DNA of 64,000 bases from Methylohalomonas lacus (GTDB lineage Bacteria; Pseudomonadota; Gammaproteobacteria; Methylohalomonadales; Methylohalomonadaceae). Position 1 is the first letter of the stretch, and the number at the start of each line of letters is the position of its first letter. The notes under the pieces are model-generated. The model saw only the letters and a list, made by a program, of their open reading frames with translations. It searched no databases and was not told the origin of the DNA. Position numbers and translations under genes: made by a program. Positions 1-64,000 of the stretch are shown piece by piece. The stretch is from contig NZ_JANUCT010000012.1 in the NCBI RefSeq assembly GCF_024808875.1, forward strand, positions 1 through 64,000, in the 5' to 3' direction.

Positions 1-34
1 CCTTCAGTTTGTCCTGATCCATTGTCTCTGCCAT
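1..34 (-). CDS. N-terminus of an unidentified protein (cut by window edge)
   Basis: Only the first eleven codons are inside the window, reading MAETMDQDKLK on the minus strand. The start is supported by an AGAGGAG ribosome-binding site at about 42-49, seven to eight bases before the ATG. The gene continues beyond base 1, so no family can be assigned. It is the only gene left of the repeat cluster and reads away from it, in the same direction as gor. Confidence 0.45.
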   Translation of the reverse strand, partial: MAETMDQDKLK

Positions 35-92
35 TGATGGGCTCCTCTTGTACACTAGCACCAATGGGCAGTTACACAATTTGATTTACAGG

Positions 93-253
93 CTCTGCGG
101 TAACCGACCTTCTGTTCGGCCCGCGGTCGGGCCTCCTACGAATCTGAAATTTTACCTTGACACCGAAACAGGGTTGATCACGCTTTTTTAATCACCAATC
201 ACCAATCACCAATCACCAATCACCAATCACCAATCACCAATCACCAATCACCA
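93..253. repeat. Repeat cluster A: REP-like hairpin plus nine AATCACC units
   Basis: Bases 190-252 are nine perfect head-to-tail copies of the heptamer AATCACC. Bases 101-180 carry a palindromic block with CGGCCCGCGGTCGGGCC, followed by a 'TTGACACCGAAACA' stretch, that recurs nearly base for base at 22671-22800. The array ends just short of the gor stop codon. It is intergenic and has no coding potential. Related clusters lie at 10540, 21523-22815 and 45432-45750. Confidence 0.85.
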
Positions 254-255
254 GC

Positions 256-1584
256 CTAAAGACTGACAAATTCCTCGGCACTGGTGGGATGAATGCCAAG
301 GGTGGCATCGAAGTCCTGCTTGGTAGCGCCGGCGCGCATGGCGATCGCCAGTCCCTGCATGATCTCGCCGGCGTCCGGTCCGACCATGAACGCGCCGACC
401 ACCCGTTGGCTGTCCTTTTCCACCACCAGCTTGACCAGGCAGCGTAATGGCGTTTCGACCAGGCTGTATTGCAGTGGCCGGAACTGGTGGCGGTAGACCT
501 CGACCGTCATGTCCTGCTCCTGGGCCTGGCGTTCGTTCAGGCCGATACTCGCCATGCTCGGCTGGGCGAAGACGCAGGTTGGTACCTGTTCGTAGTCCGG
601 CTGTGCGCCACCGTCACCGAACAGGCGTTGGGCGACCGTCGTCCCCTCGGCCAGTGCCATTGGCGTGAGCATGACACGGTCAATAACGTCACCGACGGCG
701 TGAATGGAATCGACGGCCGTGCTGTACTGCTGATCGACAAGGATCGCGCCAGAGGCGGTCAGTTCGACGCCCAGCTCGGCGAGGCCGAGGTATTCGGTAT
801 TCGGCTTGCGACCGGTGGCGAACAGGACGCAGTCGGCAACCTCGGTGTCACCGTTGTCGGTTTTAATGTGCAGTCGGTCATGTTTTTCGATCGCGCTGAT
901 GCCGGTGTTGAAGCGCAGATCAATGCCCTGTGCTTGCAGCTGCTCGGCGAGAAACTGCCGGCTGTCGTCGTCGAAGCCGCGCAGGATCATGTCGCCGCGA
1001 TGCATGAGCACGGTTTCCACGCCGAGGCCATGGAAAATGCCGGCGAATTCGACGCCGATATAGCCACCACCGACGATAACGACCCGCTGCGGCAGTTGTT
1101 CAAGATAAAACGCGTCATCGGAAACGATGCCGTGCTCGGCGCCGGGAATTGGTGGCCGGGTCGGCTGGCCGCCGGTCGCAACGACAATGTGCCGGGCGCT
1201 TATACGCTGGCCATCGTCGAGGCTGATCTCGTGCGCCCCGGTGACCCGGGCACGTGTTTCGTACAGGCTGACGTTGGCTTTTTCCAGCAATTGGCGGTAA
1301 ATGCCGTTCAGACGCTCGATTGCCGTATTCTTGTTGCCGATCAGGGTTGACCAGTCGAATTGCGGGCTGGTCAGCTGCCAGCCGAAATCGCCGGCGTGTG
1401 CGAACGCTTTGCTGAATTCGGCAGCATAGACGAACAGTTTTTTCGGCACACAGCCGACGTTGACACAGGTTCCACCCAGCGGTCCCTGCTCGGCGACCGC
1501 GACGCGCGCGCCAAGTTGGGCGGCGGTGCGCGCGGCGCGTATGCCGCCGGAGCCGCCGCCGATCACGAAAAAGTCATAATCCAT
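256..1584 (-). CDS. gor: Glutathione-disulfide reductase
   Basis: Cytoplasmic FAD enzyme that reduces oxidised glutathione with NADPH. The 442 residues match the usual length of about 450. The N-terminus has the FAD-binding VIGGGSGG motif (residues 7-14). The redox-active disulfide is in GGTCVNVGCVPKK (Cys40, Cys45). A second dinucleotide-binding motif, VIVGGGYIGVEFAG, follows in the middle. The C-terminal HPTSAEE (His432, Glu437) supplies the catalytic base. It is transcribed divergently from fieF. The glutathionyl-hydroquinone reductase downstream also depends on reduced glutathione, so the two are functionally compatible neighbours. Identification is firm. Confidence 0.96.
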   Translation of the reverse strand: MDYDFFVIGGGSGGIRAARTAAQLGARVAVAEQGPLGGTCVNVGCVPKKLFVYAAEFSKAFAHAGDFGWQLTSPQFDWSTLIGNKNTAIERLNGIYRQLLEKANVSLYETRARVTGAHEISLDDGQRISARHIVVATGGQPTRPPIPGAEHGIVSDDAFYLEQLPQRVVIVGGGYIGVEFAGIFHGLGVETVLMHRGDMILRGFDDDSRQFLAEQLQAQGIDLRFNTGISAIEKHDRLHIKTDNGDTEVADCVLFATGRKPNTEYLGLAELGVELTASGAILVDQQYSTAVDSIHAVGDVIDRVMLTPMALAEGTTVAQRLFGDGGAQPDYEQVPTCVFAQPSMASIGLNERQAQEQDMTVEVYRHQFRPLQYSLVETPLRCLVKLVVEKDSQRVVGAFMVGPDAGEIMQGLAIAMRAGATKQDFDATLGIHPTSAEEFVSL

Positions 1585-1730
1585 GCGTTACTTCGCCCAT
1601 TGGTTGGTATTTGAATTTATACTGGCATCATAAAGGATACCGGCATAGTGGCGCTGACCAAAATCAGCTGCCGACCGGTGCAACATGCGATAACCACGTG
1701 CGCCTATCCCGACAACCGGAGGTTACAGGT

Positions 1731-2633
1731 ATGCCGGCCAGTGACAGCAACAATCGGCTCATGCGCCGGGCAACCTGGCTGGCGGTTGCCGTCGCATCCC
1801 TGTTGATTGCGATCAAGCTGGTTGCCTACGTGCTCACCGGCTCGGTGGCGCTGTTATCGAGCCTGATCGATTCCGTCGTCGACCTGATGGCCTCGACCGT
1901 CAACCTGCTGGCGGTCCATGTGGCGCTGCAGCCGCCGGACCGTGAACATCGCTTCGGCCACGGCAAGGCCGAACCGCTGGCCGGGTTGGCCCAGGCCGCC
2001 TTCATCAGCGGTTCGGGAGTCTTCGTGCTGATCGAGGCGTTCAACCGGTTGTGGCATCCGCAACCGCTCGACTATGCCCAGGTCGGCATCGGCGTCATGA
2101 TCCTGGCGACACTGGTGACCATCGGCCTGGTGATCTACCAGCGCCGCGCCATCAACGCGACCGGTTCGCTGGCGATCACTGCCGACTCGTTGCATTACTA
2201 CGGCGATGTGCTGATCAATGTCGGGGTTATCACGGCCATCGCAGTTGATCAGTGGCTTGGCTGGCACTGGTTCGATCCGTTGATCGCCATTGCCATTGCC
2301 CTGTATCTGCTCGTTAATGCCTGGCGCATCGCTACAGGGGCGCTGGATCAGCTTATGGATCGCGAACTGGCCGACAGCGAGCGCGAGCGCATCAAGTCGA
2401 TCGTGCTGGCGCATCCGCAGGTGCATGACCTGCACGAATTGCGTACCCGTGCCTCCGGGCTGGATCAGTTCATCCAGCTGCATTTGGTTCTGACACCGGA
2501 TATGGACCTGGCCACGGCGCACGCGATCGCCACCGAAGTCCAGCAGCGGCTGGCCCGGGCCTATCCTCAGGCCGATATCATCATTCACCAGGATCCCGCA
2601 GACGATAGCGAAGCGTCGGCAAAGCCCGGCTAG
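1731..2633 (+). CDS. fieF: Cation diffusion facilitator, FieF/YiiP type
   Basis: Inner-membrane zinc/iron/proton antiporter of 300 residues. The ATG at 1731 has a CCGGAGGT ribosome-binding site just upstream; an earlier in-frame ATG at 1611 would add an unconserved leader. Six hydrophobic segments are followed by a cytoplasmic ferredoxin-like domain from about residue 210. The transmembrane metal site of the family is visible: Asp47 and Asp51 in SSLIDSVVDL, and His and Asp in HYYGD. A histidine-containing turn (EHRFGHGKAEPL) matches family members. The exact metal cannot be read from sequence. It converges on the glutathionyl-hydroquinone reductase gene. Confidence 0.93.
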   Translation: MPASDSNNRLMRRATWLAVAVASLLIAIKLVAYVLTGSVALLSSLIDSVVDLMASTVNLLAVHVALQPPDREHRFGHGKAEPLAGLAQAAFISGSGVFVLIEAFNRLWHPQPLDYAQVGIGVMILATLVTIGLVIYQRRAINATGSLAITADSLHYYGDVLINVGVITAIAVDQWLGWHWFDPLIAIAIALYLLVNAWRIATGALDQLMDRELADSERERIKSIVLAHPQVHDLHELRTRASGLDQFIQLHLVLTPDMDLATAHAIATEVQQRLARAYPQADIIIHQDPADDSEASAKPG

Positions 2634-2645
2634 CCGGGACGGGCG

Positions 2646-3626
2646 CTAGTTGGGCAGCGGCTGTGCCGGCAGACACTCGCGGTCATGGGGGGCCGACAGA
2701 TTCTGGGCCGGTCCGGCCGGCACGATCCCGGTCGGGTTGATGCTGGCATGACTCGTATAATAGTGGCGCTTGATATGCCGGAAGTTGACCGTCGCTTCAA
2801 CGCCGGGGAACTGGTACAGCTCGCGCAGATAGTTGGCGAGGTTCGGATAGTCGGCGATGCGGTACTTGTTGCACTTGAAATGGCCGACGTAGACGGCATC
2901 GAAACGCACCAGCGTCGTGAACAGGCGCCAGTCGGCCTCGGTCAGCCGCTCGCCGACCAGGTAGCGTTGTTGTGCCAGTCGCGCCTCGAGTTCATCGAGG
3001 GTCGTGAAAAGCTGGTCGAATGCCTCTTCGTAGGCCTGCTGGCGGGTGGCAAAGCCGCAGCGATAAACGCCATTGTTCACGTTGTGATAGACGGTTTCGT
3101 TGATGGCGTCGATGTCGGTCTGTAGCGCCTCGGGATAAAAGTCGCTGCGGACGTCGGTAAAGGCGTCGAACGCGCGGTTCAGCATGCGAATGATCTCGGC
3201 CGACTCATTGCTGACAATCGTTTGCTGCTGCTTGTCCCAGAGCACCGGCACCGTCACCCGGCCGGTATAATCCGGCCGGGTCAGTGTATAGAGTTCATGC
3301 AGGTAGGTGGTGTGGTTGACGCGATCGCCGACGCAGGTGTCATCCTCGATAAAGGTCCAGCCATGCTCGCCCATGTAGGGATTGACCACTGATACCCCGA
3401 TAATGTCCTCGAGTTTTTTCAGGCGTCGAAAGATCAGTGTCCGGTGAGCCCACGGGCAGGCCAGCGATACATACAGGTGATAGCGATTGGCCGCCGCCGG
3501 GAAGCCGTTGCTGCCGTCGGCCGTGACCCAGTTACGGAACTGGCTGTCCTCGCGCACGAAGCGGCCGTCGGTCGCTTCGGTGTCATACCATTGATCGTGC
3601 CACTGGCCGTCGATGAGTAACCCCAT
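2646..3626 (-). CDS. yqjG: Glutathionyl-hydroquinone reductase (YqjG/PcpF family)
   Basis: Xi-class glutathione transferase, 326 residues, that removes glutathione from glutathionyl-hydroquinones. The signature CPWAHR is present, with catalytic Cys57 in a thioredoxin-like N-terminal domain. An all-helical C-terminal domain with the family sequence FDAVYVGHFKCN follows. The start is the ATG at 3626. A perfect 14-bp palindrome lies 26 bases upstream (3652-3665) and may be an operator. Genes of this family often accompany glutathione metabolism, consistent with gor nearby. Confidence 0.94.
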   Translation of the reverse strand: MGLLIDGQWHDQWYDTEATDGRFVREDSQFRNWVTADGSNGFPAAANRYHLYVSLACPWAHRTLIFRRLKKLEDIIGVSVVNPYMGEHGWTFIEDDTCVGDRVNHTTYLHELYTLTRPDYTGRVTVPVLWDKQQQTIVSNESAEIIRMLNRAFDAFTDVRSDFYPEALQTDIDAINETVYHNVNNGVYRCGFATRQQAYEEAFDQLFTTLDELEARLAQQRYLVGERLTEADWRLFTTLVRFDAVYVGHFKCNKYRIADYPNLANYLRELYQFPGVEATVNFRHIKRHYYTSHASINPTGIVPAGPAQNLSAPHDRECLPAQPLPN

Positions 3627-3651
3627 GTGCTGTTTCCCGCTCGATGAAAAC

Positions 3652-3665
3652 CTGTCCTAGGACAG
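3652..3665. promoter_or_regulatory. Perfect palindrome CTGTCCTAGGACAG upstream of yqjG
   Basis: A 14-bp perfect dyad sits 26 bases upstream of the yqjG start codon, in the expected promoter or operator zone. No regulator is identified. The call as a protein-binding site is inference. Confidence 0.4.
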
Positions 3666-3700
3666 ACTGTCAGCGGGCACGTGTGTTCCGGTGCAATGGG

Positions 3701-3731
3701 CATTAAAAAGAGCCGGTCATCCTGACCGGCT
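3701..3731 (-). terminator. Rho-independent terminator for the small minus-strand gene
   Basis: Read on the minus strand, AGCCGGTCA and TGACCGGCT pair over a three-base loop (3711-3731) and are followed by CTTTTTAA. It lies 44 bases past the stop of the 95-residue gene, which supports that gene being real. Confidence 0.75.
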
Positions 3732-3774
3732 TGAGGCGTGTGATCGCAGTGGAACGGGCTGCGATCGGCCGGAA

Positions 3775-4062
3775 TCAGTACTGGTTGATCGGCAACAGCA
3801 GCAAGCCGGCGACCGTACGCGGTGGCCTATCGCCCAGCCAGCGATTCAACAGGCGCTGCCACAGCGACGGGCGGGGCTGCTGCAGGCGCGCGACCTCGAA
3901 CCGCCACTCACGGGCGTTGACGAAGATGAAGTCGAGCAGGTGCAGATGTCGACACGGCGTCGAATCCGGCCGGTCCCGCTCGGGGACGAACCACCAGCCA
4001 CTGTGCGGGTGCTCAAAACAGTAGCCGGGCAGACCGTTGTACCAGCAGGCATAGATGTTCAT
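3775..4062 (-). CDS. Small hypothetical protein, 95 residues
   Basis: Family not recognised. The protein begins MNIYACWYNGLPGYCF and is rich in Trp, Pro and Arg; no signal peptide or membrane segment is evident. A purine-rich GGAAA lies about nine bases before the ATG. A good terminator follows the stop codon at 3731-3701. Both support a transcribed gene between yqjG and the membrane protein at 4243. Overlapping frames on the other strand also stay open, so some doubt remains. Confidence 0.5.
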   Translation of the reverse strand: MNIYACWYNGLPGYCFEHPHSGWWFVPERDRPDSTPCRHLHLLDFIFVNAREWRFEVARLQQPRPSLWQRLLNRWLGDRPPRTVAGLLLLPINQY

Positions 4063-4242
4063 TAGGGCGTTTCCGGTGGTGGGCCGTCTCTTGGCGATAG
4101 CATGACCATCGCAAACGCCGTGCCATAATGGCTGAAAACTTCAGCCTTTTGAAAACAATGGATTTTTTACAGGTTGGGGAAATCGGGGGAGGACATTCTG
4201 TCGTCTATGACCGACAGATTCGCTGATAATGGCCTGTGCGGG

Positions 4243-4968
4243 CTAGACGTCCGGAGTGGTTTCGCTGTCCCACTCGACGAACAGCCGCGATCGACTCATG
4301 GCCATGACCAGGATAACGGCTTCACCGATGGTGAGTATGCCCAGCCGCACCCATTCATGCGCCGGACCGACCACCAGCCAGCTGGCGGTGGTTGCGGCGT
4401 TGGCGGTGGTGCCCAGGCCCAGCAGCAGGGCGGTCATCGACAGGGCGCGCCACAGGAACGGCTCCTGCGGGTAGTGTTCGAGTGATTCGGCCAGTACGCA
4501 GAGCACGGCTATAAGGACGGCAAAACCGAGGGCTATACGCAGTTGTTCGATCATGCTGTCGGCGGGTCCGAACAGCTGCCGATCCCAGCCCTGCCAGGCC
4601 AGCAGCACCCAAAAACCCAGGCCCAGAACCAGTAACGCCGTTACGCTGAGAACCAGCGGCCAGACGCGCCAGCGATAGTGCAGCAGGGGCGACTCGCCGT
4701 GCACGACATGCGGATAGCAGTGGCCGCAGTTCGGACACAGCCAGACCCGTGCCAGGCGCGGGTCGGTCAGCGGTATGGCGATCATGGCCAGTACCAGCCC
4801 GCCGAGCACGAAACTGAAACGGCCGTGGCTGAACATGCCGATTGCGAGTCCCAGTGCCACCAGTAGCCAGGCACCGACACGCAGATCGGCGCGCACGGCC
4901 GGGCGCACCGAGGCGGTCATTTTGACCGACGGGCAGAAACGGCAGCTGGGGCTGGTATCGGCCGCCAT
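4243..4968 (-). CDS. Membrane protein with a split CxxC zinc-ribbon-like motif
   Basis: Not assigned to a known family. From the preferred ATG at 4968 (an upstream in-frame ATG at 5046 is possible) the protein has about 241 residues. CRFC near the N-terminus comes before two hydrophobic helices. CPNCGHC then sits in a loop before three more helices. Two CxxC pairs brought together across a membrane hairpin could form a zinc ribbon on the cytoplasmic face; this is inference. The C-terminus is short and acidic. It appears to be a single-gene unit. Confidence 0.75.
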   Translation of the reverse strand: MAADTSPSCRFCPSVKMTASVRPAVRADLRVGAWLLVALGLAIGMFSHGRFSFVLGGLVLAMIAIPLTDPRLARVWLCPNCGHCYPHVVHGESPLLHYRWRVWPLVLSVTALLVLGLGFWVLLAWQGWDRQLFGPADSMIEQLRIALGFAVLIAVLCVLAESLEHYPQEPFLWRALSMTALLLGLGTTANAATTASWLVVGPAHEWVRLGILTIGEAVILVMAMSRSRLFVEWDSETTPDV

Positions 4969-5149
4969 GGTAACTGGGTCCCTGAATATAGGGTCTGCGA
5001 AAACGTGGCCACACCCCCTGAAAGCGCGGCGACGCTGTTCACTCAAAGAATAAACGTGTCAGCTGGGTAAAACTCTATACGGCGCGGAGATTTACTGCGT
5101 TTTGTGACCGGGTTCTCAGGTTAGCGGCAGTGACAGGTTTTCACCGGCT

Positions 5150-6928
5150 TCAGTCGCCGGTTTCAATCGGTGGGGTAACAACGCGGCCGGCCCGGGGAGG
5201 CTGTTGCGCCGGCTTGTTGTCGGTTGCCGGTTCGGCCTCACGGACCGGTTCCGGCGTGCTGTCCGTGTCCGCGGCTGGCGCCGCCCGTTGTTCATCGGAG
5301 TCGCTGTCGGCCGCTTCGTCGGGCAGTGTCGCCAGCGGTGGCGTGTCGGCATCATTATTCAGCTGCTCGATCTGAACACCGCTGGCGCTGTCGTGGGACT
5401 CGGGCTGATAACGGCGCTTCTCGGCCAGCTGCTGTTCCAGGGTTTCAAGCCGCTCGCGCGCCCGGTCGTGGCCCTGCTCGGCCGCCAGTGCGTACCAGTC
5501 GCGTGCCTTGTAATTGTCCTTGAGCACGCCTTTGCCGCTGCGATGCATATTGCCGAGCTGGTACTGGGCGTCGGCGTAGCCGCGCTTGGCGGCACGCCGG
5601 TACCAGAGCAGGGCGCGATCGGGATTGCGCTCGACGCCCTTGCCGTTGAAATACAGATCGCCCAGCCGGCTTTCCGCGGCGGCGTTGCCGGCCAGTGCCT
5701 CACGCTGCAGCGCGTCCAGGGCGCTGCGATAATCGCCCGTGGCCAGGGCCGCCTCGGCATGGGCAATCGTCTCCGCCAGCTCGTCCGGCTGTTCATCCGT
5801 TTCGGTGTCTGGCGCCGGCGAGCCGCTACCCGCGTCGGTTGCCGGCGCCGGCAGGGGCTCGACCCAGTCGCTGTTGCTGGCAGCCGTGTTGTTCTCTTCG
5901 GCGGCCGGATCCGCAGTGGTGTCGGTCTGTTCACGCGTGCCGCCAAACAGGCGGCTGAAGAAACCGGGCTGTTCGGACTCCGGTGTTTGCTCGCCTGGTT
6001 CGGTATCGGTGACCGGGCCGGTCTCGACAACCTCGGCCGTGTCATCCTCGGCTATGACCGGAAGACTGTCGGCAAAGCCGTCCGCCATGGCGGCATCCCC
6101 GGCCTGTACCCCGGACAGTTGGGCCGGCGTGGTGGCCTCCACGGCGGTGTCCGCGGCCGTCTCAGCGTCGCCGTCGGGCAGCGGCGGCGAGACGATGCGC
6201 CGCGGCGGCCGGGTGTCGCCGTTGGCGGCAGCGTCCTGCGACATTTCCGCGAGGGCCGTGCGCGCCAGTTCGTAGTCCTGCTCGGCGGCAGACTGGTACC
6301 AGCGCCGTGCCTGATCGGCGTCGCGGGGCACACCGCGGCCGGCGCGGTACAGGTTGGCGAGATTGTACTGGGCGGTGGCGTCACCGCGTTCCGCCGCCTG
6401 CTGGTACCAGTAGGCGGCCAGTTCGTAATCCTGCGGCACACTGTTGCCGGTGTGGTAAAGACTGCCGAGATGCACCTGGGCGCGTGCATAGCCGCTTTCC
6501 CCGGCCTGTTGAAACAGTTCTGCGGCGCGTAATGGATCCTTGCGTACACCGTCGCCCTGCAGGTGGGCGAGGCCGAGACTGAATGCCGCGACCGGTTGGC
6601 CGTGTTCGGCCGCACGTCGGTACCACTCGCTCGCCTGGACTGGATCCGGATCGACGCCGTGGCCGAATGCATACGCCACACCGAGGTTGTACTGGGCATC
6701 TGGCTGGCCCTGTTCGGCCGCGCGTCGGTACCAGTCCAGTGCTACCTGGTAATCCTGCTCGACGCCCTCGCCGGTGTGGTAAAGATAGCCGAGTTCGGTC
6801 TGCGCGTGGCTGCTGCCGGCCTCGGCGCGTTCGCGCAAAGCCTCAAGGTCTGCCGCGAAGGCCGTGATTGGCAGTAACAGGCAGACACATAGCAGCGTAC
6901 GCTGAGGGCAGCGGGAAAGCAGGGTCAT
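5150..6928 (-). CDS. Secreted Sel1-repeat protein with two repeat blocks
   Basis: 592 residues with an N-terminal signal peptide (hydrophobic LLCVCLLLPITAFAA, cleaved before about residue 26). Residues about 30-235 hold five or six Sel1-type helical repeats (consensus A..WYRRAAEQG....Q..LG..Y..G.GV..D). A low-complexity acidic Thr/Glu/Asp linker spans about 240-400. A second block of about three Sel1 repeats follows (about 400-500), then a charged tail. Sel1 repeats are protein-interaction solenoids; no enzymatic part is seen. It is probably a periplasmic or envelope scaffold. A smaller Sel1-like protein is encoded at 8723. Confidence 0.9.
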   Translation of the reverse strand: MTLLSRCPQRTLLCVCLLLPITAFAADLEALRERAEAGSSHAQTELGYLYHTGEGVEQDYQVALDWYRRAAEQGQPDAQYNLGVAYAFGHGVDPDPVQASEWYRRAAEHGQPVAAFSLGLAHLQGDGVRKDPLRAAELFQQAGESGYARAQVHLGSLYHTGNSVPQDYELAAYWYQQAAERGDATAQYNLANLYRAGRGVPRDADQARRWYQSAAEQDYELARTALAEMSQDAAANGDTRPPRRIVSPPLPDGDAETAADTAVEATTPAQLSGVQAGDAAMADGFADSLPVIAEDDTAEVVETGPVTDTEPGEQTPESEQPGFFSRLFGGTREQTDTTADPAAEENNTAASNSDWVEPLPAPATDAGSGSPAPDTETDEQPDELAETIAHAEAALATGDYRSALDALQREALAGNAAAESRLGDLYFNGKGVERNPDRALLWYRRAAKRGYADAQYQLGNMHRSGKGVLKDNYKARDWYALAAEQGHDRARERLETLEQQLAEKRRYQPESHDSASGVQIEQLNNDADTPPLATLPDEAADSDSDEQRAAPAADTDSTPEPVREAEPATDNKPAQQPPRAGRVVTPPIETGD

Positions 6929-6966
6929 GATGACAGTCTCGGCAGAAGTGTTAAGGGCAGGGTGTT

Positions 6967-7332
6967 TCAGGCCATCAGGCCGCCGATGAGCGCGCCGATC
7001 ATCAGCGGGATGAGCTGGATAAGAATGACCAGGAATACGGTCGCGCCGGCGAACGTACCAACTACCGGCGCAAACAGGCCCAGCGGCGCGGCGGCCACGG
7101 TGAACACCAGCGCCAGCAGGATCGACAGCAGCAGGCCGGGCAGTACCGCCGCGGCCAGACCGTTACCGACGCTACCGGCCACCTTGCCGCCGACGATGCC
7201 GGCAATTAATGGACCAAAAGCCGGCAGCCAGAACAGCAGCAGCGATAACACCGCCATCCATACCATGCCCATGAAGATGCTGCCCTCGGGTCGTCCGCCC
7301 GTGGTGTCGGTCAGATTGTCCACCATAACCAT
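6967..7332 (-). CDS. Small Gly/Ala-rich membrane protein
   Basis: 121 residues with a short hydrophilic N-terminus followed by three to four hydrophobic, glycine-rich segments (FGPLIAGIVGGKVAG; GLLLSILLALVFTVAAAPLG; LIQLIPLMIGALIGGLMA). No conserved catalytic residues are seen and the function is unknown. It stops 38 bases before the Sel1-repeat gene starts and is in the same direction, so co-transcription is likely. The first or the second Met (residue 3) could be the start. Confidence 0.8.
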   Translation of the reverse strand: MVMVDNLTDTTGGRPEGSIFMGMVWMAVLSLLLFWLPAFGPLIAGIVGGKVAGSVGNGLAAAVLPGLLLSILLALVFTVAAAPLGLFAPVVGTFAGATVFLVILIQLIPLMIGALIGGLMA

Positions 7333-7493
7333 CGCTCCCGTGTGTGCGCCGAAATAATACTGTCATTGTAACGCAGAGCGGCATTGCTGCTATCATCGAA
7401 ATCGACATTTGCTGCCGTCAGCAGTACAACCGATATACGGCCCGCGGCAATCCGTACCGGGCATTCAAGGTTCAAGAACAGAAGGGGAGTGTC

Positions 7494-8375
7494 ATGTCTG
7501 ACAAGCAAACTGCGGCTGGTCGTTTGCGCGAGCAGATGCAGCAGCCGGGTATCATCCGCATGCTCGGTGCCCATGATGTACTGGGGGCGTTGATGATCGA
7601 GCAGGCCGGGTTCGAATCCGTCTTTGTCGGCGGCTTTGGCACCAGCGCCAGCATGCTCGGGTTACCGGATATCAATTTCCTTGGTCTGACCGAAATGGTC
7701 GACGCCACCCGGCGCATGTGTGAGCGGTTAACGATCCCGGTACTGGCCGACGCCGATACCGGTCATGGCGATATTCACAACGTCATGCGCTGTGTACAGC
7801 AGTTCGAAGGTGCCGGTGCCGCCGGCATCATTCTCGAGGACCAGGCGTTTCCGAAACGCTGCGGCCATTTTGGCAACAAGCAGACCATAGAAAAGGATGA
7901 CATGGTGCTGAAGTTCCGCGCCGCGGTTGAAGCACGGCGCGATCCGGATTTCGTTTTTGTGGCGCGCACCGATGCCCGCGAGACGCACGGTCTGGACGCG
8001 GCTATCGATCGCGTCAATGCTTATTGTGAAGCCGGTGCCGATTTCGCCTTTATCGAGGCGCCGCTGTCGGTCGAGGAACTGCAGACCATTTGCGAACGGG
8101 TACCGTACCCGAAATTCGTCAACATGCTGGTATTCGGCAAGACACCGATCCTCAGCGCGGCTGAACTCGAAGCCATGGGCTTCAAGCTGGTCGTCGCACC
8201 GATCGATTCGGTTCTGCTGGCGGCGAAAGGCATGCGTGATCTGGCCGAGGCCTTCAAACGCGACGGCCATACCCAGGCGATGACTCATGAAATGGTCGAC
8301 TTTGAAGCCATCAAGGAGATACTGGGCCTGCCGGAATATGCGTCGCTGCGCGAACGCTTTCAGCAAAAGGACTAG
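7494..8375 (+). CDS. Isocitrate lyase/PEP mutase family enzyme
   Basis: 293-residue TIM-barrel carbon-carbon or phosphorus-carbon lyase. The ATG at 7494 follows GAAGGGGAG. The Mg-binding DADTGHG is at residues 86-92. The mobile active-site loop KRCGH (121-125, Cys123) is typical of the 2-methylisocitrate lyase, carboxyPEP phosphonomutase and oxaloacetate decarboxylase branch. The substrate cannot be fixed from sequence alone. The SMR pump gene starts six bases after the stop, so they probably share a transcript. There are no prpC/prpD genes nearby, so a propionate role is not supported here. Confidence 0.88.
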   Translation: MSDKQTAAGRLREQMQQPGIIRMLGAHDVLGALMIEQAGFESVFVGGFGTSASMLGLPDINFLGLTEMVDATRRMCERLTIPVLADADTGHGDIHNVMRCVQQFEGAGAAGIILEDQAFPKRCGHFGNKQTIEKDDMVLKFRAAVEARRDPDFVFVARTDARETHGLDAAIDRVNAYCEAGADFAFIEAPLSVEELQTICERVPYPKFVNMLVFGKTPILSAAELEAMGFKLVVAPIDSVLLAAKGMRDLAEAFKRDGHTQAMTHEMVDFEAIKEILGLPEYASLRERFQQKD

Positions 8376-8381
8376 ATTCTG

Positions 8382-8717
8382 ATGCCGCACTATATTTACC
8401 TGGCGATCGCCATCGTCGCCGAGGTCAGTGGCACGCTGGCGCTGCGTGCATCCGAATCCTTTACCCGGCTGGGACCGAGCCTGATCGTGGTCATCGGCTA
8501 CGCCCTGGCGTTTTACTTCCTGTCATTGACGCTGAAGCATATACCGGTGGGTATTGCCTACGCCATTTGGTCGGGTGCCGGGATCGTCCTGATCGCCGCG
8601 TTCGGTTACGTCGTCTTCAGTGAACGTCTTGACTGGCCGGCACTGCTGGGCATGCTGTTCATCGTGGCAGGTATCGTGATGCTGACGGCAGTGTCCAAAA
8701 GCATACCGTCCGCCTGA
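8382..8717 (+). CDS. SMR-family small multidrug/quaternary-ammonium efflux protein
   Basis: 111 residues with four transmembrane helices, the standard EmrE/QacE/SugE size. The essential membrane-embedded Glu14 lies in AIVAEVSGT, and the AYAIWSGAG motif of the third helix is present. It works as an antiparallel dimer, exchanging a cationic substrate for protons. Its six-base distance from the lyase gene suggests one operon. Drug-exporter and guanidinium-exporter branches cannot be separated safely by eye; the YAIWSGAG segment favours the EmrE-like branch. Confidence 0.93.
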   Translation: MPHYIYLAIAIVAEVSGTLALRASESFTRLGPSLIVVIGYALAFYFLSLTLKHIPVGIAYAIWSGAGIVLIAAFGYVVFSERLDWPALLGMLFIVAGIVMLTAVSKSIPSA

Positions 8718-8722
8718 GCCGT

Positions 8723-9418
8723 TTACTCGCCCGGCCCGGTCGGTTGTTCGTTCTCGATAATGACACGGCGATAGCGTTCGGGCTCGTCGCGCTCCGGCGC
8801 TGCGGGGGCGCCGGCTTTACGCTGCTGTTCGATCAGTTCCGAGTAGCTCTGTGACGATTCTTCGATCTGCTGCTCGCTCATTTCGTGTTCGAGACTGTTG
8901 TTGAGTTCACGGCCGCGTTCCTCGCCGTAGTCGGCCGCGCGCTCGTAGTAGGCACGGGCCTTGGACAGATCGGCGTCGACGCCCTGGCCCTGGTGATGCA
9001 TCAGCCCGAGCATCAGGTTGGCGTAGCCGTCACCCTCGGCAGCGAGTGCCTCGTAGTGCTGTTGTGCCGTTTCGTAGTCGCCATCGCGATAGGCCTGTTC
9101 CGCCTGTCGCGGGTCGGCCTCGAATGAAGTTGCCGCGTTGTCAGTGTCAGCGGTGCTGCCACTTTCGTTCTGTTGAGCCCGCGCTATGTCTTCATCGCTG
9201 ACATCCAGTGCGCGTTGCAGTTTTTCGAACTGTTCGAGCGCCTGCGGGTCGTCACTGTATTCGCGTTTTTTCTCGGCCAGGGCACGCAGCTCCTCGTCGT
9301 TCAGGCCATTTTCACGTACGTCCGCAAACGAACGTGTTTCCCGTTGTTCCTCGGCGAGGACGCCGGGTGACGCCAGTGCCAGCAACAGAAACCAGTAATT
9401 GATGGGGCGGGATATCAT
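8723..9418 (-). CDS. Exported Sel1/TPR-like protein
   Basis: About 231 residues with signal peptide FLLLALASPGVLA. The start at 9418 is chosen because GGAG lies eight bases upstream. A charged region of about 90 residues leads into two Sel1-like repeats (QAEQAYRDGDYETAQQHY; LMLGLMHHQGQGVDADLSKA). An Arg/Glu-rich tail ends it. It is probably a periplasmic scaffold with unknown partners. It converges on the SMR gene, leaving only five bases between the stop codons. Confidence 0.85.
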   Translation of the reverse strand: MISRPINYWFLLLALASPGVLAEEQRETRSFADVRENGLNDEELRALAEKKREYSDDPQALEQFEKLQRALDVSDEDIARAQQNESGSTADTDNAATSFEADPRQAEQAYRDGDYETAQQHYEALAAEGDGYANLMLGLMHHQGQGVDADLSKARAYYERAADYGEERGRELNNSLEHEMSEQQIEESSQSYSELIEQQRKAGAPAAPERDEPERYRRVIIENEQPTGPGE

Positions 9419-9522
9419 GACAGGAACTCCGGGCATCGCTTTATCCTGCCGGGAAGTATAAAGTGCCCACAGGTATTTAGCGAGCCGGTGCTGACCGGTT
9501 CGCCAACATTGCGGAACCGGCC

Positions 9523-10533
9523 ATGAACGACCCTTTATCCCCTGATCGCGGCGCCTGGCGGCGGCGCTGGTTGCAATTGCTGGGTGCCGGCATCGGTCTA
9601 TATATGACCGTGATCGGTGTATTGATGTTCTGGTGGGGCCACGAGTCGGCGTTGCTGGATGTGACGGCGGATGTCAGTGCTGACGCCAGTACCGCGATCC
9701 GCGGTGAGGTCACCACCAGCACCCTGATACAGGTTGTACAGACCCTGCTCGATAAGCGCGGCGGTTACCTGAGTAACGATATTCTGCCGCCGGGCCTGTG
9801 GCTGGATAACATGCCTGCCTGGGAATACGGCGTGCTGACCCAGGTACGCGATCTGACGCGAGCGCTGCGTAATGATTTCAGCCGTTCGCAAACGCAATCG
9901 ACGGAAGATGCCGACCTGGTGATCGCCGATCCGCAGTTCCACATCGATCACCGGTCCTGGATCCTGCCGGCGGCAGAGAGTGAATACCGTGCCGGCATTA
10001 AGGCGCTGAAACGCTACCGGGCGCGACTGACCAATGCGGCCGACGGTGACGCCCGGTTCTACGCCCGTGCCGATAATCTGCGCAGCTGGCTGGTTATCGT
10101 TGAAAAGCGGCTTGGCAGCCTGTCGCAGCGGCTCAGTGCCAGTGTCGGCCAGGTGCGCATCAACACCGACCTGGGCGGTGAACCCGCCGCCAGCCAGTCG
10201 ACCCGACGGCCGCTGGAGATGATGATCCGGACACCGTGGCTGGAAATCGATGACGTATTCTACGAAGCGCGCGGTGCGACCTGGGCGCTGATCCATTTCC
10301 TGCACGCCATGGAAAGGGACTTTGCCGGCGTTCTCGATGACAAGAATGCGCAGGTCAGCCTGAAACAGATCATTCGTGAACTGGAAGCAACCCAGACCGC
10401 GGTCTGGAGCCCCGTGATCCTGAATGGCTCCGGCTTCGGCCTGCTCGCCAATCACTCGCTGGTCATGGGATCGTATATTTCACGCGCCAACGCGGCGGTC
10501 ATTGATCTGCGCAGTCTGCTGGCTGAAGGGTGA
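9523..10533 (+). CDS. DUF2333 family membrane-anchored protein
   Basis: 336 residues. One N-terminal transmembrane helix (about residues 18-40) is followed by a mostly helical periplasmic domain, with the DUF2333 hallmarks RGGYLSNDILPPGLWLDNMP and VWSPVILNGSGFGLLANHSLV near the two ends. The family is widespread in gammaproteobacteria and has no established function. The gene is followed immediately by repeat cluster B and converges on the YVTN gene. Confidence 0.9.
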   Translation: MNDPLSPDRGAWRRRWLQLLGAGIGLYMTVIGVLMFWWGHESALLDVTADVSADASTAIRGEVTTSTLIQVVQTLLDKRGGYLSNDILPPGLWLDNMPAWEYGVLTQVRDLTRALRNDFSRSQTQSTEDADLVIADPQFHIDHRSWILPAAESEYRAGIKALKRYRARLTNAADGDARFYARADNLRSWLVIVEKRLGSLSQRLSASVGQVRINTDLGGEPAASQSTRRPLEMMIRTPWLEIDDVFYEARGATWALIHFLHAMERDFAGVLDDKNAQVSLKQIIRELEATQTAVWSPVILNGSGFGLLANHSLVMGSYISRANAAVIDLRSLLAEG

Positions 10534-10539
10534 GAGTGG

Positions 10540-10677
10540 TGATTGGTAACTGGTAATTAGTGATTGGCAAGATCCGACTCCTGTGGGATCGGATTGCAAT
10601 CCGCGATTCTTCAAGATCATGTTTCGCCGACTGAAGTCGGCTCCTATCACCAATTACCAATCACCAATCACCAACTT
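10540..10677. repeat. Repeat cluster B: two REP hairpins framed by GGTGATT/AATCACC
   Basis: The left border reads as GTGATTGGT-type units and the right border as ACCAATCACC units, so the cluster ends are inverted relative to each other. Between them are one plus-strand REP (TGTGGGATCGGATTGCAATCCGCGA) and one minus-strand REP with hairpin GCCGACTgaAGTCGGC (10625-10641). The REP core on the minus strand recurs at 45642-45670. It occupies the whole space between two convergent genes. Confidence 0.8.
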
Positions 10678-11641
10678 ACCGCGGTGCGATGAACGGGCCA
10701 TAGGCGCGCGGGCCGTCACCGACGTTGATGGTTCCCGTCACTTCCAGTGTTTCGCTGTCGATCAACGAGACTGAATTGTCGCCCCAGTTGCTGACGTATA
10801 GCGTCTTTCCGTCGGGGTGCAGGTTCATGCCTTCAGGGTAGGAGCCGACCTCGATGTCGGCGATCTTGTCCTGGCTTTCCAGGTCGATAACGGCAACCGT
10901 GCCATCGCGTTGATTGGTTACGAACAGCCGGTTGACTCCCGGCACCTGCTGGGTGACATAGGGAAACAGACCCACGGTCACCGTGGCTGTTAGCTCGAAT
11001 TCGCGGCTGTCGACGATGCTGACGTCACTGGTTTGAACGTTGGCAACGTAGATCTGGCTGCCGTCGACCGCCATGCTGACACCGAACGGTGCCGTGCCGA
11101 CCTCGATTGTGGCCTCGACCTGGTCGGTTTCCAGGTCGATCAGCGACAGGGTGTTGTCATCGCGGTTGCTGACGTAAAGCGATCCACCGTCCGGGTGTAC
11201 GGCCAGTCCGGAAGGTGATGCGCCGACGCTAAAAGTTTTCAGCGTGGTCAGCGTTTCACTGTCAATCATGCGCACGACATCTTCGTACCAGTCTGCGACA
11301 TAGAAGCGGCTGCCATCCGGCTGCATGGCAATCGCCAGTGGTCCTTCGCCGAGTTGCAGGGTGTCGATCAGTTCCAGGTTTTCAATATCAATGACAAATA
11401 CCGAGCGGGCTTCCGGGTCGGTGACAAACAGCCGACGATTGTCGGGTGTAACCGCAACACCGGCCGGTTTGCTGCCGACCTCGATGGTGTCGGTGACCTG
11501 TCCGGTTTCGGTATCGATGACCGAGACCGAACCGCCGATCTGGTTGGTAATGTAGGCGAAAGGTGCAGACTGGCCGATGGACGGCCAGCACAACAGGATA
11601 AATACGAGAACGGGGCTAATACGCATCGTTCGAGTGCTCAA
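10676..11641 (-). CDS. Secreted YVTN beta-propeller protein
   Basis: 321 residues. A signal peptide (VFILLCWPSIGQSA) is followed by seven blades with the repeated pattern 'hYVTN..dgtVSVID..t..v..ti.VG..P.G.a..pdG..lyV'. It probably forms a seven-bladed periplasmic propeller. Members of this group are often encoded beside PQQ-dependent alcohol oxidation genes. Here the next gene upstream is an MxaD-like protein, and pqqA copies lie 21 kb away. Its last codons abut repeat cluster B. An alternative start at the Met of MRISPVL (residue 6) is equally possible. Confidence 0.9.
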   Translation of the reverse strand: MSTRTMRISPVLVFILLCWPSIGQSAPFAYITNQIGGSVSVIDTETGQVTDTIEVGSKPAGVAVTPDNRRLFVTDPEARSVFVIDIENLELIDTLQLGEGPLAIAMQPDGSRFYVADWYEDVVRMIDSETLTTLKTFSVGASPSGLAVHPDGGSLYVSNRDDNTLSLIDLETDQVEATIEVGTAPFGVSMAVDGSQIYVANVQTSDVSIVDSREFELTATVTVGLFPYVTQQVPGVNRLFVTNQRDGTVAVIDLESQDKIADIEVGSYPEGMNLHPDGKTLYVSNWGDNSVSLIDSETLEVTGTINVGDGPRAYGPFIAPR

Positions 11642-11659
11642 TCTTGCAACGGTAAAAGC

Positions 11660-11686
11660 AAAAGCCCGGCTTGCGGCCGGGCTTTT
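11660..11686 (-). terminator. Rho-independent terminator after the MxaD-like gene
   Basis: AAAAGCCCGGC and GCCGGGCTTTT pair over a five-base loop, ten bases past the stop of the SRPBCC gene. The symmetric A/T flanks make it work in either direction. It separates the MxaD-like gene from the YVTN gene, so the latter needs its own promoter or read-through. Confidence 0.85.
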
Positions 11687-11695
11687 GCAGGATGC

Positions 11696-12238
11696 TTACT
11701 GCTCGGCAAGTTCCTTGATGCTGGCCATGCCGGAGTCATAGATATTGATGATGGCATTTTCAGCTGCCTCGTCGGACAGTTCCGGCGGCGGATCGTTGTT
11801 CGGGTAGGCGCGATAGAAGAAGCCCTTCCAGCTCAGGACCGAGCCACCGTTTTCGCCCGCATTGACATCAATCGTCGAGCCGTAGGTACCGACCGGCACG
11901 GCATCGTGGTTGGGTTCGGTAATGCGATAGGCATACAGCATCTCTTCGTCATTATGCTTGAGCATTTCCTCGGTGAAGGATTCGCCGTTTTCCAGCGTCA
12001 GCACGCGTGTTGTGCCTTTTTCATGGCTGCCGTCGGATTCGCACTTGGCGATTGCCGGGTGCCAGTCCTGAATTGAGCAGAACTCGGAAATGACAGCCCA
12101 GACCTTCTCCGGAGAGGCGTCGATCTCTACTTCCTTCATGACCTTGAGGCGACTGGGGCCGTGCGCCGTGGCCAGTGCCGGTATCAGCAACAGGCCGACA
12201 AGCCCGAGCGTGAGTCCGCGAGTTACAAATTTCCGCAT
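11696..12238 (-). CDS. Periplasmic SRPBCC (MxaD-like) protein
   Basis: 180 residues. A signal peptide (LTLGLVGLLLIPALATAHG) is followed by a START/SRPBCC fold: MKEVEIDASPEKVWAVISEF, W.PAI..CE, and the C-terminal amphipathic helix IINIYDSGMASIKELAE. Exported single-domain proteins of this size resemble MxaD, an accessory of methanol dehydrogenase in methylotrophs. That link is by family only; no methanol dehydrogenase is in this window. It sits upstream of the YVTN propeller gene in the same direction. Confidence 0.85.
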   Translation of the reverse strand: MRKFVTRGLTLGLVGLLLIPALATAHGPSRLKVMKEVEIDASPEKVWAVISEFCSIQDWHPAIAKCESDGSHEKGTTRVLTLENGESFTEEMLKHNDEEMLYAYRITEPNHDAVPVGTYGSTIDVNAGENGGSVLSWKGFFYRAYPNNDPPPELSDEAAENAIINIYDSGMASIKELAEQ

Positions 12239-12358
12239 CGTTTTTATTCTCCTGCTATGGGTCTATTCAATCGGGTCCGTCGTCACGTTAGTATGCCGGT
12301 GAGCGACGAATCCCAGTGATGAGTCGAATTATCTTAATCCGAACCGGCTATCCACGTC

Positions 12359-12886
12359 ATGTCGAATCCATTGATCCGGGAATACTTCAGACCATCCGCG
12401 CCGATAAAAGCTCACGCTTTTTGCCGGTTTTTCCTGATCATGCTGATTTTTTCCTTATTGCCGGTTTCACTGCCGGCGGCGACCCCGCTCGAATTGCTGG
12501 CGGTAGAACGCGCCGACGGCGAGACTGTTCATTACCGGGTGGAGATCGCTGACGACGCCGCGTCGCGCCGCGCCGGCCTGATGCACCGCCACGATCTGCC
12601 GGTGGGTAATGGCATGTTGTTCGATTATCACGAGCCGCGTCCGGTGCAGATGTGGATGAAAAATACCCACATACCGCTGGATATGCTGTTTATCGATGCC
12701 GAGGGCTATATCGTTCACATCGTCGAGCACACCCGGCCGCTATCGCGCGAGATCATCGATTCGACCCAGCCGGTACGCGCGGTGCTCGAGGTCAACGCCG
12801 GCAGCAGTGACCGGCACGGCCTGCGCGTCGGCGACCGTGTTTGCCACCGCATCTTCAATAATACCGGGCGACACGACGCGCGCTAG
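12359..12886 (+). CDS. DUF192 family exported protein
   Basis: 175 residues: a long N-region, a hydrophobic core (FFLIMLIFSLLPVSLPAA) and then the DUF192 barrel with RRAGLMHRHDLP, GMLFDY, MWMKNTHIPLDMLFID and a C-terminal VLEVNAG. The family is small and of unknown function. The last four bases overlap the end of the convergent DUF1992 gene. The start might instead be the internal Met before IFSLLP, which would give a more standard signal peptide. Confidence 0.88.
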   Translation: MSNPLIREYFRPSAPIKAHAFCRFFLIMLIFSLLPVSLPAATPLELLAVERADGETVHYRVEIADDAASRRAGLMHRHDLPVGNGMLFDYHEPRPVQMWMKNTHIPLDMLFIDAEGYIVHIVEHTRPLSREIIDSTQPVRAVLEVNAGSSDRHGLRVGDRVCHRIFNNTGRHDAR

Positions 12887-13254
12887 TCACCGGCCAGCCG
12901 CGTCATTACCCGGTCGTAGTAATCGCTTTGCAGCAACAGGCTGCAGCGCTGGCGCGATGTTGCCTCCAGCCGTGCCTGCAGGCAGTTCATGCGGCCGACG
13001 ATGCGGCGCCGCTCGGCGTCGTCTTCCGTCCATTCCAGTTCCGCGCTGAGCGCCTCGATGCTCTTGCGATCGATCACCGCCGGTGGTGCGTAGCCGGCGT
13101 TTTTCAGGACGCGGTGTGCCATGCGCAGTTCTTCCGGCACCAGGCTGTCGTCGTCCAGCTCCAGCGGCCGACCGTGCCCGGCCAGGTTATCCAGCTCGCC
13201 GTTGTCGACGGCTTGCTGGATGCGCTGCTCGGCGAGTTCATCGATCAGGAACAT
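12883..13254 (-). CDS. DUF1992 (DnaJ-homologue subfamily C member 28-like) protein
   Basis: About 123 residues. The conserved start FLIDELAEQRIQQAVDNGELDNLAGHG leads into PLELDDDSLVPEELRMAHRVLKNAGYAPP, the diagnostic core of the DUF1992 family. The C-terminal half is a charged helical region. The start at 13254 begins with this core; an upstream ATG at 13296 would add fourteen unconserved residues. The cellular role is unknown. Confidence 0.88.
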   Translation of the reverse strand: MFLIDELAEQRIQQAVDNGELDNLAGHGRPLELDDDSLVPEELRMAHRVLKNAGYAPPAVIDRKSIEALSAELEWTEDDAERRRIVGRMNCLQARLEATSRQRCSLLLQSDYYDRVMTRLAGD

Positions 13255-13348
13255 GACGTGATCCGTGCAATACGTTGCGTGGCTCAAGCCTCCCATTCCG
13301 AAGCCGGTCGGGCAAGTCCGGCTGCATGATCAGCTGGCTCACAATATC

Positions 13349-13378
13349 TTGACTCTGTAGTAGACTACAGGATATAGA
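13349..13378 (+). promoter_or_regulatory. MerR-type promoter with 16-bp dyad in an overlong spacer
   Basis: TTGACT (13349-13354) and TATAGA (13373-13378) are separated by 18 bases holding a perfect dyad, CTGTAGTAGACTACAG (13355-13370). A long spacer occupied by a palindrome is the signature of MerR/CueR-controlled promoters, where the regulator untwists DNA on metal binding. It lies 24 bases upstream of the merR-type gene, indicating self-regulation and control of the whole copper operon. Confidence 0.8.
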
Positions 13379-13401
13379 CTGGAATACATGAGGTTAAAAC
13401 C

Positions 13402-13847
13402 ATGAAGACAATGACGATCGGGCAGGTTGCCCGCCACACCGGCCTCGGCATCGAAACGGTACGCTACTACGAGCGCGAGGGCCTGATCCCGCCGCCGCCG
13501 CGCAGTGCCGGCGGTTATCGGCGTTATTCCGCCGATAGCATCCGGCAGCTGTCATTTGTCCGCCAGGCCAAGGCGCTGGGTTTCTCGCTGGCCGAAATCC
13601 GCGAGCTGTTGAGCCTGTCCGCCGACAGCCAGGCCAGCAGCCACGCGGTCAAGCAGCTGGCCGAACAGCGTCTGGCCGATATTGATAGCCGCATCGCCGC
13701 GCTCGAGCGCATGCGCGCAGCGCTGGTGCACGTCACCGGGCAGTGTCCCGGCGACGTGCCGCGGGCCGAATGCCCGATCCTGGCAGCACTAGCGGATGGC
13801 CCGGCAGCGCCGCTGCCGGATAAAGCAACGCAGCAGACGAAGACACC

Positions 13848-13851
<4 letters not shown>
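13402..13851 (+). CDS. MerR-family metal-responsive regulator (CueR-like)
   Basis: 149 residues. The N-terminal winged helix ([26 protein letters not shown]) is followed by a dimerisation helix. The C-terminal metal-binding loop is [13 protein letters not shown], with two Cys separated by eight residues. Overlap of its stop with the start of the copper ATPase gene (ATGA) and the dyad promoter upstream support Cu(I) or Ag(I) sensing. CueR normally has seven residues between the two cysteines, so the metal preference should be treated with some caution. Confidence 0.9.
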
Positions 13852-16064
<2,213 letters not shown>

Positions 16065-16113
16065 ACGGGATGATGGGGATGATCCGGCGTGGTCGGCAGG
16101 GCATACTGTCGCT

Positions 16114-16467
16114 ATGAAAACCCTGCGTCCCGTCATGGCTCGACTGTTGCTGTTGCTGCTCGTTCTGCAGCCGGCGGCCGTATTTGCCGCGCAGGGTTGC
16201 CATGACAGCGGTGACAATACCGGCGATCACGCCCATCACGCCGACATGCAGCATGACCAGGCGCCGGCACCTGAACATGCCGAGCCATTGCAGTGCGATT
16301 GCGACTGTTACTGCGTCGGCGGCTGCGCCCAGGTCTGCAATGCCGGTGCCGTGCCGGTCACGTCAACGCCCCCGGCCATCAACACCGACGCGTTGCTGCA
16401 TGGCGCGGACAGTTTCCTGCGCAGCGCCCATCCGGAACCCCACCTGCGACCCCCGAACCACGTCTGA
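16114..16467 (+). CDS. Secreted Cys/His-rich small protein of the copper operon
   Basis: 117 residues with signal peptide LLLLLLVLQPAAVFAA. The mature part is strikingly metal-binding in character: a His/Asp stretch (HDSGDNTGDHAHHADMQHD) and a Cys cluster CDCDCYCVGGCAQVC with six cysteines in fifteen residues. No family is recognised. Its position between copA and the efflux lipoprotein suggests a periplasmic copper or silver buffer; this is inference. The start ATG at 16114 lies 50 bases after copA. Confidence 0.7.
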   Translation: MKTLRPVMARLLLLLLVLQPAAVFAAQGCHDSGDNTGDHAHHADMQHDQAPAPEHAEPLQCDCDCYCVGGCAQVCNAGAVPVTSTPPAINTDALLHGADSFLRSAHPEPHLRPPNHV

Positions 16468-16528
16468 ACCCGAGTGCACGCGACGGCAGTTGCCGTCTTG
16501 TTTGTTAATGAATGTTCAGGAGACGATC

Positions 16529-17911
16529 ATGCGTGGTCGAATTGTATTGCTGGCTCTGCCACTGCTTGGCGGTTGCGCCGCCAGTCTGCCGCAGGACGAC
16601 GGCTTCGATGAAGTGGCAGCAACCGTCGAACAGCGGCTTGAGCAAAAGGCCTACTGGTATCGCGATCGCGAGGCCGATGCCGAAATCCGCGCGAGTGTGG
16701 CGCGGTTGCTGGAACGGCCGTTGAGTGCCGATGCCAGTATCCAGGTTGCATTGCTCAATAACCACCATCTGCAGGCAACCTATGCGCGGCTGGGTCTCGC
16801 GCGCGCTGACCTGGTGCAGGCCAGTCTGCTCGGCAACCCGACGCTGTTTTCCAGCATCCGCTTTCCCAGCCGCGGTAGCGGCACCAACCTCGAGTTCGAG
16901 GTCGCCCAGGGTTTTCTCGACATCCTGCTGCGCCCGGCGCGCCAGCGTATGGCGCAAAGCGAGTTCGAGCGGACCCAGCTGGCGGTCAGCCAGGAGGTGC
17001 TCGACTTCAGCGCCGAAGTGCTGATTGCCTATCGAAAAGTGCAGGCGGCGGCCCGTCGAATGGCCGTGTTCGAGGTCCTCAACGAATCCAGCCAGGCCGG
17101 CTATGAACTCGCGCAGCGTTTCGAGGAAGCCGGCAATATGACGCCGCTGGCACTGAGTCGCCATCGCGCGATAGCCGCGGAAGCCGAAACCGAGCTGCAG
17201 CGGGCGCAGGATGAATATCACAACCGCCGCGATGCCCTGTCCAGGCTGCTGGGACTGGCTGCCGGCGAGCGCGACTGGCAGCTGGCGGACACTTTACCGG
17301 CGTTACCGGAGCAGGCACTGGAGACGTCTCAACTGGCGCAGCGCGCCAGCGACCGGCGCCTCGACCTGCAGGCATTGCGCAAGGATCGCGAACGCCTGCA
17401 GCAGGCCCTGGCCATGACCATGGACACCCGTTACCTGGGCGGTGCCGAATTCGGCTTCAATGCCGAACGTGAAACCGACGGCAGTTCACTGTACGGACCC
17501 AACTTCGCCATCGAGCTGCCAATCTTCGATCAGAAGCAGGCGCAGATCGCCCGGCTGGAGACACTGTTGCTCGACAACAGCGCGGCGATCCAGGCATTGG
17601 AGCGCGACATCGAGAACGACGTGCTGGCCGGCATCGATCGCCTGCAGCGCCTGCGCGATCGGATCGTGCATTACCGCGACGAGGTGATCCCGGCCAACGA
17701 GGACACCCTGAAGCACATGCAGCGCGAACAGAACTACATGCTGGCCGATGTGTTCGACCTGTTGCTGGTGCAGCGCCAGGCGCGGTCCGCCTACCGCGGC
17801 TATATCGACAGCCTGCGCGATTACTGGATCGCGCGGGCCGAACTGCAACGCGCGACAGCCGCCACGCTGGCGGGTCAGGCGCGGACAACGCATGAAGGAG
17901 AGGAACAATGA
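16529..17911 (+). CDS. TolC-family outer-membrane efflux lipoprotein
   Basis: 460 residues. The ATG at 16529 follows CAGGAGA. The lipobox LLGGC (Cys at about residue 15) predicts an outer-membrane lipoprotein like CusC. Two long coiled-coil halves contain the OEP repeats, with the pattern IQVALLNNHHLQATYARLGLA in the first and RRLDLQALRKDRERLQQAL in the second. It would form a trimeric channel-tunnel. No RND pump or membrane-fusion partner is encoded here, which is unusual for a CusC-type protein. The last four bases overlap the multicopper oxidase start. Confidence 0.88.
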   Translation: MRGRIVLLALPLLGGCAASLPQDDGFDEVAATVEQRLEQKAYWYRDREADAEIRASVARLLERPLSADASIQVALLNNHHLQATYARLGLARADLVQASLLGNPTLFSSIRFPSRGSGTNLEFEVAQGFLDILLRPARQRMAQSEFERTQLAVSQEVLDFSAEVLIAYRKVQAAARRMAVFEVLNESSQAGYELAQRFEEAGNMTPLALSRHRAIAAEAETELQRAQDEYHNRRDALSRLLGLAAGERDWQLADTLPALPEQALETSQLAQRASDRRLDLQALRKDRERLQQALAMTMDTRYLGGAEFGFNAERETDGSSLYGPNFAIELPIFDQKQAQIARLETLLLDNSAAIQALERDIENDVLAGIDRLQRLRDRIVHYRDEVIPANEDTLKHMQREQNYMLADVFDLLLVQRQARSAYRGYIDSLRDYWIARAELQRATAATLAGQARTTHEGEEQ

Positions 17912-19191
17912 CCAGTCGCCGTAACCTGTTGATGTCATCAGCCCTGGGCATGCTTGGCCTGGGACTGTCCGGCCATGCCGCCCGGGCTGCCATGGACCCG
18001 GCCAGTGGCCGGCGTCGTCGTGCCGGCGGTAATACCCCGGTGAAAACATTGAACGGCCGTTCGCTGCCTTATGAAATGAAGGACGGCGTGAAAGAGTTCC
18101 ACCTGGTGGCCGAGGAGATCGAGCACGAGTTTGCGCCCGGCTGTGTCGCCAAATGCTGGGGTTACAACGGCTCGACGCCCGGGCCGACCATCGAGGCGGT
18201 CGAGGGCGATCGCGTGCGTATCCTGGTGACCAACAACCTGCCTGAACACACCACCATCCACTGGCACGGCATCCTGTTGCCGTCGGGGATGGACGGTGTC
18301 GGCGGCTTGAGCCAGCCGCACATCAAGCCGGGCGAGACCTATGCCTACGAATTCACGCTCAACCAGCACGGCACGCACATGTATCACCCGCACGCCGACG
18401 AGATGGTACAGATGGCGGTCGGGCTGATGGGCATGTTCATCATTCACCCGAAAGACGGCGATGCCGAGCCGGTGGACCGCGACTACTGCTTCCTGCTGCA
18501 CAACTGGGCGCTGCATCCCGGCACCTACCGGCCGGATCCGTCGATCATGACCGAGTTCGATCTGTGGACCTTCAACAGCAAGGTGTTCCCGGCCATCGAT
18601 TCAATCGTCGCCCGCACGGGAGAACGCGTGCGCATCCGCATGGGCAACCTGTCGATGTGGAATCATCCGATTCATCTGCACGGCCACAAGTACCAGGTCA
18701 CCGGCTCCGACGGCGGCCGCTGGCCGCGCGCGCAGTGGCGCGACGAAACCACCGAGATCGTCGCAGTCGGCCAGACTCGCGACATCGAGTTCATTGCCAA
18801 TCCCGGCGACTGGGCATTCCATTGCCACATGTCGCATCACACCATGAACGCCATGGGCCATGACATCGCCAACACGCTGGGTGTCGATCAGTCCGGGGTT
18901 GCCGAACGCATCCAGAAACTATTGCCTGGTTACATGCCGATGGGCGAGACCGGCATGGCCGAACACGGCCGGCACACGGCGATGGCGAAAAAGCATGCCG
19001 GTCATCACGGCATGCAGGGACCGCGCAACACCCTGCCGATGATGGCCGGCGAGGGGCCGTTCGGACCGATCGAGATGGGCGGTATGTTCACCGTGGTCAA
19101 GATCCGCGATGACCTGGCCCATGATGACTACAGCGATCCGGGCTGGTATAACAACCCGCAGGGCAGCGTCGCCTGGAAAGTGAGCGGATAA
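17908..19191 (+). CDS. Two-domain multicopper oxidase, Tat-exported
   Basis: 427 residues starting with a twin-arginine signal (SRRNLLMSSALGMLGLGLSG). All four copper-binding motifs are present: HWHG (His118, His120), HMYHPH (His157, His160, His162), HPIHLHGH (253-260) and HCHMSHH (305-311). Only two cupredoxin domains are seen, so it resembles two-domain oxidases more than CueO or CopA laccases. A Met/His-rich tail (GMAEHGRHTAMAKKHAGHHGMQG) may bind copper. Probable role: oxidation of periplasmic Cu(I). Translation is coupled to the lipoprotein gene by ATGA. Confidence 0.92.
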   Translation: MTSRRNLLMSSALGMLGLGLSGHAARAAMDPASGRRRRAGGNTPVKTLNGRSLPYEMKDGVKEFHLVAEEIEHEFAPGCVAKCWGYNGSTPGPTIEAVEGDRVRILVTNNLPEHTTIHWHGILLPSGMDGVGGLSQPHIKPGETYAYEFTLNQHGTHMYHPHADEMVQMAVGLMGMFIIHPKDGDAEPVDRDYCFLLHNWALHPGTYRPDPSIMTEFDLWTFNSKVFPAIDSIVARTGERVRIRMGNLSMWNHPIHLHGHKYQVTGSDGGRWPRAQWRDETTEIVAVGQTRDIEFIANPGDWAFHCHMSHHTMNAMGHDIANTLGVDQSGVAERIQKLLPGYMPMGETGMAEHGRHTAMAKKHAGHHGMQGPRNTLPMMAGEGPFGPIEMGGMFTVVKIRDDLAHDDYSDPGWYNNPQGSVAWKVSG

Positions 19192-19198
19192 CCATCGT

Positions 19199-20239
19199 AT
19201 GTTGCGCCGGGTCGTACTGCGACTGATGCTGTGGCTTTTATTGCTGATTATAATGCTGGCTGCGTTGGGCTGGTACATGCTGGCCATGCCCGGCAGCAGC
19301 CACAACGGCGAACCGCCGGCACTGGATGCCACGCAGCAACAGCAGCGCGAGCGCCTGCAGGGTCATGTTCGCCACCTGGCTGGCACGATCGGCGAGCGCA
19401 ATACCGAGCAGGCCGGTTCGCTGGAAGCAGCCGCCAGCTACATTCACGATCAGTTCCAGGCCATGGGGCTGGTGCCGCGCTGGCGCGAATACCGGGTCGA
19501 TGATGATGACAGTCCGTTTAGCGGGCCGTTCGTGAACGTCGAAGTCGAACTGCATGGTCACCGGCATGCCGACGAAGTCCTGGTGATCGGGGCGCACTAC
19601 GATTCCGCCTGGCCGTCGCCGGGTGCCGACGACAACGCTTCCGGGGTTGCCGGCCTGCTGGAGATTGCCCGCTGGTTCGCCGAACAGAAGGCCGCGGGCC
19701 GGCGTTTCGATCGCACGATCCGTTTCGTCGCTTTTGCCAACGAGGAATCGCCGCACTTCGGCGGGCCGAGCATGGGCAGCAAGGTCTATGCGGCCAGTGC
19801 CGGCCAGCGCGATGAGAACATCGTCGGCATGTTCTCGCTGGAGATGCTCGGCTATTACGACAATGCGCCCGGCAGCCAGCGTTTCCCGCGACCCATCGAG
19901 GCCTTCTACCCGGACCGCGGCAACTTTATCGCCTTTGTCGCCGATTTGCGTTCACGCGGCCTTTTGCATGACACCCTGGCGTATTTCCGTGACTATGCCA
20001 CGCAACCGTCGCAGGGTATCGCGGCACCGGCGTTCATGCTGCCGGACATCCGCCGTTCCGATCACGCCATGTTCTGGCAGCAGGGCTACCCGGCGCTGAT
20101 GGTTACCGATACCGCCGGTTTCCGTAACCCGCACTACCATCATCATAGCGACACCCCGGAAACGCTGGATTACGCGGCGATGACGCGCGTCGTCAGTGGC
20201 CTGGCGCGGACTTTTGCCGCACTGGCAGGCGGCGACTGA
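19199..20239 (+). CDS. M28-family zinc aminopeptidase, membrane-anchored
   Basis: 346 residues. An N-terminal hydrophobic helix (LWLLLLIIMLAALGWYML) anchors an extracytoplasmic peptidase domain. Zinc ligands and catalytic residues of clan MH are visible in HYDSAWPSPGADDNASG, in ANEESPHFGGPSMGS and in the late PDIRRSDHAMFW. The start is eight bases after the oxidase stop, so it is probably the last gene of the copper operon, although no metal-related reason is evident. The substrate is unknown. Confidence 0.9.
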   Translation: MLRRVVLRLMLWLLLLIIMLAALGWYMLAMPGSSHNGEPPALDATQQQQRERLQGHVRHLAGTIGERNTEQAGSLEAAASYIHDQFQAMGLVPRWREYRVDDDDSPFSGPFVNVEVELHGHRHADEVLVIGAHYDSAWPSPGADDNASGVAGLLEIARWFAEQKAAGRRFDRTIRFVAFANEESPHFGGPSMGSKVYAASAGQRDENIVGMFSLEMLGYYDNAPGSQRFPRPIEAFYPDRGNFIAFVADLRSRGLLHDTLAYFRDYATQPSQGIAAPAFMLPDIRRSDHAMFWQQGYPALMVTDTAGFRNPHYHHHSDTPETLDYAAMTRVVSGLARTFAALAGGD

Positions 20240-20328
20240 GTTGTCGCCGTGAGACGATTCCATTAATGTGAGCGCCTGCAAAGACCCGCCCACGGCGCTT
20301 CATAACAACAAATCATCGCGACACGCCC

Positions 20329-21522
20329 ATGAAAAAAATCGTTATTGCCCCCGACTCGTTCAAGGAAAACCTGACCTCGCTGCAGGTCGCCAAGGCGATC
20401 GAGACCGGCGTCCGCCGCGTACTGCCGGACGTCGAGTGCATCAAGGTGCCGATGGCCGACGGTGGTGAGGGCACCGTGCAGTCGCTGGTCGACGCGGTCG
20501 GCGGCAAGTTCGTTCGCAAGCAGGTACGCGGCCCGCTGGGCAACAAGCCGGTCAAGGCGCGTTACGGCCTGCTTGCCGAGGGTGACAGTGCGGTCATCGA
20601 AATGGCCGAGGCCTCGGGTCTGCCGCTGGTTACCAGCAACAAACGCGATCCGCTCAGGGCGACGACCTACGGTACCGGCGAGCTGATCCTCGATGCGATT
20701 GACCGCGGCGCCCGTCACATCATCATCGGTATCGGCGGTTCGGCCACGGTCGACGGCGGCGCCGGTATGGCGCAGGCACTCGGGGTGCGGTTCCGCGATA
20801 AGAATGGCCGCGTGATCCGTGAATACGCCGCTGGCGGCATGCTGAACCGGATCGCCAGCATCGATCCCGACAACCTCGACCCGCGTGTCCGGAAAGCGAA
20901 GATCATCATCGCCAGCGACGTCGACAACCCGCTGGTCGGCAAACGCGGTGCCGCTGCCGTGTTCGGGCCGCAAAAGGGCGCGACACCGGCGATGGTGAAA
21001 ACCCTGGATGCCAACCTCAAGCATTTCGGTGAGGTGATAAAGCGCGATCTCGGTGTCCGCGTGAACAACATGACCGGTGCCGGTGCCGCCGGCGGTCTCG
21101 GTGCCGGACTGGTGGCATTCACGAACGCCAAACTGCAAAGTGGCATCGACATCATCGTCAAGGCGGTTGGCCTGGCGGATTACCTGCAGGGCGCCGACCT
21201 GGTCATTACCGGGGAAGGGCAGGTCGATTTTCAGACCGCGTTCGGCAAGACACCGGCCGGCGTGGCCAAGGCCGCAAAAAAGGCGCGCGTGCCGGTGATC
21301 GCCATCGGCGGCGGTCTGGCTGACGACGCCCGCGGCGTGTTCGAACACGGCATACACGGTCTCGATGCCGCGGTGGCCCGGCCGATGACACTGGACAACG
21401 CTTTCGATAATGCCGCGAAGTATCTCGCCAACGCCGGCGAACGCGCGCTGCGCATGATCATGCTGGGTCAGGACATGCAGAAAAAGCGTGTGCGCAAGAA
21501 GGCGAAGAAGAAGGTTAGATAG
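20329..21522 (+). CDS. Glycerate kinase (GarK/GlxK family)
   Basis: 397 residues; phosphorylates D-glycerate with ATP. Family hallmarks: N-terminal KIVIAPDSFKENLTS, PMADGGEGT, GIGGSATVDGGAGMAQALG and GLGAGLVAF. GarK-type enzymes usually give 2-phosphoglycerate, which connects glyoxylate or serine-cycle carbon to glycolysis; that fits a C1-using organism but is not proof. An unusual Lys/Arg tail (QKKRVRKKAKKKVR) extends beyond the normal end. The stop codon is one base from repeat cluster C. Confidence 0.93.
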   Translation: MKKIVIAPDSFKENLTSLQVAKAIETGVRRVLPDVECIKVPMADGGEGTVQSLVDAVGGKFVRKQVRGPLGNKPVKARYGLLAEGDSAVIEMAEASGLPLVTSNKRDPLRATTYGTGELILDAIDRGARHIIIGIGGSATVDGGAGMAQALGVRFRDKNGRVIREYAAGGMLNRIASIDPDNLDPRVRKAKIIIASDVDNPLVGKRGAAAVFGPQKGATPAMVKTLDANLKHFGEVIKRDLGVRVNNMTGAGAAGGLGAGLVAFTNAKLQSGIDIIVKAVGLADYLQGADLVITGEGQVDFQTAFGKTPAGVAKAAKKARVPVIAIGGGLADDARGVFEHGIHGLDAAVARPMTLDNAFDNAAKYLANAGERALRMIMLGQDMQKKRVRKKAKKKVR

Positions 21523-21544
21523 TGATTGGTTAATTGGTGACTAG

Positions 21545-22398
21545 GGCCTGTTGATCTTTGCGGTTTAATTAAGGATGGGCATGGTGCCTGTTATCATTGT
21601 TTTTCCGACAAAACAGTGATTTAAGGCGACCATGCCCGGATTGATGTTAACAGATGCCGACTGGTCCCGGCTATCGAACCTGCTGCAGCTCAGCGGGCGG
21701 GTGTACAACAAGACGGAACATCGGCTGACGCTGGAAGGGATCCTGTACCGGATGCGCACGGGTTGTCCGTGGCGCGACCTGCCGGCGGCGTTCGGCCACT
21801 GGAACACGGTGTTCCGGCGTTTCAATCTGTGGTCGAAGAAAGGTGTATTGTCGCAGCTGTTTCTGGGTCTGGCCGACGACCCGGATACGGAATGGCTGTT
21901 CATGGATGGTAGCGTGGCACGCGCCCATCAACACAGCAGCGGTGCCGCGAGCGATGCGGATGAAGCCATTGGCCAGAGCCGGGGCGGCCGGAGCACGAAG
22001 CTGCACCTGGCGGTCGACGGCTTCGGCCTGCCAGTGCATTTTGAACTCTCCGGCGGCAATAGCCATGACATCAGCCGGGCCCAGTCGCTGCTGGCCGGGA
22101 CACCGGCAATGGATTATGTGGTCGCTGACAAGGGCTACGACAGCGCCGCCTTTCGTGACACGATACAGCAGCGTGAGGCCCGGCCGGTCATACCCCGGCG
22201 GAGTAACAGCCGGCAGGGCAATGACGACATGGACTGGGGGTTATACCGGTACCGACACCTGGTCGAAAACGCTTTTGCCCGGCTCAAGCACTTCCGCGCC
22301 ATCGCCACGCGCTATGACAAACTGCAGCGAAACTATGCCAGTATGATTGCGTTGGCCTGCGCGATAATCTGGCTGCCCATGTGAAAGATCAACAGGCC
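21545..22398 (+). mobile_element. IS5-family insertion sequence, complete
   Basis: The ends are perfect inverted repeats: CTAGGGCCTGTTGATCTTT at 21541-21559 and its complement at 22384-22402. CTAG on both sides fits the 4-bp target duplication common in the family; the outer boundary could shift by a base because CTAG is itself palindromic. The single transposase frame is intact. It is inserted into the GGTGATT border of repeat cluster C. Confidence 0.93.
21632..22384 (+). CDS. IS5-family DDE transposase
   Basis: 250 residues in a single frame, the usual size for the short IS5 branch. The N-terminus carries the DUF4096-like region (LTDADWSRLSNLL, MRTGCPWRDLP). DDE residues are visible in LFMDGSVARAH, VVADKGYDS and ENAFARLKHFRAIATRYDK (the Y-2-R-3-E-6-K type end). 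No frameshift or internal stop is seen, so the element is potentially active. Translation ends fifteen bases before the right terminus. Confidence 0.95.
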   Translation: MPGLMLTDADWSRLSNLLQLSGRVYNKTEHRLTLEGILYRMRTGCPWRDLPAAFGHWNTVFRRFNLWSKKGVLSQLFLGLADDPDTEWLFMDGSVARAHQHSSGAASDADEAIGQSRGGRSTKLHLAVDGFGLPVHFELSGGNSHDISRAQSLLAGTPAMDYVVADKGYDSAAFRDTIQQREARPVIPRRSNSRQGNDDMDWGLYRYRHLVENAFARLKHFRAIATRYDKLQRNYASMIALACAIIWLPM

Positions 22399-22463
22399 CT
22401 AGTAATTGGTGATTGGCAGGCCCCGATCCTGTGGGAGCGAATGGACCAACAGCGCATAGCGCA

Positions 22464-22624
22464 CCTTGTCTCTTCCCCCTTGATGGGGAAGGAAGAGTCT
22501 GTCCTGGCATGCAGTAAGCCGGGAATGGGGGTGAATTAAACAGCCTCGCTAGTTCAATCATCCCCACCCCCGTATCAAGTACGGGGCAGGCTCTGACCCT
22601 CCCCCATCAAGGGGGAGGGAATGG
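22464..22624 (-). repeat. MITE-like element, copy 1
   Basis: On the minus strand this matches 45432-45569 over its whole length, apart from about 25 extra bases here (around 22575-22600). The ends are inverted repeats built on CCCCTTGATGGGG/CCCCATCAAGGGG. The inside contains an open frame giving a peptide with NSPPFPAYCMPGQ, seen in both copies and best regarded as spurious. Confidence 0.75.
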
Positions 22625-22819
22625 AAGGTAGGAGCGGCGACCTCGCCACGAAAAAGGTTCGAATACCATGCCGTAACCGACCTCCTGTTCGGCCCGCGGT
22701 CGGGCCTCCTACGGGTGTGGTTAATTAGTTAACTGGTTTATTGGCTATTGAATTTGAAGTTTTTCTTTGACACCGGAACAATGTCGAACACGCATTTTTA
22801 ATTACCAATCACCAACGTC

Positions 22820-24082
22820 ATGCAATTCTCATCCTTTTCCAAACGCTTTATGGGCAGTGCCGGTATTCTGCAGTTGATGCAGGATCTGGGCGAGGCCATG
22901 GCCAATGGCGGCGAGGATGTCTGCATGCTCGGCGGTGGTAACCCGGCCGCCATTCCCGAGATCAATGAACGCCTGCATCGACGCATGCAGGCGCTGCTTG
23001 ATGAGCCGAACCGTTTTGCTCAGATGATCGGCAATTACGATTCGCCCCAGGGCGAGCCGCGTTTCATTAAAGCTTTATGCGAACTGTTCCGGCGCGAGTA
23101 CGGCTGGGCTATCAGCGAGCGCAATATCGCCCTGACGGCCGGTAGCCAGGCGGCCTTTTTCATGCTCTTCAACCTGTTTGCCGGCGCGTTTCCGGATGGC
23201 GGCCGGCGTCGCATCCTGTTGCCGATCCTGCCGGAGTACATCGGTTACAGCGATGTCGGCATCAGCCAGCCGCTGTTTCGTGCCGTCAAACCCTCAATCG
23301 AGGAGCGTGGGGCGCACCGCTTCAAGTACCGGGTCAACTTCGATGAACTGACGATCGCCGATGACGTCGGTGCCATATGCGTGTCGCGGCCGACCAATCC
23401 GACCGGCAACGTGCTGACCGATGACGAAATCGATCGCCTGCATGCTCTGGCGCGCGAGCACGATGTGCCGCTCATCATCGATAACGCCTACGGCCAGCCG
23501 TTTCCCGACATCATTTTCAAGCAGGTCGCATTGCCCTGGTCGGAGCAGATCATTCTTTGCCTGAGTCTGTCGAAGATGGGATTGCCGGCAGTACGTACCG
23601 GTATCATCGTTGCCGCGGAACCGGTGATTCAGGCGATTACCGGCATGAACGCGATCCTGCAGCTGGCCAACGGCAGCATCGGTCCGGCGCTGGCCGAGGA
23701 AATGACCGCCAGCGGCGAGATTATCGAGCTCAGCCGCAATGTCATCAATCCGTACTACCGGGCGCGTTCGGAGCAGGCACTGGCCTGGTTCGACGCGGCA
23801 CTGGCCGGCGTCGATTACCGCATCCACGAGGCCGAGGGTGCGATATTCCTGTGGCTGTGGTTTCCGGGACTGCCGATCAGCAGCGACGAACTCTACCGGC
23901 GCCTCAAGCAGCGCGGCGTGCTGGTGATCGCCGGTGAACATTTCTTCCCGGGACTGGAAGAGGACTGGCCGCATCGCCACGAATGCATTCGGGTCAGCTA
24001 TGCGCAGTCACCCGAGGTCGTGCAGCGCGGCATCGGCATTATTGCCGAAGAAGTCAAAAAGGCGTTCGGCCATCAGGACTAG
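22820..24082 (+). CDS. avtA: Valine-pyruvate aminotransferase
   Basis: 420-residue PLP-dependent fold-type I transaminase that interconverts valine and pyruvate with 2-oxoisovalerate and alanine. Diagnostic AvtA features: start FSKRFMGSAGILQLMQDLG, MLGGGNPA, IGNYDSPQG, SRPTNPTGNVLTDDE, DNAYGQPFP and the PLP lysine in LSKMGLPAVRTG. Length is as expected. It follows repeat cluster C directly, with the ATG six bases after the last repeat unit and no clear ribosome-binding site, so the leader is probably shaped by the repeat. Its end overlaps a small convergent gene by four bases. Confidence 0.95.
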   Translation: MQFSSFSKRFMGSAGILQLMQDLGEAMANGGEDVCMLGGGNPAAIPEINERLHRRMQALLDEPNRFAQMIGNYDSPQGEPRFIKALCELFRREYGWAISERNIALTAGSQAAFFMLFNLFAGAFPDGGRRRILLPILPEYIGYSDVGISQPLFRAVKPSIEERGAHRFKYRVNFDELTIADDVGAICVSRPTNPTGNVLTDDEIDRLHALAREHDVPLIIDNAYGQPFPDIIFKQVALPWSEQIILCLSLSKMGLPAVRTGIIVAAEPVIQAITGMNAILQLANGSIGPALAEEMTASGEIIELSRNVINPYYRARSEQALAWFDAALAGVDYRIHEAEGAIFLWLWFPGLPISSDELYRRLKQRGVLVIAGEHFFPGLEEDWPHRHECIRVSYAQSPEVVQRGIGIIAEEVKKAFGHQD

Positions 24083-24276
24083 CCCTGGTGGTTGTCACCC
24101 GGGCCCGGCTTGCGCCGGCGCCTGGCAAAATCGATTTCCACCAGGTTCCAGCGACTGCCGCCGCAGCGGCGTTTCAGTTCGCCAACGTATTGACCGGCGC
24201 GGCGGTCCTGTTCCTGTTCGCGTGGGTCGGCATCCGTGTCGCGGCAGATTTTCGATTGGCGGATGAGGCTGCGCAC
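24079..24276 (-). CDS. Small basic hypothetical protein, 65 residues
   Basis: Family not recognised. A GTG start lies four bases after the sohB stop codon, so it would be co-transcribed with sohB. The protein is very hydrophilic and basic, ending in ARRRRKPGPGDNHQG. The ribosome-binding site is weak. The four-base overlap with the avtA end and the tight fit behind sohB argue for a real gene, but it is short. Confidence 0.4.
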   Translation of the reverse strand: MRSLIRQSKICRDTDADPREQEQDRRAGQYVGELKRRCGGSRWNLVEIDFARRRRKPGPGDNHQG

Positions 24277-24280
24277 GGGA

Positions 24281-25279
24281 CTAGCGGAGCAACTGGTAGT
24301 CGCGTATCTGGCTCAGGGTCGGGCCGAAGAGTTTTTCCAGCAGCGGTTTCTTGCGCACATAAGTCACTTGGTAAAGATCGGCTGTTTTGGCAGCCTCGGC
24401 CAGGTAGTCGTCGCTGGTCTGCAACCGATCGACCAGCTGCAGCTCCAGCGCCCGCGTACCATACCAGTGTTCACCGGTGGCGATTGCGTCAATATCGAGC
24501 TGCGGCCGGTTGTTCTTCACGAACGTCTTGAACAGTTCATGCGTCTGTTCCAGTTCCTCGCGGAAACGCTCACGGTCGGTGTCCGTGTTTTCGCCGAACA
24601 GGGTCAGCGAACGCTTGTATTCGCCGGCACTGATCTGTTCGTAATCGATATCATGCTTTTTCAGAAAACGGTGAAAGTTGGGCAGCTGGCCGAGAACGCC
24701 GATGGATCCGACGATGGCAAACGGCGCGGCGATGATGCGATGGGCGACGCAGGCCATCATGTAGCCGCCGCTGGCGGCGACCTTGTCAATGGCGACGGTC
24801 AGCTGGATGCCATGATCGCGAACGCGCCGGAGTTGGGAGGCGGCGAGACCATAACCATGAACGGTGCCGCCGCCGCTTTCGATGGTGACCAGCACCTCGT
24901 CGTTGTTGTCGGCCACCTGCAGGATGGCGCTGATTTCCTCGCGCAGTGAGGCAACTTCACTGGCGCGCAGGTCGCCGTTGAAATGCACGACGTAAACGCG
25001 CTGGCCGGAGGCCTCATCGTAGTCCTTGCGCTTTTGCTTGTCCTCGCCCTTGCTCGCTTTCAGGATCTTCTTGAAGCGTTTGCTCGGCATTATGGCATGC
25101 TTGAGTGTCAGCGCCATGTGCCGGTACTTCTGGTTCAGGTGCTTGACCTCGAGATGTTCCTCGCCGCTCATACGCGCGCGCATCATCACCAGGCTGCCGG
25201 CGGCGACGACAAGCCCGGCGCTGATCAGTACCGCGAGTATCTTGGCCAGAAACAGACCGAATTCGGCAAGGTATTCCAT
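24281..25279 (-). CDS. sohB: SohB-type inner-membrane serine protease (S49 family)
   Basis: 332 residues from the ATG at 25279. An N-terminal membrane anchor (LAKILAVLISAGLVVAAGSLVMM) is followed by the SohB-specific N-terminal region and then the ClpP-like S49 domain. The nucleophile is the Ser of KVAASGGYMMACVAH; the catalytic Lys is in EYKRSLTLFG. It lies divergent to the ABC exporter. It probably degrades periplasmic or membrane peptides. The length matches E. coli SohB (about 350). Confidence 0.93.
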   Translation of the reverse strand: MEYLAEFGLFLAKILAVLISAGLVVAAGSLVMMRARMSGEEHLEVKHLNQKYRHMALTLKHAIMPSKRFKKILKASKGEDKQKRKDYDEASGQRVYVVHFNGDLRASEVASLREEISAILQVADNNDEVLVTIESGGGTVHGYGLAASQLRRVRDHGIQLTVAIDKVAASGGYMMACVAHRIIAAPFAIVGSIGVLGQLPNFHRFLKKHDIDYEQISAGEYKRSLTLFGENTDTDRERFREELEQTHELFKTFVKNNRPQLDIDAIATGEHWYGTRALELQLVDRLQTSDDYLAEAAKTADLYQVTYVRKKPLLEKLFGPTLSQIRDYQLLR

Positions 25280-25413
25280 CTTATGCTCCCCGGAATTTGC
25301 CCGATTATAGCGTGATTTCGTCGGCTTGCGTGGCCCGGATGGCAAATCGAGTTAACGCAGCGGCGCTGACAGGGTAGACTTGCGCCTTTCTTTGCCCTGG
25401 ATGGCACCGCTGT

Positions 25414-27246
25414 GTGTCCCTGACGAGTGATTCATTGAGCCAGACCGATTCCAACGCCGCGCATCGCGAACGCAGCCGCAATATTGGCGCCTTGCGCGGT
25501 CTGCTGCCGTTCCTGCGCCCGTATCGGCTGCGCATTGCCATGGCCTTGTTGGCCTTGCTGATTGCAGCCGCGGCCACACTGGCGATGCCGGCAGCAGTGC
25601 GCCAGGTTATTGATCAGGGTTTGTCCAGTGAACAGGTTGCCTCGATCAATCAGTACTTCCTGGCGCTGTTTCTGCTGGCGGCAGTACTGGCGCTGTTCTC
25701 GTCATTGCGCTTTTATCTGGTTTCGTGGCTGGGTGAACGTATCGTCGCCGACATCCGCAGTCGTGTTTACGAGCATGTCCTGCGCCTCAGTCCGACGTTC
25801 TACGAGGTCACGCGGACCGGTGAGGTACTGTCGCGCCTGACCACGGACACGACCCTGATCCAGTCGGTGGTGGGCAGCAGCCTGTCGGTGGCCATGCGCA
25901 GCACGGTAACGCTGATCGGTGGTCTGATCATGCTGTTCGTCACCAGTCCGCGCCTGACCGCGATGATCCTGGTGCTGGTGCCGCTGGTGGTCGGTCCGAT
26001 ACTTTATTATGGCCGCAAGCTGCGCAAGCTGTCGCGCGCCAGCCAGGACAGCATCGCCGAGTCCAGCGGCATTGCCGGCGAGACGCTGAACGCGATCCGC
26101 ATCGTCCAGGCATTCACGCTGGAACGCCTGCAGGGTGATCGTTTCGGTAATGCGGTAGAGCGTTCCTTCCGCATCGCCCGCAAACGTATACGTACCCGGG
26201 CGGCATTGACCGCACTGGCGATTACCATCGTCTTCGGTTCCATCGTGCTGGTGCTGTGGGTCGGTGCGCATGACGTCATTGCCGGGCGCATGAGTGGTGG
26301 CGAACTCGGTCAGTTCCTGCTTTACGCGATCCTGGTCGCCGGCAGCACCGCGGCGCTGTCGGATATCTGGGGCGAACTCCAGCGCGCCGCCGGCGCCACC
26401 GAGCGGCTGATGGAACTGCTCGAGGCGCGCGCCGAAGTGCGCGCGCCGGCACGGCCGCAGTCGCTGCCGGAACCGGGACGGGGCCGCATCGCGATCGAAG
26501 GGGTGCAGTTCAACTATCCATCGCGGCCGCAGCAGGCGGCGTTGCAGGATATTTCCCTGAGCATCGAACCCGGCGAGACGGTGGCACTGGTTGGTCCGTC
26601 CGGAGCTGGCAAGAGCACGCTGTTCCAGTTGCTGCTGCGTTTTTACGATCCGAAGGCCGGCGTGATTCGCCTCGATGGTGTCGATATCGCGCAGGTGGAT
26701 CCGGAAAGCGTGCGCGCGCGTATCGGCATCGTACCGCAGGAAACCGTGATCTTCGCCAACGATGCGCTGGAAAACATCCGCATTGGCCGTCCCGATGCCA
26801 GCGATGAAGACGTCAAGGCGGCGGCGCGCGCCGCACAGGCCGACGAATTCATCGAACGCCAGCCCGAGGGCTGGCAAACTTTCCTCGGCGAGCGCGGTCT
26901 GCGCCTGTCCGGCGGCCAGCAACAGCGTATTGCCATCGCCCGGGCGATCCTCAAGAATCCGCCGATATTATTGCTCGATGAAGCAACCAGTTCGCTCGAT
27001 GCCGAGAGCGAGCGGCTGGTACAAAAGGCACTGGAAAGACTGCTGCACGATCGCACGACCCTGGTGATCGCGCATCGCCTGGCTACGGTGCAGAAGGCGG
27101 ATCGGATCGTCGTTCTGGATCACGGCCGGGTCGTAGCAGTCGGCAGCCACGAGGCGTTGCTGCAACAGGATGGATTGTATGCGCGGCTGGCGGAGCTGCA
27201 GTTCGGTCGGCAAACATCTGTCCTACAGCCGGCGGTATCGGGCTAG
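25414..27246 (+). CDS. MsbA-like ABC exporter (fused permease and ATPase)
   Basis: 610-residue half-transporter. Six transmembrane helices (residues about 40-320) precede a nucleotide-binding domain with Walker A GPSGAGKST, signature LSGGQQQRIAIA, Walker B ILLLDEATS and the H-loop in VIAHRLATV. It acts as a homodimer exporting lipids or drugs. The start is a GTG at 25414; the first twenty or so residues are poorly conserved, so a later start is possible. There is a hairpin after the stop (27284-27316). Confidence 0.93.
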   Translation: MSLTSDSLSQTDSNAAHRERSRNIGALRGLLPFLRPYRLRIAMALLALLIAAAATLAMPAAVRQVIDQGLSSEQVASINQYFLALFLLAAVLALFSSLRFYLVSWLGERIVADIRSRVYEHVLRLSPTFYEVTRTGEVLSRLTTDTTLIQSVVGSSLSVAMRSTVTLIGGLIMLFVTSPRLTAMILVLVPLVVGPILYYGRKLRKLSRASQDSIAESSGIAGETLNAIRIVQAFTLERLQGDRFGNAVERSFRIARKRIRTRAALTALAITIVFGSIVLVLWVGAHDVIAGRMSGGELGQFLLYAILVAGSTAALSDIWGELQRAAGATERLMELLEARAEVRAPARPQSLPEPGRGRIAIEGVQFNYPSRPQQAALQDISLSIEPGETVALVGPSGAGKSTLFQLLLRFYDPKAGVIRLDGVDIAQVDPESVRARIGIVPQETVIFANDALENIRIGRPDASDEDVKAAARAAQADEFIERQPEGWQTFLGERGLRLSGGQQQRIAIARAILKNPPILLLDEATSSLDAESERLVQKALERLLHDRTTLVIAHRLATVQKADRIVVLDHGRVVAVGSHEALLQQDGLYARLAELQFGRQTSVLQPAVSG

Positions 27247-27283
27247 ATTGGCTGTCCGTGGGGTAGGCGGGGTGAAGCGCGGT

Positions 27284-27316
27284 ACGGCGCATCCCGATAA
27301 CGCCGGGATGCGCCGT
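27284..27316. terminator. Shared hairpin between convergent genes
   Basis: ACGGCGCATCCCG pairs perfectly with CGGGATGCGCCGT over a seven-base loop. It lies between the ABC exporter stop and the stop of the convergent barrel-like gene. There is no long T-run, so termination may be partial. Confidence 0.6.
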
Positions 27317-27324
27317 TCCAAGAC

Positions 27325-28125
27325 TCAACGATTGTAGTAGTACAGCGATTTGAAATCGGGCGACAACTGATCGACGCCGGTGGCCGCCGGATTACCGCGA
27401 TCCCGCAGCAGCAGCGACGGGTTTTCGCCAAAGCCCTGGCCGAAGCTGTAGCGTAATCCGCCGAGGACATATTCGTTGTCCTGGCTGCCATGCGCGGCGC
27501 GGGCGAAAAAGCTCAGGCCATTGAAACTGTCGAAGCGCGGCTGATACTCAAGCCGGATCTTGCCCAGGGTAACGTCGTTGATCTGTTCGCCGCCGATCTG
27601 GAATGACAAGTTGTCGGTTGCGTACCAGCGCAGATCAATACCGGCAAAGGGCTGCGATTCGAACGAGTCCGTGTTGTGCAGGTAACCTGGCTGGCCGGTG
27701 TTGTGCAGGTAACCGGCACGGCCGCTGGCGGTCAGTGAACCGTGGTACCACTCACCCTCGGCACCAAAACGGTAGTAGTGGCCGGTGCTGTAATCCAGGT
27801 ACGAGGCTATGGCGTTGACGAGGCCGCGCTCCGGGTCCTGCCACAGCAGGCTGCGGCCGCCGCCGGTGTGGACGTCATTCCAGTGGTCAAACGCCGCCAG
27901 CCGGACCTGGCTGTCCAGTGAATGACTCAGCGGCGAATAGAGGTAGCTTTCGCCGGTACTGAACAGGTTGTCGTACAGCGTCCAGCCGTAGCCTGCAAGG
28001 CGCTGTTGTTCGCTGGCTTGATCATTGCCTTCCAGTGGCTTGCCGGATTCCGCGGCTATGACGGGCAGGCTTGTTGCGGCCAGAAGAAGCGGTAGCAGTC
28101 GGTGCAGCATAGCGAAATACCCCAT
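27325..28125 (-). CDS. Putative outer-membrane beta-barrel or envelope protein
   Basis: About 266 residues from the ATG at 28125 (an earlier ATG at 28149 is less likely). A signal peptide (HRLLPLLLAATSLPVIAAE) precedes alternating aromatic beta-strand-like stretches such as HYYRFGAEGEWYHG, LSFQIGGEQIND and GKIRLEYQPRF. A short duplicated GYLHNT(G/D) occurs. The C-terminus ends in YYYNR rather than the classic Phe. No family is recognised; inverse-autotransporter-like or porin-like domains are possible. Confidence 0.75.
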   Translation of the reverse strand: MGYFAMLHRLLPLLLAATSLPVIAAESGKPLEGNDQASEQQRLAGYGWTLYDNLFSTGESYLYSPLSHSLDSQVRLAAFDHWNDVHTGGGRSLLWQDPERGLVNAIASYLDYSTGHYYRFGAEGEWYHGSLTASGRAGYLHNTGQPGYLHNTDSFESQPFAGIDLRWYATDNLSFQIGGEQINDVTLGKIRLEYQPRFDSFNGLSFFARAAHGSQDNEYVLGGLRYSFGQGFGENPSLLLRDRGNPAATGVDQLSPDFKSLYYYNR

Positions 28126-28366
28126 GTTCTCTCCATTGCCCCGGGCCATGAATGGCCTTTCCTATAATGGACCCATTGAGTTCGGGCCTCTTGTTAGCGG
28201 CTTACTTGAAGTATAGCCGAGGCGGTCATTTTCGTGGAGCAATTTCGGCAATTTGTGATCAAACCAGCAAACTGCCATGGATGTTGTCGCTGCGATGGCG
28301 GGTGTTATTCGCCTGGCCCGGGTGAGGAGAAATTAACTGGTCGGATTCATTCGCGTTGCAGTACGG

Positions 28367-29311
28367 TCAGCCGCCTGCTTTCCCGGATCTGGGCTGGCCC
28401 TCCGGATCCCAGGCTTCCCAGTCCGGCTTAGGACCGAAACGTTCCGCCAGAAAGTCGACCAGGCTGCGCACCTTCACCGGCAGGTAACGCCGGTCCGGGT
28501 ACATGGCGGCGATGGCGTAGGGGGCGGGCTCGTAGTCGAGCAGCAATGCCTGCAGGCGGCCGGCCCGCAGGTCATTACCGATCATGTACGTTGGCAGCAT
28601 GGTCAGACCGAGGCCGTTGACGGCCATGCGATGTACCGCGTCGCCGATGTTTGAACGGAAACGGCCGTTGACCTTATGCAGCGTATCACCGTCGGGGCCG
28701 CGAAACGGCCACTCGTCGCGCGGCGGAAAACGTGAGCTGGTCAGACAGTTGTGTGTATCGAGGTCAGCTGGTGTCTGCGGTGTACCGTGTCGGGCCAGGT
28801 AGTCGGGCGAGCCGGCGACCACCAGCCGTGAGTGGGCGAGGGTACGCGCGACCAGGCTTGAATCCGCCAGTCGCCCGACCTCGATCGCCAGGTCGAAGCC
28901 TTCTTCGACGACGCCGGCCGTGCGGTCGGTCAGCTTCAGTTCGACCTGGACCTTCGGGTACATCTGCATGAACTCGGCCAGTAGCGGCACCAGGTGAAAC
29001 GCGCCGAACGACGGTGGCGCGTTAAGACGCAGGATGCCGCGCGGCTCGCTGGTCAGGGTGGCGACCGCTTCCTCGGCTTCATCAAGATCGGCAAGGATGT
29101 GCTGCAGACGCTCGAGGTAGTTGGCGCCGGCTTCGGTCATGCTGACCTGACGGGTATTGCGGTTCAGCAGACGCACGCCCAGGTTTTCCTCCAGGTTCAT
29201 GACGTGCTTGCTGACCATGGCGCGGGATATATCCAGCTCGCGTGCCGCGGCGGCAAAGCTGCCGTCGCGGGCAACGCGGGCGAACACGCGCATGCTGGTT
29301 AATCGGTCCAT
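28367..29311 (-). CDS. LysR-family transcriptional regulator
   Basis: 314 residues. An N-terminal winged helix (MDRLTSMRVFARVARDGSFAAAARELDISRAMVSKHV) precedes a periplasmic-binding-protein-like effector domain. It resembles the CrgA/DsdC-like subgroup that includes many redox- or aromatic-sensing regulators. It is transcribed divergently from the NTF2-like gene. The 19-bp inverted repeat TGTTTC-N7-GAAACA at 29349-29367, 38 bases from its start, is a good candidate operator. The effector is unknown. Confidence 0.93.
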   Translation of the reverse strand: MDRLTSMRVFARVARDGSFAAAARELDISRAMVSKHVMNLEENLGVRLLNRNTRQVSMTEAGANYLERLQHILADLDEAEEAVATLTSEPRGILRLNAPPSFGAFHLVPLLAEFMQMYPKVQVELKLTDRTAGVVEEGFDLAIEVGRLADSSLVARTLAHSRLVVAGSPDYLARHGTPQTPADLDTHNCLTSSRFPPRDEWPFRGPDGDTLHKVNGRFRSNIGDAVHRMAVNGLGLTMLPTYMIGNDLRAGRLQALLLDYEPAPYAIAAMYPDRRYLPVKVRSLVDFLAERFGPKPDWEAWDPEGQPRSGKAGG

Positions 29312-29348
29312 GAACGACTCCCCTGATTATGGATGACCATGCCACTAT

Positions 29349-29367
29349 TGTTTCTCAATAGGAAACA
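29349..29367. promoter_or_regulatory. Candidate LysR box, copy 1 (TGTTTC-N7-GAAACA)
   Basis: A 19-bp dyad in the intergenic region between the divergent lysR and NTF2-like genes. The following 70 bases (GT(A/G)AGTCAA..., GTTGTGTA, ATTGTGCAT/ATTGCACT, GCAGCA) recur downstream at 30198-30265, suggesting a duplicated promoter unit. Binding by the adjacent LysR protein is inferred from position. Confidence 0.6.
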
Positions 29368-29514
29368 GTAAGTCAACTATATTGTTGTTGTGTAAACCGA
29401 GGGTGGCTACTAGGATATTGTGCATCGCAGCAATAGACGCTGAAGCACAAGCCAAAGTGTAACTGGCTGCGTTGACTTTAACCGTTAATGGGCAAACGCC
29501 CAAGGAGGTATCCA

Positions 29515-29973
29515 ATGAAGTCATCGCGCTTAATCCTGTTGGTCACCAGTCTCATGCTGGCAGTTACCGGCCACGGTGCCCGGGCCGCAGAAACCGCCAG
29601 CGACATCGAATACATCGCTGTGCAGAACCTGGCGTCCTGGAACATCGCCTTCAACGAGGGTGGTCTCGACCAGTTTGACGAGGTCAGCACCCTGTATACC
29701 GAGGACGCCGTGCTGATGACGCCGTCCGGCCAGGCCGAAACCACCACGGCGGGTATCCGGAATTTCTGGAAAACCCTGTACGACATCGGTTTCAACGCCC
29801 ATACCCTCGACATCAGCGAAGTGCAGGGCGATGACAATTCGATCATCGTCACCAGCCGCTGGGAGGCGCTGCGCTCGCCGGAAAACGACATGATATTTGA
29901 GGGCCGCATGATCAGCGTACTGGAACGACAGTCCGACGGCCGCTGGCGTACCACCTACCAGCGCTGGAACTGA
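29515..29973 (+). CDS. Secreted NTF2-like (SnoaL/DUF4440) protein
   Basis: 152 residues. The ATG at 29515 follows a strong AAGGAGGT. A signal peptide (LILLVTSLMLAVTGHGARAAE) precedes an NTF2-like fold: WNIAFNEGGLDQFDEVSTLYTEDAVLMTPSGQ and a C-terminal DGRWRTTYQRWN. Such proteins bind small ligands or act as isomerases or detoxifying enzymes; no catalytic set can be named. It is probably regulated by the divergent LysR protein. Its 3' end carries several hairpins ending in a terminator at 30077-30112. Confidence 0.88.
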   Translation: MKSSRLILLVTSLMLAVTGHGARAAETASDIEYIAVQNLASWNIAFNEGGLDQFDEVSTLYTEDAVLMTPSGQAETTTAGIRNFWKTLYDIGFNAHTLDISEVQGDDNSIIVTSRWEALRSPENDMIFEGRMISVLERQSDGRWRTTYQRWN

Positions 29974-30021
29974 GGCTGGGCTGAAAGTTTTTGACCTGTA
30001 GAGCTTGCTCTACGCCTCCGC

Positions 30022-30112
30022 AGATGCGGCCGGATTCCGAGCCGGCCGCATCGTCTCACTCCGCTGAGACGCTTGCCCCGGTCCGGAGCCTTCCGTGACC
30101 GGGACTTTTTTT
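30022..30112 (+). terminator. Structured 3' end: two hairpins and a Rho-independent terminator
   Basis: In order: GATGCGGCCGG/CCGGCCGCATC (30022-30053), GTCTCA-CTCCGC-TGAGAC (about 30053-30070), then CCCGGTC/GACCGGG (30077-30103) followed by ACTTTTTTT. The middle hairpin is repeated almost exactly at about 30393-30410, before another terminator. This suggests a shared RNA module. Confidence 0.75.
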
Positions 30113-30178
30113 AAGGTCGCTGTGGTTCGGCTTTTTTGTAAGATTTTTTTAATGATGCAATAAAATCAATTGGTTATC

Positions 30179-30197
30179 TGTTTCATTAAAAGAAACA
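30179..30197. promoter_or_regulatory. Candidate LysR box, copy 2 (TGTTTC-N7-GAAACA)
   Basis: The same half-sites and the same seven-base spacer as at 29349-29367, again followed by a region similar over about 70 bases. No protein gene starts close downstream, so it may drive the candidate RNA at about 30245-30448. Confidence 0.55.
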
Positions 30198-30244
30198 GTG
30201 AGTCAATAAAATAGTAGTTGTGTATACCCACAGGTACTAATAGT

Positions 30245-30448
30245 CTATTGCACTGCAGCAGGGCAATGCCCCTTTATGCAGCATCGGCAAGCAGCAGCCG
30301 GCGCTGCGCGGCAAAGGTTTGAGTAACTTGGAGAGGGTCATCCTCTCTTCCTCCTCTTGGCGAAGTCGTCACCCGAACTGACGAGCTTCGTCGTCTCACT
30401 CCCCTGAGACTCATTCACCCGGCGTTTCCCAACGCCGGGTTTTTTTTT
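30245..30448 (+). ncRNA. Candidate small RNA downstream of the duplicated LysR-box region
   Basis: There is no plausible protein start between the second LysR box and the terminator. The stretch can fold into GAGAGG-GTCAT-CCTCTC (30331-30347), GTCTCA-CTCCCC-TGAGAC (30393-30410) and CCCGGCGTT-TCCC-AACGCCGGG (30418-30439) followed by nine or more T. The 5' boundary is a guess, placed just downstream of the promoter-like segment. No Rfam family was recognised. Confidence 0.45.
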
Positions 30449-30557
30449 GCCGCTGTCTGGCCGCTGCACGAATTATCTGCTGAAATGTATGTTCTGGGAA
30501 GTGATCGTGGCGTTACGCGATCCTGTGGAAAGGAATGCAGCAGCAGGGACAGCGCGC

Positions 30558-31412
30558 ATGGCCAGACACAGGTCTCATCTGTTTGAACTCGCCGCGGAAC
30601 TGCCCTGGCCGATGGCACTGGCGCTGGCGGTTCTGAGCTATCTGCTCATGGCATTGGCCGCCCCCGGTCTTCTCGATCACGCCCCCGTTCCTGCAACGTT
30701 CGCACGGGTCCTTGCCAACCTGGCGCCATTCGTCGCCGGCCTGTTTGTGCTGGTAGCACTGTTGTCATTGGGCCGATGATACCTTGATCGCCGGCTGTTC
30801 AACCGCCAGCGGACTATTCACGCTCTCCGCCATTTGCACTGGCGCGACTTCGAACGCTATCTCATCGAAGCCTATCGCCGCCAGGGCTACCAGGTGCTGC
30901 AGAACCCGTTCGGGGTGGATGCGGGCGTCGACCTGGTCCTGCGCCGTGCCCTGGAAAAGGATTACGTCCAGTTCAAGCACTGGGATTCGCGCCGGCTGGG
31001 TGTCAGCGTCGTGCGCGAACTTTACGCTTGCGTGACCGCAGGCCAGGCCGATGGTGGCTTTGTCGTCGCCAGCGGTCATTTCAGCCGTGCGGCCAAGTCT
31101 TTCGCGGCGGCCACGCCTGTCCAGCTCGTCGACGGCGCGCAACTGGTTCAACTTATCGGCCCCGTTTGCGCCGACATTGAGCAAAACCTGTTGCGGCCTG
31201 CTGCCGCCGAGGCGATCGATCCGCTGCACGACGCGCCCGAATGTCCCGTCTGCGGCCGTTCCATGGTACGCCGCCGGGCACGCGGCCGTTATGCCGGCTC
31301 GCAATTTTGGGGATGTGCGGCGTTTCCTGCCTGCCAGGGGCCCGGGATATGGATTGAAGACGGTGCTTTGAAACACGGTTTGAACCGGCGTAAGTTAGAA
31401 CTTCACCTGTAA
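30558..31412 (+). pseudogene. Mrr-like restriction endonuclease gene with topoisomerase-type zinc finger, split by in-frame TGA
   Basis: One continuous reading frame is broken only by TGA at 30777-30779. The upstream part (MARHRSHLFELAAELPW...) has two transmembrane helices. The downstream part continues without frame change through YLDRRLFNRQRTIHALRHLHWRDFE into an Mrr-type nuclease core (GVDAGVDLVLRR, VQFKHW, VVRELYACV, GGFVVASG). It ends with a C4 zinc finger (CPVCGRSM...GCAAFPAC). The intact family has exactly this order. A single CGA-to-TGA change would explain the break. A TTG at 30834 could restart the soluble part. Confidence 0.75.
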
Positions 31413-31439
31413 CAGTTCACCGGTTCAATGGAGGTTTGC

Positions 31440-31682
31440 ATGCCGCACTGGAAACTCGCCGAACTCGACAACGAACAACTTGCCATTGTTCACGAAGCAG
31501 AGCAGTCGCTGCACCTGGACTATCTGCTGCTTTATCGCGAAAGTGATGCGCACGCCGCTGCTTTCCGGCCACCGCCGGAGCTGCGCTTTGCCCGCCTGAG
31601 TGACAGTGAAATGGAATGTCTGCAGGGCATGGAAAAAAATCTCGGCGCGGTGGCGATCGCATACGAGCGCGCCGCGGGTTGA
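31440..31682 (+). CDS. Small acidic hypothetical protein, 80 residues
   Basis: The start at 31440 has GGAGG seven bases upstream. The sequence is mostly helical (LDNEQLAIVHEAEQSLHLDYLLLY) with no signal peptide or Cys motif. No family is recognised. It lies 27 bases after the broken nuclease gene and may share its transcript. Confidence 0.65.
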   Translation: MPHWKLAELDNEQLAIVHEAEQSLHLDYLLLYRESDAHAAAFRPPPELRFARLSDSEMECLQGMEKNLGAVAIAYERAAG

Positions 31683-31706
31683 ATTCCGGCTGACAGGCCG
31701 GGACGA

Positions 31707-32054
31707 TCAGCCCCAGTAGTCGACTGCACGCTTCAGCTCCGCGGCATGGTATTCGCGCGCCGGTATGCCGGTGTCGGGTCCCTGATAGCGTCCCAGCTCG
31801 CGTGCCCTGGCAAAGAAACCGGGCGCGGGCAGTCCGTTTCGCTGCTTGCTGACGACCAGTGCGGCTATCAGTGGCACATCCGCCTGGGCATCCTGGACCA
31901 TCAGTTGCTCGAGCAGCAGCGCCAGCTGGTGAATGGTGTGTGGTGGTTCCAGTGCCAGTTCGCGGGCGGCGTCGCGGTAGAGAACCGGTCTGCCGCGGCG
32001 GGCAACGCCGCGCAGGTAAGCGCGCACCGCGTCAGCATCCACCCCGGCAGTCAC
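31707..32054 (-). CDS. Hypothetical protein, possibly winged-helix fold
   Basis: 115 residues. The N-terminal half (ADAVRAYLRGVARRGRPVLYRDAARELALEPPHTIHQLALLLEQLM) looks like a helical DNA-binding or swapped winged-helix segment. It continues to IAALVVSKQRNGLPAPGFFARARELGRYQGP, a pattern common to small conserved proteins of unknown function. It stops in a tight arrangement behind the CopD-like gene (14-base gap), so both are probably co-transcribed. Confidence 0.75.
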   Translation of the reverse strand: MTAGVDADAVRAYLRGVARRGRPVLYRDAARELALEPPHTIHQLALLLEQLMVQDAQADVPLIAALVVSKQRNGLPAPGFFARARELGRYQGPDTGIPAREYHAAELKRAVDYWG

Positions 32055-32067
32055 GTTCGCGTCCTAA

Positions 32068-32526
32068 TCAGCCCACCAGCCGGCCACCACTGGCCACGGC
32101 GACCACGATCAGCCCGAGACCCAGGTTGATGGCAACAAACAGCCGGATCTGTTCGAGTTTTGCCGCTGCCGTTGCGGTGTCGCCATTGTCCAGGGCCTGG
32201 CGAAAACGCCGCCAGGGCGCGAAGAAAATGTGCGCGAACAACAGCATCATGAGCAGGCCGAGCCCGTGCATGATATGGATGTGCACGCCGGCGCCGGCAA
32301 AGCCGCCGTACAGACCGAACAGCATGTAGTAGCCGCTGGCCAGCAGGATGGCGATGAGCAGCCATACCGCTGGAAAAAAGCGTCCGAAGACTGCCTGCCA
32401 GAGTGACTGGCGCTGCGGGCCATCCAGCGTCGCGCCGGCGGCCGGGCGCAGGAAGCAGTAGGCGAAGGTCATGCCGCCGACCCAGATGACGGCGGCCAGC
32501 GTGTGCAGTGCGAGTACCAGACTCAT
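32068..32526 (-). CDS. CopD-like inner-membrane protein
   Basis: 152 residues with four transmembrane helices. HTLAAVIWVGGMTF, HIHIMHGLGLLMMLLFAHIFF and the conserved His spacing match the CopD/YccA-like integral membrane domain. Family members are linked to copper uptake or haem-like binding, but single-domain copies are poorly characterised. Its promoter region is shared with the divergent tandem pqqA genes. Confidence 0.82.
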   Translation of the reverse strand: MSLVLALHTLAAVIWVGGMTFAYCFLRPAAGATLDGPQRQSLWQAVFGRFFPAVWLLIAILLASGYYMLFGLYGGFAGAGVHIHIMHGLGLLMMLLFAHIFFAPWRRFRQALDNGDTATAAAKLEQIRLFVAINLGLGLIVVAVASGGRLVG

Positions 32527-32607
32527 GGTGAATTCCTCAGCGCATTTGATTCTGTGGGGTTATTGGCGCGCACGGTAACACATCTGCCTGCTGCGGACTG
32601 GTCGTCG

Positions 32608-32736
32608 CCAACCACCTGGTTGGTTGCCAGCAACCATCTGGTTGCAGCCAATCACCCTGTCAGGACGTTTCGTCGATGCCGGAAAATTCAATAAATTCTT
32701 GATTATTAATGATTCTAAAACCAACTCCTGAGTTGG
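32608..32736. promoter_or_regulatory. Three related dyads upstream of the pqqA pair
   Basis: CCAACCA-CC-TGGTTGG (32608-32623) and GCAACCA-TC-TGGTTGC (32630-32645) share exact CAACCA/TGGTTG half-sites with a two-base spacer and lie 22 bp apart, two helical turns. A third, CCAACTC-CT-GAGTTGG (32721-32736), keeps the CCAAC...GTTGG frame. Two-base loops are too tight for RNA hairpins, so a DNA-binding protein is more likely. AT-rich sequence at 32680-32720 probably holds the pqqA promoter. Confidence 0.55.
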
Positions 32737-32802
32737 CATGCGTTCTGCATGATCCACGGTAACAGCGAGTGAGCTGACCAAACGATCGACAGGAGAAAGA
32801 CG

Positions 32803-32877
32803 ATGAAATGGGAAACCCCGGCTTATAACGACATCCGCTTCGGCTTCGAAGTGACGATGTACATCAACAACAAGTAA
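32803..32877 (+). CDS. pqqA: PQQ precursor peptide PqqA, copy 1
   Basis: A 24-residue peptide, MKWETPAYNDIRFGFEVTMY then INNK. Glu16 and Tyr20, the residues cross-linked by the radical SAM enzyme PqqE to build pyrroloquinoline quinone, sit in the invariant E-V-T-M-Y arrangement. AGGAG lies eight bases before the ATG. No pqqB, C, D or E gene occurs in the window, so this is an orphan precursor whose modifying enzymes must be encoded elsewhere. Copy 2 follows after 65 bases. Confidence 0.93.
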   Translation: MKWETPAYNDIRFGFEVTMYINNK

Positions 32878-32942
32878 GACTTGTTGCGACAGAATTCAGG
32901 CAACGTCACGAGACGTTAATCCACTAACTGGAGGTGTTTATC

Positions 32943-33017
32943 ATGAAATGGGAAACTCCCGCTTATAACGACATCCGCTTCGGCTTCGAAGTGACGATGT
33001 ATATCAACAACAAGTAA
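32943..33017 (+). CDS. pqqA: PQQ precursor peptide PqqA, copy 2
   Basis: Encodes exactly the same 24 residues as copy 1. The two coding sequences differ at three of 75 bases, all synonymous (ACC/ACT, CCG/CCC, TAC/TAT), so the peptide is under selection or the duplication is fairly recent. It has its own strong ribosome-binding site, GGAGGTG. A clear terminator follows 24 bases after the stop, ending a two-cistron transcript dedicated to the peptide. Confidence 0.93.
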   Translation: MKWETPAYNDIRFGFEVTMYINNK

Positions 33018-33040
33018 GCATTAGCACTTGTTGTACCCGC

Positions 33041-33072
33041 AAAACCCCGCTCCGGCGGGGTTTTGTTTTTTG
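33041..33072 (+). terminator. Rho-independent terminator of the pqqA pair
   Basis: AAAACCCCGC and GCGGGGTTTT pair over a TCCG tetraloop (33041-33064), followed by GTTTTTT. It lies 24 bases after the second pqqA stop. Confidence 0.92.
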
Positions 33073-33208
33073 GGCTGTTTCCGGCAGAAGCCTGCCTGTT
33101 CAGGATTAATCCAGTTTTTTTCCCGGTTAACAGGCTTGTATTTGAAAGCTCGCGCCCATACAAGGACAATAATGGGCAATCAATTCTCAGCATGTATAAA
33201 TTGTTGTC

Positions 33209-33730
33209 ATGAAAATCACCGACAAAGATCCAGAGCGACATAACAGCATTGAATACCCGATGGAGTTATCGGCGCCGCCCTACGCCCCGGTACCGGTGGC
33301 GGACGAGAAGGATGAGCAGCGCAACGTCGCCCGGCATCACACGAACCAGAAACTCGACGAGTTGAAGGAGCAGTACGACCTGGCGCGTCAGCAGCTCGAG
33401 GCCATCGAACGCCAGGTCAAGGGTACCGTGGATCGCCTGCAGGTCACCGAGGCGGTACTGGAAGCGGACTACCAGTTCTCGCCGGTGGTCATGAAGACCT
33501 ATTACCTGTACTGGCATAGCGGCAAGCAAAAGTACGTGCTCAGCCCCACCGGTCCGCAGGCATGGAGCTGCGGTGCGCCGGACCACTGGGAGTACCAGTC
33601 GGCGGTACGTCTGCTCGGCGATTCCACCTGGGAGCCGGTCGAGGTCAATGAACCCATGGATGCGGACGCCGCCCGGCAGGGTGCTGACAGCGGCTCCCAG
33701 GGCGATACCATCGACGGCGAGACCGTCTAG
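33209..33730 (+). CDS. DUF2452 family protein
   Basis: 173 residues, cytoplasmic. The DUF2452 core is visible: the N-terminal NSIEYPMELSAPPYAPVP, the coiled-coil QKLDELKEQYDLARQQLEAIERQV, and the C-terminal YYLYWHSGKQKYVLSPTGPQAW. The function is unknown. The tail is acidic and low in complexity. It stands alone, after the pqqA terminator and before the dioxygenase. Confidence 0.88.
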   Translation: MKITDKDPERHNSIEYPMELSAPPYAPVPVADEKDEQRNVARHHTNQKLDELKEQYDLARQQLEAIERQVKGTVDRLQVTEAVLEADYQFSPVVMKTYYLYWHSGKQKYVLSPTGPQAWSCGAPDHWEYQSAVRLLGDSTWEPVEVNEPMDADAARQGADSGSQGDTIDGETV

Positions 33731-33817
33731 TAGCATTCATTCCGGCGGGATCTGTCCCGTGCCCGGTTCCGAAATTGCCGCTGCCGACAGCCGTCGGCGC
33801 GGGTACAATGCGCCGCC

Positions 33818-34591
33818 ATGACTGAAACCATCACCGCAACGTTGACCGCCGCGCAGCGCGATCGCTTCACTGAGCAGGGCTACCTGGTACTGCGTCAGTT
33901 GGCGCCGGCCACCGTGTTGACTGAACTGCAACAGGTGGCCCGTGAGCAGCTGGCCGCCCGGCAAGCGCCGCTGGAGTATGAGTCCGAGGCCGACTATCCG
34001 GGTCTGCCGGGGCTGACCGGGCAGACCGAGGGCACCACCGTGCGCCGCCTGCTGCAGGCCTACGATCGGCACCCCGCCTTTGCCGACTGGGCAACCCACG
34101 AACGCATCACGGCACGCGTGGCGGCGTTGCTCGGCGATGACCTGTGGCTGGTGCGCAATCATCACAATTGCCTGATGACCAAACATCCGCAGGGCAGTAG
34201 CCGCACCGGCTGGCACCGCGACACCCGCTACTGGTACTTCAGCCGGCCGGAACTGGTCAACGCCTGGCTGGCGCTGGACGGTGAACATCCCGACAATGGC
34301 GGCCTGCACGTGATTCCCGGCAGCCAGCGGCTGGATATCGAGCCGGAGCGGCTCGACGCGGCGCTGTTCCTGCGCGATGACCCGCGCAACCAGGCGCTCA
34401 TCGACAGTGCCGTGGCCTTGCAGCTCGAACCCGGCGACGTGCTGCTGTTTCACAGTCACCTGTTGCATGCTGCCGGTAATAACCGCAGCGAAGCGGTCAA
34501 GCACGCGCTGGTGTTTACCTATCGCGCCGGCGACAATCCGCCGCTGGCGGATTCACGTTCCAGCCGTCAGCCGGACGTGCCGCTGGGTTAG
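33818..34591 (+). CDS. Phytanoyl-CoA dioxygenase (PhyH) family oxygenase
   Basis: 257-residue Fe(II)/2-oxoglutarate dioxygenase. The iron ligands HxD are in GWHRDTRYWYF, the distal His in LLFHSHLLHAAGNN, and the 2-oxoglutarate Arg in the following FTYRAGDN. GGLHVIPGSQRLD is the family beta-turn. Bacterial members hydroxylate diverse small molecules, including ectoine and phosphonates. The substrate here is unknown and no biosynthetic neighbours help. Confidence 0.9.
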   Translation: MTETITATLTAAQRDRFTEQGYLVLRQLAPATVLTELQQVAREQLAARQAPLEYESEADYPGLPGLTGQTEGTTVRRLLQAYDRHPAFADWATHERITARVAALLGDDLWLVRNHHNCLMTKHPQGSSRTGWHRDTRYWYFSRPELVNAWLALDGEHPDNGGLHVIPGSQRLDIEPERLDAALFLRDDPRNQALIDSAVALQLEPGDVLLFHSHLLHAAGNNRSEAVKHALVFTYRAGDNPPLADSRSSRQPDVPLG

Positions 34592-34609
34592 GTGGCCGGC
34601 TGCGTCACT

Positions 34610-34623
34610 CAACGCTAGCGTTG
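34610..34623. terminator. Palindrome CAACGCTAGCGTTG between convergent genes
   Basis: A perfect 14-bp palindrome lies between the dioxygenase stop and the convergent small membrane protein stop. It could help end both transcripts, but there is no T-run. Confidence 0.3.
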
Positions 34624-34632
34624 TGGCCCGAT

Positions 34633-34896
34633 TCATACGCGTGGTGTGCGTGTGCCGGCGCCACCCATAGCCAGGCCGAACAGCGTGCAGGCGGCTCCCG
34701 CCCACAGCAGGCATAACAGATAGAGCAGCCAGCCGAGCGGATTGTCGCCGAGACCGAAGTGGCTGGTTGCCAGCGCAACCAGTACGGCAACAATGATCAT
34801 CAGCTGGCTGGCAATCAGCGCTAACGCCAGCCGCAGTAATCCAGCTTGTTCCCGGATCGCATCACTGGTCTCGGCAAGCAGGTTCATTCGCAACAT
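34633..34896 (-). CDS. Small membrane protein, two transmembrane helices
   Basis: 87 residues from the ATG at 34896 with GGGGAGA upstream. Hydrophobic segments at about 23-47 and 53-78 end in a short basic tail. No family is recognised. It is divergent from the small membrane protein at 35013. Confidence 0.65.
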   Translation of the reverse strand: MLRMNLLAETSDAIREQAGLLRLALALIASQLMIIVAVLVALATSHFGLGDNPLGWLLYLLCLLWAGAACTLFGLAMGGAGTRTPRV

Positions 34897-35012
34897 GTCA
34901 TCTCCCCGGTCAGACGTATTTGAAGATGAACTATGCGGACGCCGGCATGATGTGGCAAGTGTCGGCAATAGCGGCGTTTCAGCCAATGCCGAATATCCGC
35001 TAAACTGCCGGC

Positions 35013-35303
35013 ATGCCATTACTCATTGCACTTGTTCTTGCCATTCCGACCCTGATCGGTATCGCCATAGCGTGGTACTGGCTGGTGTGCTGGGGCGAGG
35101 TCAATCTCAAGCCGCGCTATGGCGATCGCAAGGGTTTTGTCCTTGCCGCCGTGGTGATCCCCGCCGTTCTCATCACGACCATCAGCGCTGCTGCAACATT
35201 GCTCGGCCGCGTTTACGGTGCCTATTTTCTCGGTGCCGTGCTGCTCGGCTTTGCCATATTCGGGCTCGTATCACTGTACCTACGCTTCATCTGGCGTGCC
35301 TGA
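35013..35303 (+). CDS. Small membrane protein, three hydrophobic segments
   Basis: 96 residues with helices near residues 3-27, 44-65 and 70-92; the first loop contains NLKPRYGDRKGF. No known family. It ends 35 bases before the AI-2E-family transporter gene and is probably co-transcribed with it. Confidence 0.65.
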   Translation: MPLLIALVLAIPTLIGIAIAWYWLVCWGEVNLKPRYGDRKGFVLAAVVIPAVLITTISAAATLLGRVYGAYFLGAVLLGFAIFGLVSLYLRFIWRA

Positions 35304-35338
35304 GCCGTATCCTTTGAACAACTCACCGGGACAACATC

Positions 35339-36412
35339 ATGGCTGAATCCACACCGGGCACCGATCGTTTTCGCAAGGTTTTCATCCTGCTGCTGTTGCT
35401 GGTCGTCGGTGCCACATTCCTCGGCATGATCAGCAACTTCATTATCGCGCTGGTTCTGGCCGGCGTGTTCAGTGCGTTGTTGTATCCATTGCAAAGCTGG
35501 TTGTGTCAGCGGCTTGGTGGGCGGTCGGCGCTTGCGGCCATTCTGGTTCTCACCGCTGCCGTCGTCGTGATCGTTCTGCCGTTGCTGGCCATGCTGGGTG
35601 TCGTCGTCGCCGAGGCCGTGCAGGTGAGCGAACAGATCAAGCCTTGGGCCAGGGAGCTCATGTCCGGCGATACACCGATCACCGCGCAATTGCCCGATTG
35701 GCTGCCCTATGCCGAGCAACTGGAGCCATATCGCGAGCGCATCCTGAACAAGATCGCCGAGGCCGGCAGTGCTTCCGGTAAATGGCTGGTGAGCAGCGTA
35801 TCCGCAGTTACCCAGGGTACGGTCGGTTTTCTGCTTAGCCTGTTTGTCATGCTTTACGCCATGTTCTTTTTTCTCATCGATGGCGCGCGCATGCTGGATG
35901 TATTCAAGCTGCACCTGCCGCTTGCACGCGAGGACTGGGACCTGATTCTCGACCGTGGCGTCGCGGTGACGCGAGCGTCACTTAAGGGCATTCTGGTTAT
36001 CGGTGCATTACAGGGCCTGCTGGTGGGTCTCGGTCTATGGGCAGCCGGCATCAGTGGTGCGGCATTCTGGGGTACCATCGTGCTGATCCTGTCCGCCATA
36101 CCCGGCCTTGGTGCACCGCTTATCTGGGTACCGGCAGCGATTTATCTGTTCGTGACCGGCGCAACCGGCTGGGGTATTGCCATGGTGGTCTGGGGCGCGG
36201 TGGTCGTCGGTCTTGTCGATAACGTCCTGCGCCCGATCATTGTCGGCCGTGATACCCGCTTGCCGGATCTGTTGATTCTGGTGGCGACCCTCGGTGGCAT
36301 CATCATGTTCGGTGCAGTGGGCATACTACTCGGGCCGATTATCGCCGCGATGCTCGACACCGTACTCAACATCTACCGTCGCGCGTTCCGGGACTGGTTG
36401 CCGGCCGATTGA
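35339..36412 (+). CDS. AI-2E family transporter (PerM/TqsA superfamily)
   Basis: 357 residues with about eight transmembrane helices. The family pattern includes an N-terminal pair of helices, a cytoplasmic or periplasmic amphipathic region (ITAQLPDWLPYAEQLEPYRERI), and the C-terminal motifs IPGLGAPLIWVPAAIYL and NVLRPIIVGRDTRLPDLLILVATLGGI. Members export small molecules or act as Na/H antiporters. The name does not prove autoinducer transport; no lux genes are near. Confidence 0.92.
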   Translation: MAESTPGTDRFRKVFILLLLLVVGATFLGMISNFIIALVLAGVFSALLYPLQSWLCQRLGGRSALAAILVLTAAVVVIVLPLLAMLGVVVAEAVQVSEQIKPWARELMSGDTPITAQLPDWLPYAEQLEPYRERILNKIAEAGSASGKWLVSSVSAVTQGTVGFLLSLFVMLYAMFFFLIDGARMLDVFKLHLPLAREDWDLILDRGVAVTRASLKGILVIGALQGLLVGLGLWAAGISGAAFWGTIVLILSAIPGLGAPLIWVPAAIYLFVTGATGWGIAMVVWGAVVVGLVDNVLRPIIVGRDTRLPDLLILVATLGGIIMFGAVGILLGPIIAAMLDTVLNIYRRAFRDWLPAD

Positions 36413-36531
36413 GGGATACTGTACTGATGGCGTCGCGAACATGACTGCTCATGGAATCAATCGAGTCATTGTGCGTCCCAAAGACATTCTCTTAATGAAA
36501 CGGTTCTGTTGGCAGTGATGGCGCGAGGCTG

Positions 36532-36939
36532 ATGCTCGACGGGTTGCAACAATACGAGGCACTGTTCTGGTGGCTGTTCGCCGGATCGATAATCACCTTC
36601 GTCGCCACACTGGTTATCGTACCCATTCTGATCGTGCGCCTGCCGCATGATTATTTTTCGCATGAGCGGCGCCGCAGTCTCAGTCGTAGCAAACAGCATA
36701 TTCTGATCCGCGTGCCGCTGGTGATACTGAAAAACACACTTGGGGCCGTACTGTTCATGATGGGGATCATCATGCTGGTAACGCCGGGGCAGGGCATACT
36801 GACCCTGCTGGTCGGACTCGTGCTGCTCAATTATCCGGGCAAGTACCGGCTCGAGCGCTGGATCGTGTCACGGCCAGCGGTATTCAATGTCATCAATTGG
36901 TTACGTCGCCGCGCCGACAGGCCGCCACTGGTGCTTTAG
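36532..36939 (+). CDS. PGPGW-type small membrane protein
   Basis: 135 residues. One N-terminal helix (LFWWLFAGSIITFVATLVIVPILIV) precedes a pair around the conserved turn PGQGILTLLVGLVLLNYPGK, characteristic of the PGPGW family, here with PGQG in place of PGPG. A basic C-terminus follows. Unknown function. It lies 41 bases before the cNMP/CBS gene and may be co-transcribed. Confidence 0.82.
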   Translation: MLDGLQQYEALFWWLFAGSIITFVATLVIVPILIVRLPHDYFSHERRRSLSRSKQHILIRVPLVILKNTLGAVLFMMGIIMLVTPGQGILTLLVGLVLLNYPGKYRLERWIVSRPAVFNVINWLRRRADRPPLVL

Positions 36940-36980
36940 AAAATAATGCCGGCATACCCTGCAACAAGGTGGAGAACGAC

Positions 36981-38879
36981 ATGGAAGTAGAATTGCTCGA
37001 CATCCGCCAGCATATGGGGGGCTTTCCGCCCTTCGACATGATCGACGACGATCTGCTGGATGAGGTGGCCGGTCAGATCGAGGTAGCCTATTTCAAGGCG
37101 GGTAGCGATATCCTGGTTTATGACCAGGAGATTCATCATCTGTGCTATATCCGCAGCGGTGCCGTCGAGGTCTATCGTCGCAACGGCGATCTGTATAACT
37201 GGCTGGATGAGGGCGATATCTTCGGTCACTTCGGGCTGATGCGCAACAATCGCGTGCGCTTCCCGGTACGGGCGATGGAAGATACGCTCATCTATTTCAT
37301 CCCCGAGGTGCTGTTCGAGAAGCTGTGCGAAAGCAACGACAACTTTGCCGATTTTGTTGAACTTGAACGGCCGCGTCTGCAGGCAACTATCGAGGAGCAG
37401 AAAAAGAACAATGACATGATGATCACGCGGGTGCGCAAGCTGGTCTCACGTTACCCGCTGATCGTCGCGGCCTCGACAACGGTACAGGAGGCAGCCCATC
37501 AACTGACCGAGTCACAGGTCTCCGCCGTGCTGGTGGTCGACAGTATGAACGATGCGCCGCGCTATATTTACCGTGACAGTGAGGCACGGCCCTGGCAGGT
37601 GCGCGGCATTCTAACGGATAGCGACTTTCGCGGTCGCGTTGTTGCCAAAGGGTTGCCGCCCGAGACACCGGTGGGTGAAATCATCGGCGACAGATTGATC
37701 GTCATTCAGTCCGATGAATCCGTGTATGAAGCCATGCTGACCATGCTGCGCAATAACGTGCATCATCTGCCGGTCATGCACAGGCTATCGCCGATCGGTA
37801 TCGTGCACCTTTCGGATATTATCCGCTACGAGACGAACAGCAGCTTCTATCTGGTCAGCAACATCTTCAGCCAGGTCAATGCCGCCGGCATGGCCCGGCT
37901 GGCACCGGATGTGCGTGCCGCGTTTGTCAGCATGGTCGATGAAGGCGCGGACTCGCGCATGGTCGGTAGCGCACTGTCGACGATTGGCCGCAGCTTCACT
38001 CGCCGCTTGCTGGAACTGGCCGAGGAGTCGCTGGGCCCGCCGCCCGTGGCTTACTGTTTTATGGCCCTGGGATCGCTGGCCCGCGACGAACAGTCGATCG
38101 TGACCGACCAGGACAATGCCCTGGTGCTCGCCGATGATTTCGATCCTGACGAACACGACGCGTATTTCGCGGCACTGGCCGGGATCGTCAGCGATGGTCT
38201 CAATACCTGCGGCTATCCCTACTGCAAGGGCGACATCATGGCGACCAATCGCCAATGGCGCCAGCCGCTCTCGGTCTGGAAGCAATACTTCAACGACTGG
38301 CTGAATGATCCGACACCCGAGCGACTACTAAACAGTTCGATCTTTTTTGATCTCGATGCTATCTACGGCGATAGCCTACTGGTCGAGGAATTGCAGGAAC
38401 TGATAGCGGAAAAGGCGGCGAAAAAGCCGCTGTTTCTCGCGGCCATGGCGCTCAATGCCCTGAACCGCACGCCGCCACTGGGCATTTTCCGCACTTTCGT
38501 GCTCGAGCAGGACGGCAAGAAGAACAACTCGATCAATCTCAAGCGTCGCGGTATCGCTCCCATGGTCGACTTGATTCGCGTCCATGCGCTGGCCTGTGGT
38601 TCGCGCGCGCAGAACAGCTTCGATCGCCTCGACGATATCGATCAGACGCAGCTGCTGGCGCCGGGTGTCAGTGACAACCTGCGGCATGCGTTCGAATTTC
38701 TGTCCATGTCACGCTATCGTCACCAGGTGATCGATATCAAACAGGAGCGCCCGCCCGACAATAATATCGAGCCGGAAAACGTTTCCGACAGCGAGCGGCA
38801 TCACCTTAAGGATTCCTTTCAGATACTGGATTACGCGCAGAAATTTCTGCGCTTTCGATTTCCCATGCCGGCGGAATAG
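36981..38879 (+). CDS. cNMP-binding/CBS-pair/DUF294 nucleotidyltransferase-like regulator
   Basis: 632 residues; the ATG at 36981 follows GGTGGAG. A cyclic-nucleotide-binding domain (about 20-140) is followed by two CBS domains (about 165-300) and then DUF294 with the nucleotidyltransferase-like GSLARDEQSIVTDQDNALVLAD and the DUF294 C-terminal helical domain. Such proteins are found beside acetate permease or sodium symporters and a DnaQ-like exonuclease, and are thought to sense adenylate ligands. The exonuclease gene follows after three bases, so they form one operon. Confidence 0.92.
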   Translation: MEVELLDIRQHMGGFPPFDMIDDDLLDEVAGQIEVAYFKAGSDILVYDQEIHHLCYIRSGAVEVYRRNGDLYNWLDEGDIFGHFGLMRNNRVRFPVRAMEDTLIYFIPEVLFEKLCESNDNFADFVELERPRLQATIEEQKKNNDMMITRVRKLVSRYPLIVAASTTVQEAAHQLTESQVSAVLVVDSMNDAPRYIYRDSEARPWQVRGILTDSDFRGRVVAKGLPPETPVGEIIGDRLIVIQSDESVYEAMLTMLRNNVHHLPVMHRLSPIGIVHLSDIIRYETNSSFYLVSNIFSQVNAAGMARLAPDVRAAFVSMVDEGADSRMVGSALSTIGRSFTRRLLELAEESLGPPPVAYCFMALGSLARDEQSIVTDQDNALVLADDFDPDEHDAYFAALAGIVSDGLNTCGYPYCKGDIMATNRQWRQPLSVWKQYFNDWLNDPTPERLLNSSIFFDLDAIYGDSLLVEELQELIAEKAAKKPLFLAAMALNALNRTPPLGIFRTFVLEQDGKKNNSINLKRRGIAPMVDLIRVHALACGSRAQNSFDRLDDIDQTQLLAPGVSDNLRHAFEFLSMSRYRHQVIDIKQERPPDNNIEPENVSDSERHHLKDSFQILDYAQKFLRFRFPMPAE

Positions 38880-38882
38880 ACA

Positions 38883-39599
38883 GTGGCACTGTTCGCAAAA
38901 GCGGCGGCGCCGGATTGGCCGCAGTATCTTGCCCAGCGCGCAGCGACCGCACGCGATGCACGTCTCGCCCGTTTCTTTGCGGCTGGTACGATCGCGCCGG
39001 ACACACCCATCAACGAGGCGCCGCTGGTGGCCCTGGATATGGAAACCACCGGGCTCGATCCGCAGCGTCATGCGATTGTCAGTATCGGCCTGGTGCCTTT
39101 CACGCTGAATCGCATCGCTCTGGCGCAGCGACGTTACTGGGTGGTGCGACCGTTACGGCCATTGAGTGATGAGTCGGTCGCGTTCCATCACATTACCCAC
39201 GCGGACATAGCCCAGGCCCCGATAATCGATGCAATCCTTGCTGAATTGCTGGAGGCTCTGGCCGGGCGCCTGGTGGTGGTGCATTTTCGTCATATCGAGC
39301 GACCGTTCCTGAATACGACCCTGCAAGCCCTGTTGGGTGAGGGTATCCAGTTTCCGGTGATCGATACCATGTCGATAGAAGCACGCCGCTACCGGCAGTC
39401 AATCTGGGCGCGTTTTCGTCGCTGGATACGGCGTCCGCCCGTATCAATCCGCCTGCACAACAGCCGCATGCGCTATGGCCTGCCGGCCTACCAGGGCCAT
39501 CATGCATTGACCGATGCACTGGCTACGGCCGAATTGCTGCAGGCACAGATCGCGCGCCATTTCCCCGCGGATGTGCCCATCGGCAGTTTGTGGCGCTGA
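38883..39599 (+). CDS. DnaQ-like 3'-5' exonuclease (DEDDh)
   Basis: 238 residues with a GTG start three bases after the DUF294 stop. Exo I is LDMETTGLDPQRHAIVSIG; Exo II lies around VVVHFRHIERPFL; Exo III is the C-terminal HHALTDALATAELL (DEDDh histidine). This single-domain epsilon-like protein is not the replicative subunit by context. Pairing with cNMP/CBS/DUF294 proteins is a recurrent arrangement. Confidence 0.92.
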   Translation: MALFAKAAAPDWPQYLAQRAATARDARLARFFAAGTIAPDTPINEAPLVALDMETTGLDPQRHAIVSIGLVPFTLNRIALAQRRYWVVRPLRPLSDESVAFHHITHADIAQAPIIDAILAELLEALAGRLVVVHFRHIERPFLNTTLQALLGEGIQFPVIDTMSIEARRYRQSIWARFRRWIRRPPVSIRLHNSRMRYGLPAYQGHHALTDALATAELLQAQIARHFPADVPIGSLWR

Positions 39600-39620
39600 G
39601 TGTCCCGGCCCATAAACGAA

Positions 39621-39656
39621 GCGGGCGGGCATCAATCGATATTGATGCCCGCCCGC
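39621..39656. terminator. Perfect 16-bp stem-loop between convergent genes
   Basis: GCGGGCGGGCATCAAT pairs perfectly with ATTGATGCCCGCCCGC over a CGAT loop. It lies between the exonuclease and BCCT transporter stops. There is no T-run, but the stem is very stable and could stop or protect both transcripts. Confidence 0.7.
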
Positions 39657-39697
39657 CATGACTGTACCGAACGCCGGTGCGAACGGTCAGTCCCGTA

Positions 39698-41341
39698 TCA
39701 GCCGCGCGGTTCGCTCATCAGCCCGCGGACGATGGCGTAGCATGCTGCCAGTAATACCAGGGTGAATGGCAGACCGGTGGAAATCACGGCGGCCTGTAAC
39801 GCGATAAGCCCGCCACCCAGCAACAGCGCAATGGCGATCACGCCCTCGATGACAGCCCAGAAGATACGTTGCGGCTTGGGTGCGTCAACCTTGCCGCCGG
39901 AAGTAATCGAGTCGATCACCAGCGAACCCGAGTCCGACGAGGTGATGAAGAACACCATCACCAGAATGATGCCGATGAACGATGTAATGGCGGTCAGCGG
40001 CAGTTGGCCGAGCATGACGAACAACTGCAGTTCCAGCGCCGCGTCCTTGACGCCCTCGAAGCCGCCGTTGACCAGCTGGTCAATGGCAGTGCTACCGAAT
40101 GAGGTCATCCACAGTACCGACACCGCGGACGGAACCAGCAGGACGGCAATGAGAAACTCGCGTACGCTGCGACCGCGACTGACGCGGGCGATGAACATGC
40201 CGACAAACGGTGACCAGGATATCCACCAGGCCCAGTAGAACGCGGTCCAGCCGCCACTGAAGTTGGTATCCTCGCGGCCAAAGGGATTGGACAGCGCCGG
40301 CAGATTCACCACATAGGCTTTCAGGTTTTCGAAAAAGCCGGTGATGATCATCAGGGTCGGGCCGACGATGATCACGAACATCAGCAACAGGAACGCCAGC
40401 ACCATGTTGATCTGTGACAGTCGTTGCACGCCCTTGTCGACGCCGGCGACCACCGACAGCAGCGCGACGGCGGTGATGCCGATGATCAGAAAGACCATGG
40501 TGATGTTATTGTTCGGTATATCGAACAGATAGCTCAGGCCGGCGGCAGCCTGCGAGGCACCGATACCGAGCGATGTCGCCAGGCCGAACAGGGTGGCGAA
40601 TACGGCCAGGATATCGATGACGTGTCCCCACCAGCCCCAGACGCGCTCACCCAGGATCGGGTAGAACACCGAGCGCATCGTCAGTGGCAGGCCCTTGTTG
40701 AACGAGAACACCGCCAGCGCCAACGCCACGGTGGCATAAATCGCCCAGGGATGTAGACCCCAGTGAAATATAGTGGCGGCCATGCTCAGGGCCATGGCGG
40801 CGTCGGCATCGCCCGCGGCACCACCCAGCGGCGCCCAGCTGTCGCCGCTCAGTGACGTATTGAAATGCGTCAATGGTTCGGACACGCCGTAGAACATCAG
40901 GCCGATGCCCATGCCGGCGGCGAACAGCATGGCGAACCAGCCGGCATAGCTGAAATCCGGCGTCGCCCGGGCGCCACCGATACGGACCCTGCCCAATGGA
41001 CTGAAGATCAGGGCAATGGTCAATACGACAAAGACATTGGCGGCTGACAGAAAGAACCAGCTCAGGTTATCGGTCAGCCAGCTGCGCAGACCGCTGAACA
41101 TCGGTTCAACATAGTTCTGCAACGCCAGCGTGATGATGACGAAAAATACGATGAGCAGCGATGAAATCGTAAAGACCTTGCCATGCAGATCCAGGTTGAC
41201 GCCCATCTTGCGCGTGGTGATGTTGTCCTGGCCGATGACGTAGTCTGTATCAATCAGGTTGGCCGCACCGTCGGGTGCCGGAATACCCTCGGCACCCTCG
41301 TTGTTCTCCTGGGCCTTCTCATCTTGAGAATGATTAGTCAC
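39698..41341 (-). CDS. BCCT-family transporter (betaine/choline/carnitine type)
   Basis: 547 residues with twelve transmembrane helices. Family features: GMGIGLMFYGVSEPLTHF in helix 3 and the Trp-rich substrate box WTAFYWAWWISWSPFVGMFIARVSRGR. It would take up a quaternary amine or related compatible solute with Na or H. The N-terminus is acidic and hydrophilic (about 50 residues). Substrate choice among betaine, choline, carnitine or other methylated amines is open, but such a carrier fits an organism that catabolises methylated amines. The universal stress protein gene lies immediately upstream. Confidence 0.93.
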   Translation of the reverse strand: MTNHSQDEKAQENNEGAEGIPAPDGAANLIDTDYVIGQDNITTRKMGVNLDLHGKVFTISSLLIVFFVIITLALQNYVEPMFSGLRSWLTDNLSWFFLSAANVFVVLTIALIFSPLGRVRIGGARATPDFSYAGWFAMLFAAGMGIGLMFYGVSEPLTHFNTSLSGDSWAPLGGAAGDADAAMALSMAATIFHWGLHPWAIYATVALALAVFSFNKGLPLTMRSVFYPILGERVWGWWGHVIDILAVFATLFGLATSLGIGASQAAAGLSYLFDIPNNNITMVFLIIGITAVALLSVVAGVDKGVQRLSQINMVLAFLLLMFVIIVGPTLMIITGFFENLKAYVVNLPALSNPFGREDTNFSGGWTAFYWAWWISWSPFVGMFIARVSRGRSVREFLIAVLLVPSAVSVLWMTSFGSTAIDQLVNGGFEGVKDAALELQLFVMLGQLPLTAITSFIGIILVMVFFITSSDSGSLVIDSITSGGKVDAPKPQRIFWAVIEGVIAIALLLGGGLIALQAAVISTGLPFTLVLLAACYAIVRGLMSEPRG

Positions 41342-41394
41342 GGTAGAACTCCTCGGAATGTCGTTGAAATATTATTGGCATAACAGCCGGTTGC

Positions 41395-41811
41395 TTACGG
41401 CCTGATCAGAAATACGGATGCCGTGGTATTTGTGGCGATCTTGCCGCCATGCGATGGCATGACTGCATCGAGGTGCGCGGGCAGGTGTGTGGCCATGACA
41501 ACCAGATCGGCGCCAATGTCGTCGATAGCCTGGGTCAGTACATCATCGAGATCAGCGATGGGATCGGGACTGGTGATGGCCCGGGCCTTGACCGGCTGAC
41601 CGTGGCTCTCGCCCTGCTGCCGGGCGAAGGCTTCCAGTTTCTGCTGGTATTCTTCCGGTGTTCGGGCAACGCTGCCCGGCACGGTTGCGGTGACACTGAC
41701 GTAATGGACTTCACAACTGTAGTGTGCCGCCAGGTCCGACGCTGCCTGCAGGGCAGGTTTCAGTGTTTCGATATGGGCCAGATCGACCGGCACCATCATC
41801 CTTTCAAACAT
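41395..41811 (-). CDS. Universal stress protein (UspA family)
   Basis: 138 residues. Starts MVPVDLAHIETLKPAL and ends ADLVVMATHLPAHLDAVMPSHGGKIATNTTASVFLIRP. The usual ATP-binding G-2-x-G-9-x-G(S/T) is reduced: only SHGGKIATNTTASV is recognisable, so nucleotide binding is uncertain. It starts the operon with the BCCT transporter, a frequent pairing thought to modulate transport under stress. Confidence 0.9.
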   Translation of the reverse strand: MFERMMVPVDLAHIETLKPALQAASDLAAHYSCEVHYVSVTATVPGSVARTPEEYQQKLEAFARQQGESHGQPVKARAITSPDPIADLDDVLTQAIDDIGADLVVMATHLPAHLDAVMPSHGGKIATNTTASVFLIRP

Positions 41812-42198
41812 GCTGTGCCTCCTTGGTTAACCCCGAATTGCGTGAGTCCGTTGCCAACGCCATCAATCGGCGCGAAGTCGGTTCCGTGGGTATTCAATGC
41901 TTTATTGCCATATTACTGAATTCATACTACGCAGCATGGCCCTTTTTTGCCAACCCACGCCAATGACGCGATCATGGCACGGAGCCGGGATCGCACATTC
42001 TGTTCAGGTTTTGTTGGATACATGTCGAGGCATGATCGCGATCCATGATTACTGTCACTAGAGGCGCCCGGCCGCGATCGTTGTCCCCGGCAGGAATCGA
42101 AACCCTTGTGGAAATGCGTTGCCACTGGTGGTGAAATGGATAATGTCAGTGTCAGGGTCATCCGACCGGCAAGCTGATACTGGCAGGAGGCAGTGAGT
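41812..42198. other. Intergenic region between usp-BCCT and putA
   Basis: About 390 bases between divergent genes. No ORF with a plausible start, tRNA or clear hairpin terminator is visible. AT-rich patches at 41880-41940 could serve the usp promoter. An AGGAGG (42185-42190) belongs to putA. Confidence 0.5.
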
Positions 42199-45100
42199 AT
42201 GGCTGAAGCCCGGCATGCGCGTGAACCACAATCGCGTCCATTCGGCCTGCAGGGCGGCTGCGAACGGACGCCATCGCGCAGCAGGATTGCCCATGACTAT
42301 CGCGTTGATGAAGCGACTTGTGTGCGGGCTTTTCAGGAGACGATCGCGCTGGATGCCGACACCTCCGACCGCATTTACCGCCGCGCCTGCGGGCTGGTCG
42401 AGTCGATGCGAGCACGTCGGCACAGCGCCGGTGGCATCGAGGCGTTTCTGCACGAATACGATCTCGCCTCGGACGAGGGCGTCATCCTCATGTGCCTGGC
42501 CGAGGCGCTGTTGCGCATACCCGATACGGCTACCGCCGATCGCCTGATCCGCGACAAGCTGGCCCGGGGCCACTGGGATAGCCACCTTGGCCACAGTTCA
42601 TCGCTGTTCGTCAATGCCGGTACCTGGGGACTGCTGCTGACCGGCCGCATGGTGGCCATCGGCAGCGACCGTGACAGCTCGGCGTCCAAGGTGCTGCAGC
42701 GGCTGGTTGCGCGCGGCGGCGAACCGCTGGTGCGCGCGGCCCTGCGCCAGGCGATGGGCATCATGGCGCGCCAGTTCGTCATGGGTCGGACGATCGCTGA
42801 AGCCATTGACCGCGGCACCGAAAGCGGCAACCGCATCTGGCGTTATTCGTTCGACATGCTCGGCGAGGCGGCGGTCTGTCACGCCGACGTCGAGTACTAC
42901 CAGCAGGCCTATCGTACCGCCATCGAGGCACTGGCTCGGCAGGGCGCCGATCTCGGTGACGGCGCCGCTGCCCCCGGCATCTCGGTCAAACTATCGGCGC
43001 TGCATCCGCGCTACGCGTTTGCCAAACGTGCCCGCCTCGATGACGAACTCGTACCACGCGTGCTCGACCTGGCGCGCCGGGCCAGGCAGGCCGGCGTCGC
43101 GCTGACCATCGACGCCGAGGAAGCCGAGCGCCTGGAGCCGAGTCTGGACGTTTTTGCCCGGCTGCGTGCCGCCGCCGATCTCGCCGGCTGGGACGGGCTG
43201 GGCGTGGCCGTTCAGGCCTACCAGAAACGCGCGCCGGCGGTAATCGACTGGTTTGCCGGGCAGGCCGAGCGCCATGCCACGCGCATACCGCTACGCCTGG
43301 TGAAGGGCGCCTACTGGGATACCGAGATCAAGCGTGCCCAGGAACTCGGTCTCGACGGTTACCCGGTCTACACGCGCAAGCCGCACACCGACGTCGCCTA
43401 CCTGGCCTGCGCCCGGCGCCTGCTCGATTACGACGCGGCGTTTCTGCCGCAGTTTGCCACCCACAACGCCTACACCGTGGCCTGGATCCTTGAGCAGGCC
43501 GGTACGGCCGATTACGAGTTCCAGCGCCTGCACGGCATGGGTGATGCGCTGTACCAGGACCTGATGGACAGCCAGGCGATACCCGGTTGCCGCGTCTACG
43601 CACCGGTCGGTGGTCACGAGGCGCTGCTGCCGTATCTGGTGCGGCGGTTGCTGGAAAACGGTGCCAACAGCTCGTTCGTCAATCGCGCCGTCGAGGACGA
43701 CCTGCCGGTGGAAGAGGTCGTCTTCGACCCGCTGCAGGCCACCCGCAAGAGTGCTGGCCAGCCGCACCCGCGGATCCCGCTGCCACGCGATCTCTACGGC
43801 GAGGCGCGTCCCAATTCCCACGGTCCGGACCTGAGCGATCCGCTGGTTGTCGCCGAACTTGGCATCGAGCTCGCCGATCGGGCGGCCGAGCCTGCTGAAG
43901 CAACTGCCGATGTTCCGGGAGAAAACGACCGGCGGCCGGTTACCGATCCGGGTGACTCCAGACGGGTTATCGGTTACGTGCGTGACGCCGACGGCGCGGC
44001 AGTCGAGGCGGCGCTGCAGACCGCGGCCGCCGCGGCGCCGGACTGGAACGCCCGCGGCGGTGCGGCACGGGCCGCCTTGTTGCGCGCCGCCGCTGATCGG
44101 CTTGAGGCCGAGCGTGCCGGACTCATGGCGCTCATTGTGAGCGAGGGCGGCCGCACGCTGCCGGACGCGCTGGCCGAGGTACGCGAGGCGATCGACTTCT
44201 GTCGCTATTATGCCGTGCAGGCTGAACGGCACTTTGCCGTGCCGCGGCTACTGCCCGGGCCGACCGGCGAGTCGAACGAACTGGCCCTGCAGGGCCGTGG
44301 CGTTTTTGCCTGCATCAGCCCGTGGAACTTCCCGCTGGCCATTTTTACCGGCCAGGTGGCCGCCGCACTCGCCGCCGGCAACACGGTCGTCGCCAAGCCC
44401 GCCGAGCAGACGCCGCTGACCGCCGCCCGTGCCGTCCGGCTGTTTCGTGCCGCCGGCATACCGGAAGCAGTACTGCAGCTGTTGCCGGGCGACGGCGCGG
44501 TCGGCGAATCGCTGGTCAACGATCCGCGCATTGACGGCGTCGCCTTTACCGGTTCGATTGAAACGGCCTGCGCCATCAACCGGGCGCTGGCCAGGCGCGA
44601 CGGTCCCATCATTCCATTGGTCGCCGAGACCGGCGGCGTCAACGCGATGATCGCCGACAGCTCGGCACTGGCGGAGCAGGTTGTGCGCGACGTCACCCGC
44701 TCGGCATTCAACAGTGCCGGCCAGCGCTGCTCGGCATTGCGCGTGCTGTTCGTGCAGGAGGCAATCGCACCGCGACTGCTGGAGCTGCTTGCCGGCGCCA
44801 TGCGCGAACTGAGCATCGGCGACCCGGCCCTGCTGGCCACCGACGTCGGCCCGGTCATCGACGCGTCGGCCCGGCAGATGCTCGAGCAGCATGCCGCGCG
44901 TATGCGCAATGAGGCGCGGGTCATCCAGGAACTGGCGCTGCCGGAGGATCTCGACGACGGTCACTTCTTTGCCCCGTGCGCCTACGAGATCGAGCGTTTG
45001 GATCAATTACCCGGTGAAGTCTTCGGCCCGATCCTGCATGTCATCCGCTACCGGGCCGATCAGCTCGGCAGCGTCATCGACGCGATCAACAACAGCGGCT

Positions 45101-45369
45101 ACGGTCTGACCCTCGGGATTCACTCGCGCGTCGAGGAAACCGCCGCATACATCCGCAATCGCGCCCGGGTCGGCAACCTCTACGTCAACCGCGACATGAT
45201 CGGCTCGGTCGTCGGCGTGCAACCCTTCGGCGGCGAGAGGCTGTCCGGCACCGGCTTCAAGGCCGGCGGCCCCAACTACCTGCTGCGTTTCGCGGTCGAG
45301 CGCACCTTCACCGTCAACACCGCCGCGATCGGCGGCAACGCCTCGCTTTATACGATCGACGAGGATTGA
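42199..45369 (+). CDS. putA: Bifunctional proline dehydrogenase/P5C dehydrogenase
   Basis: About 1056 residues. The ATG at 42199 lies eight bases from AGGAGG; a GTG six bases earlier is less well placed. The N-terminal half is an FAD-dependent proline dehydrogenase barrel (ISVKLSALHPRY, LRLVKGAYWDTEIKRAQ, FATHNAYTV, YAPVGGHEALLPYLVRRLLENG). The C-terminal half is an NAD-dependent aldehyde dehydrogenase with Cys844 in NSAGQRCSALR and Glu in VAETGGVNAMI. It lacks the ribbon-helix-helix DNA-binding domain and the extra C-terminal domain, so it is a type A-like catalytic core without regulator function. Converts proline to glutamate. Confidence 0.96.
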   Translation: MAEARHAREPQSRPFGLQGGCERTPSRSRIAHDYRVDEATCVRAFQETIALDADTSDRIYRRACGLVESMRARRHSAGGIEAFLHEYDLASDEGVILMCLAEALLRIPDTATADRLIRDKLARGHWDSHLGHSSSLFVNAGTWGLLLTGRMVAIGSDRDSSASKVLQRLVARGGEPLVRAALRQAMGIMARQFVMGRTIAEAIDRGTESGNRIWRYSFDMLGEAAVCHADVEYYQQAYRTAIEALARQGADLGDGAAAPGISVKLSALHPRYAFAKRARLDDELVPRVLDLARRARQAGVALTIDAEEAERLEPSLDVFARLRAAADLAGWDGLGVAVQAYQKRAPAVIDWFAGQAERHATRIPLRLVKGAYWDTEIKRAQELGLDGYPVYTRKPHTDVAYLACARRLLDYDAAFLPQFATHNAYTVAWILEQAGTADYEFQRLHGMGDALYQDLMDSQAIPGCRVYAPVGGHEALLPYLVRRLLENGANSSFVNRAVEDDLPVEEVVFDPLQATRKSAGQPHPRIPLPRDLYGEARPNSHGPDLSDPLVVAELGIELADRAAEPAEATADVPGENDRRPVTDPGDSRRVIGYVRDADGAAVEAALQTAAAAAPDWNARGGAARAALLRAAADRLEAERAGLMALIVSEGGRTLPDALAEVREAIDFCRYYAVQAERHFAVPRLLPGPTGESNELALQGRGVFACISPWNFPLAIFTGQVAAALAAGNTVVAKPAEQTPLTAARAVRLFRAAGIPEAVLQLLPGDGAVGESLVNDPRIDGVAFTGSIETACAINRALARRDGPIIPLVAETGGVNAMIADSSALAEQVVRDVTRSAFNSAGQRCSALRVLFVQEAIAPRLLELLAGAMRELSIGDPALLATDVGPVIDASARQMLEQHAARMRNEARVIQELALPEDLDDGHFFAPCAYEIERLDQLPGEVFGPILHVIRYRADQLGSVIDAINNSGYGLTLGIHSRVEETAAYIRNRARVGNLYVNRDMIGSVVGVQPFGGERLSGTGFKAGGPNYLLRFAVERTFTVNTAAIGGNASLYTIDED

Positions 45370-45431
45370 AAAGATCGTCGACAGCGTAGAGCTTGCTTCG
45401 CGGCGGCTCGCCGCTCCCGCAAGTTACATTT

Positions 45432-45750
45432 CATTCCCTCTCCCTTTGATGGGGGAGGGCCAGGGTGGGGGTGATTGAATTATCGAGGCTGTTTAACTCA
45501 CCCCCATTCCCGGCTTACTGCATGCCGGGACAGGCTCTTGCTTCCCCCATCAAGGGGGAAGGGAGAAGGTGGCGTGCGCGCTGTCGGTTGATGCGTTCCC
45601 CAGGTACCCGGATTTGGCTATCATCAAAAAACCATCCACCTGCAGGAGCTGACTTCAGTCGGCGAAACATGCACCAATAGGTTCGCGGAATGTGATCTGC
45701 TCCCACAAAGGCAGGCCTGGCCAATCACTAATTACCAGTCACCAATTAAC
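45432..45750. repeat. Repeat cluster D: MITE-like element plus REP hairpins
   Basis: The first part (45432-45569) is the second copy of the MITE-like element, inverted relative to 22464-22624, with ends containing CCCTTTGATGGGGGAGGG and CCCCCATCAAGGGGG. Then come a REP with hairpin CTGACTTCAGTCGG (45648-45663, sharing its core with cluster B), the sequence TTCGCGGAATGTGATCTGCTCC, and a right border CCAATCACTAATTACCAGTCACCAATTA (split across 45721-45748). Non-coding; between convergent putA and SDR genes. Confidence 0.8.
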
Positions 45751-45761
45751 CGGTTAACCGA

Positions 45762-46502
45762 TCAGGCATTCACACCGCCGTCGACATTGAGGCAGGCGCC
45801 GGTCATGTAACTCGCGCGTGGTGAGGCGACGAATGCGACCAGCTCGGCGACTTCGCCGGTTTCGCCGTAGCGGCCGAGCGCGGTTAGCGGCGTGATAGCC
45901 GGGGCGAACTCGCCGTCGGCCGGGTTCAGGGCGGTGTCGATGGGACCCGGCTGAATGCAGTTGACGGTAATCCCTTTCGGACCGAGGTCACGTGCCCAGG
46001 CGCGGGTGAAGCCGGCCACCGCAAACTTGCTCATGGTATAAATGCCGACGCCGGGCAACGGCATGCGCTCGCCGAATATGCTGCCGATATTGATGATGCG
46101 CCCGCCGCTTTGCATACGGCCCAGACCCTCGCGGGCGGCGAGAAACACGGCGCGTATGTTGAGATCCACGGTCTTGTCGAAATCTTCATCACTGCTGTCA
46201 CCGAGTTCGCCCAGGGCGAAATAACCGGCATTGTTGACCAGGATGTCGAGCTTGCCGGCAAACTGCCTGTCGGTGGCGGCGAACAGATCGCGCACGCCTT
46301 CGCTGCTGCTCATGTCGGCCTGCACGCTGAAGGCCTTGCCGCCGGCCGACTGAATGTCGTCGACGACGGCTTCGGCATCTGCCGCTGAGCTGCCGTAGTT
46401 GACCGCGACGTGGGCACCGTCGGCGGCCAGCCGTTTGGCGATCGCCGCGCCGATGCCGCGGCTGGCGCCGGTCACAATGGCGGTTTTGCCCTGTAGTTCC
46501 AT
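45762..46502 (-). CDS. SDR-family oxidoreductase
   Basis: 246-residue classical short-chain dehydrogenase. The NAD(P)-binding TGASRGIGAAIA is at the N-terminus, NNAG follows, and the catalytic Ser is in INIGSIFGERM with Tyr and Lys in YTMSK. The C-terminus (YMTGACLNVDGGVNA) is typical of 3-oxoacyl-ACP-reductase-like members. The substrate is unknown. It is alone, with repeat cluster D behind its stop codon. Confidence 0.93.
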   Translation of the reverse strand: MELQGKTAIVTGASRGIGAAIAKRLAADGAHVAVNYGSSAADAEAVVDDIQSAGGKAFSVQADMSSSEGVRDLFAATDRQFAGKLDILVNNAGYFALGELGDSSDEDFDKTVDLNIRAVFLAAREGLGRMQSGGRIINIGSIFGERMPLPGVGIYTMSKFAVAGFTRAWARDLGPKGITVNCIQPGPIDTALNPADGEFAPAITPLTALGRYGETGEVAELVAFVASPRASYMTGACLNVDGGVNA

Positions 46503-46760
46503 AATGCCTCCCTGGAGATGGTGTGATTGAATCGTTCTGGTATGACACGCGCCAGTTGTCGACGTTTGCCCGCGATAGCGACTGATTTGTTATTGTTTCA
46601 TGACAAGCGCCGGTTCTGTGAAAGTGTGCACCGCGTCCAAATAACCGGTCCGCGGACTTCCTCTGGTCCAGCGGTTGCGCTTATCATTTACGCATCGTGA
46701 CAATGCAAGTCGCTGCGGTGCAGCATTACTATAAGAATAATCAGGTTGTTGGGGGAAGAG

Positions 46761-47249
46761 ATGATGCAGAGTACCTGGAGCCGGGCGTCAGGGCTGGGCA
46801 TAACGCTGGTGTTACTGACGCTGGCAGCTTGCGGTGATGATGATTCGGACAGCCGTCAGACGGCGGATACGGTTGCCGAGTCGGCGACGGAGGAGGTCGT
46901 GCTTCCGGAGGGTGCACCGTCAATGAACGAGGCCGGCGAAGCACTGGCGGCCGAGCTGGATGAGAAGACGTCGCTCGGCGTTCTTGAATACGAGTTCAGG
47001 CCGATTGGTCAGGCGGACTGCACGGACGATCGCTGTCGCTATGATTTTGCCGTTACCTTCACGCGTACTGAAAAGCAGTTACCTGCCGACGAGCGCAAGA
47101 AAATACGTCAGGACGATCCGCTCAACCCGGAGTTGATGATGCATTTTCACCAGCCCGGTTACGAGCACAGGAGCCGCATGGCGCTGACCTATATCCGCAC
47201 GGACGAGGGCTGGACGCTGGCGGACAAGCACGGCGAACCGGCTGAATAG
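46761..47249 (+). CDS. Predicted lipoprotein, unknown function
   Basis: 162 residues from the ATG at 46761, preceded by GGGGGAAGAG. The lipobox LTLAAC ends the signal peptide. An acidic low-complexity linker is followed by a compact domain with a Cys pair (QADCTDDRCRYDF) probably forming a disulfide. No family is recognised. Confidence 0.75.
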   Translation: MMQSTWSRASGLGITLVLLTLAACGDDDSDSRQTADTVAESATEEVVLPEGAPSMNEAGEALAAELDEKTSLGVLEYEFRPIGQADCTDDRCRYDFAVTFTRTEKQLPADERKKIRQDDPLNPELMMHFHQPGYEHRSRMALTYIRTDEGWTLADKHGEPAE

Positions 47250-47254
47250 GCGAC

Positions 47255-47776
47255 TTAAAGCGCCCGGCGCCGATCACCAATCTGTAGCAGCGCGCGGCGG
47301 TCTTCCAGCATCAGCACCGTCAGTTCGGCCAGATGGTTGAGACAGGTCTTTTGCTTGGTACTCAACTGGTGACTGGTACGATCGATGACGCACAGACTGC
47401 CAAGGTTATAACCGCGCGACGTTCTCAACGGTACGCCATAATAGAAACGAATGAACGGTTCATCAACGACCAGCGGGTTGTCCTTGAACAGCGGATGCTG
47501 ACGGGCGTCTGAAACCTGCAACGGCGCCTGCTGCATGATGGTGTGTTCACAGAAGGCGACCGATCGCCTCGTTTCACAGATATCGATACCGACCTTGGCC
47601 TTGAACCATTGCCGCTTTTCATCCACAAGCGAGATAAGGGCGATGGGTGTACCGGCAATCATTGCGGCAAGTTCGGTAATCCGGTCAAAATTTGCCTCGG
47701 GGGCGGTGTCCATAATGCCGTAGGAGGCAAGTTCGCTGAGCCTTTGGCGCTCAGTGGCATGGCCGAAGGTTGTCAT
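47255..47776 (-). CDS. Stand-alone GAF-domain protein
   Basis: 173 residues made of one GAF domain: ERQRLSELASYGIMDT, FDRITELAAMIAGTPIALISLVDEKRQWFKA, SVAFCEHTI, FYYGVPL and LGSLCVID. These are hallmarks of the GAF domains usually attached to GGDEF or histidine kinase modules, but here no output domain follows. It may be a ligand-binding partner or a remnant. It ends six bases from the convergent lipoprotein gene. Confidence 0.87.
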   Translation of the reverse strand: MTTFGHATERQRLSELASYGIMDTAPEANFDRITELAAMIAGTPIALISLVDEKRQWFKAKVGIDICETRRSVAFCEHTIMQQAPLQVSDARQHPLFKDNPLVVDEPFIRFYYGVPLRTSRGYNLGSLCVIDRTSHQLSTKQKTCLNHLAELTVLMLEDRRALLQIGDRRRAL

Positions 47777-47939
47777 CTCTAACCTTCCTGGCTGCCTTGG
47801 GGCAACCGTTCACATGGAGTCGTCAGTTAACAATAGGACTTCTCTGTACCGGCTGCAATTATTGTTGCATCGCGACATCATCCTGTCGCTGGCGGAACTG
47901 CGGCAGGAACGGTGATCCAGCTGATTTGTCAGCGGGTTA

Positions 47940-48284
47940 TCAGTTCCTGGTGACTTCGCCCTGGTCGGCCTCTGTGTCATGCGTCAGCGCCTGGCGCAGT
48001 TGCTTCCAGGCCCCTTCGTAGTCGCCCTGATCGTTGCGGCGCATGATATTGCCGGCGTAGAAGAATGCCCACAGTTCGCTGAGCTCCGGGTTGCCGCGTT
48101 GCAGCAGATTGATCAGCATGCCCTGCGCCGGGAAGGCAGGACCATGAACGGACTCGTAGAATTTCAGCAACGCCCCGCCGACACAGTAATTTTCCGGGCC
48201 GACACGGCGACTGGGATGGGGATACAGTGCACGGATCGCATGATAGAGCGTAATACCCGTCAGTACCGGTGTGTCTTTCATCAT
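47940..48284 (-). CDS. Conserved-looking hypothetical protein
   Basis: About 114 residues. GGAGG lies just before two adjacent ATGs (48284 and 48281); the second has the better spacing. The sequence (ALLKFYESVHGPAFPAQGMLINLLQRGNPELSELWAFFYAGNIMRRND) is helical with no known motif. It stands alone. Confidence 0.65.
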   Translation of the reverse strand: MMKDTPVLTGITLYHAIRALYPHPSRRVGPENYCVGGALLKFYESVHGPAFPAQGMLINLLQRGNPELSELWAFFYAGNIMRRNDQGDYEGAWKQLRQALTHDTEADQGEVTRN

Positions 48285-48568
48285 TGCCTCCGGAATCAGG
48301 TGGTCGCTATACAAAGTCTAGTATATAAACTGGTCCGGTTCACGACCGGATCGACCGTTTAAACCATCGCTGAAGACGAGTAGGCTATGGTCTGTACCCT
48401 AGGATTGCATGACACCTGAGTTAACGAAAGATAAAAACAGGTGACGGTGCATGCACGATAGCCCATTTTCGCAACGGGCGTCGCCAATAAAAATAATAGA
48501 GGCAGGCTACGAGTGCGAGACACTATTGTGTACTTGCCGCATTACTGCCGTTGGGGACAGGAGGGAGT

Positions 48569-49450
48569 GTGTTTGAACAGTTTACCCGTCATGACATTCC
48601 GGTAGCCGAGGGCGTCAGCATACGCTGCATGGTAGGCGGTTCGGGACCGGCCGTGCTGTTGCTGCACGGCTTCCCGCAAAACCTGGCCACATGGGCGCGT
48701 GTTGCACCTCAACTGGCAGAACACTACACGGTGGTATGCGCTGATCTGCGTGGCTACGGCGATAGCAGCAAACCGGATGCGGATGGCGACCCGCAAACCT
48801 ATTCCTTCCGTACCATGGCGACGGACAACGTTGCGCTGATGCAGACGCTGGGTTATGAACGTTTTCATCTGGTTGGCCATGATCGCGGCGGCCGGGTGGG
48901 TTATCGGCTGGCACAGGATCAGCCCGATCGACTGATCAGTCTCACCGTGATGGACATCGTGCCGACCTGGATGATGTGGTGGGCCATGGACAAGCAGCTG
49001 GCCACGCTCTACTGGCACTGGTCCTTTCTGGCCCAGCCAAGCCCGTTACCTGAACACATGATCGGACTCGATCCGGATGCCTTTTTCGAATACTGCCTGT
49101 GCGGCTGGGGTCGAACCGGTCTCGATGCCTTCAATCCGGAACAGCTGGCCGAGTACCGTCGTTGCTGGCGCGATCCGGCCATGATCCAGGGCGCGTGTGA
49201 CGACTACCGGGCCGCAGCGACAATTGATGTGGAGCACGATCAGGCCGCTCTTGATGAGCGTATCACCACACCCATGCTGTTACTCTATGGTGAGGACGGT
49301 GTCATGAATGACTGCTTCGACATTGCCGGCACCTGGCGGCCGCACTGCGAGAAACTCGAGATCGCCGCGCTACCGGGAGGACACTTCTTTGTTGATACGG
49401 CGCCGACAGCCACCGCCGGAAAACTGCTGGATTTCCTGGACTGTTATTGA
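48569..49450 (+). CDS. Probable fluoroacetate/haloacetate dehalogenase
   Basis: 293-residue alpha/beta hydrolase. The start is a GTG with AGGAGG just upstream. The nucleophile is Asp105 in GHDRGGR. Arg106 and Arg109 match the carboxylate-binding arginines of fluoroacetate dehalogenases. His150 and Trp151 (YWHW) and Tyr213 (DYRA) match the residues that hold the fluoride ion, and His272 (GGHFF) is the base. All sit five to eight positions before their counterparts in the studied enzyme. Reaction: haloacetate plus water to glycolate plus halide. Epoxide hydrolase is the alternative, but the HW/Y halide pocket speaks against it. Confidence 0.88.
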   Translation: MFEQFTRHDIPVAEGVSIRCMVGGSGPAVLLLHGFPQNLATWARVAPQLAEHYTVVCADLRGYGDSSKPDADGDPQTYSFRTMATDNVALMQTLGYERFHLVGHDRGGRVGYRLAQDQPDRLISLTVMDIVPTWMMWWAMDKQLATLYWHWSFLAQPSPLPEHMIGLDPDAFFEYCLCGWGRTGLDAFNPEQLAEYRRCWRDPAMIQGACDDYRAAATIDVEHDQAALDERITTPMLLLYGEDGVMNDCFDIAGTWRPHCEKLEIAALPGGHFFVDTAPTATAGKLLDFLDCY

Positions 49451-49516
49451 ACACCAGACCGTCGCCGTTTGTTCCTGTGGCATCTAGAACCAGTTGCAGC
49501 TGAGTTCATTACTACC

Positions 49517-49542
49517 ATGCCGCATACAAGGCGGCATCTTTC
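49517..49542 (+). terminator. Weak terminator-like hairpin after the dehalogenase gene
   Basis: ATGCCGC and GCGGCAT pair over a seven-base loop (49517-49537), followed by CTTTCT. It lies 67 bases after the dehalogenase stop. Confidence 0.35.
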
Positions 49543-49688
49543 TCCACGTATGACTGCGTACCATCATGAACATGCTTTGCGGCTGCAACTATTATCGTGG
49601 TCTGCGATCATATCCATGATATGCGTTCATGGCATGATGCGGAACCATTCCCGGACATGTTTAAGACAGGCAGGTGAAGAACAGATTC

Positions 49689-50594
49689 ATGAATAAGACA
49701 GGGATACCGATCCCCGGCGAGCGCTTGCAGATCGAACGCTTGCCGGCCTACACCGGGGTACGCTCGTTGCCCGCAGGGCCGGGCGTCTATCGCTGCTATG
49801 GCGAACAAGGCGCCCTGCTGTACGTGGGCAAAAGCATCAATATCCGCGAACGTGTCCAGTCGCATTACGCCGCGCGTTTTAGCGATCCCCGTGAGGGTCG
49901 GCTGGCCATGCAGACGTATCATATCGACCACACAGAAACTGCCGGCGAGCTGGGCGCGCTGCTGCTCGAGAACCATGAAATCAAGACGCGCCGGCCACTG
50001 TACAACCAGCGCCAGCGTCGTTCGCGGCAGCTATGGACGTTGCGACTGTCAACGGCCGCGGATGGTTTCCTGCAGCCGCAGATTATCATGCTCGAGGGCG
50101 GCCGGATCCGTGAAACAACCTACTGGGCCTGCCGCAACAGACGCCAGGCCCAGCTGCAGTTACGCGCCATCAGCAAGGCCCAGGGCCTGTGCCCAAAGCG
50201 TCTGGGGCTGGAGCGAGGTGGCGGGCGTTGCTTCGGCGCGCAGCTGGGCCATTGCCGTGGCGCCTGCATCGATCGGGAGTCAGCCGCGGCACATAATGAA
50301 CGCCTGCTGAGTGCACTGGCAGAATACCAATTGCTCGTCTGGCCCTATGACGGGCCCGTCGCCGTGGTGGAAATTTCCAATGACGATCCCGCACATACGG
50401 ATTGGCACCTGCTTTGGCAATGGGGCTACCTTGGTACCGTCAGGACGAAATCAGAACTGGGACAATTGTGGGCACAAAAACAGTCCCACAGGTTCGACCT
50501 GGATACCTACCACCTGTTACTCAAGTTCCTACACGCTGGTGATACCGCGATCCAAAATCACTACGATGTCGTTGAAGTTGATCCAATCAACTAG
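49689..50594 (+). CDS. cho: UvrC-homologous excinuclease Cho
   Basis: About 301 residues. An N-terminal GIY-YIG endonuclease domain (GPGVYRCYGEQGALLYVGKSINIRERV split over residues about 27-55, then LLENHEIKTRRPLYNQRQ) is followed by the UvrC-like Cys-containing region CPKRLGLERGGGRCFGAQLGHCRGAC. UvrBC-binding and the C-terminal RNase-H-like half of full UvrC are absent, as in Cho. It would make the 3' incision in nucleotide excision repair. The start at 49689 is preferred over a GTG at 49674. No clear LexA box was seen. Confidence 0.9.
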   Translation: MNKTGIPIPGERLQIERLPAYTGVRSLPAGPGVYRCYGEQGALLYVGKSINIRERVQSHYAARFSDPREGRLAMQTYHIDHTETAGELGALLLENHEIKTRRPLYNQRQRRSRQLWTLRLSTAADGFLQPQIIMLEGGRIRETTYWACRNRRQAQLQLRAISKAQGLCPKRLGLERGGGRCFGAQLGHCRGACIDRESAAAHNERLLSALAEYQLLVWPYDGPVAVVEISNDDPAHTDWHLLWQWGYLGTVRTKSELGQLWAQKQSHRFDLDTYHLLLKFLHAGDTAIQNHYDVVEVDPIN

Positions 50595-50623
50595 CAATCG
50601 CATCAGTCAATGAGCGTGTGCCA

Positions 50624-51337
50624 TTACTGTGCCAAGTGACAGATGGCATTATAGCCGACCGGTTTTCCGGAAAATTCTGACATGGCGTCCTTGAGCATGC
50701 GCCAGAGATAGTCTGCGGAAGCACTATCGAACAATATATGAAAAGCCGGTATTTCGCCCAGGTCATGTCTGATGGCGATGGCATTCATGCGTGCCATTGA
50801 TGTCTGGGCAATACTGCCTGACTTGAACCTCGACAGGCGCATGTCGACGGCGCATAGTTTGGCAAACATGATATCGGCATGTTTTCCGGTAACAATGAAC
50901 CACGCCGAGCTATCCTGCCTGGGTACGTGGTAACACTGTTCTGGCATCTGCTCGGCATTCTGTTTCTCAAGACGCCGACATAAATCCGATCGCGCATTGA
51001 GATCGGATAGGACAAGCGCCTCGGTGTCCGCAAGCCTGGCAATGAGTGTCTGGTCGGTCTGGAGCCAGGAATAATTGTTTTCCTCGCCAATGCTGAGACC
51101 TGTATCGCTTAGCCAGTTGATTGCCTGCTTGCCCTTGAAACCGGTCCGCGGCAACGGTGACAGATCAGCCAGTCCCAGGTTGGCCGCTTGCTTGCATTCG
51201 GATTCGATGTTTTCATCAAAACTGGCAGCTATGACTGATTCACCCAGGGATTCAAAATACGCGCCATCGGCTTCCAGCGCCGGGTAATGGAAGGGGCGGC
51301 AGGCAAAATCAGTAGGTTTGGCAGGATTTGCTGACAT
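50624..51337 (-). CDS. soxG/mgdD: Heterotetrameric amine oxidase gamma subunit (SoxG/MgdD-like)
   Basis: 237 residues. The ATG at 51337 is preceded by AGGAG inside the end of the alpha-subunit gene. The C-terminal half has the SoxG folate-enzyme-like sequence (CYHVPRQDSSAWFIVTGKHADIMFAKLCAVD; FHILFDSASADYLWRMLKDAM). It is the smallest large subunit of four in sarcosine oxidase or N-methylglutamate dehydrogenase. It is last in the operon. Divergent from typical SoxG by eye, which fits a subfamily other than canonical sarcosine oxidase. Confidence 0.82.
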   Translation of the reverse strand: MSANPAKPTDFACRPFHYPALEADGAYFESLGESVIAASFDENIESECKQAANLGLADLSPLPRTGFKGKQAINWLSDTGLSIGEENNYSWLQTDQTLIARLADTEALVLSDLNARSDLCRRLEKQNAEQMPEQCYHVPRQDSSAWFIVTGKHADIMFAKLCAVDMRLSRFKSGSIAQTSMARMNAIAIRHDLGEIPAFHILFDSASADYLWRMLKDAMSEFSGKPVGYNAICHLAQ

Positions 51338-51341
51338 GCGA

Positions 51342-54272
51342 TTACATCTCCTGGCGTTTGTTTTCCGGATCGTAGAATGGCATCTCAATCACATCTGCAT
51401 TCACAGTCTGGCCATTGCTGAGCTTAATGGTGATTCTGTCGCCCGGTTCATTTTCGGTGCGGGCATAAGCCATGCCGATAATCTTTTCCAGTGTCGGTGA
51501 ACGGGCCACGGAAGTAACGTGACCAGTGACCACGTTACCATGCAGCACGATATTGGATTCCTGAGGTACTTCTTCTGATTTATCCTTGATTTCAAAACCG
51601 ACGAGGCGACGCCTGGACGGATGCTTGTTCCTGATTTCCAGTGAGCGTTTGCCCACGAAGAATGGTTTGTTGTACTTGACAGCCCAGCCCATCCCGCATT
51701 CCTCGGGATAGGTCATGGCATCCGTATCCTGACCGACAATAATATGACCTTTTTCCAGGCGCAGGTTTCGCTGAGCCTCAACGCCGACCAGCTTGATATC
51801 ATATTCCTCGCCGGCTTCAATCAGGGCGTCCCAGAGTGCTTCACCCTGGGAGGCCGGAACGTGAACTTCGTACCCCAGTTCACCGACGAATGCGACACGG
51901 ATCAGCTGTGCGGGGATACCCGCGACAGTCCCAATACGGGCCTCGTTTCCCGGAAATGCTTCTGCAGACAAATCCACGTCCTGACAGAGTTTTTCCAGGA
52001 CGGTCCGGGAATTCGGACCGGCAATATTGACGCCGGCGTAGGCGGCTGTGACATTGGTAATATCCACATCCAGGCGCCACTGGGCGTTCCACCAGAGCAT
52101 GGATCGATAGACATTATCGACACCGCCGGTAGTGGCGGTGATGTAGAAATTGTTGTCGGTGATGCGAACGGCCACACCATCGTCGATGATGGTGCCGGCG
52201 TCGTTGGTCATGAGCAGGTAGCGGGCGCGACCGGTTGGCTGTTTCAGGTAGGCAAAAGTGTACATGCGGTTGAGGAACTCTGCCGCATCCTGGCCGCGAA
52301 TCTGAATTTTACCGAGGGTGGAGACATCGATCAGACCGACGTTGTTGCGGATCGCCATAGCCTCGTTGCTGATGCATTGTTCGCGTTCCTCACTCCTGCC
52401 GTAGTAGGCCGGGCGCCACCACAGGCCTACGTTCATCATGGTCGCACCCGCCTCGATATGACGGTGATGAATGGCAGTAAAACGTTCCGGTTCAAAGGAA
52501 CGGCCTGCCAGAACACCCAGTTTTTCCGCTGCCAGAGGCGGGCGCGCCGTTGTGACACCGGTTTCCGATACACTCCGGTTGGTTTCCCTGGAGACAATAC
52601 GGGCCGTTGCCAGGGCGGAATGCCGGCCCTGCGACGGGCCCATGCCTACAGTTGAATAGCGTTTGACCAGTTCAAGCTCGGCATAGCCATCCGCGCAGGC
52701 ATTGACGATATCCGAATAATGTAAATCTTCATCCAGATCAACGAATTCCTTGCTCTTTTCATGCGGAAAAATTGGCCAGGGATGATTGATGCCCTGCTGT
52801 CCTGTATGGGCAGGTAATTGTGGTTCATCGCCACTCTGGAGTGACAGGTTATTGCAGGCTCGCCAGGCTGCCTGCTGGCCACTTTTGAACACGGCATCCA
52901 GGTCATACAGGCCTGCTACCGAACCGGCCAGGTGCAGGTGTTCAGGGAGGCCGGTAATATCGAAAATTGCATTTTCGTCATCGTAGTTGAGCTTGCCACC
53001 AGCCTGTAATGCCAGTTGATAGGCTGGTGTAAACCCGGTGCTCATACATATAAGATCGCAGTCTATATGCGAGCTGCTGCTTTCACAGGTGCCCTGGCCG
53101 GTAATCTTCGCTATGCGTGCGCCGCTGACATGTCTGTTGCCGGCTACCGCTTCCTGGATAGTACTGCCCGTTTCAATACGGATACGTTTGTTTTTGGCCG
53201 CTATGACCAGGTCACTATCCGGAATGTCATGGCGCATATCCACGATTGCTGCGACATCCGTTCCCGCATCCAGCAGGTCAATAGCACTGCTGTAACCATG
53301 AGAATTGGCTGTCAGGATGACGGCCCGATTGCCCGGTTTGACGCCAAACAGATTGACCATTCGCTGGGCGCCGGAACCAAGCATAACTCCGGGCAGGTCA
53401 TTGTTACGGAATATCGCCGGTTGTTCCATTGATCCCGTGGCTAGAATCACCTCATCAGCGCGCACCTTGTACATCCGGTTGTCCTGGATAACCGGCAACC
53501 AGTTATCGGCAAACCAGGCGTTGCAATAGGCACTGGTTCTGGCTGTGATATTTGACAGTGCTTCAATCTTTTCAACCAGTTCGTTACGCAGTTTTTCAGA
53601 ATCAGAGTTGTCTGCGTTGAATCGGTAATAGTTAAGCGAGCCGCCGATAATGACATCCTGTTCTACAAGCAGAACCTGGGCGCCTGATTCGGCAGCCTGT
53701 ATTGCTGCTGCCAGACCAGCCGGCCCGGCACCGACAACAACGAGATCATAAAATTCGTATTTTTTATCATAATAAAAATGGGGCGTCTCAAGGTTGACCT
53801 TGCCAAGGCCGGCACTGCGTCTGACTATCGGTTCCCAGAACTTCTGCCAGATACCCTGCGGCCGATAAAAGGCCTTGTAATAGAACCCCACGGGCATGAA
53901 TTTGCTCAACAAGCCCATGAATGACTGGCGGTCATGTTTCAGACTGCCACTATAATGCTGGCCATAGACCTTCAGGCCCTGGGATATGGGGTGACGATCA
54001 GCCTGAACATTGGGCTCATGTTCAAGCTGTACCATCGGGTCTGCTTCCAGACCAGCCATGGAACGCACACCTCTGGGCCTGTGATACTTGAACGAACGAC
54101 CTAATAGCCAGACACCGTTGGCGGCCAGGGCGCTGGCAATGGTGTCTCCTGCGAGTCCCTGATATTTATGTCCTTCGAAATGGAATTCAATTTTTCTTTC
54201 AGAATCAACAAGAAGGCCAGTGCGTTGCCCGTCCGGCCTGTCTGTGATCCTGTAGTTCTCCGCGCCAGTCAT
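51342..54272 (-). CDS. soxA/mgdC: Heterotetrameric amine oxidase alpha subunit (SoxA/MgdC-like)
   Basis: 976 residues. The N-terminal 2Fe-2S-fold-like segment (GDTIASALAANGVWLLGRSFKYHRPRG, shared over residues about 39-66) precedes an FAD/NAD-binding region (VVVGAGPAGLAAAIQAAESG) and a C-terminal GcvT-like half from about residue 600 that binds tetrahydrofolate and would convert the released methylene group to 5,10-methylene-THF. The stop of soxD overlaps its start (54272). The same domain order occurs in sarcosine oxidase and in N-methylglutamate dehydrogenase; context with tmd favours the latter. Confidence 0.92.
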   Translation of the reverse strand: MTGAENYRITDRPDGQRTGLLVDSERKIEFHFEGHKYQGLAGDTIASALAANGVWLLGRSFKYHRPRGVRSMAGLEADPMVQLEHEPNVQADRHPISQGLKVYGQHYSGSLKHDRQSFMGLLSKFMPVGFYYKAFYRPQGIWQKFWEPIVRRSAGLGKVNLETPHFYYDKKYEFYDLVVVGAGPAGLAAAIQAAESGAQVLLVEQDVIIGGSLNYYRFNADNSDSEKLRNELVEKIEALSNITARTSAYCNAWFADNWLPVIQDNRMYKVRADEVILATGSMEQPAIFRNNDLPGVMLGSGAQRMVNLFGVKPGNRAVILTANSHGYSSAIDLLDAGTDVAAIVDMRHDIPDSDLVIAAKNKRIRIETGSTIQEAVAGNRHVSGARIAKITGQGTCESSSSHIDCDLICMSTGFTPAYQLALQAGGKLNYDDENAIFDITGLPEHLHLAGSVAGLYDLDAVFKSGQQAAWRACNNLSLQSGDEPQLPAHTGQQGINHPWPIFPHEKSKEFVDLDEDLHYSDIVNACADGYAELELVKRYSTVGMGPSQGRHSALATARIVSRETNRSVSETGVTTARPPLAAEKLGVLAGRSFEPERFTAIHHRHIEAGATMMNVGLWWRPAYYGRSEEREQCISNEAMAIRNNVGLIDVSTLGKIQIRGQDAAEFLNRMYTFAYLKQPTGRARYLLMTNDAGTIIDDGVAVRITDNNFYITATTGGVDNVYRSMLWWNAQWRLDVDITNVTAAYAGVNIAGPNSRTVLEKLCQDVDLSAEAFPGNEARIGTVAGIPAQLIRVAFVGELGYEVHVPASQGEALWDALIEAGEEYDIKLVGVEAQRNLRLEKGHIIVGQDTDAMTYPEECGMGWAVKYNKPFFVGKRSLEIRNKHPSRRRLVGFEIKDKSEEVPQESNIVLHGNVVTGHVTSVARSPTLEKIIGMAYARTENEPGDRITIKLSNGQTVNADVIEMPFYDPENKRQEM

Positions 54273-54568
54273 TATTTGTTCTCCGCGTTCTGCTCAAAAT
54301 TCATGCGCTCGGTATAGAGTTGGCTGGCGGGGTATGTTCGTATGATTTCATCAGTGATGGTGTTTCTTTCAGCTATAAACCAGTATGAAGTGGGGACGTG
54401 ACACCACCATTCAGTGACAACACCTGCATGGTTGTTGTGCATCCATATATAGTCGGCCCACGCTTCATCGCTGGTCAATGAAGGTTCCGGCATACGGGTT
54501 ACCTCGCCACCGGGTGCGAATTCAGAGATATTGCGGGGGCCATTCAAGGGACAGTGCATAATCTTCAT
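54272..54568 (-). CDS. soxD/mgdB: Heterotetrameric amine oxidase delta subunit (SoxD/MgdB-like)
   Basis: 98 residues. Typical SoxD binds zinc through CPxCG near the N-terminus and HxxxC further on. Here the first motif is CPLNG, with Asn in place of the second Cys, and the later region reads WWCHVPTSYWF without the usual GC. Flanking conserved parts (GPRNISEFAPGGEV; FIAERNTITDEI) are intact, so this is a family member rather than decay. It seems to be a subtype that does not bind zinc in the standard way. Start AGGAG-proximal; overlaps soxA by one base. Confidence 0.88.
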   Translation of the reverse strand: MKIMHCPLNGPRNISEFAPGGEVTRMPEPSLTSDEAWADYIWMHNNHAGVVTEWWCHVPTSYWFIAERNTITDEIIRTYPASQLYTERMNFEQNAENK

Positions 54569-54586
54569 GCAATCACTCCTGCTGGA

Positions 54587-55828
54587 TTAATGGCTAGCTG
54601 CCGTAGCACCAGCTTCATTGGACAGGTGATAGGTTCTGAACCGGGAGAGGCTGAACGGCCTGATCTGGTCCGGGGCCCTGCCCCTGGCGACGGTTTCAGC
54701 CATACGTTTGCCTGCAATCGGTGTCGCCTTGAAGCCCCAGGTACCCCAGCCTCCATCGATCCAGTAATTCTGAAGCGGAGTCTCACCCATGATGGGGCTG
54801 TAATCAGGTGTCATGTCGGTCATGCCGGTCCACTGCCGTAGCAGCTTTACTTCGCTCAGAAATGGGAACATCTCGAGCAGATGACCTATGAGACCTTCCT
54901 TGAGATCCAGTGACGAACGAGTGGAATAGAGTTCATAGGGATCGGAACCGCCACCTATGACAATTTCGCCACGAGCAGTCTGCGAGATATAGCAGTGCAG
55001 GGCGGCAGAACTGACAAGAGGGTCAACAAAAGGCTTCAATGGCTGGGTGACCATGGCCTGCAGAGGGAAAGTTCTGATAGGCAACTGGATTCCAGCCATT
55101 TTGGCTACTATCGTGCTCATACCAGCCACGGCCTGAACCACATCCTTGCAGTTTACTGTGCCACGATTTGTAACTACACCGGTCACCCTGCCGTTTGACT
55201 GCTTGATATCAGTCACTTCAGTACGTTGGTGAAACTCAACACCCAGCTGTGAGGCACGCATGGCATAGCCCCATGCTACGGAGTCATGCCGTGCCGTTCC
55301 CCCATCTTTATGCCAGAGGCCGCCAATAATCGGGTATCTGGCATTCTTGTCCAGGTTGAGACAGGGGACCAGTTCACGAATCTGTTCCCTGTCCACCATC
55401 TCCGATCGCACGCCGCATTGCTTGTTGACCTCGGCACGGAGTCGAAAGGTGCGCATGCTTGCATCTGAATGCGCAAGTGTGAGCTGGCCGCGTTGTGAAT
55501 AGAGCATGTTGTAGCCAAGCTCATTGGACAGCTGCTTGTAAAGTTCCACTGATTCTTTGTAAAAATCAACAGATTCCGGTGTTATGTAGTTCGATCGAAT
55601 AACTGCCGTATTGCGGGCTGTATTGCCACCACCTATGTAGCCCTTATCCAGAACTGCAACATTGGTTATGCCGTGGTAACGGGCAAGATGGTAAGCGATT
55701 GCTGCGCCATGGCCGCCACCGCCGATAATGATTACGTCGTAACTGTTTTTCAGTTCCTTGTTTGGAGGAATGTCTTGCCGTGCTGGATATTTTTTGGAAA
55801 AGCCGTATTTGAGTAATCCCCAAGGCAT
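54587..55828 (-). CDS. soxB/mgdA: Heterotetrameric amine oxidase beta subunit (SoxB/MgdA-like)
   Basis: 413 residues. The ATG at 55828 has CCAGGAG upstream; an extension to 55945 is open but not conserved. The FAD-binding Rossmann motif is DVIIIGGGGHGAAIAYHLA. The flavin-attachment histidine of the family lies in GGTARHDSVAWGYA. The C-terminus (WGTWGFKATPIAGKRMAE) is the flavin-ring-binding end. It oxidises the N-methyl group of sarcosine or N-methylglutamate. First gene of a four-gene operon B-D-A-G, divergent from the GcvT-like gene. Confidence 0.92.
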   Translation of the reverse strand: MPWGLLKYGFSKKYPARQDIPPNKELKNSYDVIIIGGGGHGAAIAYHLARYHGITNVAVLDKGYIGGGNTARNTAVIRSNYITPESVDFYKESVELYKQLSNELGYNMLYSQRGQLTLAHSDASMRTFRLRAEVNKQCGVRSEMVDREQIRELVPCLNLDKNARYPIIGGLWHKDGGTARHDSVAWGYAMRASQLGVEFHQRTEVTDIKQSNGRVTGVVTNRGTVNCKDVVQAVAGMSTIVAKMAGIQLPIRTFPLQAMVTQPLKPFVDPLVSSAALHCYISQTARGEIVIGGGSDPYELYSTRSSLDLKEGLIGHLLEMFPFLSEVKLLRQWTGMTDMTPDYSPIMGETPLQNYWIDGGWGTWGFKATPIAGKRMAETVARGRAPDQIRPFSLSRFRTYHLSNEAGATAASH

Positions 55829-56262
55829 ACATGGCTCCTGGCTATTGGGCTTAGGTGGCCTGCAAACAATCTGATCGATACGACTTATGCTGACCGTTAA
55901 TGGACCGTTATATAAAGGACAGTATCGACCATTTGGTTTGACCAAATTTAATAATCACGATGATTCAGAATGATCAGGATGAGTGTCAATTGTCCCTCAG
56001 GATTACCACCTACGGGGTATTTATGCACAGTTGCTGATTGAAACACTATGCCACGATGTTTTTCAGGTAGTTATGAATCCCTGTCACACATCATCTTACT
56101 CAATAGGTGGTATGTCTTAGGAGCGATTGACGGTATTTATCGGCAAGTACATTATTGGTCAAAATCAGATTTGTAGTTATGCATCTCGATTATTGCCGAA
56201 TGTCATAGCTGTTTATGGCAGTAATTTCAAAGAATAGATTTACAGTTTCGGGGAGTCGGTTA
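55829..56262. promoter_or_regulatory. Divergent promoter region of the methylated-amine island
   Basis: 434 bases, AT-rich. TACCACCTA (56004-56012) and its complement TAGGTGGTA (56104-56112) form an inverted pair whose starts are exactly 100 bp apart and whose midpoint (56058) is close to the middle of the region. They are candidate binding sites for a common regulator. No regulator gene is adjacent. GGGGAG at about 56250-56255 is the ribosome-binding site of the GcvT-like gene. Confidence 0.5.
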
Positions 56263-57399
56263 ATGAGTGAATTAAGACCCAATGCACTATACAGCAGACA
56301 CAAGGAGCTTGGTGCCACTTTTGAAGAACCGCTGTGGAATATGGGGGTTCCCTGGCTGTATAACACGGATCCGGATGATGAGCATGTTGCGGTGCGCACC
56401 CGTGTGGGGCTATGGGATGTTACTTGTCTGCAGGTAATCAATATCAGTGGTCCTGATGCATTGGAAGTTCTTAATGCAATGCAGGCCGCCGATATGTCAG
56501 TGCTGAAACCCGGTCAGTCGAAACTGGGTTGTCTGTGTGATGAGAATGGCGCAATTTCGGATGATTTCCTGGTTTACAGGGATGCAGAGGATGAATACCG
56601 CGCTACGCATGGAGATGGCGATGCCGAAGAGCGTCTGGCTGAATATGCCAAGGGCAAAAATGTGCAGATCAGCCGTGACAAGGATGTACATGTCTTGTCG
56701 GTACAGGGTCCTAAGTCGCTGGATCTGCTGTCACCTTACGTAAAAATGGAACTGGCTGAACTGCCTTATTTTCATCATAGGAAAACCCAGTTGTTCGGCA
56801 GGGATGTGCTGATATCCAGGGCAGGCTATTCGCATGAGCGCGGCTATGAAATCTTCTGTTCATCTGAGGATGCCCCGGATCTGTGGGATACCATCCTCGA
56901 TGAAGGTGCCGAGTTCGGGATTATGCCCTGTTCCTTTACTTGCCTGGATCTGTGTCGAGTAGAAGCCGGCCTGCTTTTTTACCCGTTCGATATGCCAGAA
57001 GGTGACACCACGCCGTGGGAACTGGGTATGTCCTGGGCTGTGGATTTCCAGACAAAGTCCTGGGATGTGGATATTGAACGTGATGAATTCAGGGGCAAAA
57101 AAGCCTTGCAGGAAAAGCAGAACAAGCCGCGTTTCTTCCAGACCGGGATCATCTGTGACAGTGATAAAGCAGTGGCTGAAGGAGCCAAGCTTGTAGCTGA
57201 TGGCAAGGAAGTAGGTGTGGTTACGACACCGGCTTATAGCCGCTACCTGATGCAGTCATTGGCGCTGGTGCATTTGAAGCCGGATTATGCCGAACCGGGC
57301 ACAGCAGTAGATGTACAAAGCGATGATTTCACCTGTAAGGCACGGGTTTCAAAACCACCATTTTACGATCCGTTAAGACTACGGCAGCAAGGGAAATGA
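56263..57399 (+). CDS. GcvT-like tetrahydrofolate-dependent aminomethyltransferase
   Basis: 378 residues from the ATG at 56263 (GGGGAG eight bases upstream). GcvT fold: GLWDVTCLQVINISGPDALE, NGAISDDFLVYR (the catalytic Asp is conserved), GYSHERGYEIF, LDLCRVEAGLLFYPFDM, TPWELGMSWAVDF and FRGKKAL. It is too distant from glycine-cleavage T proteins to share that role. Its company points to transfer or capture of a methyl or methylene group from methylated amines onto folate, as proposed for DmmD- and DmdA-like relatives. Base composition is lower in GC than the surrounding genome. Confidence 0.88.
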   Translation: MSELRPNALYSRHKELGATFEEPLWNMGVPWLYNTDPDDEHVAVRTRVGLWDVTCLQVINISGPDALEVLNAMQAADMSVLKPGQSKLGCLCDENGAISDDFLVYRDAEDEYRATHGDGDAEERLAEYAKGKNVQISRDKDVHVLSVQGPKSLDLLSPYVKMELAELPYFHHRKTQLFGRDVLISRAGYSHERGYEIFCSSEDAPDLWDTILDEGAEFGIMPCSFTCLDLCRVEAGLLFYPFDMPEGDTTPWELGMSWAVDFQTKSWDVDIERDEFRGKKALQEKQNKPRFFQTGIICDSDKAVAEGAKLVADGKEVGVVTTPAYSRYLMQSLALVHLKPDYAEPGTAVDVQSDDFTCKARVSKPPFYDPLRLRQQGK

Positions 57400-57418
57400 T
57401 ACAGGTCATCTGGTCGCC

Positions 57419-58135
57419 ATGCGCTCTGATCCGGTAATCAAAGCGGCGATATCTGATATGGAGGCCTTGTCCGAAAAGGCCAATAAAATCAGCCTTATAT
57501 CAGGCGAACACGACCGTTTGCCCGAGTTCTCTCCGGGTTCGAATATTGAGGTCAGTATTCCTGCGCGACCGGGCGATGAGCCAAGGCCATTCAGCATAAC
57601 AAGTGATGCCAGGGATGCCAGTCATTATCAACTAGTTGTGGTTGATAATCAGGATGACCATACGAGCAAGAATTCCTGGCTGATCAGGAAAGCCCGGCTG
57701 GGTGACAGGCTTGATATTTCAATGCCTAGATGCGGTATGACATTTGATGATAATGAAGTCGCCTATTTTATTGCAGGCGGCTCAGGGGTGACTGCTTTTC
57801 TGTCACATTTCAACACGGTTGATATTGTTAGCAAGCAATATCAGCTTTTTCATATCGTAAACAGTGAAAGCGACGGTTCTTCGATTATTGATGGAAATTT
57901 AAGCAGTCATATCGATATAGATCTGATTGTGTTTCCTGAGAATCCCGCCTTCAAGGTCAAGGCGGTTCTAAAAGGAAAGGATAGGAGCAAGCCGGTTTAC
58001 GTGGCAGGGCCCACAAGTCTTATTACTGCTGTTTATCATGCCGCACTTGAGCTTGGCTGGACGGAAGACAAAATCAATTGGGACAGATACGCATTACCGG
58101 ACAATCCTGCGGAGGTTGAAGCTTCAACCATGTAA
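57419..58135 (+). CDS. FNR-like flavin reductase without ferredoxin domain
   Basis: 238 residues. The FAD site RPFSIT, the nicotinamide-binding AGGSGVTAFLSHF and the terminal VYVAGPTSLITAVYHAALELGW place it in the ferredoxin-NADP reductase fold, close to phthalate dioxygenase/VanB reductases, but without their C-terminal 2Fe-2S domain. Possible partner: the neighbouring GcvT-like protein or an oxygenase elsewhere. A 60-base sample (57841-57900) has only 21 G+C, the lowest I counted. The start ATG at 57419 has a weak ribosome-binding site; Met15 is an alternative. Confidence 0.82.
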   Translation: MRSDPVIKAAISDMEALSEKANKISLISGEHDRLPEFSPGSNIEVSIPARPGDEPRPFSITSDARDASHYQLVVVDNQDDHTSKNSWLIRKARLGDRLDISMPRCGMTFDDNEVAYFIAGGSGVTAFLSHFNTVDIVSKQYQLFHIVNSESDGSSIIDGNLSSHIDIDLIVFPENPAFKVKAVLKGKDRSKPVYVAGPTSLITAVYHAALELGWTEDKINWDRYALPDNPAEVEASTM

Positions 58136-58232
58136 TTTATTCAATAAGGTTAAAGTACATTAGGTATGTTTGCCTGAGTTTGAATATCTGAAAATCATAA
58201 AGCTGAGCATTTAGCTAAGTTGCTATATTTAA

Positions 58233-60449
<2,217 letters not shown>

Positions 60450-60467
60450 TTGGTCACCAGACTCTGT

Positions 60468-60500
60468 CCTCCCGGCACATTGTATTAATGTGTCGGGAGG
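60468..60500 (+). promoter_or_regulatory. Stem-loop between tmd and the DgcB-like gene
   Basis: CCTCCCGGCACAT and ATGTGTCGGGAGG form a 13-bp stem (one G-U pair) with a seven-base loop. There is no T-run afterwards. It may protect the upstream tmd message or partly terminate, giving more Tmd than the membrane protein. Confidence 0.6.
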
Positions 60501-60581
60501 CATGAGTTTGTTGCTTCCCTGAATATTGCTGAGCAGATTTTATCAACATAATAAATATTCCATGATGAGTCAGATCATCTT

Positions 60582-62738
60582 ATGATCGAGCCAGAACATA
60601 ATTCTGAAGAAGTCACACGAGTCCTGTTCCAGGATTTCCCGGAATGGATGGTGGTTTCTTTCTATATCGTGGCTTTCGCCGCGATAGCTGTTTTCCTGTA
60701 CGGCTGTTACGTTCAGATCAGAAAATATCGCCGTGGCGCATCCGTAAACATAAAGGATATAGGCCATGGCATAGCCGATATGGTCAAGTCCATGCTTGCC
60801 CATAAAACGCTAAAAAGGCGCGACAAGGCTGCCGGGCATGCGCATGCACTGATCTTTTTCGGCTTTGCCCTGTTGTTCATCGGCACGTCGATTATCACGC
60901 TGGATTATGATATTACCGGCCCATTGCTTGGATTGAACTTCTGGCATGGCAGCTTCTATTTGTGGTTTTCCCTGGTGCTGGATATTGCTGGCGTTGCCTT
61001 GATCGGCGGTCTTTTATATATGATGTACCGCAGAAAATGGCTGGCTTTGCCCAAGCTGGATTATGCCCGGCCTGACAGAAGTCCCGAAGACCCGGACTAT
61101 GATCGTAATTCGTATCGCCGTGAAGATTGGGCCTTTCTTTGGACTCTTATTATCATTGGCATAACCGGCTATGTTCTTGAGGCTGCGCGACTCGTGTGGC
61201 TTGCCGGTGATCCCACGGTATGGGATTACCGCTGGTGGTCGCCAGTCGGTACTGCACTGGCCTATGTGTTCCAGGGGCTGGGCATGTCTGCAGAAGGCGG
61301 TGAGGCATTGCGTCTCTACAGCTGGTGGATACACGGTGTGCTGGCCCTGGCATTCATCGCCCTGATCCCCTTTACCAAGGTGAAGCACATTTTTACCGCC
61401 ATGGGCTCGCTGGCATTGCGCGATCCGACACCATCATCGCGCTTACCGATGGTCGATCTGGAGGGTGACAAGATCGGCTATAACCGTATTACTGATTTCA
61501 GCTGGAAACACCTGCTGCATCTCGATGCCTGTACAAAATGCGGCCGTTGTCACGAGGCCTGTCCGGCCAACGCGACCGGTTATCCGTTATCGCCACGCGA
61601 CCTGGTGCTGTCCCTGCGCGAGTTTGCGGCAGACAAGCTGGAAAAAGGCAGTTTGCCGAAAGACGGCGACGCGCTTTCCGTACTGGGTGACGGCCCCAAT
61701 CAGATCCGCAGCGAAACGCTCTGGGCCTGTCGCACCTGCTCCGCCTGTGTCGAAATCTGTCCGGTCGGTATCGAGCATGTCCCCATGATTACCGAGATGC
61801 GTCGCCAGCTGGTCGAGCAGGGTGATATGGAGCCCACGGTGCAGACGGCCCTGCAGCAAATCCAGAAAAAGGGCAATTCGTTTGGCGAGAACAAGCGCAA
61901 GCGGCCGGCCTGGACCAAGAAGCTGGACTTCGAGATCAAGGATGCCCGCAAGGAGCCGGTCGATATCCTCTGGTTTGTTGGCGATTACGCATCCTTTGAT
62001 CCGCGTTATCAGAAGGTCTCTCAGGCATTTGCAAAAATCCTGAATGCCGCAGGCATTGATTTTGGCATCCTGTTTGAGGCCGAGATGACTGCCGGCAATG
62101 ATGTACGCCGTGTCGGCGAGGAGGGGCTCTATCAGCATCTCGCCGAGTCGAATATCGAGACTCTGGAGGCCTGCGATTTTCAGCGTGTGGTAACGACCGA
62201 TCCGCATTCATTCAATACGTTGAAGAATGAGTATCCCGAATTCGGTGGCAAATACAATGTGCAGCATGCCAGCACTCTGATTCGCAAGATGTTGAATAGC
62301 CACGAAATCAAGCTGAAGAAAAAGCTCAGCAATAATACCGTGACGTTCCATGACCCCTGCCATCTTGGTCGTTTGAACAAGGGCTACGATGCACCACGGG
62401 AGTCCATCCAGATGCTGGGCGCCAACCTTGTCGAGATGAAGCGCTCGCGCGACAACTCGTTCTGCTGTGGCGCCGGCGGCGGCCGGATATGGACGCCCGA
62501 TCCGGTCGATCATGAAAAGCCTTCTGAAAACCGCATGCGCGAGGCGGCCGAGATCGAGGGACTGGACACCTTCGTGGTGAGTTGCCCCAAATGCATGAAC
62601 ATGTTCGAGGACTCGGTCAAGTCAACCGGGAACGAGAAGAATATCAAGGTGCGTGAGGTTATCGAACTGGTGGCCGAGTGCATGGGACTTGACGATGCCC
62701 CGGAACCGGCTGATGAAAAGTCAACCGCCGAGGCATGA
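60582..62738 (+). CDS. DgcB-like membrane iron-sulfur electron-transfer protein
   Basis: 718 residues. Five transmembrane helices in the first 270 residues (NarI-like) precede two ferredoxin-type 4Fe-4S motifs, CTKCGRCHEACP (Cys317 onward) and CRTCSACVEICP (Cys383 onward), and a heterodisulfide-reductase-type CCG region with CHLGR and SFCCGAGGG. In dimethylglycine and choline degradation DgcB passes electrons from the flavoenzyme DgcA to the membrane. DgcA is a relative of trimethylamine dehydrogenase, so here this protein probably serves Tmd and reduces quinone. No etfAB genes are in the window. Confidence 0.9.
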   Translation: MIEPEHNSEEVTRVLFQDFPEWMVVSFYIVAFAAIAVFLYGCYVQIRKYRRGASVNIKDIGHGIADMVKSMLAHKTLKRRDKAAGHAHALIFFGFALLFIGTSIITLDYDITGPLLGLNFWHGSFYLWFSLVLDIAGVALIGGLLYMMYRRKWLALPKLDYARPDRSPEDPDYDRNSYRREDWAFLWTLIIIGITGYVLEAARLVWLAGDPTVWDYRWWSPVGTALAYVFQGLGMSAEGGEALRLYSWWIHGVLALAFIALIPFTKVKHIFTAMGSLALRDPTPSSRLPMVDLEGDKIGYNRITDFSWKHLLHLDACTKCGRCHEACPANATGYPLSPRDLVLSLREFAADKLEKGSLPKDGDALSVLGDGPNQIRSETLWACRTCSACVEICPVGIEHVPMITEMRRQLVEQGDMEPTVQTALQQIQKKGNSFGENKRKRPAWTKKLDFEIKDARKEPVDILWFVGDYASFDPRYQKVSQAFAKILNAAGIDFGILFEAEMTAGNDVRRVGEEGLYQHLAESNIETLEACDFQRVVTTDPHSFNTLKNEYPEFGGKYNVQHASTLIRKMLNSHEIKLKKKLSNNTVTFHDPCHLGRLNKGYDAPRESIQMLGANLVEMKRSRDNSFCCGAGGGRIWTPDPVDHEKPSENRMREAAEIEGLDTFVVSCPKCMNMFEDSVKSTGNEKNIKVREVIELVAECMGLDDAPEPADEKSTAEA

Positions 62739-62769
62739 GGCGTCGATTGTGCAGATCCGGATTTGATTG

Positions 62770-64000
62770 ATGATTCCTGCTGAGACGCAAGCGAACAACG
62801 CTCACGCAGCCGCGCCGGCAACGCAGCGGCCTTCGTTGCCGCAATTGCTTGAACAGGCCCGGGAGACCGGTGACATCTACCTGGCCGCGGCGTTGTATCC
62901 CTTTGCCGGCAATGCCGAGCGTCGGGCACTTGAGGATCTGCTGTTTGCCAGTACCAAACAAAAACGCCAGTTTGCCGGTGCTCCATACACACCGGCGCCG
63001 CTACTCGGTCGACTGGCGGAGATCACGACTGAAACCAAGTTACTGGCCCGTATCGCCCGGCATCCGGCGGTAACGGCGGAGACGTTGGCGTACATCGTTG
63101 ACAAGGACCAGTCAGAGGCTGTACTGGCCGCTGTTGCCGCCCATCAGCGGGCCCCCATGGATTTGCTGGATACGCTGGACTGGCAGGATTCCGTGGCAGT
63201 ACAGAAAGGCCTGGCCGGCAATTTGAATACGAGCACCCGGACCCTCAAGGCCATCGCTGCCGAGGCGCCGCTTGAAGTGCTGAAGGAAATTGCCAAGAAC
63301 CCCAACGCCGATGCCGAATTGTTGACGGATCTTTGGTCACGGGGCGACGAATATCTCCGCGCCGAAGTTGCTGCCAACGAGCAATGCACGGAGTCGATCA
63401 GGACAGCGGCAGAGACCTTAGATTCAGAGCTGGTGCGCCGGATGCTGGCTGCGAACCCGGCCGCATCCGTGGAACAGTTGTTGCGGCTGCTGAATGACCC
63501 GGCGGCTGCGGTCCGGGCGGCCGCAGTCCGTAATCTGCTGCTGCCGGCCGAGGATCTGCAGGACTATGCCGACGATCCTTCCCGGCAGGTTAGACGTACG
63601 GAAGCCCAGCGAACGGGTCTGGCCGACTCGATGCTCGAACACCTGGCCGAAGATGAAGATCACTGGGTGCGTCGCTGGGTGGCCCGCAACAGCAGCACGC
63701 CCGAGCTTATTCTGCGGTCTCTGGCACAGGATGAGGTCGCCGAGGTCAGACGGGCTGTTGTTCGCAATCCGATGTGCCCGGCCGATCTGGTGGCGACACT
63801 GGCCCGGGACCCGGACAGTTGGGTCCGCGCCGGGGTTGCATTCCGCAAGGATGTCAGTGAGGCAATCCTGCTGGAACTGGCAGATGAGGAAGATCCCGAC
63901 ATCCTGACGGGCGTCGGCCAGAATTCGGCCGCCCCCCTGGCAATCCTTCACAGGATTGCCAGTCACCGGGACAAGGATATCCGCCGCGCGGTGATTCTCA
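62770..64000 (+). CDS. Leucine-rich-variant (LRV) repeat protein, incomplete
   Basis: The frame opens at ATG 62770, 31 bases after the DgcB-like gene, and stays open to the window end (410 codons). After an Ala-rich start come repeats of about 24 residues with the LRV pattern 'L...LA.D....VR..VA.N...P...L', for example LILRSLAQDEVAEVRRAVVRN. LRV solenoids bind proteins or nucleic acids; the first described one, in Azotobacter, carries a 4Fe-4S cluster, but no Cys cluster is visible here. Co-transcription with the DgcB-like gene suggests a helper role for the amine system (inference). Confidence 0.8.
   Translation, partial: MIPAETQANNAHAAAPATQRPSLPQLLEQARETGDIYLAAALYPFAGNAERRALEDLLFASTKQKRQFAGAPYTPAPLLGRLAEITTETKLLARIARHPAVTAETLAYIVDKDQSEAVLAAVAAHQRAPMDLLDTLDWQDSVAVQKGLAGNLNTSTRTLKAIAAEAPLEVLKEIAKNPNADAELLTDLWSRGDEYLRAEVAANEQCTESIRTAAETLDSELVRRMLAANPAASVEQLLRLLNDPAAAVRAAAVRNLLLPAEDLQDYADDPSRQVRRTEAQRTGLADSMLEHLAEDEDHWVRRWVARNSSTPELILRSLAQDEVAEVRRAVVRNPMCPADLVATLARDPDSWVRAGVAFRKDVSEAILLELADEEDPDILTGVGQNSAAPLAILHRIASHRDKDIRRAVIL

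What the first reader, a model, noticed from the sequence alone, without database searches (positions are those of the whole stretch)
32803..33072. Two identical orphan PqqA peptides in tandem with their own terminator
Each 75-base gene has a ribosome-binding site and encodes the same 24 residues, differing only by three synonymous bases. No pqqBCDE is nearby and a strong terminator ends the unit. Doubling the dose of the precursor away from the processing genes suggests high demand for PQQ. They are too short for most gene finders and easily missed.
Basis: partly seen in the sequence, partly recalled or inferred. Interest (0 to 1): 0.75.

Follow-up and report, generated by a model that had tools for sequence, protein, structure and literature searches.

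The report
Twin PQQ-precursor genes, shared sigma54 switch
Two back-to-back copies of a tiny gene for the raw material of the redox cofactor PQQ sit in a methanol-oxidising bacterium, and DNA signals around them, recurring in many related bacteria, point to a dedicated and apparently undescribed two-component, sigma54-type switch that controls PQQ precursor supply.

Summary
In detail: two pqqA genes (32803-32877, 32943-33017) encode the same 24 residues, differ by three synonymous bases, have ribosome-binding sites and end at a strong terminator. Several pqqA copies per genome is a known trait of methylotrophs. This genome (mxaF plus two xoxF-type dehydrogenases) has four: this pair, a solo copy on C7 and one heading pqqACDE on C3 (pqqB 8.5 kb away). 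So the pair is extra dose, not a lone source. The new part is regulation. All three pqqA units carry a -24/-12 (sigma54) promoter and, about 80-165 bp further upstream, paired 16-bp palindromes TGGTT-N6-AACCA. In 34 loci from other genomes a histidine kinase with an NtrC-type response regulator is encoded divergently from pqqA; this genome has its orthologue, with the palindrome still in front of it but no pqqA there. Among 370 gammaproteobacterial genomes the kinase occurs in 28, all with pqqA (50 have pqqA). The palindrome precedes pqqA in 25/28 kinase-positive and 0/22 kinase-negative genomes. Best reading: a PQQ-precursor regulon driven by this two-component system through sigma54. I found no description of it in the papers searched. 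Binding, promoter use and the signal are inferred; nothing was measured.

The parts
32599..32614 (.). upstream activator site 1, TGGTCGTCGCCAACCA (palindrome TGG-N10-CCA)
   Evidence: same element before the other pqqA units and before kinase-linked pqqA elsewhere
32621..32636 (.). upstream activator site 2, TGGTTGCCAGCAACCA; the only exact TGGTTG-N4-CAACCA in the genome, starts 22 bp after site 1
   Evidence: 10 of 13 neighbouring dyad pairs in the survey are spaced 22 bp
32639..32654 (.). possible third, weaker site TGGTTGCAGCCAATCA (one mismatch)
32734..32749 (+). sigma54-type -24/-12 promoter TGGCATGCGTTCTGCA
   Evidence: (one of 11 exact matches in 2.76 Mb; the pattern read backwards gives 1-2 per strand)
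32791..32795 (+). ribosome-binding site of copy 1 (AGGAG)
   Evidence: sequence
32803..32877 (+). pqqA copy 1, 24 aa
32930..32934 (+). ribosome-binding site of copy 2 (GGAGG)
   Evidence: sequence
32943..33017 (+). pqqA copy 2, identical 24 aa, three synonymous differences
33039..33066 (+). intrinsic terminator, 12-bp stem, 4-base loop, T run

Best explanation
The tandem genes form one short transcription unit that makes two PqqA peptides per transcript, the substrate that PqqE/PqqD/PqqB/PqqC (encoded on contig C3) turn into PQQ for the methanol dehydrogenases. The unit is one of three pqqA units in the genome (tandem pair, solo copy, pqqACDE) controlled together: an NtrC-type response regulator, phosphorylated by its partner histidine kinase (C3:98.2-101.2 kb), binds paired TGGTT-N6-AACCA palindromes and opens a sigma54 promoter at -24/-12. 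More pqqA units under one switch raise precursor supply relative to the reusable enzymes when the kinase is active. Shown here: gene identity, promoter and palindrome sequences and their recurrence, kinase/pqqA linkage and co-occurrence. Inferred: that the regulator binds these sites, that sigma54 is used, that activation (not repression) results, and what the kinase senses (unknown).
For: PqqA family hits far above cut-offs. Four pqqA in the genome with pqqACDE and pqqB on C3. Three PQQ methanol dehydrogenase genes. All three pqqA units have two dyads spaced 22-23 bp and a -24/-12 element (one mismatch in C3); of 11 exact sigma54-like sites in the genome only the two at pqqA have dyads in the 250 bp upstream. 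Kinase and sigma54-type regulator divergent from pqqA in 34 collection loci; upstream of these pqqA the dyad TGG-N10-CCA is in 32/34 (1-9 at other spacings) and TGGCA-N7-TGC in 15/34 (0-1 at other spacings). The genome's own C3 regulator is the closest of its NtrC-type proteins to the pqqA-linked one (56% identity; next 38%), and the palindrome TGGTCTATATCAACCA lies just before its kinase gene. Class survey: kinase in 28/370 genomes, all 28 among the 50 with pqqA (Fisher 9.5e-29). Palindrome score above the 99th percentile of shuffles in 25/28 kinase-positive versus 0/22 kinase-negative genomes, p = 5e-11, with overlapping loci removed from training; an untrained pattern gives 20/28 vs 1/22. 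In Salinisphaera the recognition helix changes (TRMALR to SRGALR) together with the palindrome (TGGCCACTATTGGCCA).
Against: No expression or binding data. The kinase genes are not beside any pqqA in this genome. The C3 promoter has one mismatch (TGGCACGGTTCTGGCA). The regulator's sigma54-contact loop is GAFTSA/GAFTNA rather than GAFTGA in most members. Three kinase-positive genomes (G109, G147, G157) lack the main palindrome; G157 has the Salinisphaera form and G147 a different shared palindrome. The -24/-12 element is also in 5/22 kinase-negative genomes. Genomes share ancestry, so the p values overstate independence: at family level 11 of 14 kinase-positive families have the site.
Confidence: 0.8

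Rival explanations
1. Ordinary gene-dose redundancy: the tandem pair is a recent duplication that simply raises PqqA output, and the sigma54/two-component control is incidental or belongs to another regulator.
For: Multi-copy pqqA is common in methylotrophs without known special control (PMC4109929; PMC9851590; PMC6520949). Near-identical DNA (3 of 75 bases differ) suggests recent duplication or gene conversion. Tandem pairs recur in G008, G011, G063, G107, G147.
Against: The same dyads and -24/-12 boxes precede all three units and those of distant kinase-positive genomes, but no kinase-negative genome reaches the palindrome threshold.
Confidence: 0.12
2. The palindromes are sites of a repressor or of another regulator, and the two-component system is linked to PQQ genes for another reason, for example control of the neighbouring ABC transporter.
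For: In this genome and in L088, L107, L118, L126 the two-component genes lie divergent from an ABC ATPase/permease pair related to alcohol-system transporters. The palindrome lies just in front of the kinase start, which would also fit autoregulation.
Against: A position 80-165 bp upstream of a sigma54-type promoter with paired 22-bp-spaced sites is the usual layout for NtrC-type activators (general knowledge); pqqA is the frequent neighbour whereas the ABC pair is present in a minority.
Confidence: 0.12
3. The short ORFs are not translated or are inactive relics.
For: No expression data; a full pqqACDE with its own pqqA exists.
Against: Only synonymous differences between copies, conserved Glu and Tyr in the core, ribosome-binding sites, promoter and terminator, family scores far above cut-off.
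Confidence: 0.03

Closest known systems
Multi-copy pqqA of methylotrophs (Methylovorus sp. MP688, Methylophilaceae, M. extorquens AM1, Beijerinckiaceae RH AL1, strain FJNU-6)
   Same: Several near-identical PqqA genes, some solo and away from the pqq operon, in organisms with several PQQ methanol dehydrogenases (PMC4109929, PMC6520949, PMC9851590, PMC10848612)
   Different: Here the copies sit in three units with a common sigma54-type promoter and palindrome; the papers read report condition-dependent expression but no such regulator
NtrC/AtoC-type two-component systems with sigma54
   Same: Membrane kinase plus receiver-AAA-Fis regulator; paired upstream palindromes and a -24/-12 promoter (regulator's best NCBIfam hits are AtoC, the PEP-CTERM regulator and NtrC)
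   Different: Below the cut-off of every named equivalog; linked to pqqA/PQQ genes; loop GAFT[NSH]A in most members
Pseudomonas PQQ/alcohol regulation (AgmR, ErbR/ExaE-type regulators)
   Same: A signal system co-ordinates PQQ synthesis with PQQ alcohol dehydrogenases; ped-type ABC transporter genes nearby
   Different: Those are LuxR-type response regulators, not sigma54 activators, and act on a pqq operon (PMC12997753, and general knowledge)

Membership tests
PqqA (PQQ precursor peptide) | Score over curated family cut-offs | tested here: met
   TIGR02107 47.5 bits vs 20; PF08042 43.8 vs 21.1
PqqA (PQQ precursor peptide) | Core Glu-x-x-x-Tyr that becomes PQQ | tested here: met
   GFEVTMY in both copies
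PqqA (PQQ precursor peptide) | Maturation genes pqqB, C, D, E in the same genome | tested here: met
   C3, all over their NCBIfam cut-offs
PqqA (PQQ precursor peptide) | Peptide is made and converted to PQQ | not testable with these tools
   needs peptide or mutant data
Sigma54-dependent promoter | TGGCAYG-N5-TGCW, GG and GC elements at fixed spacing | tested here: met
   32734-32749 exact; C7 exact; C3 one mismatch
Sigma54-dependent promoter | Transcription needs RpoN | not testable with these tools
   no expression data
NtrC-type two-component regulon | Kinase and receiver-AAA-Fis regulator encoded together | tested here: met
   L083 6245-9198; pair conserved in nearly all 80 loci
NtrC-type two-component regulon | Regulator has the canonical GAFTGA loop | tested here: inconclusive
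   GAFTSA here; GAFTNA/GAFTSA in most relatives; the threonine is kept
NtrC-type two-component regulon | Regulator binds the upstream palindromes | not tested
   only co-occurrence and helix/site co-variation
Known named sensor/regulator families (AtoSC, ZraSR, NtrBC, GlrKR) | NCBIfam equivalog cut-off | tested here: not met
   best 394 bits vs 714 for AtoC; 137 vs 646 for AtoS

The most novel reading that the evidence does not exclude
The kinase is a dedicated sensor of PQQ status (free PQQ, PQQ-enzyme activity or an alcohol signal at the membrane) and the system is a widespread, undescribed supply switch for a peptide-derived cofactor, acting on precursor gene dose rather than on the modifying enzymes.
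Probability: 0.4. Interest if true: 0.72.

Novelty: new variant of a known kind. Interest (0 to 1): 0.56.

Why it matters
How bacteria match PQQ supply to the amount of PQQ enzymes is poorly understood; PMC9851590 calls the regulation of PQQ biosynthesis unclear even in model bacteria. A specific kinase/regulator pair with a defined candidate binding site, found in this survey only in genomes that also carry pqqA and spread over 14 families, makes that question directly testable and could be useful for PQQ production.

Tried and rejected
The exact sigma54 match at C3:149828, about 1 kb before pqqB, lies inside a moaC-like gene on the other strand and has no palindrome upstream, so it is not counted. 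The palindrome was looked for before mxaF and both xoxF genes: none convincing, so the regulon seems limited to the pqqA units (and perhaps the two-component genes) in this genome. A neighbouring two-component pair 6-8 kb from the C7 pqqA was considered as the regulator and rejected: 34% identity to the pqqA-linked regulator against 56% for the C3 pair. Literature searches found no description of sigma54 or of this kinase controlling pqqA; subscription journals are mostly not held, so this is not proof of absence. A particulate methane/ammonia monooxygenase was not found, but that search had no positive control.

Full report
Check of the observation. The window holds two ORFs of 75 bases, 32803-32877 and 32943-33017, that encode the same peptide MKWETPAYNDIRFGFEVTMYINNK. 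They differ at three third-codon positions only. Each has a Shine-Dalgarno sequence. The peptides match the PqqA families far above the curated cut-offs. A 12-bp hairpin with a T run ends the unit. No sigma70-like promoter was found in front of the genes on their strand, and no PqqB-E homologue lies in the window.

The rest of the genome. The window is part of a 2.76 Mb, 38-contig genome of about 99% completeness. It has four pqqA: this pair, a solo copy on C7 followed by its own terminator-like hairpin, and one heading pqqACDE on C3. pqqB lies 8.5 kb from that operon inside a molybdenum-cofactor gene neighbourhood. PqqB, C, D and E all pass their family cut-offs. The genome encodes a mxaFJGI-RS-like methanol dehydrogenase cluster and two more xoxF-type enzymes, so it is most likely a methylotroph with several PQQ enzymes. 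The extra copies therefore add to a complete pathway.

Known background. Several pqqA per genome, many of them solo, is documented for methylotrophs: 3-12 copies in Methylophilaceae (PMC4109929), five in a strain where pqqA1 and a solo pqqA3 dominate expression (PMC9851590), extra homologues in M. extorquens AM1 and citation of Ge et al. 2015 on Methylovorus (PMC6520949), three in RH AL1 (PMC10848612). The tandem pair by itself is thus a new member of a known kind.

Shared promoter architecture. Reading upstream of the three pqqA units showed a -24/-12 element in each (TGGCATGCGTTCTGCA in the window, TGGCACGGGAACTGCA on C7, TGGCACGGTTCTGGCA on C3) and, further upstream, pairs of 16-bp palindromes TGG-N10-CCA spaced 22-23 bp. 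Genome-wide, 11 places match TGGCAYG-N5-TGCW exactly; one is in front of a glutamine synthetase gene, a classic sigma54 target, and only the two pqqA ones have such palindromes in the 250 bp upstream.

Finding the regulator. In two class-mates (G028, G008) the pqqA gene is divergent from a histidine kinase, followed in G028 by a receiver-AAA-Fis regulator (the G008 contig ends). The genome of the window has orthologues at C3:98.2-101.2 kb (kinase 52%, regulator 56% identical, next best regulator 38%). There the pair is divergent from an ABC ATPase/permease, as in the relatives, but pqqA is missing from between them; a palindrome TGGTCTATATCAACCA remains in front of the kinase. A scan of the 84,980-species genome collection with the kinase alignment gave 80 loci; in 34 of them pqqA lies a few hundred bases divergent from the kinase (one further locus has a pqqA elsewhere), and the regulator follows the kinase in nearly all. 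In Salinisphaera and a few others pqqBCDE lie there too.

Tests. Upstream of the kinase-linked pqqA, TGG-N10-CCA is in 32 of 34 while other spacings give 1-9, TGGT-N8-ACCA in 24 while other spacings give 0-2, and TGGCA-N7-TGC in 15 while other spacings give 0-1. In 370 gammaproteobacterial genomes 50 have pqqA and 28 have the kinase, all within the 50 (Fisher 9.5e-29). A palindrome profile trained on loci that do not overlap the test set scores above the 99th percentile of shuffled upstreams in 25 of 28 kinase-positive and 0 of 22 kinase-negative genomes (same result); the simple pattern TGGY-N8-RCCA gives 20/28 against 1/22. At family level 11 of 14 kinase-positive families have it. Kinase-positive genomes also have more than one pqqA more often (17/28 vs 4/22, p = 0.004). 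In Salinisphaera both the regulator's recognition helix and the palindrome differ in step.

Reading. The simplest account is a two-component, sigma54-type switch that turns on PQQ-precursor genes wherever they stand, so that extra pqqA units can be added to one regulon. What is shown is sequence identity, placement, recurrence and co-occurrence. Binding, sigma54 dependence, direction of control and the signal are inferred. Weak points are the GAFTSA loop, the one-mismatch C3 promoter, shared ancestry among genomes, and kinase-positive genomes without the site (G109, G147, and G157 with a variant).

Verdict. The conserved regulatory module is the part worth follow-up; I found no report of it in the searched papers, with the limit that many journals are not held.

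Noticed in passing
L236, L237, L240, L242, L243, L244 (genome G147, nine pqqA): A class-mate with nine pqqA genes lacks the TGGTT-N6-AACCA sites but shares another palindrome, about TCAGGAAAATCCTGA, in front of several of its pqqA genes: probably a different regulator for a multi-copy pqqA set.
   Followed up: partly
L257, L260, L261, L262, L263: A second PqqA-like type (WVDPAYCDLRLGFEVTAYVYV...) in genomes G121, G362, G301, G367, G108, most with the same palindrome and/or -24/-12 element; lacks the usual N-x-R/K end.
   Followed up: no
L153, L155, L158, L159 (Salinisphaera): Variant palindrome TGGCCACTATTGGCCA together with a changed recognition helix (SRGALR) in the pqq-linked regulator: a natural specificity switch.
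   Followed up: partly
L083:4359-6088 (G000 C3): ABC ATPase/permease pair related to the alcohol-system (PedC/PQQ_ABC) transporters, divergent from the kinase; in G028, G008, L088 and L126 it directly follows pqqA.
   Followed up: partly
L011:903-1844 (G000 C3): pqqB lies among molybdenum-cofactor biosynthesis genes, separate from pqqACDE.
   Followed up: no
window 33209-33730: ORF of 173 aa just downstream of the terminator with a weak DUF2452 match; not obviously related to PQQ.
   Followed up: no
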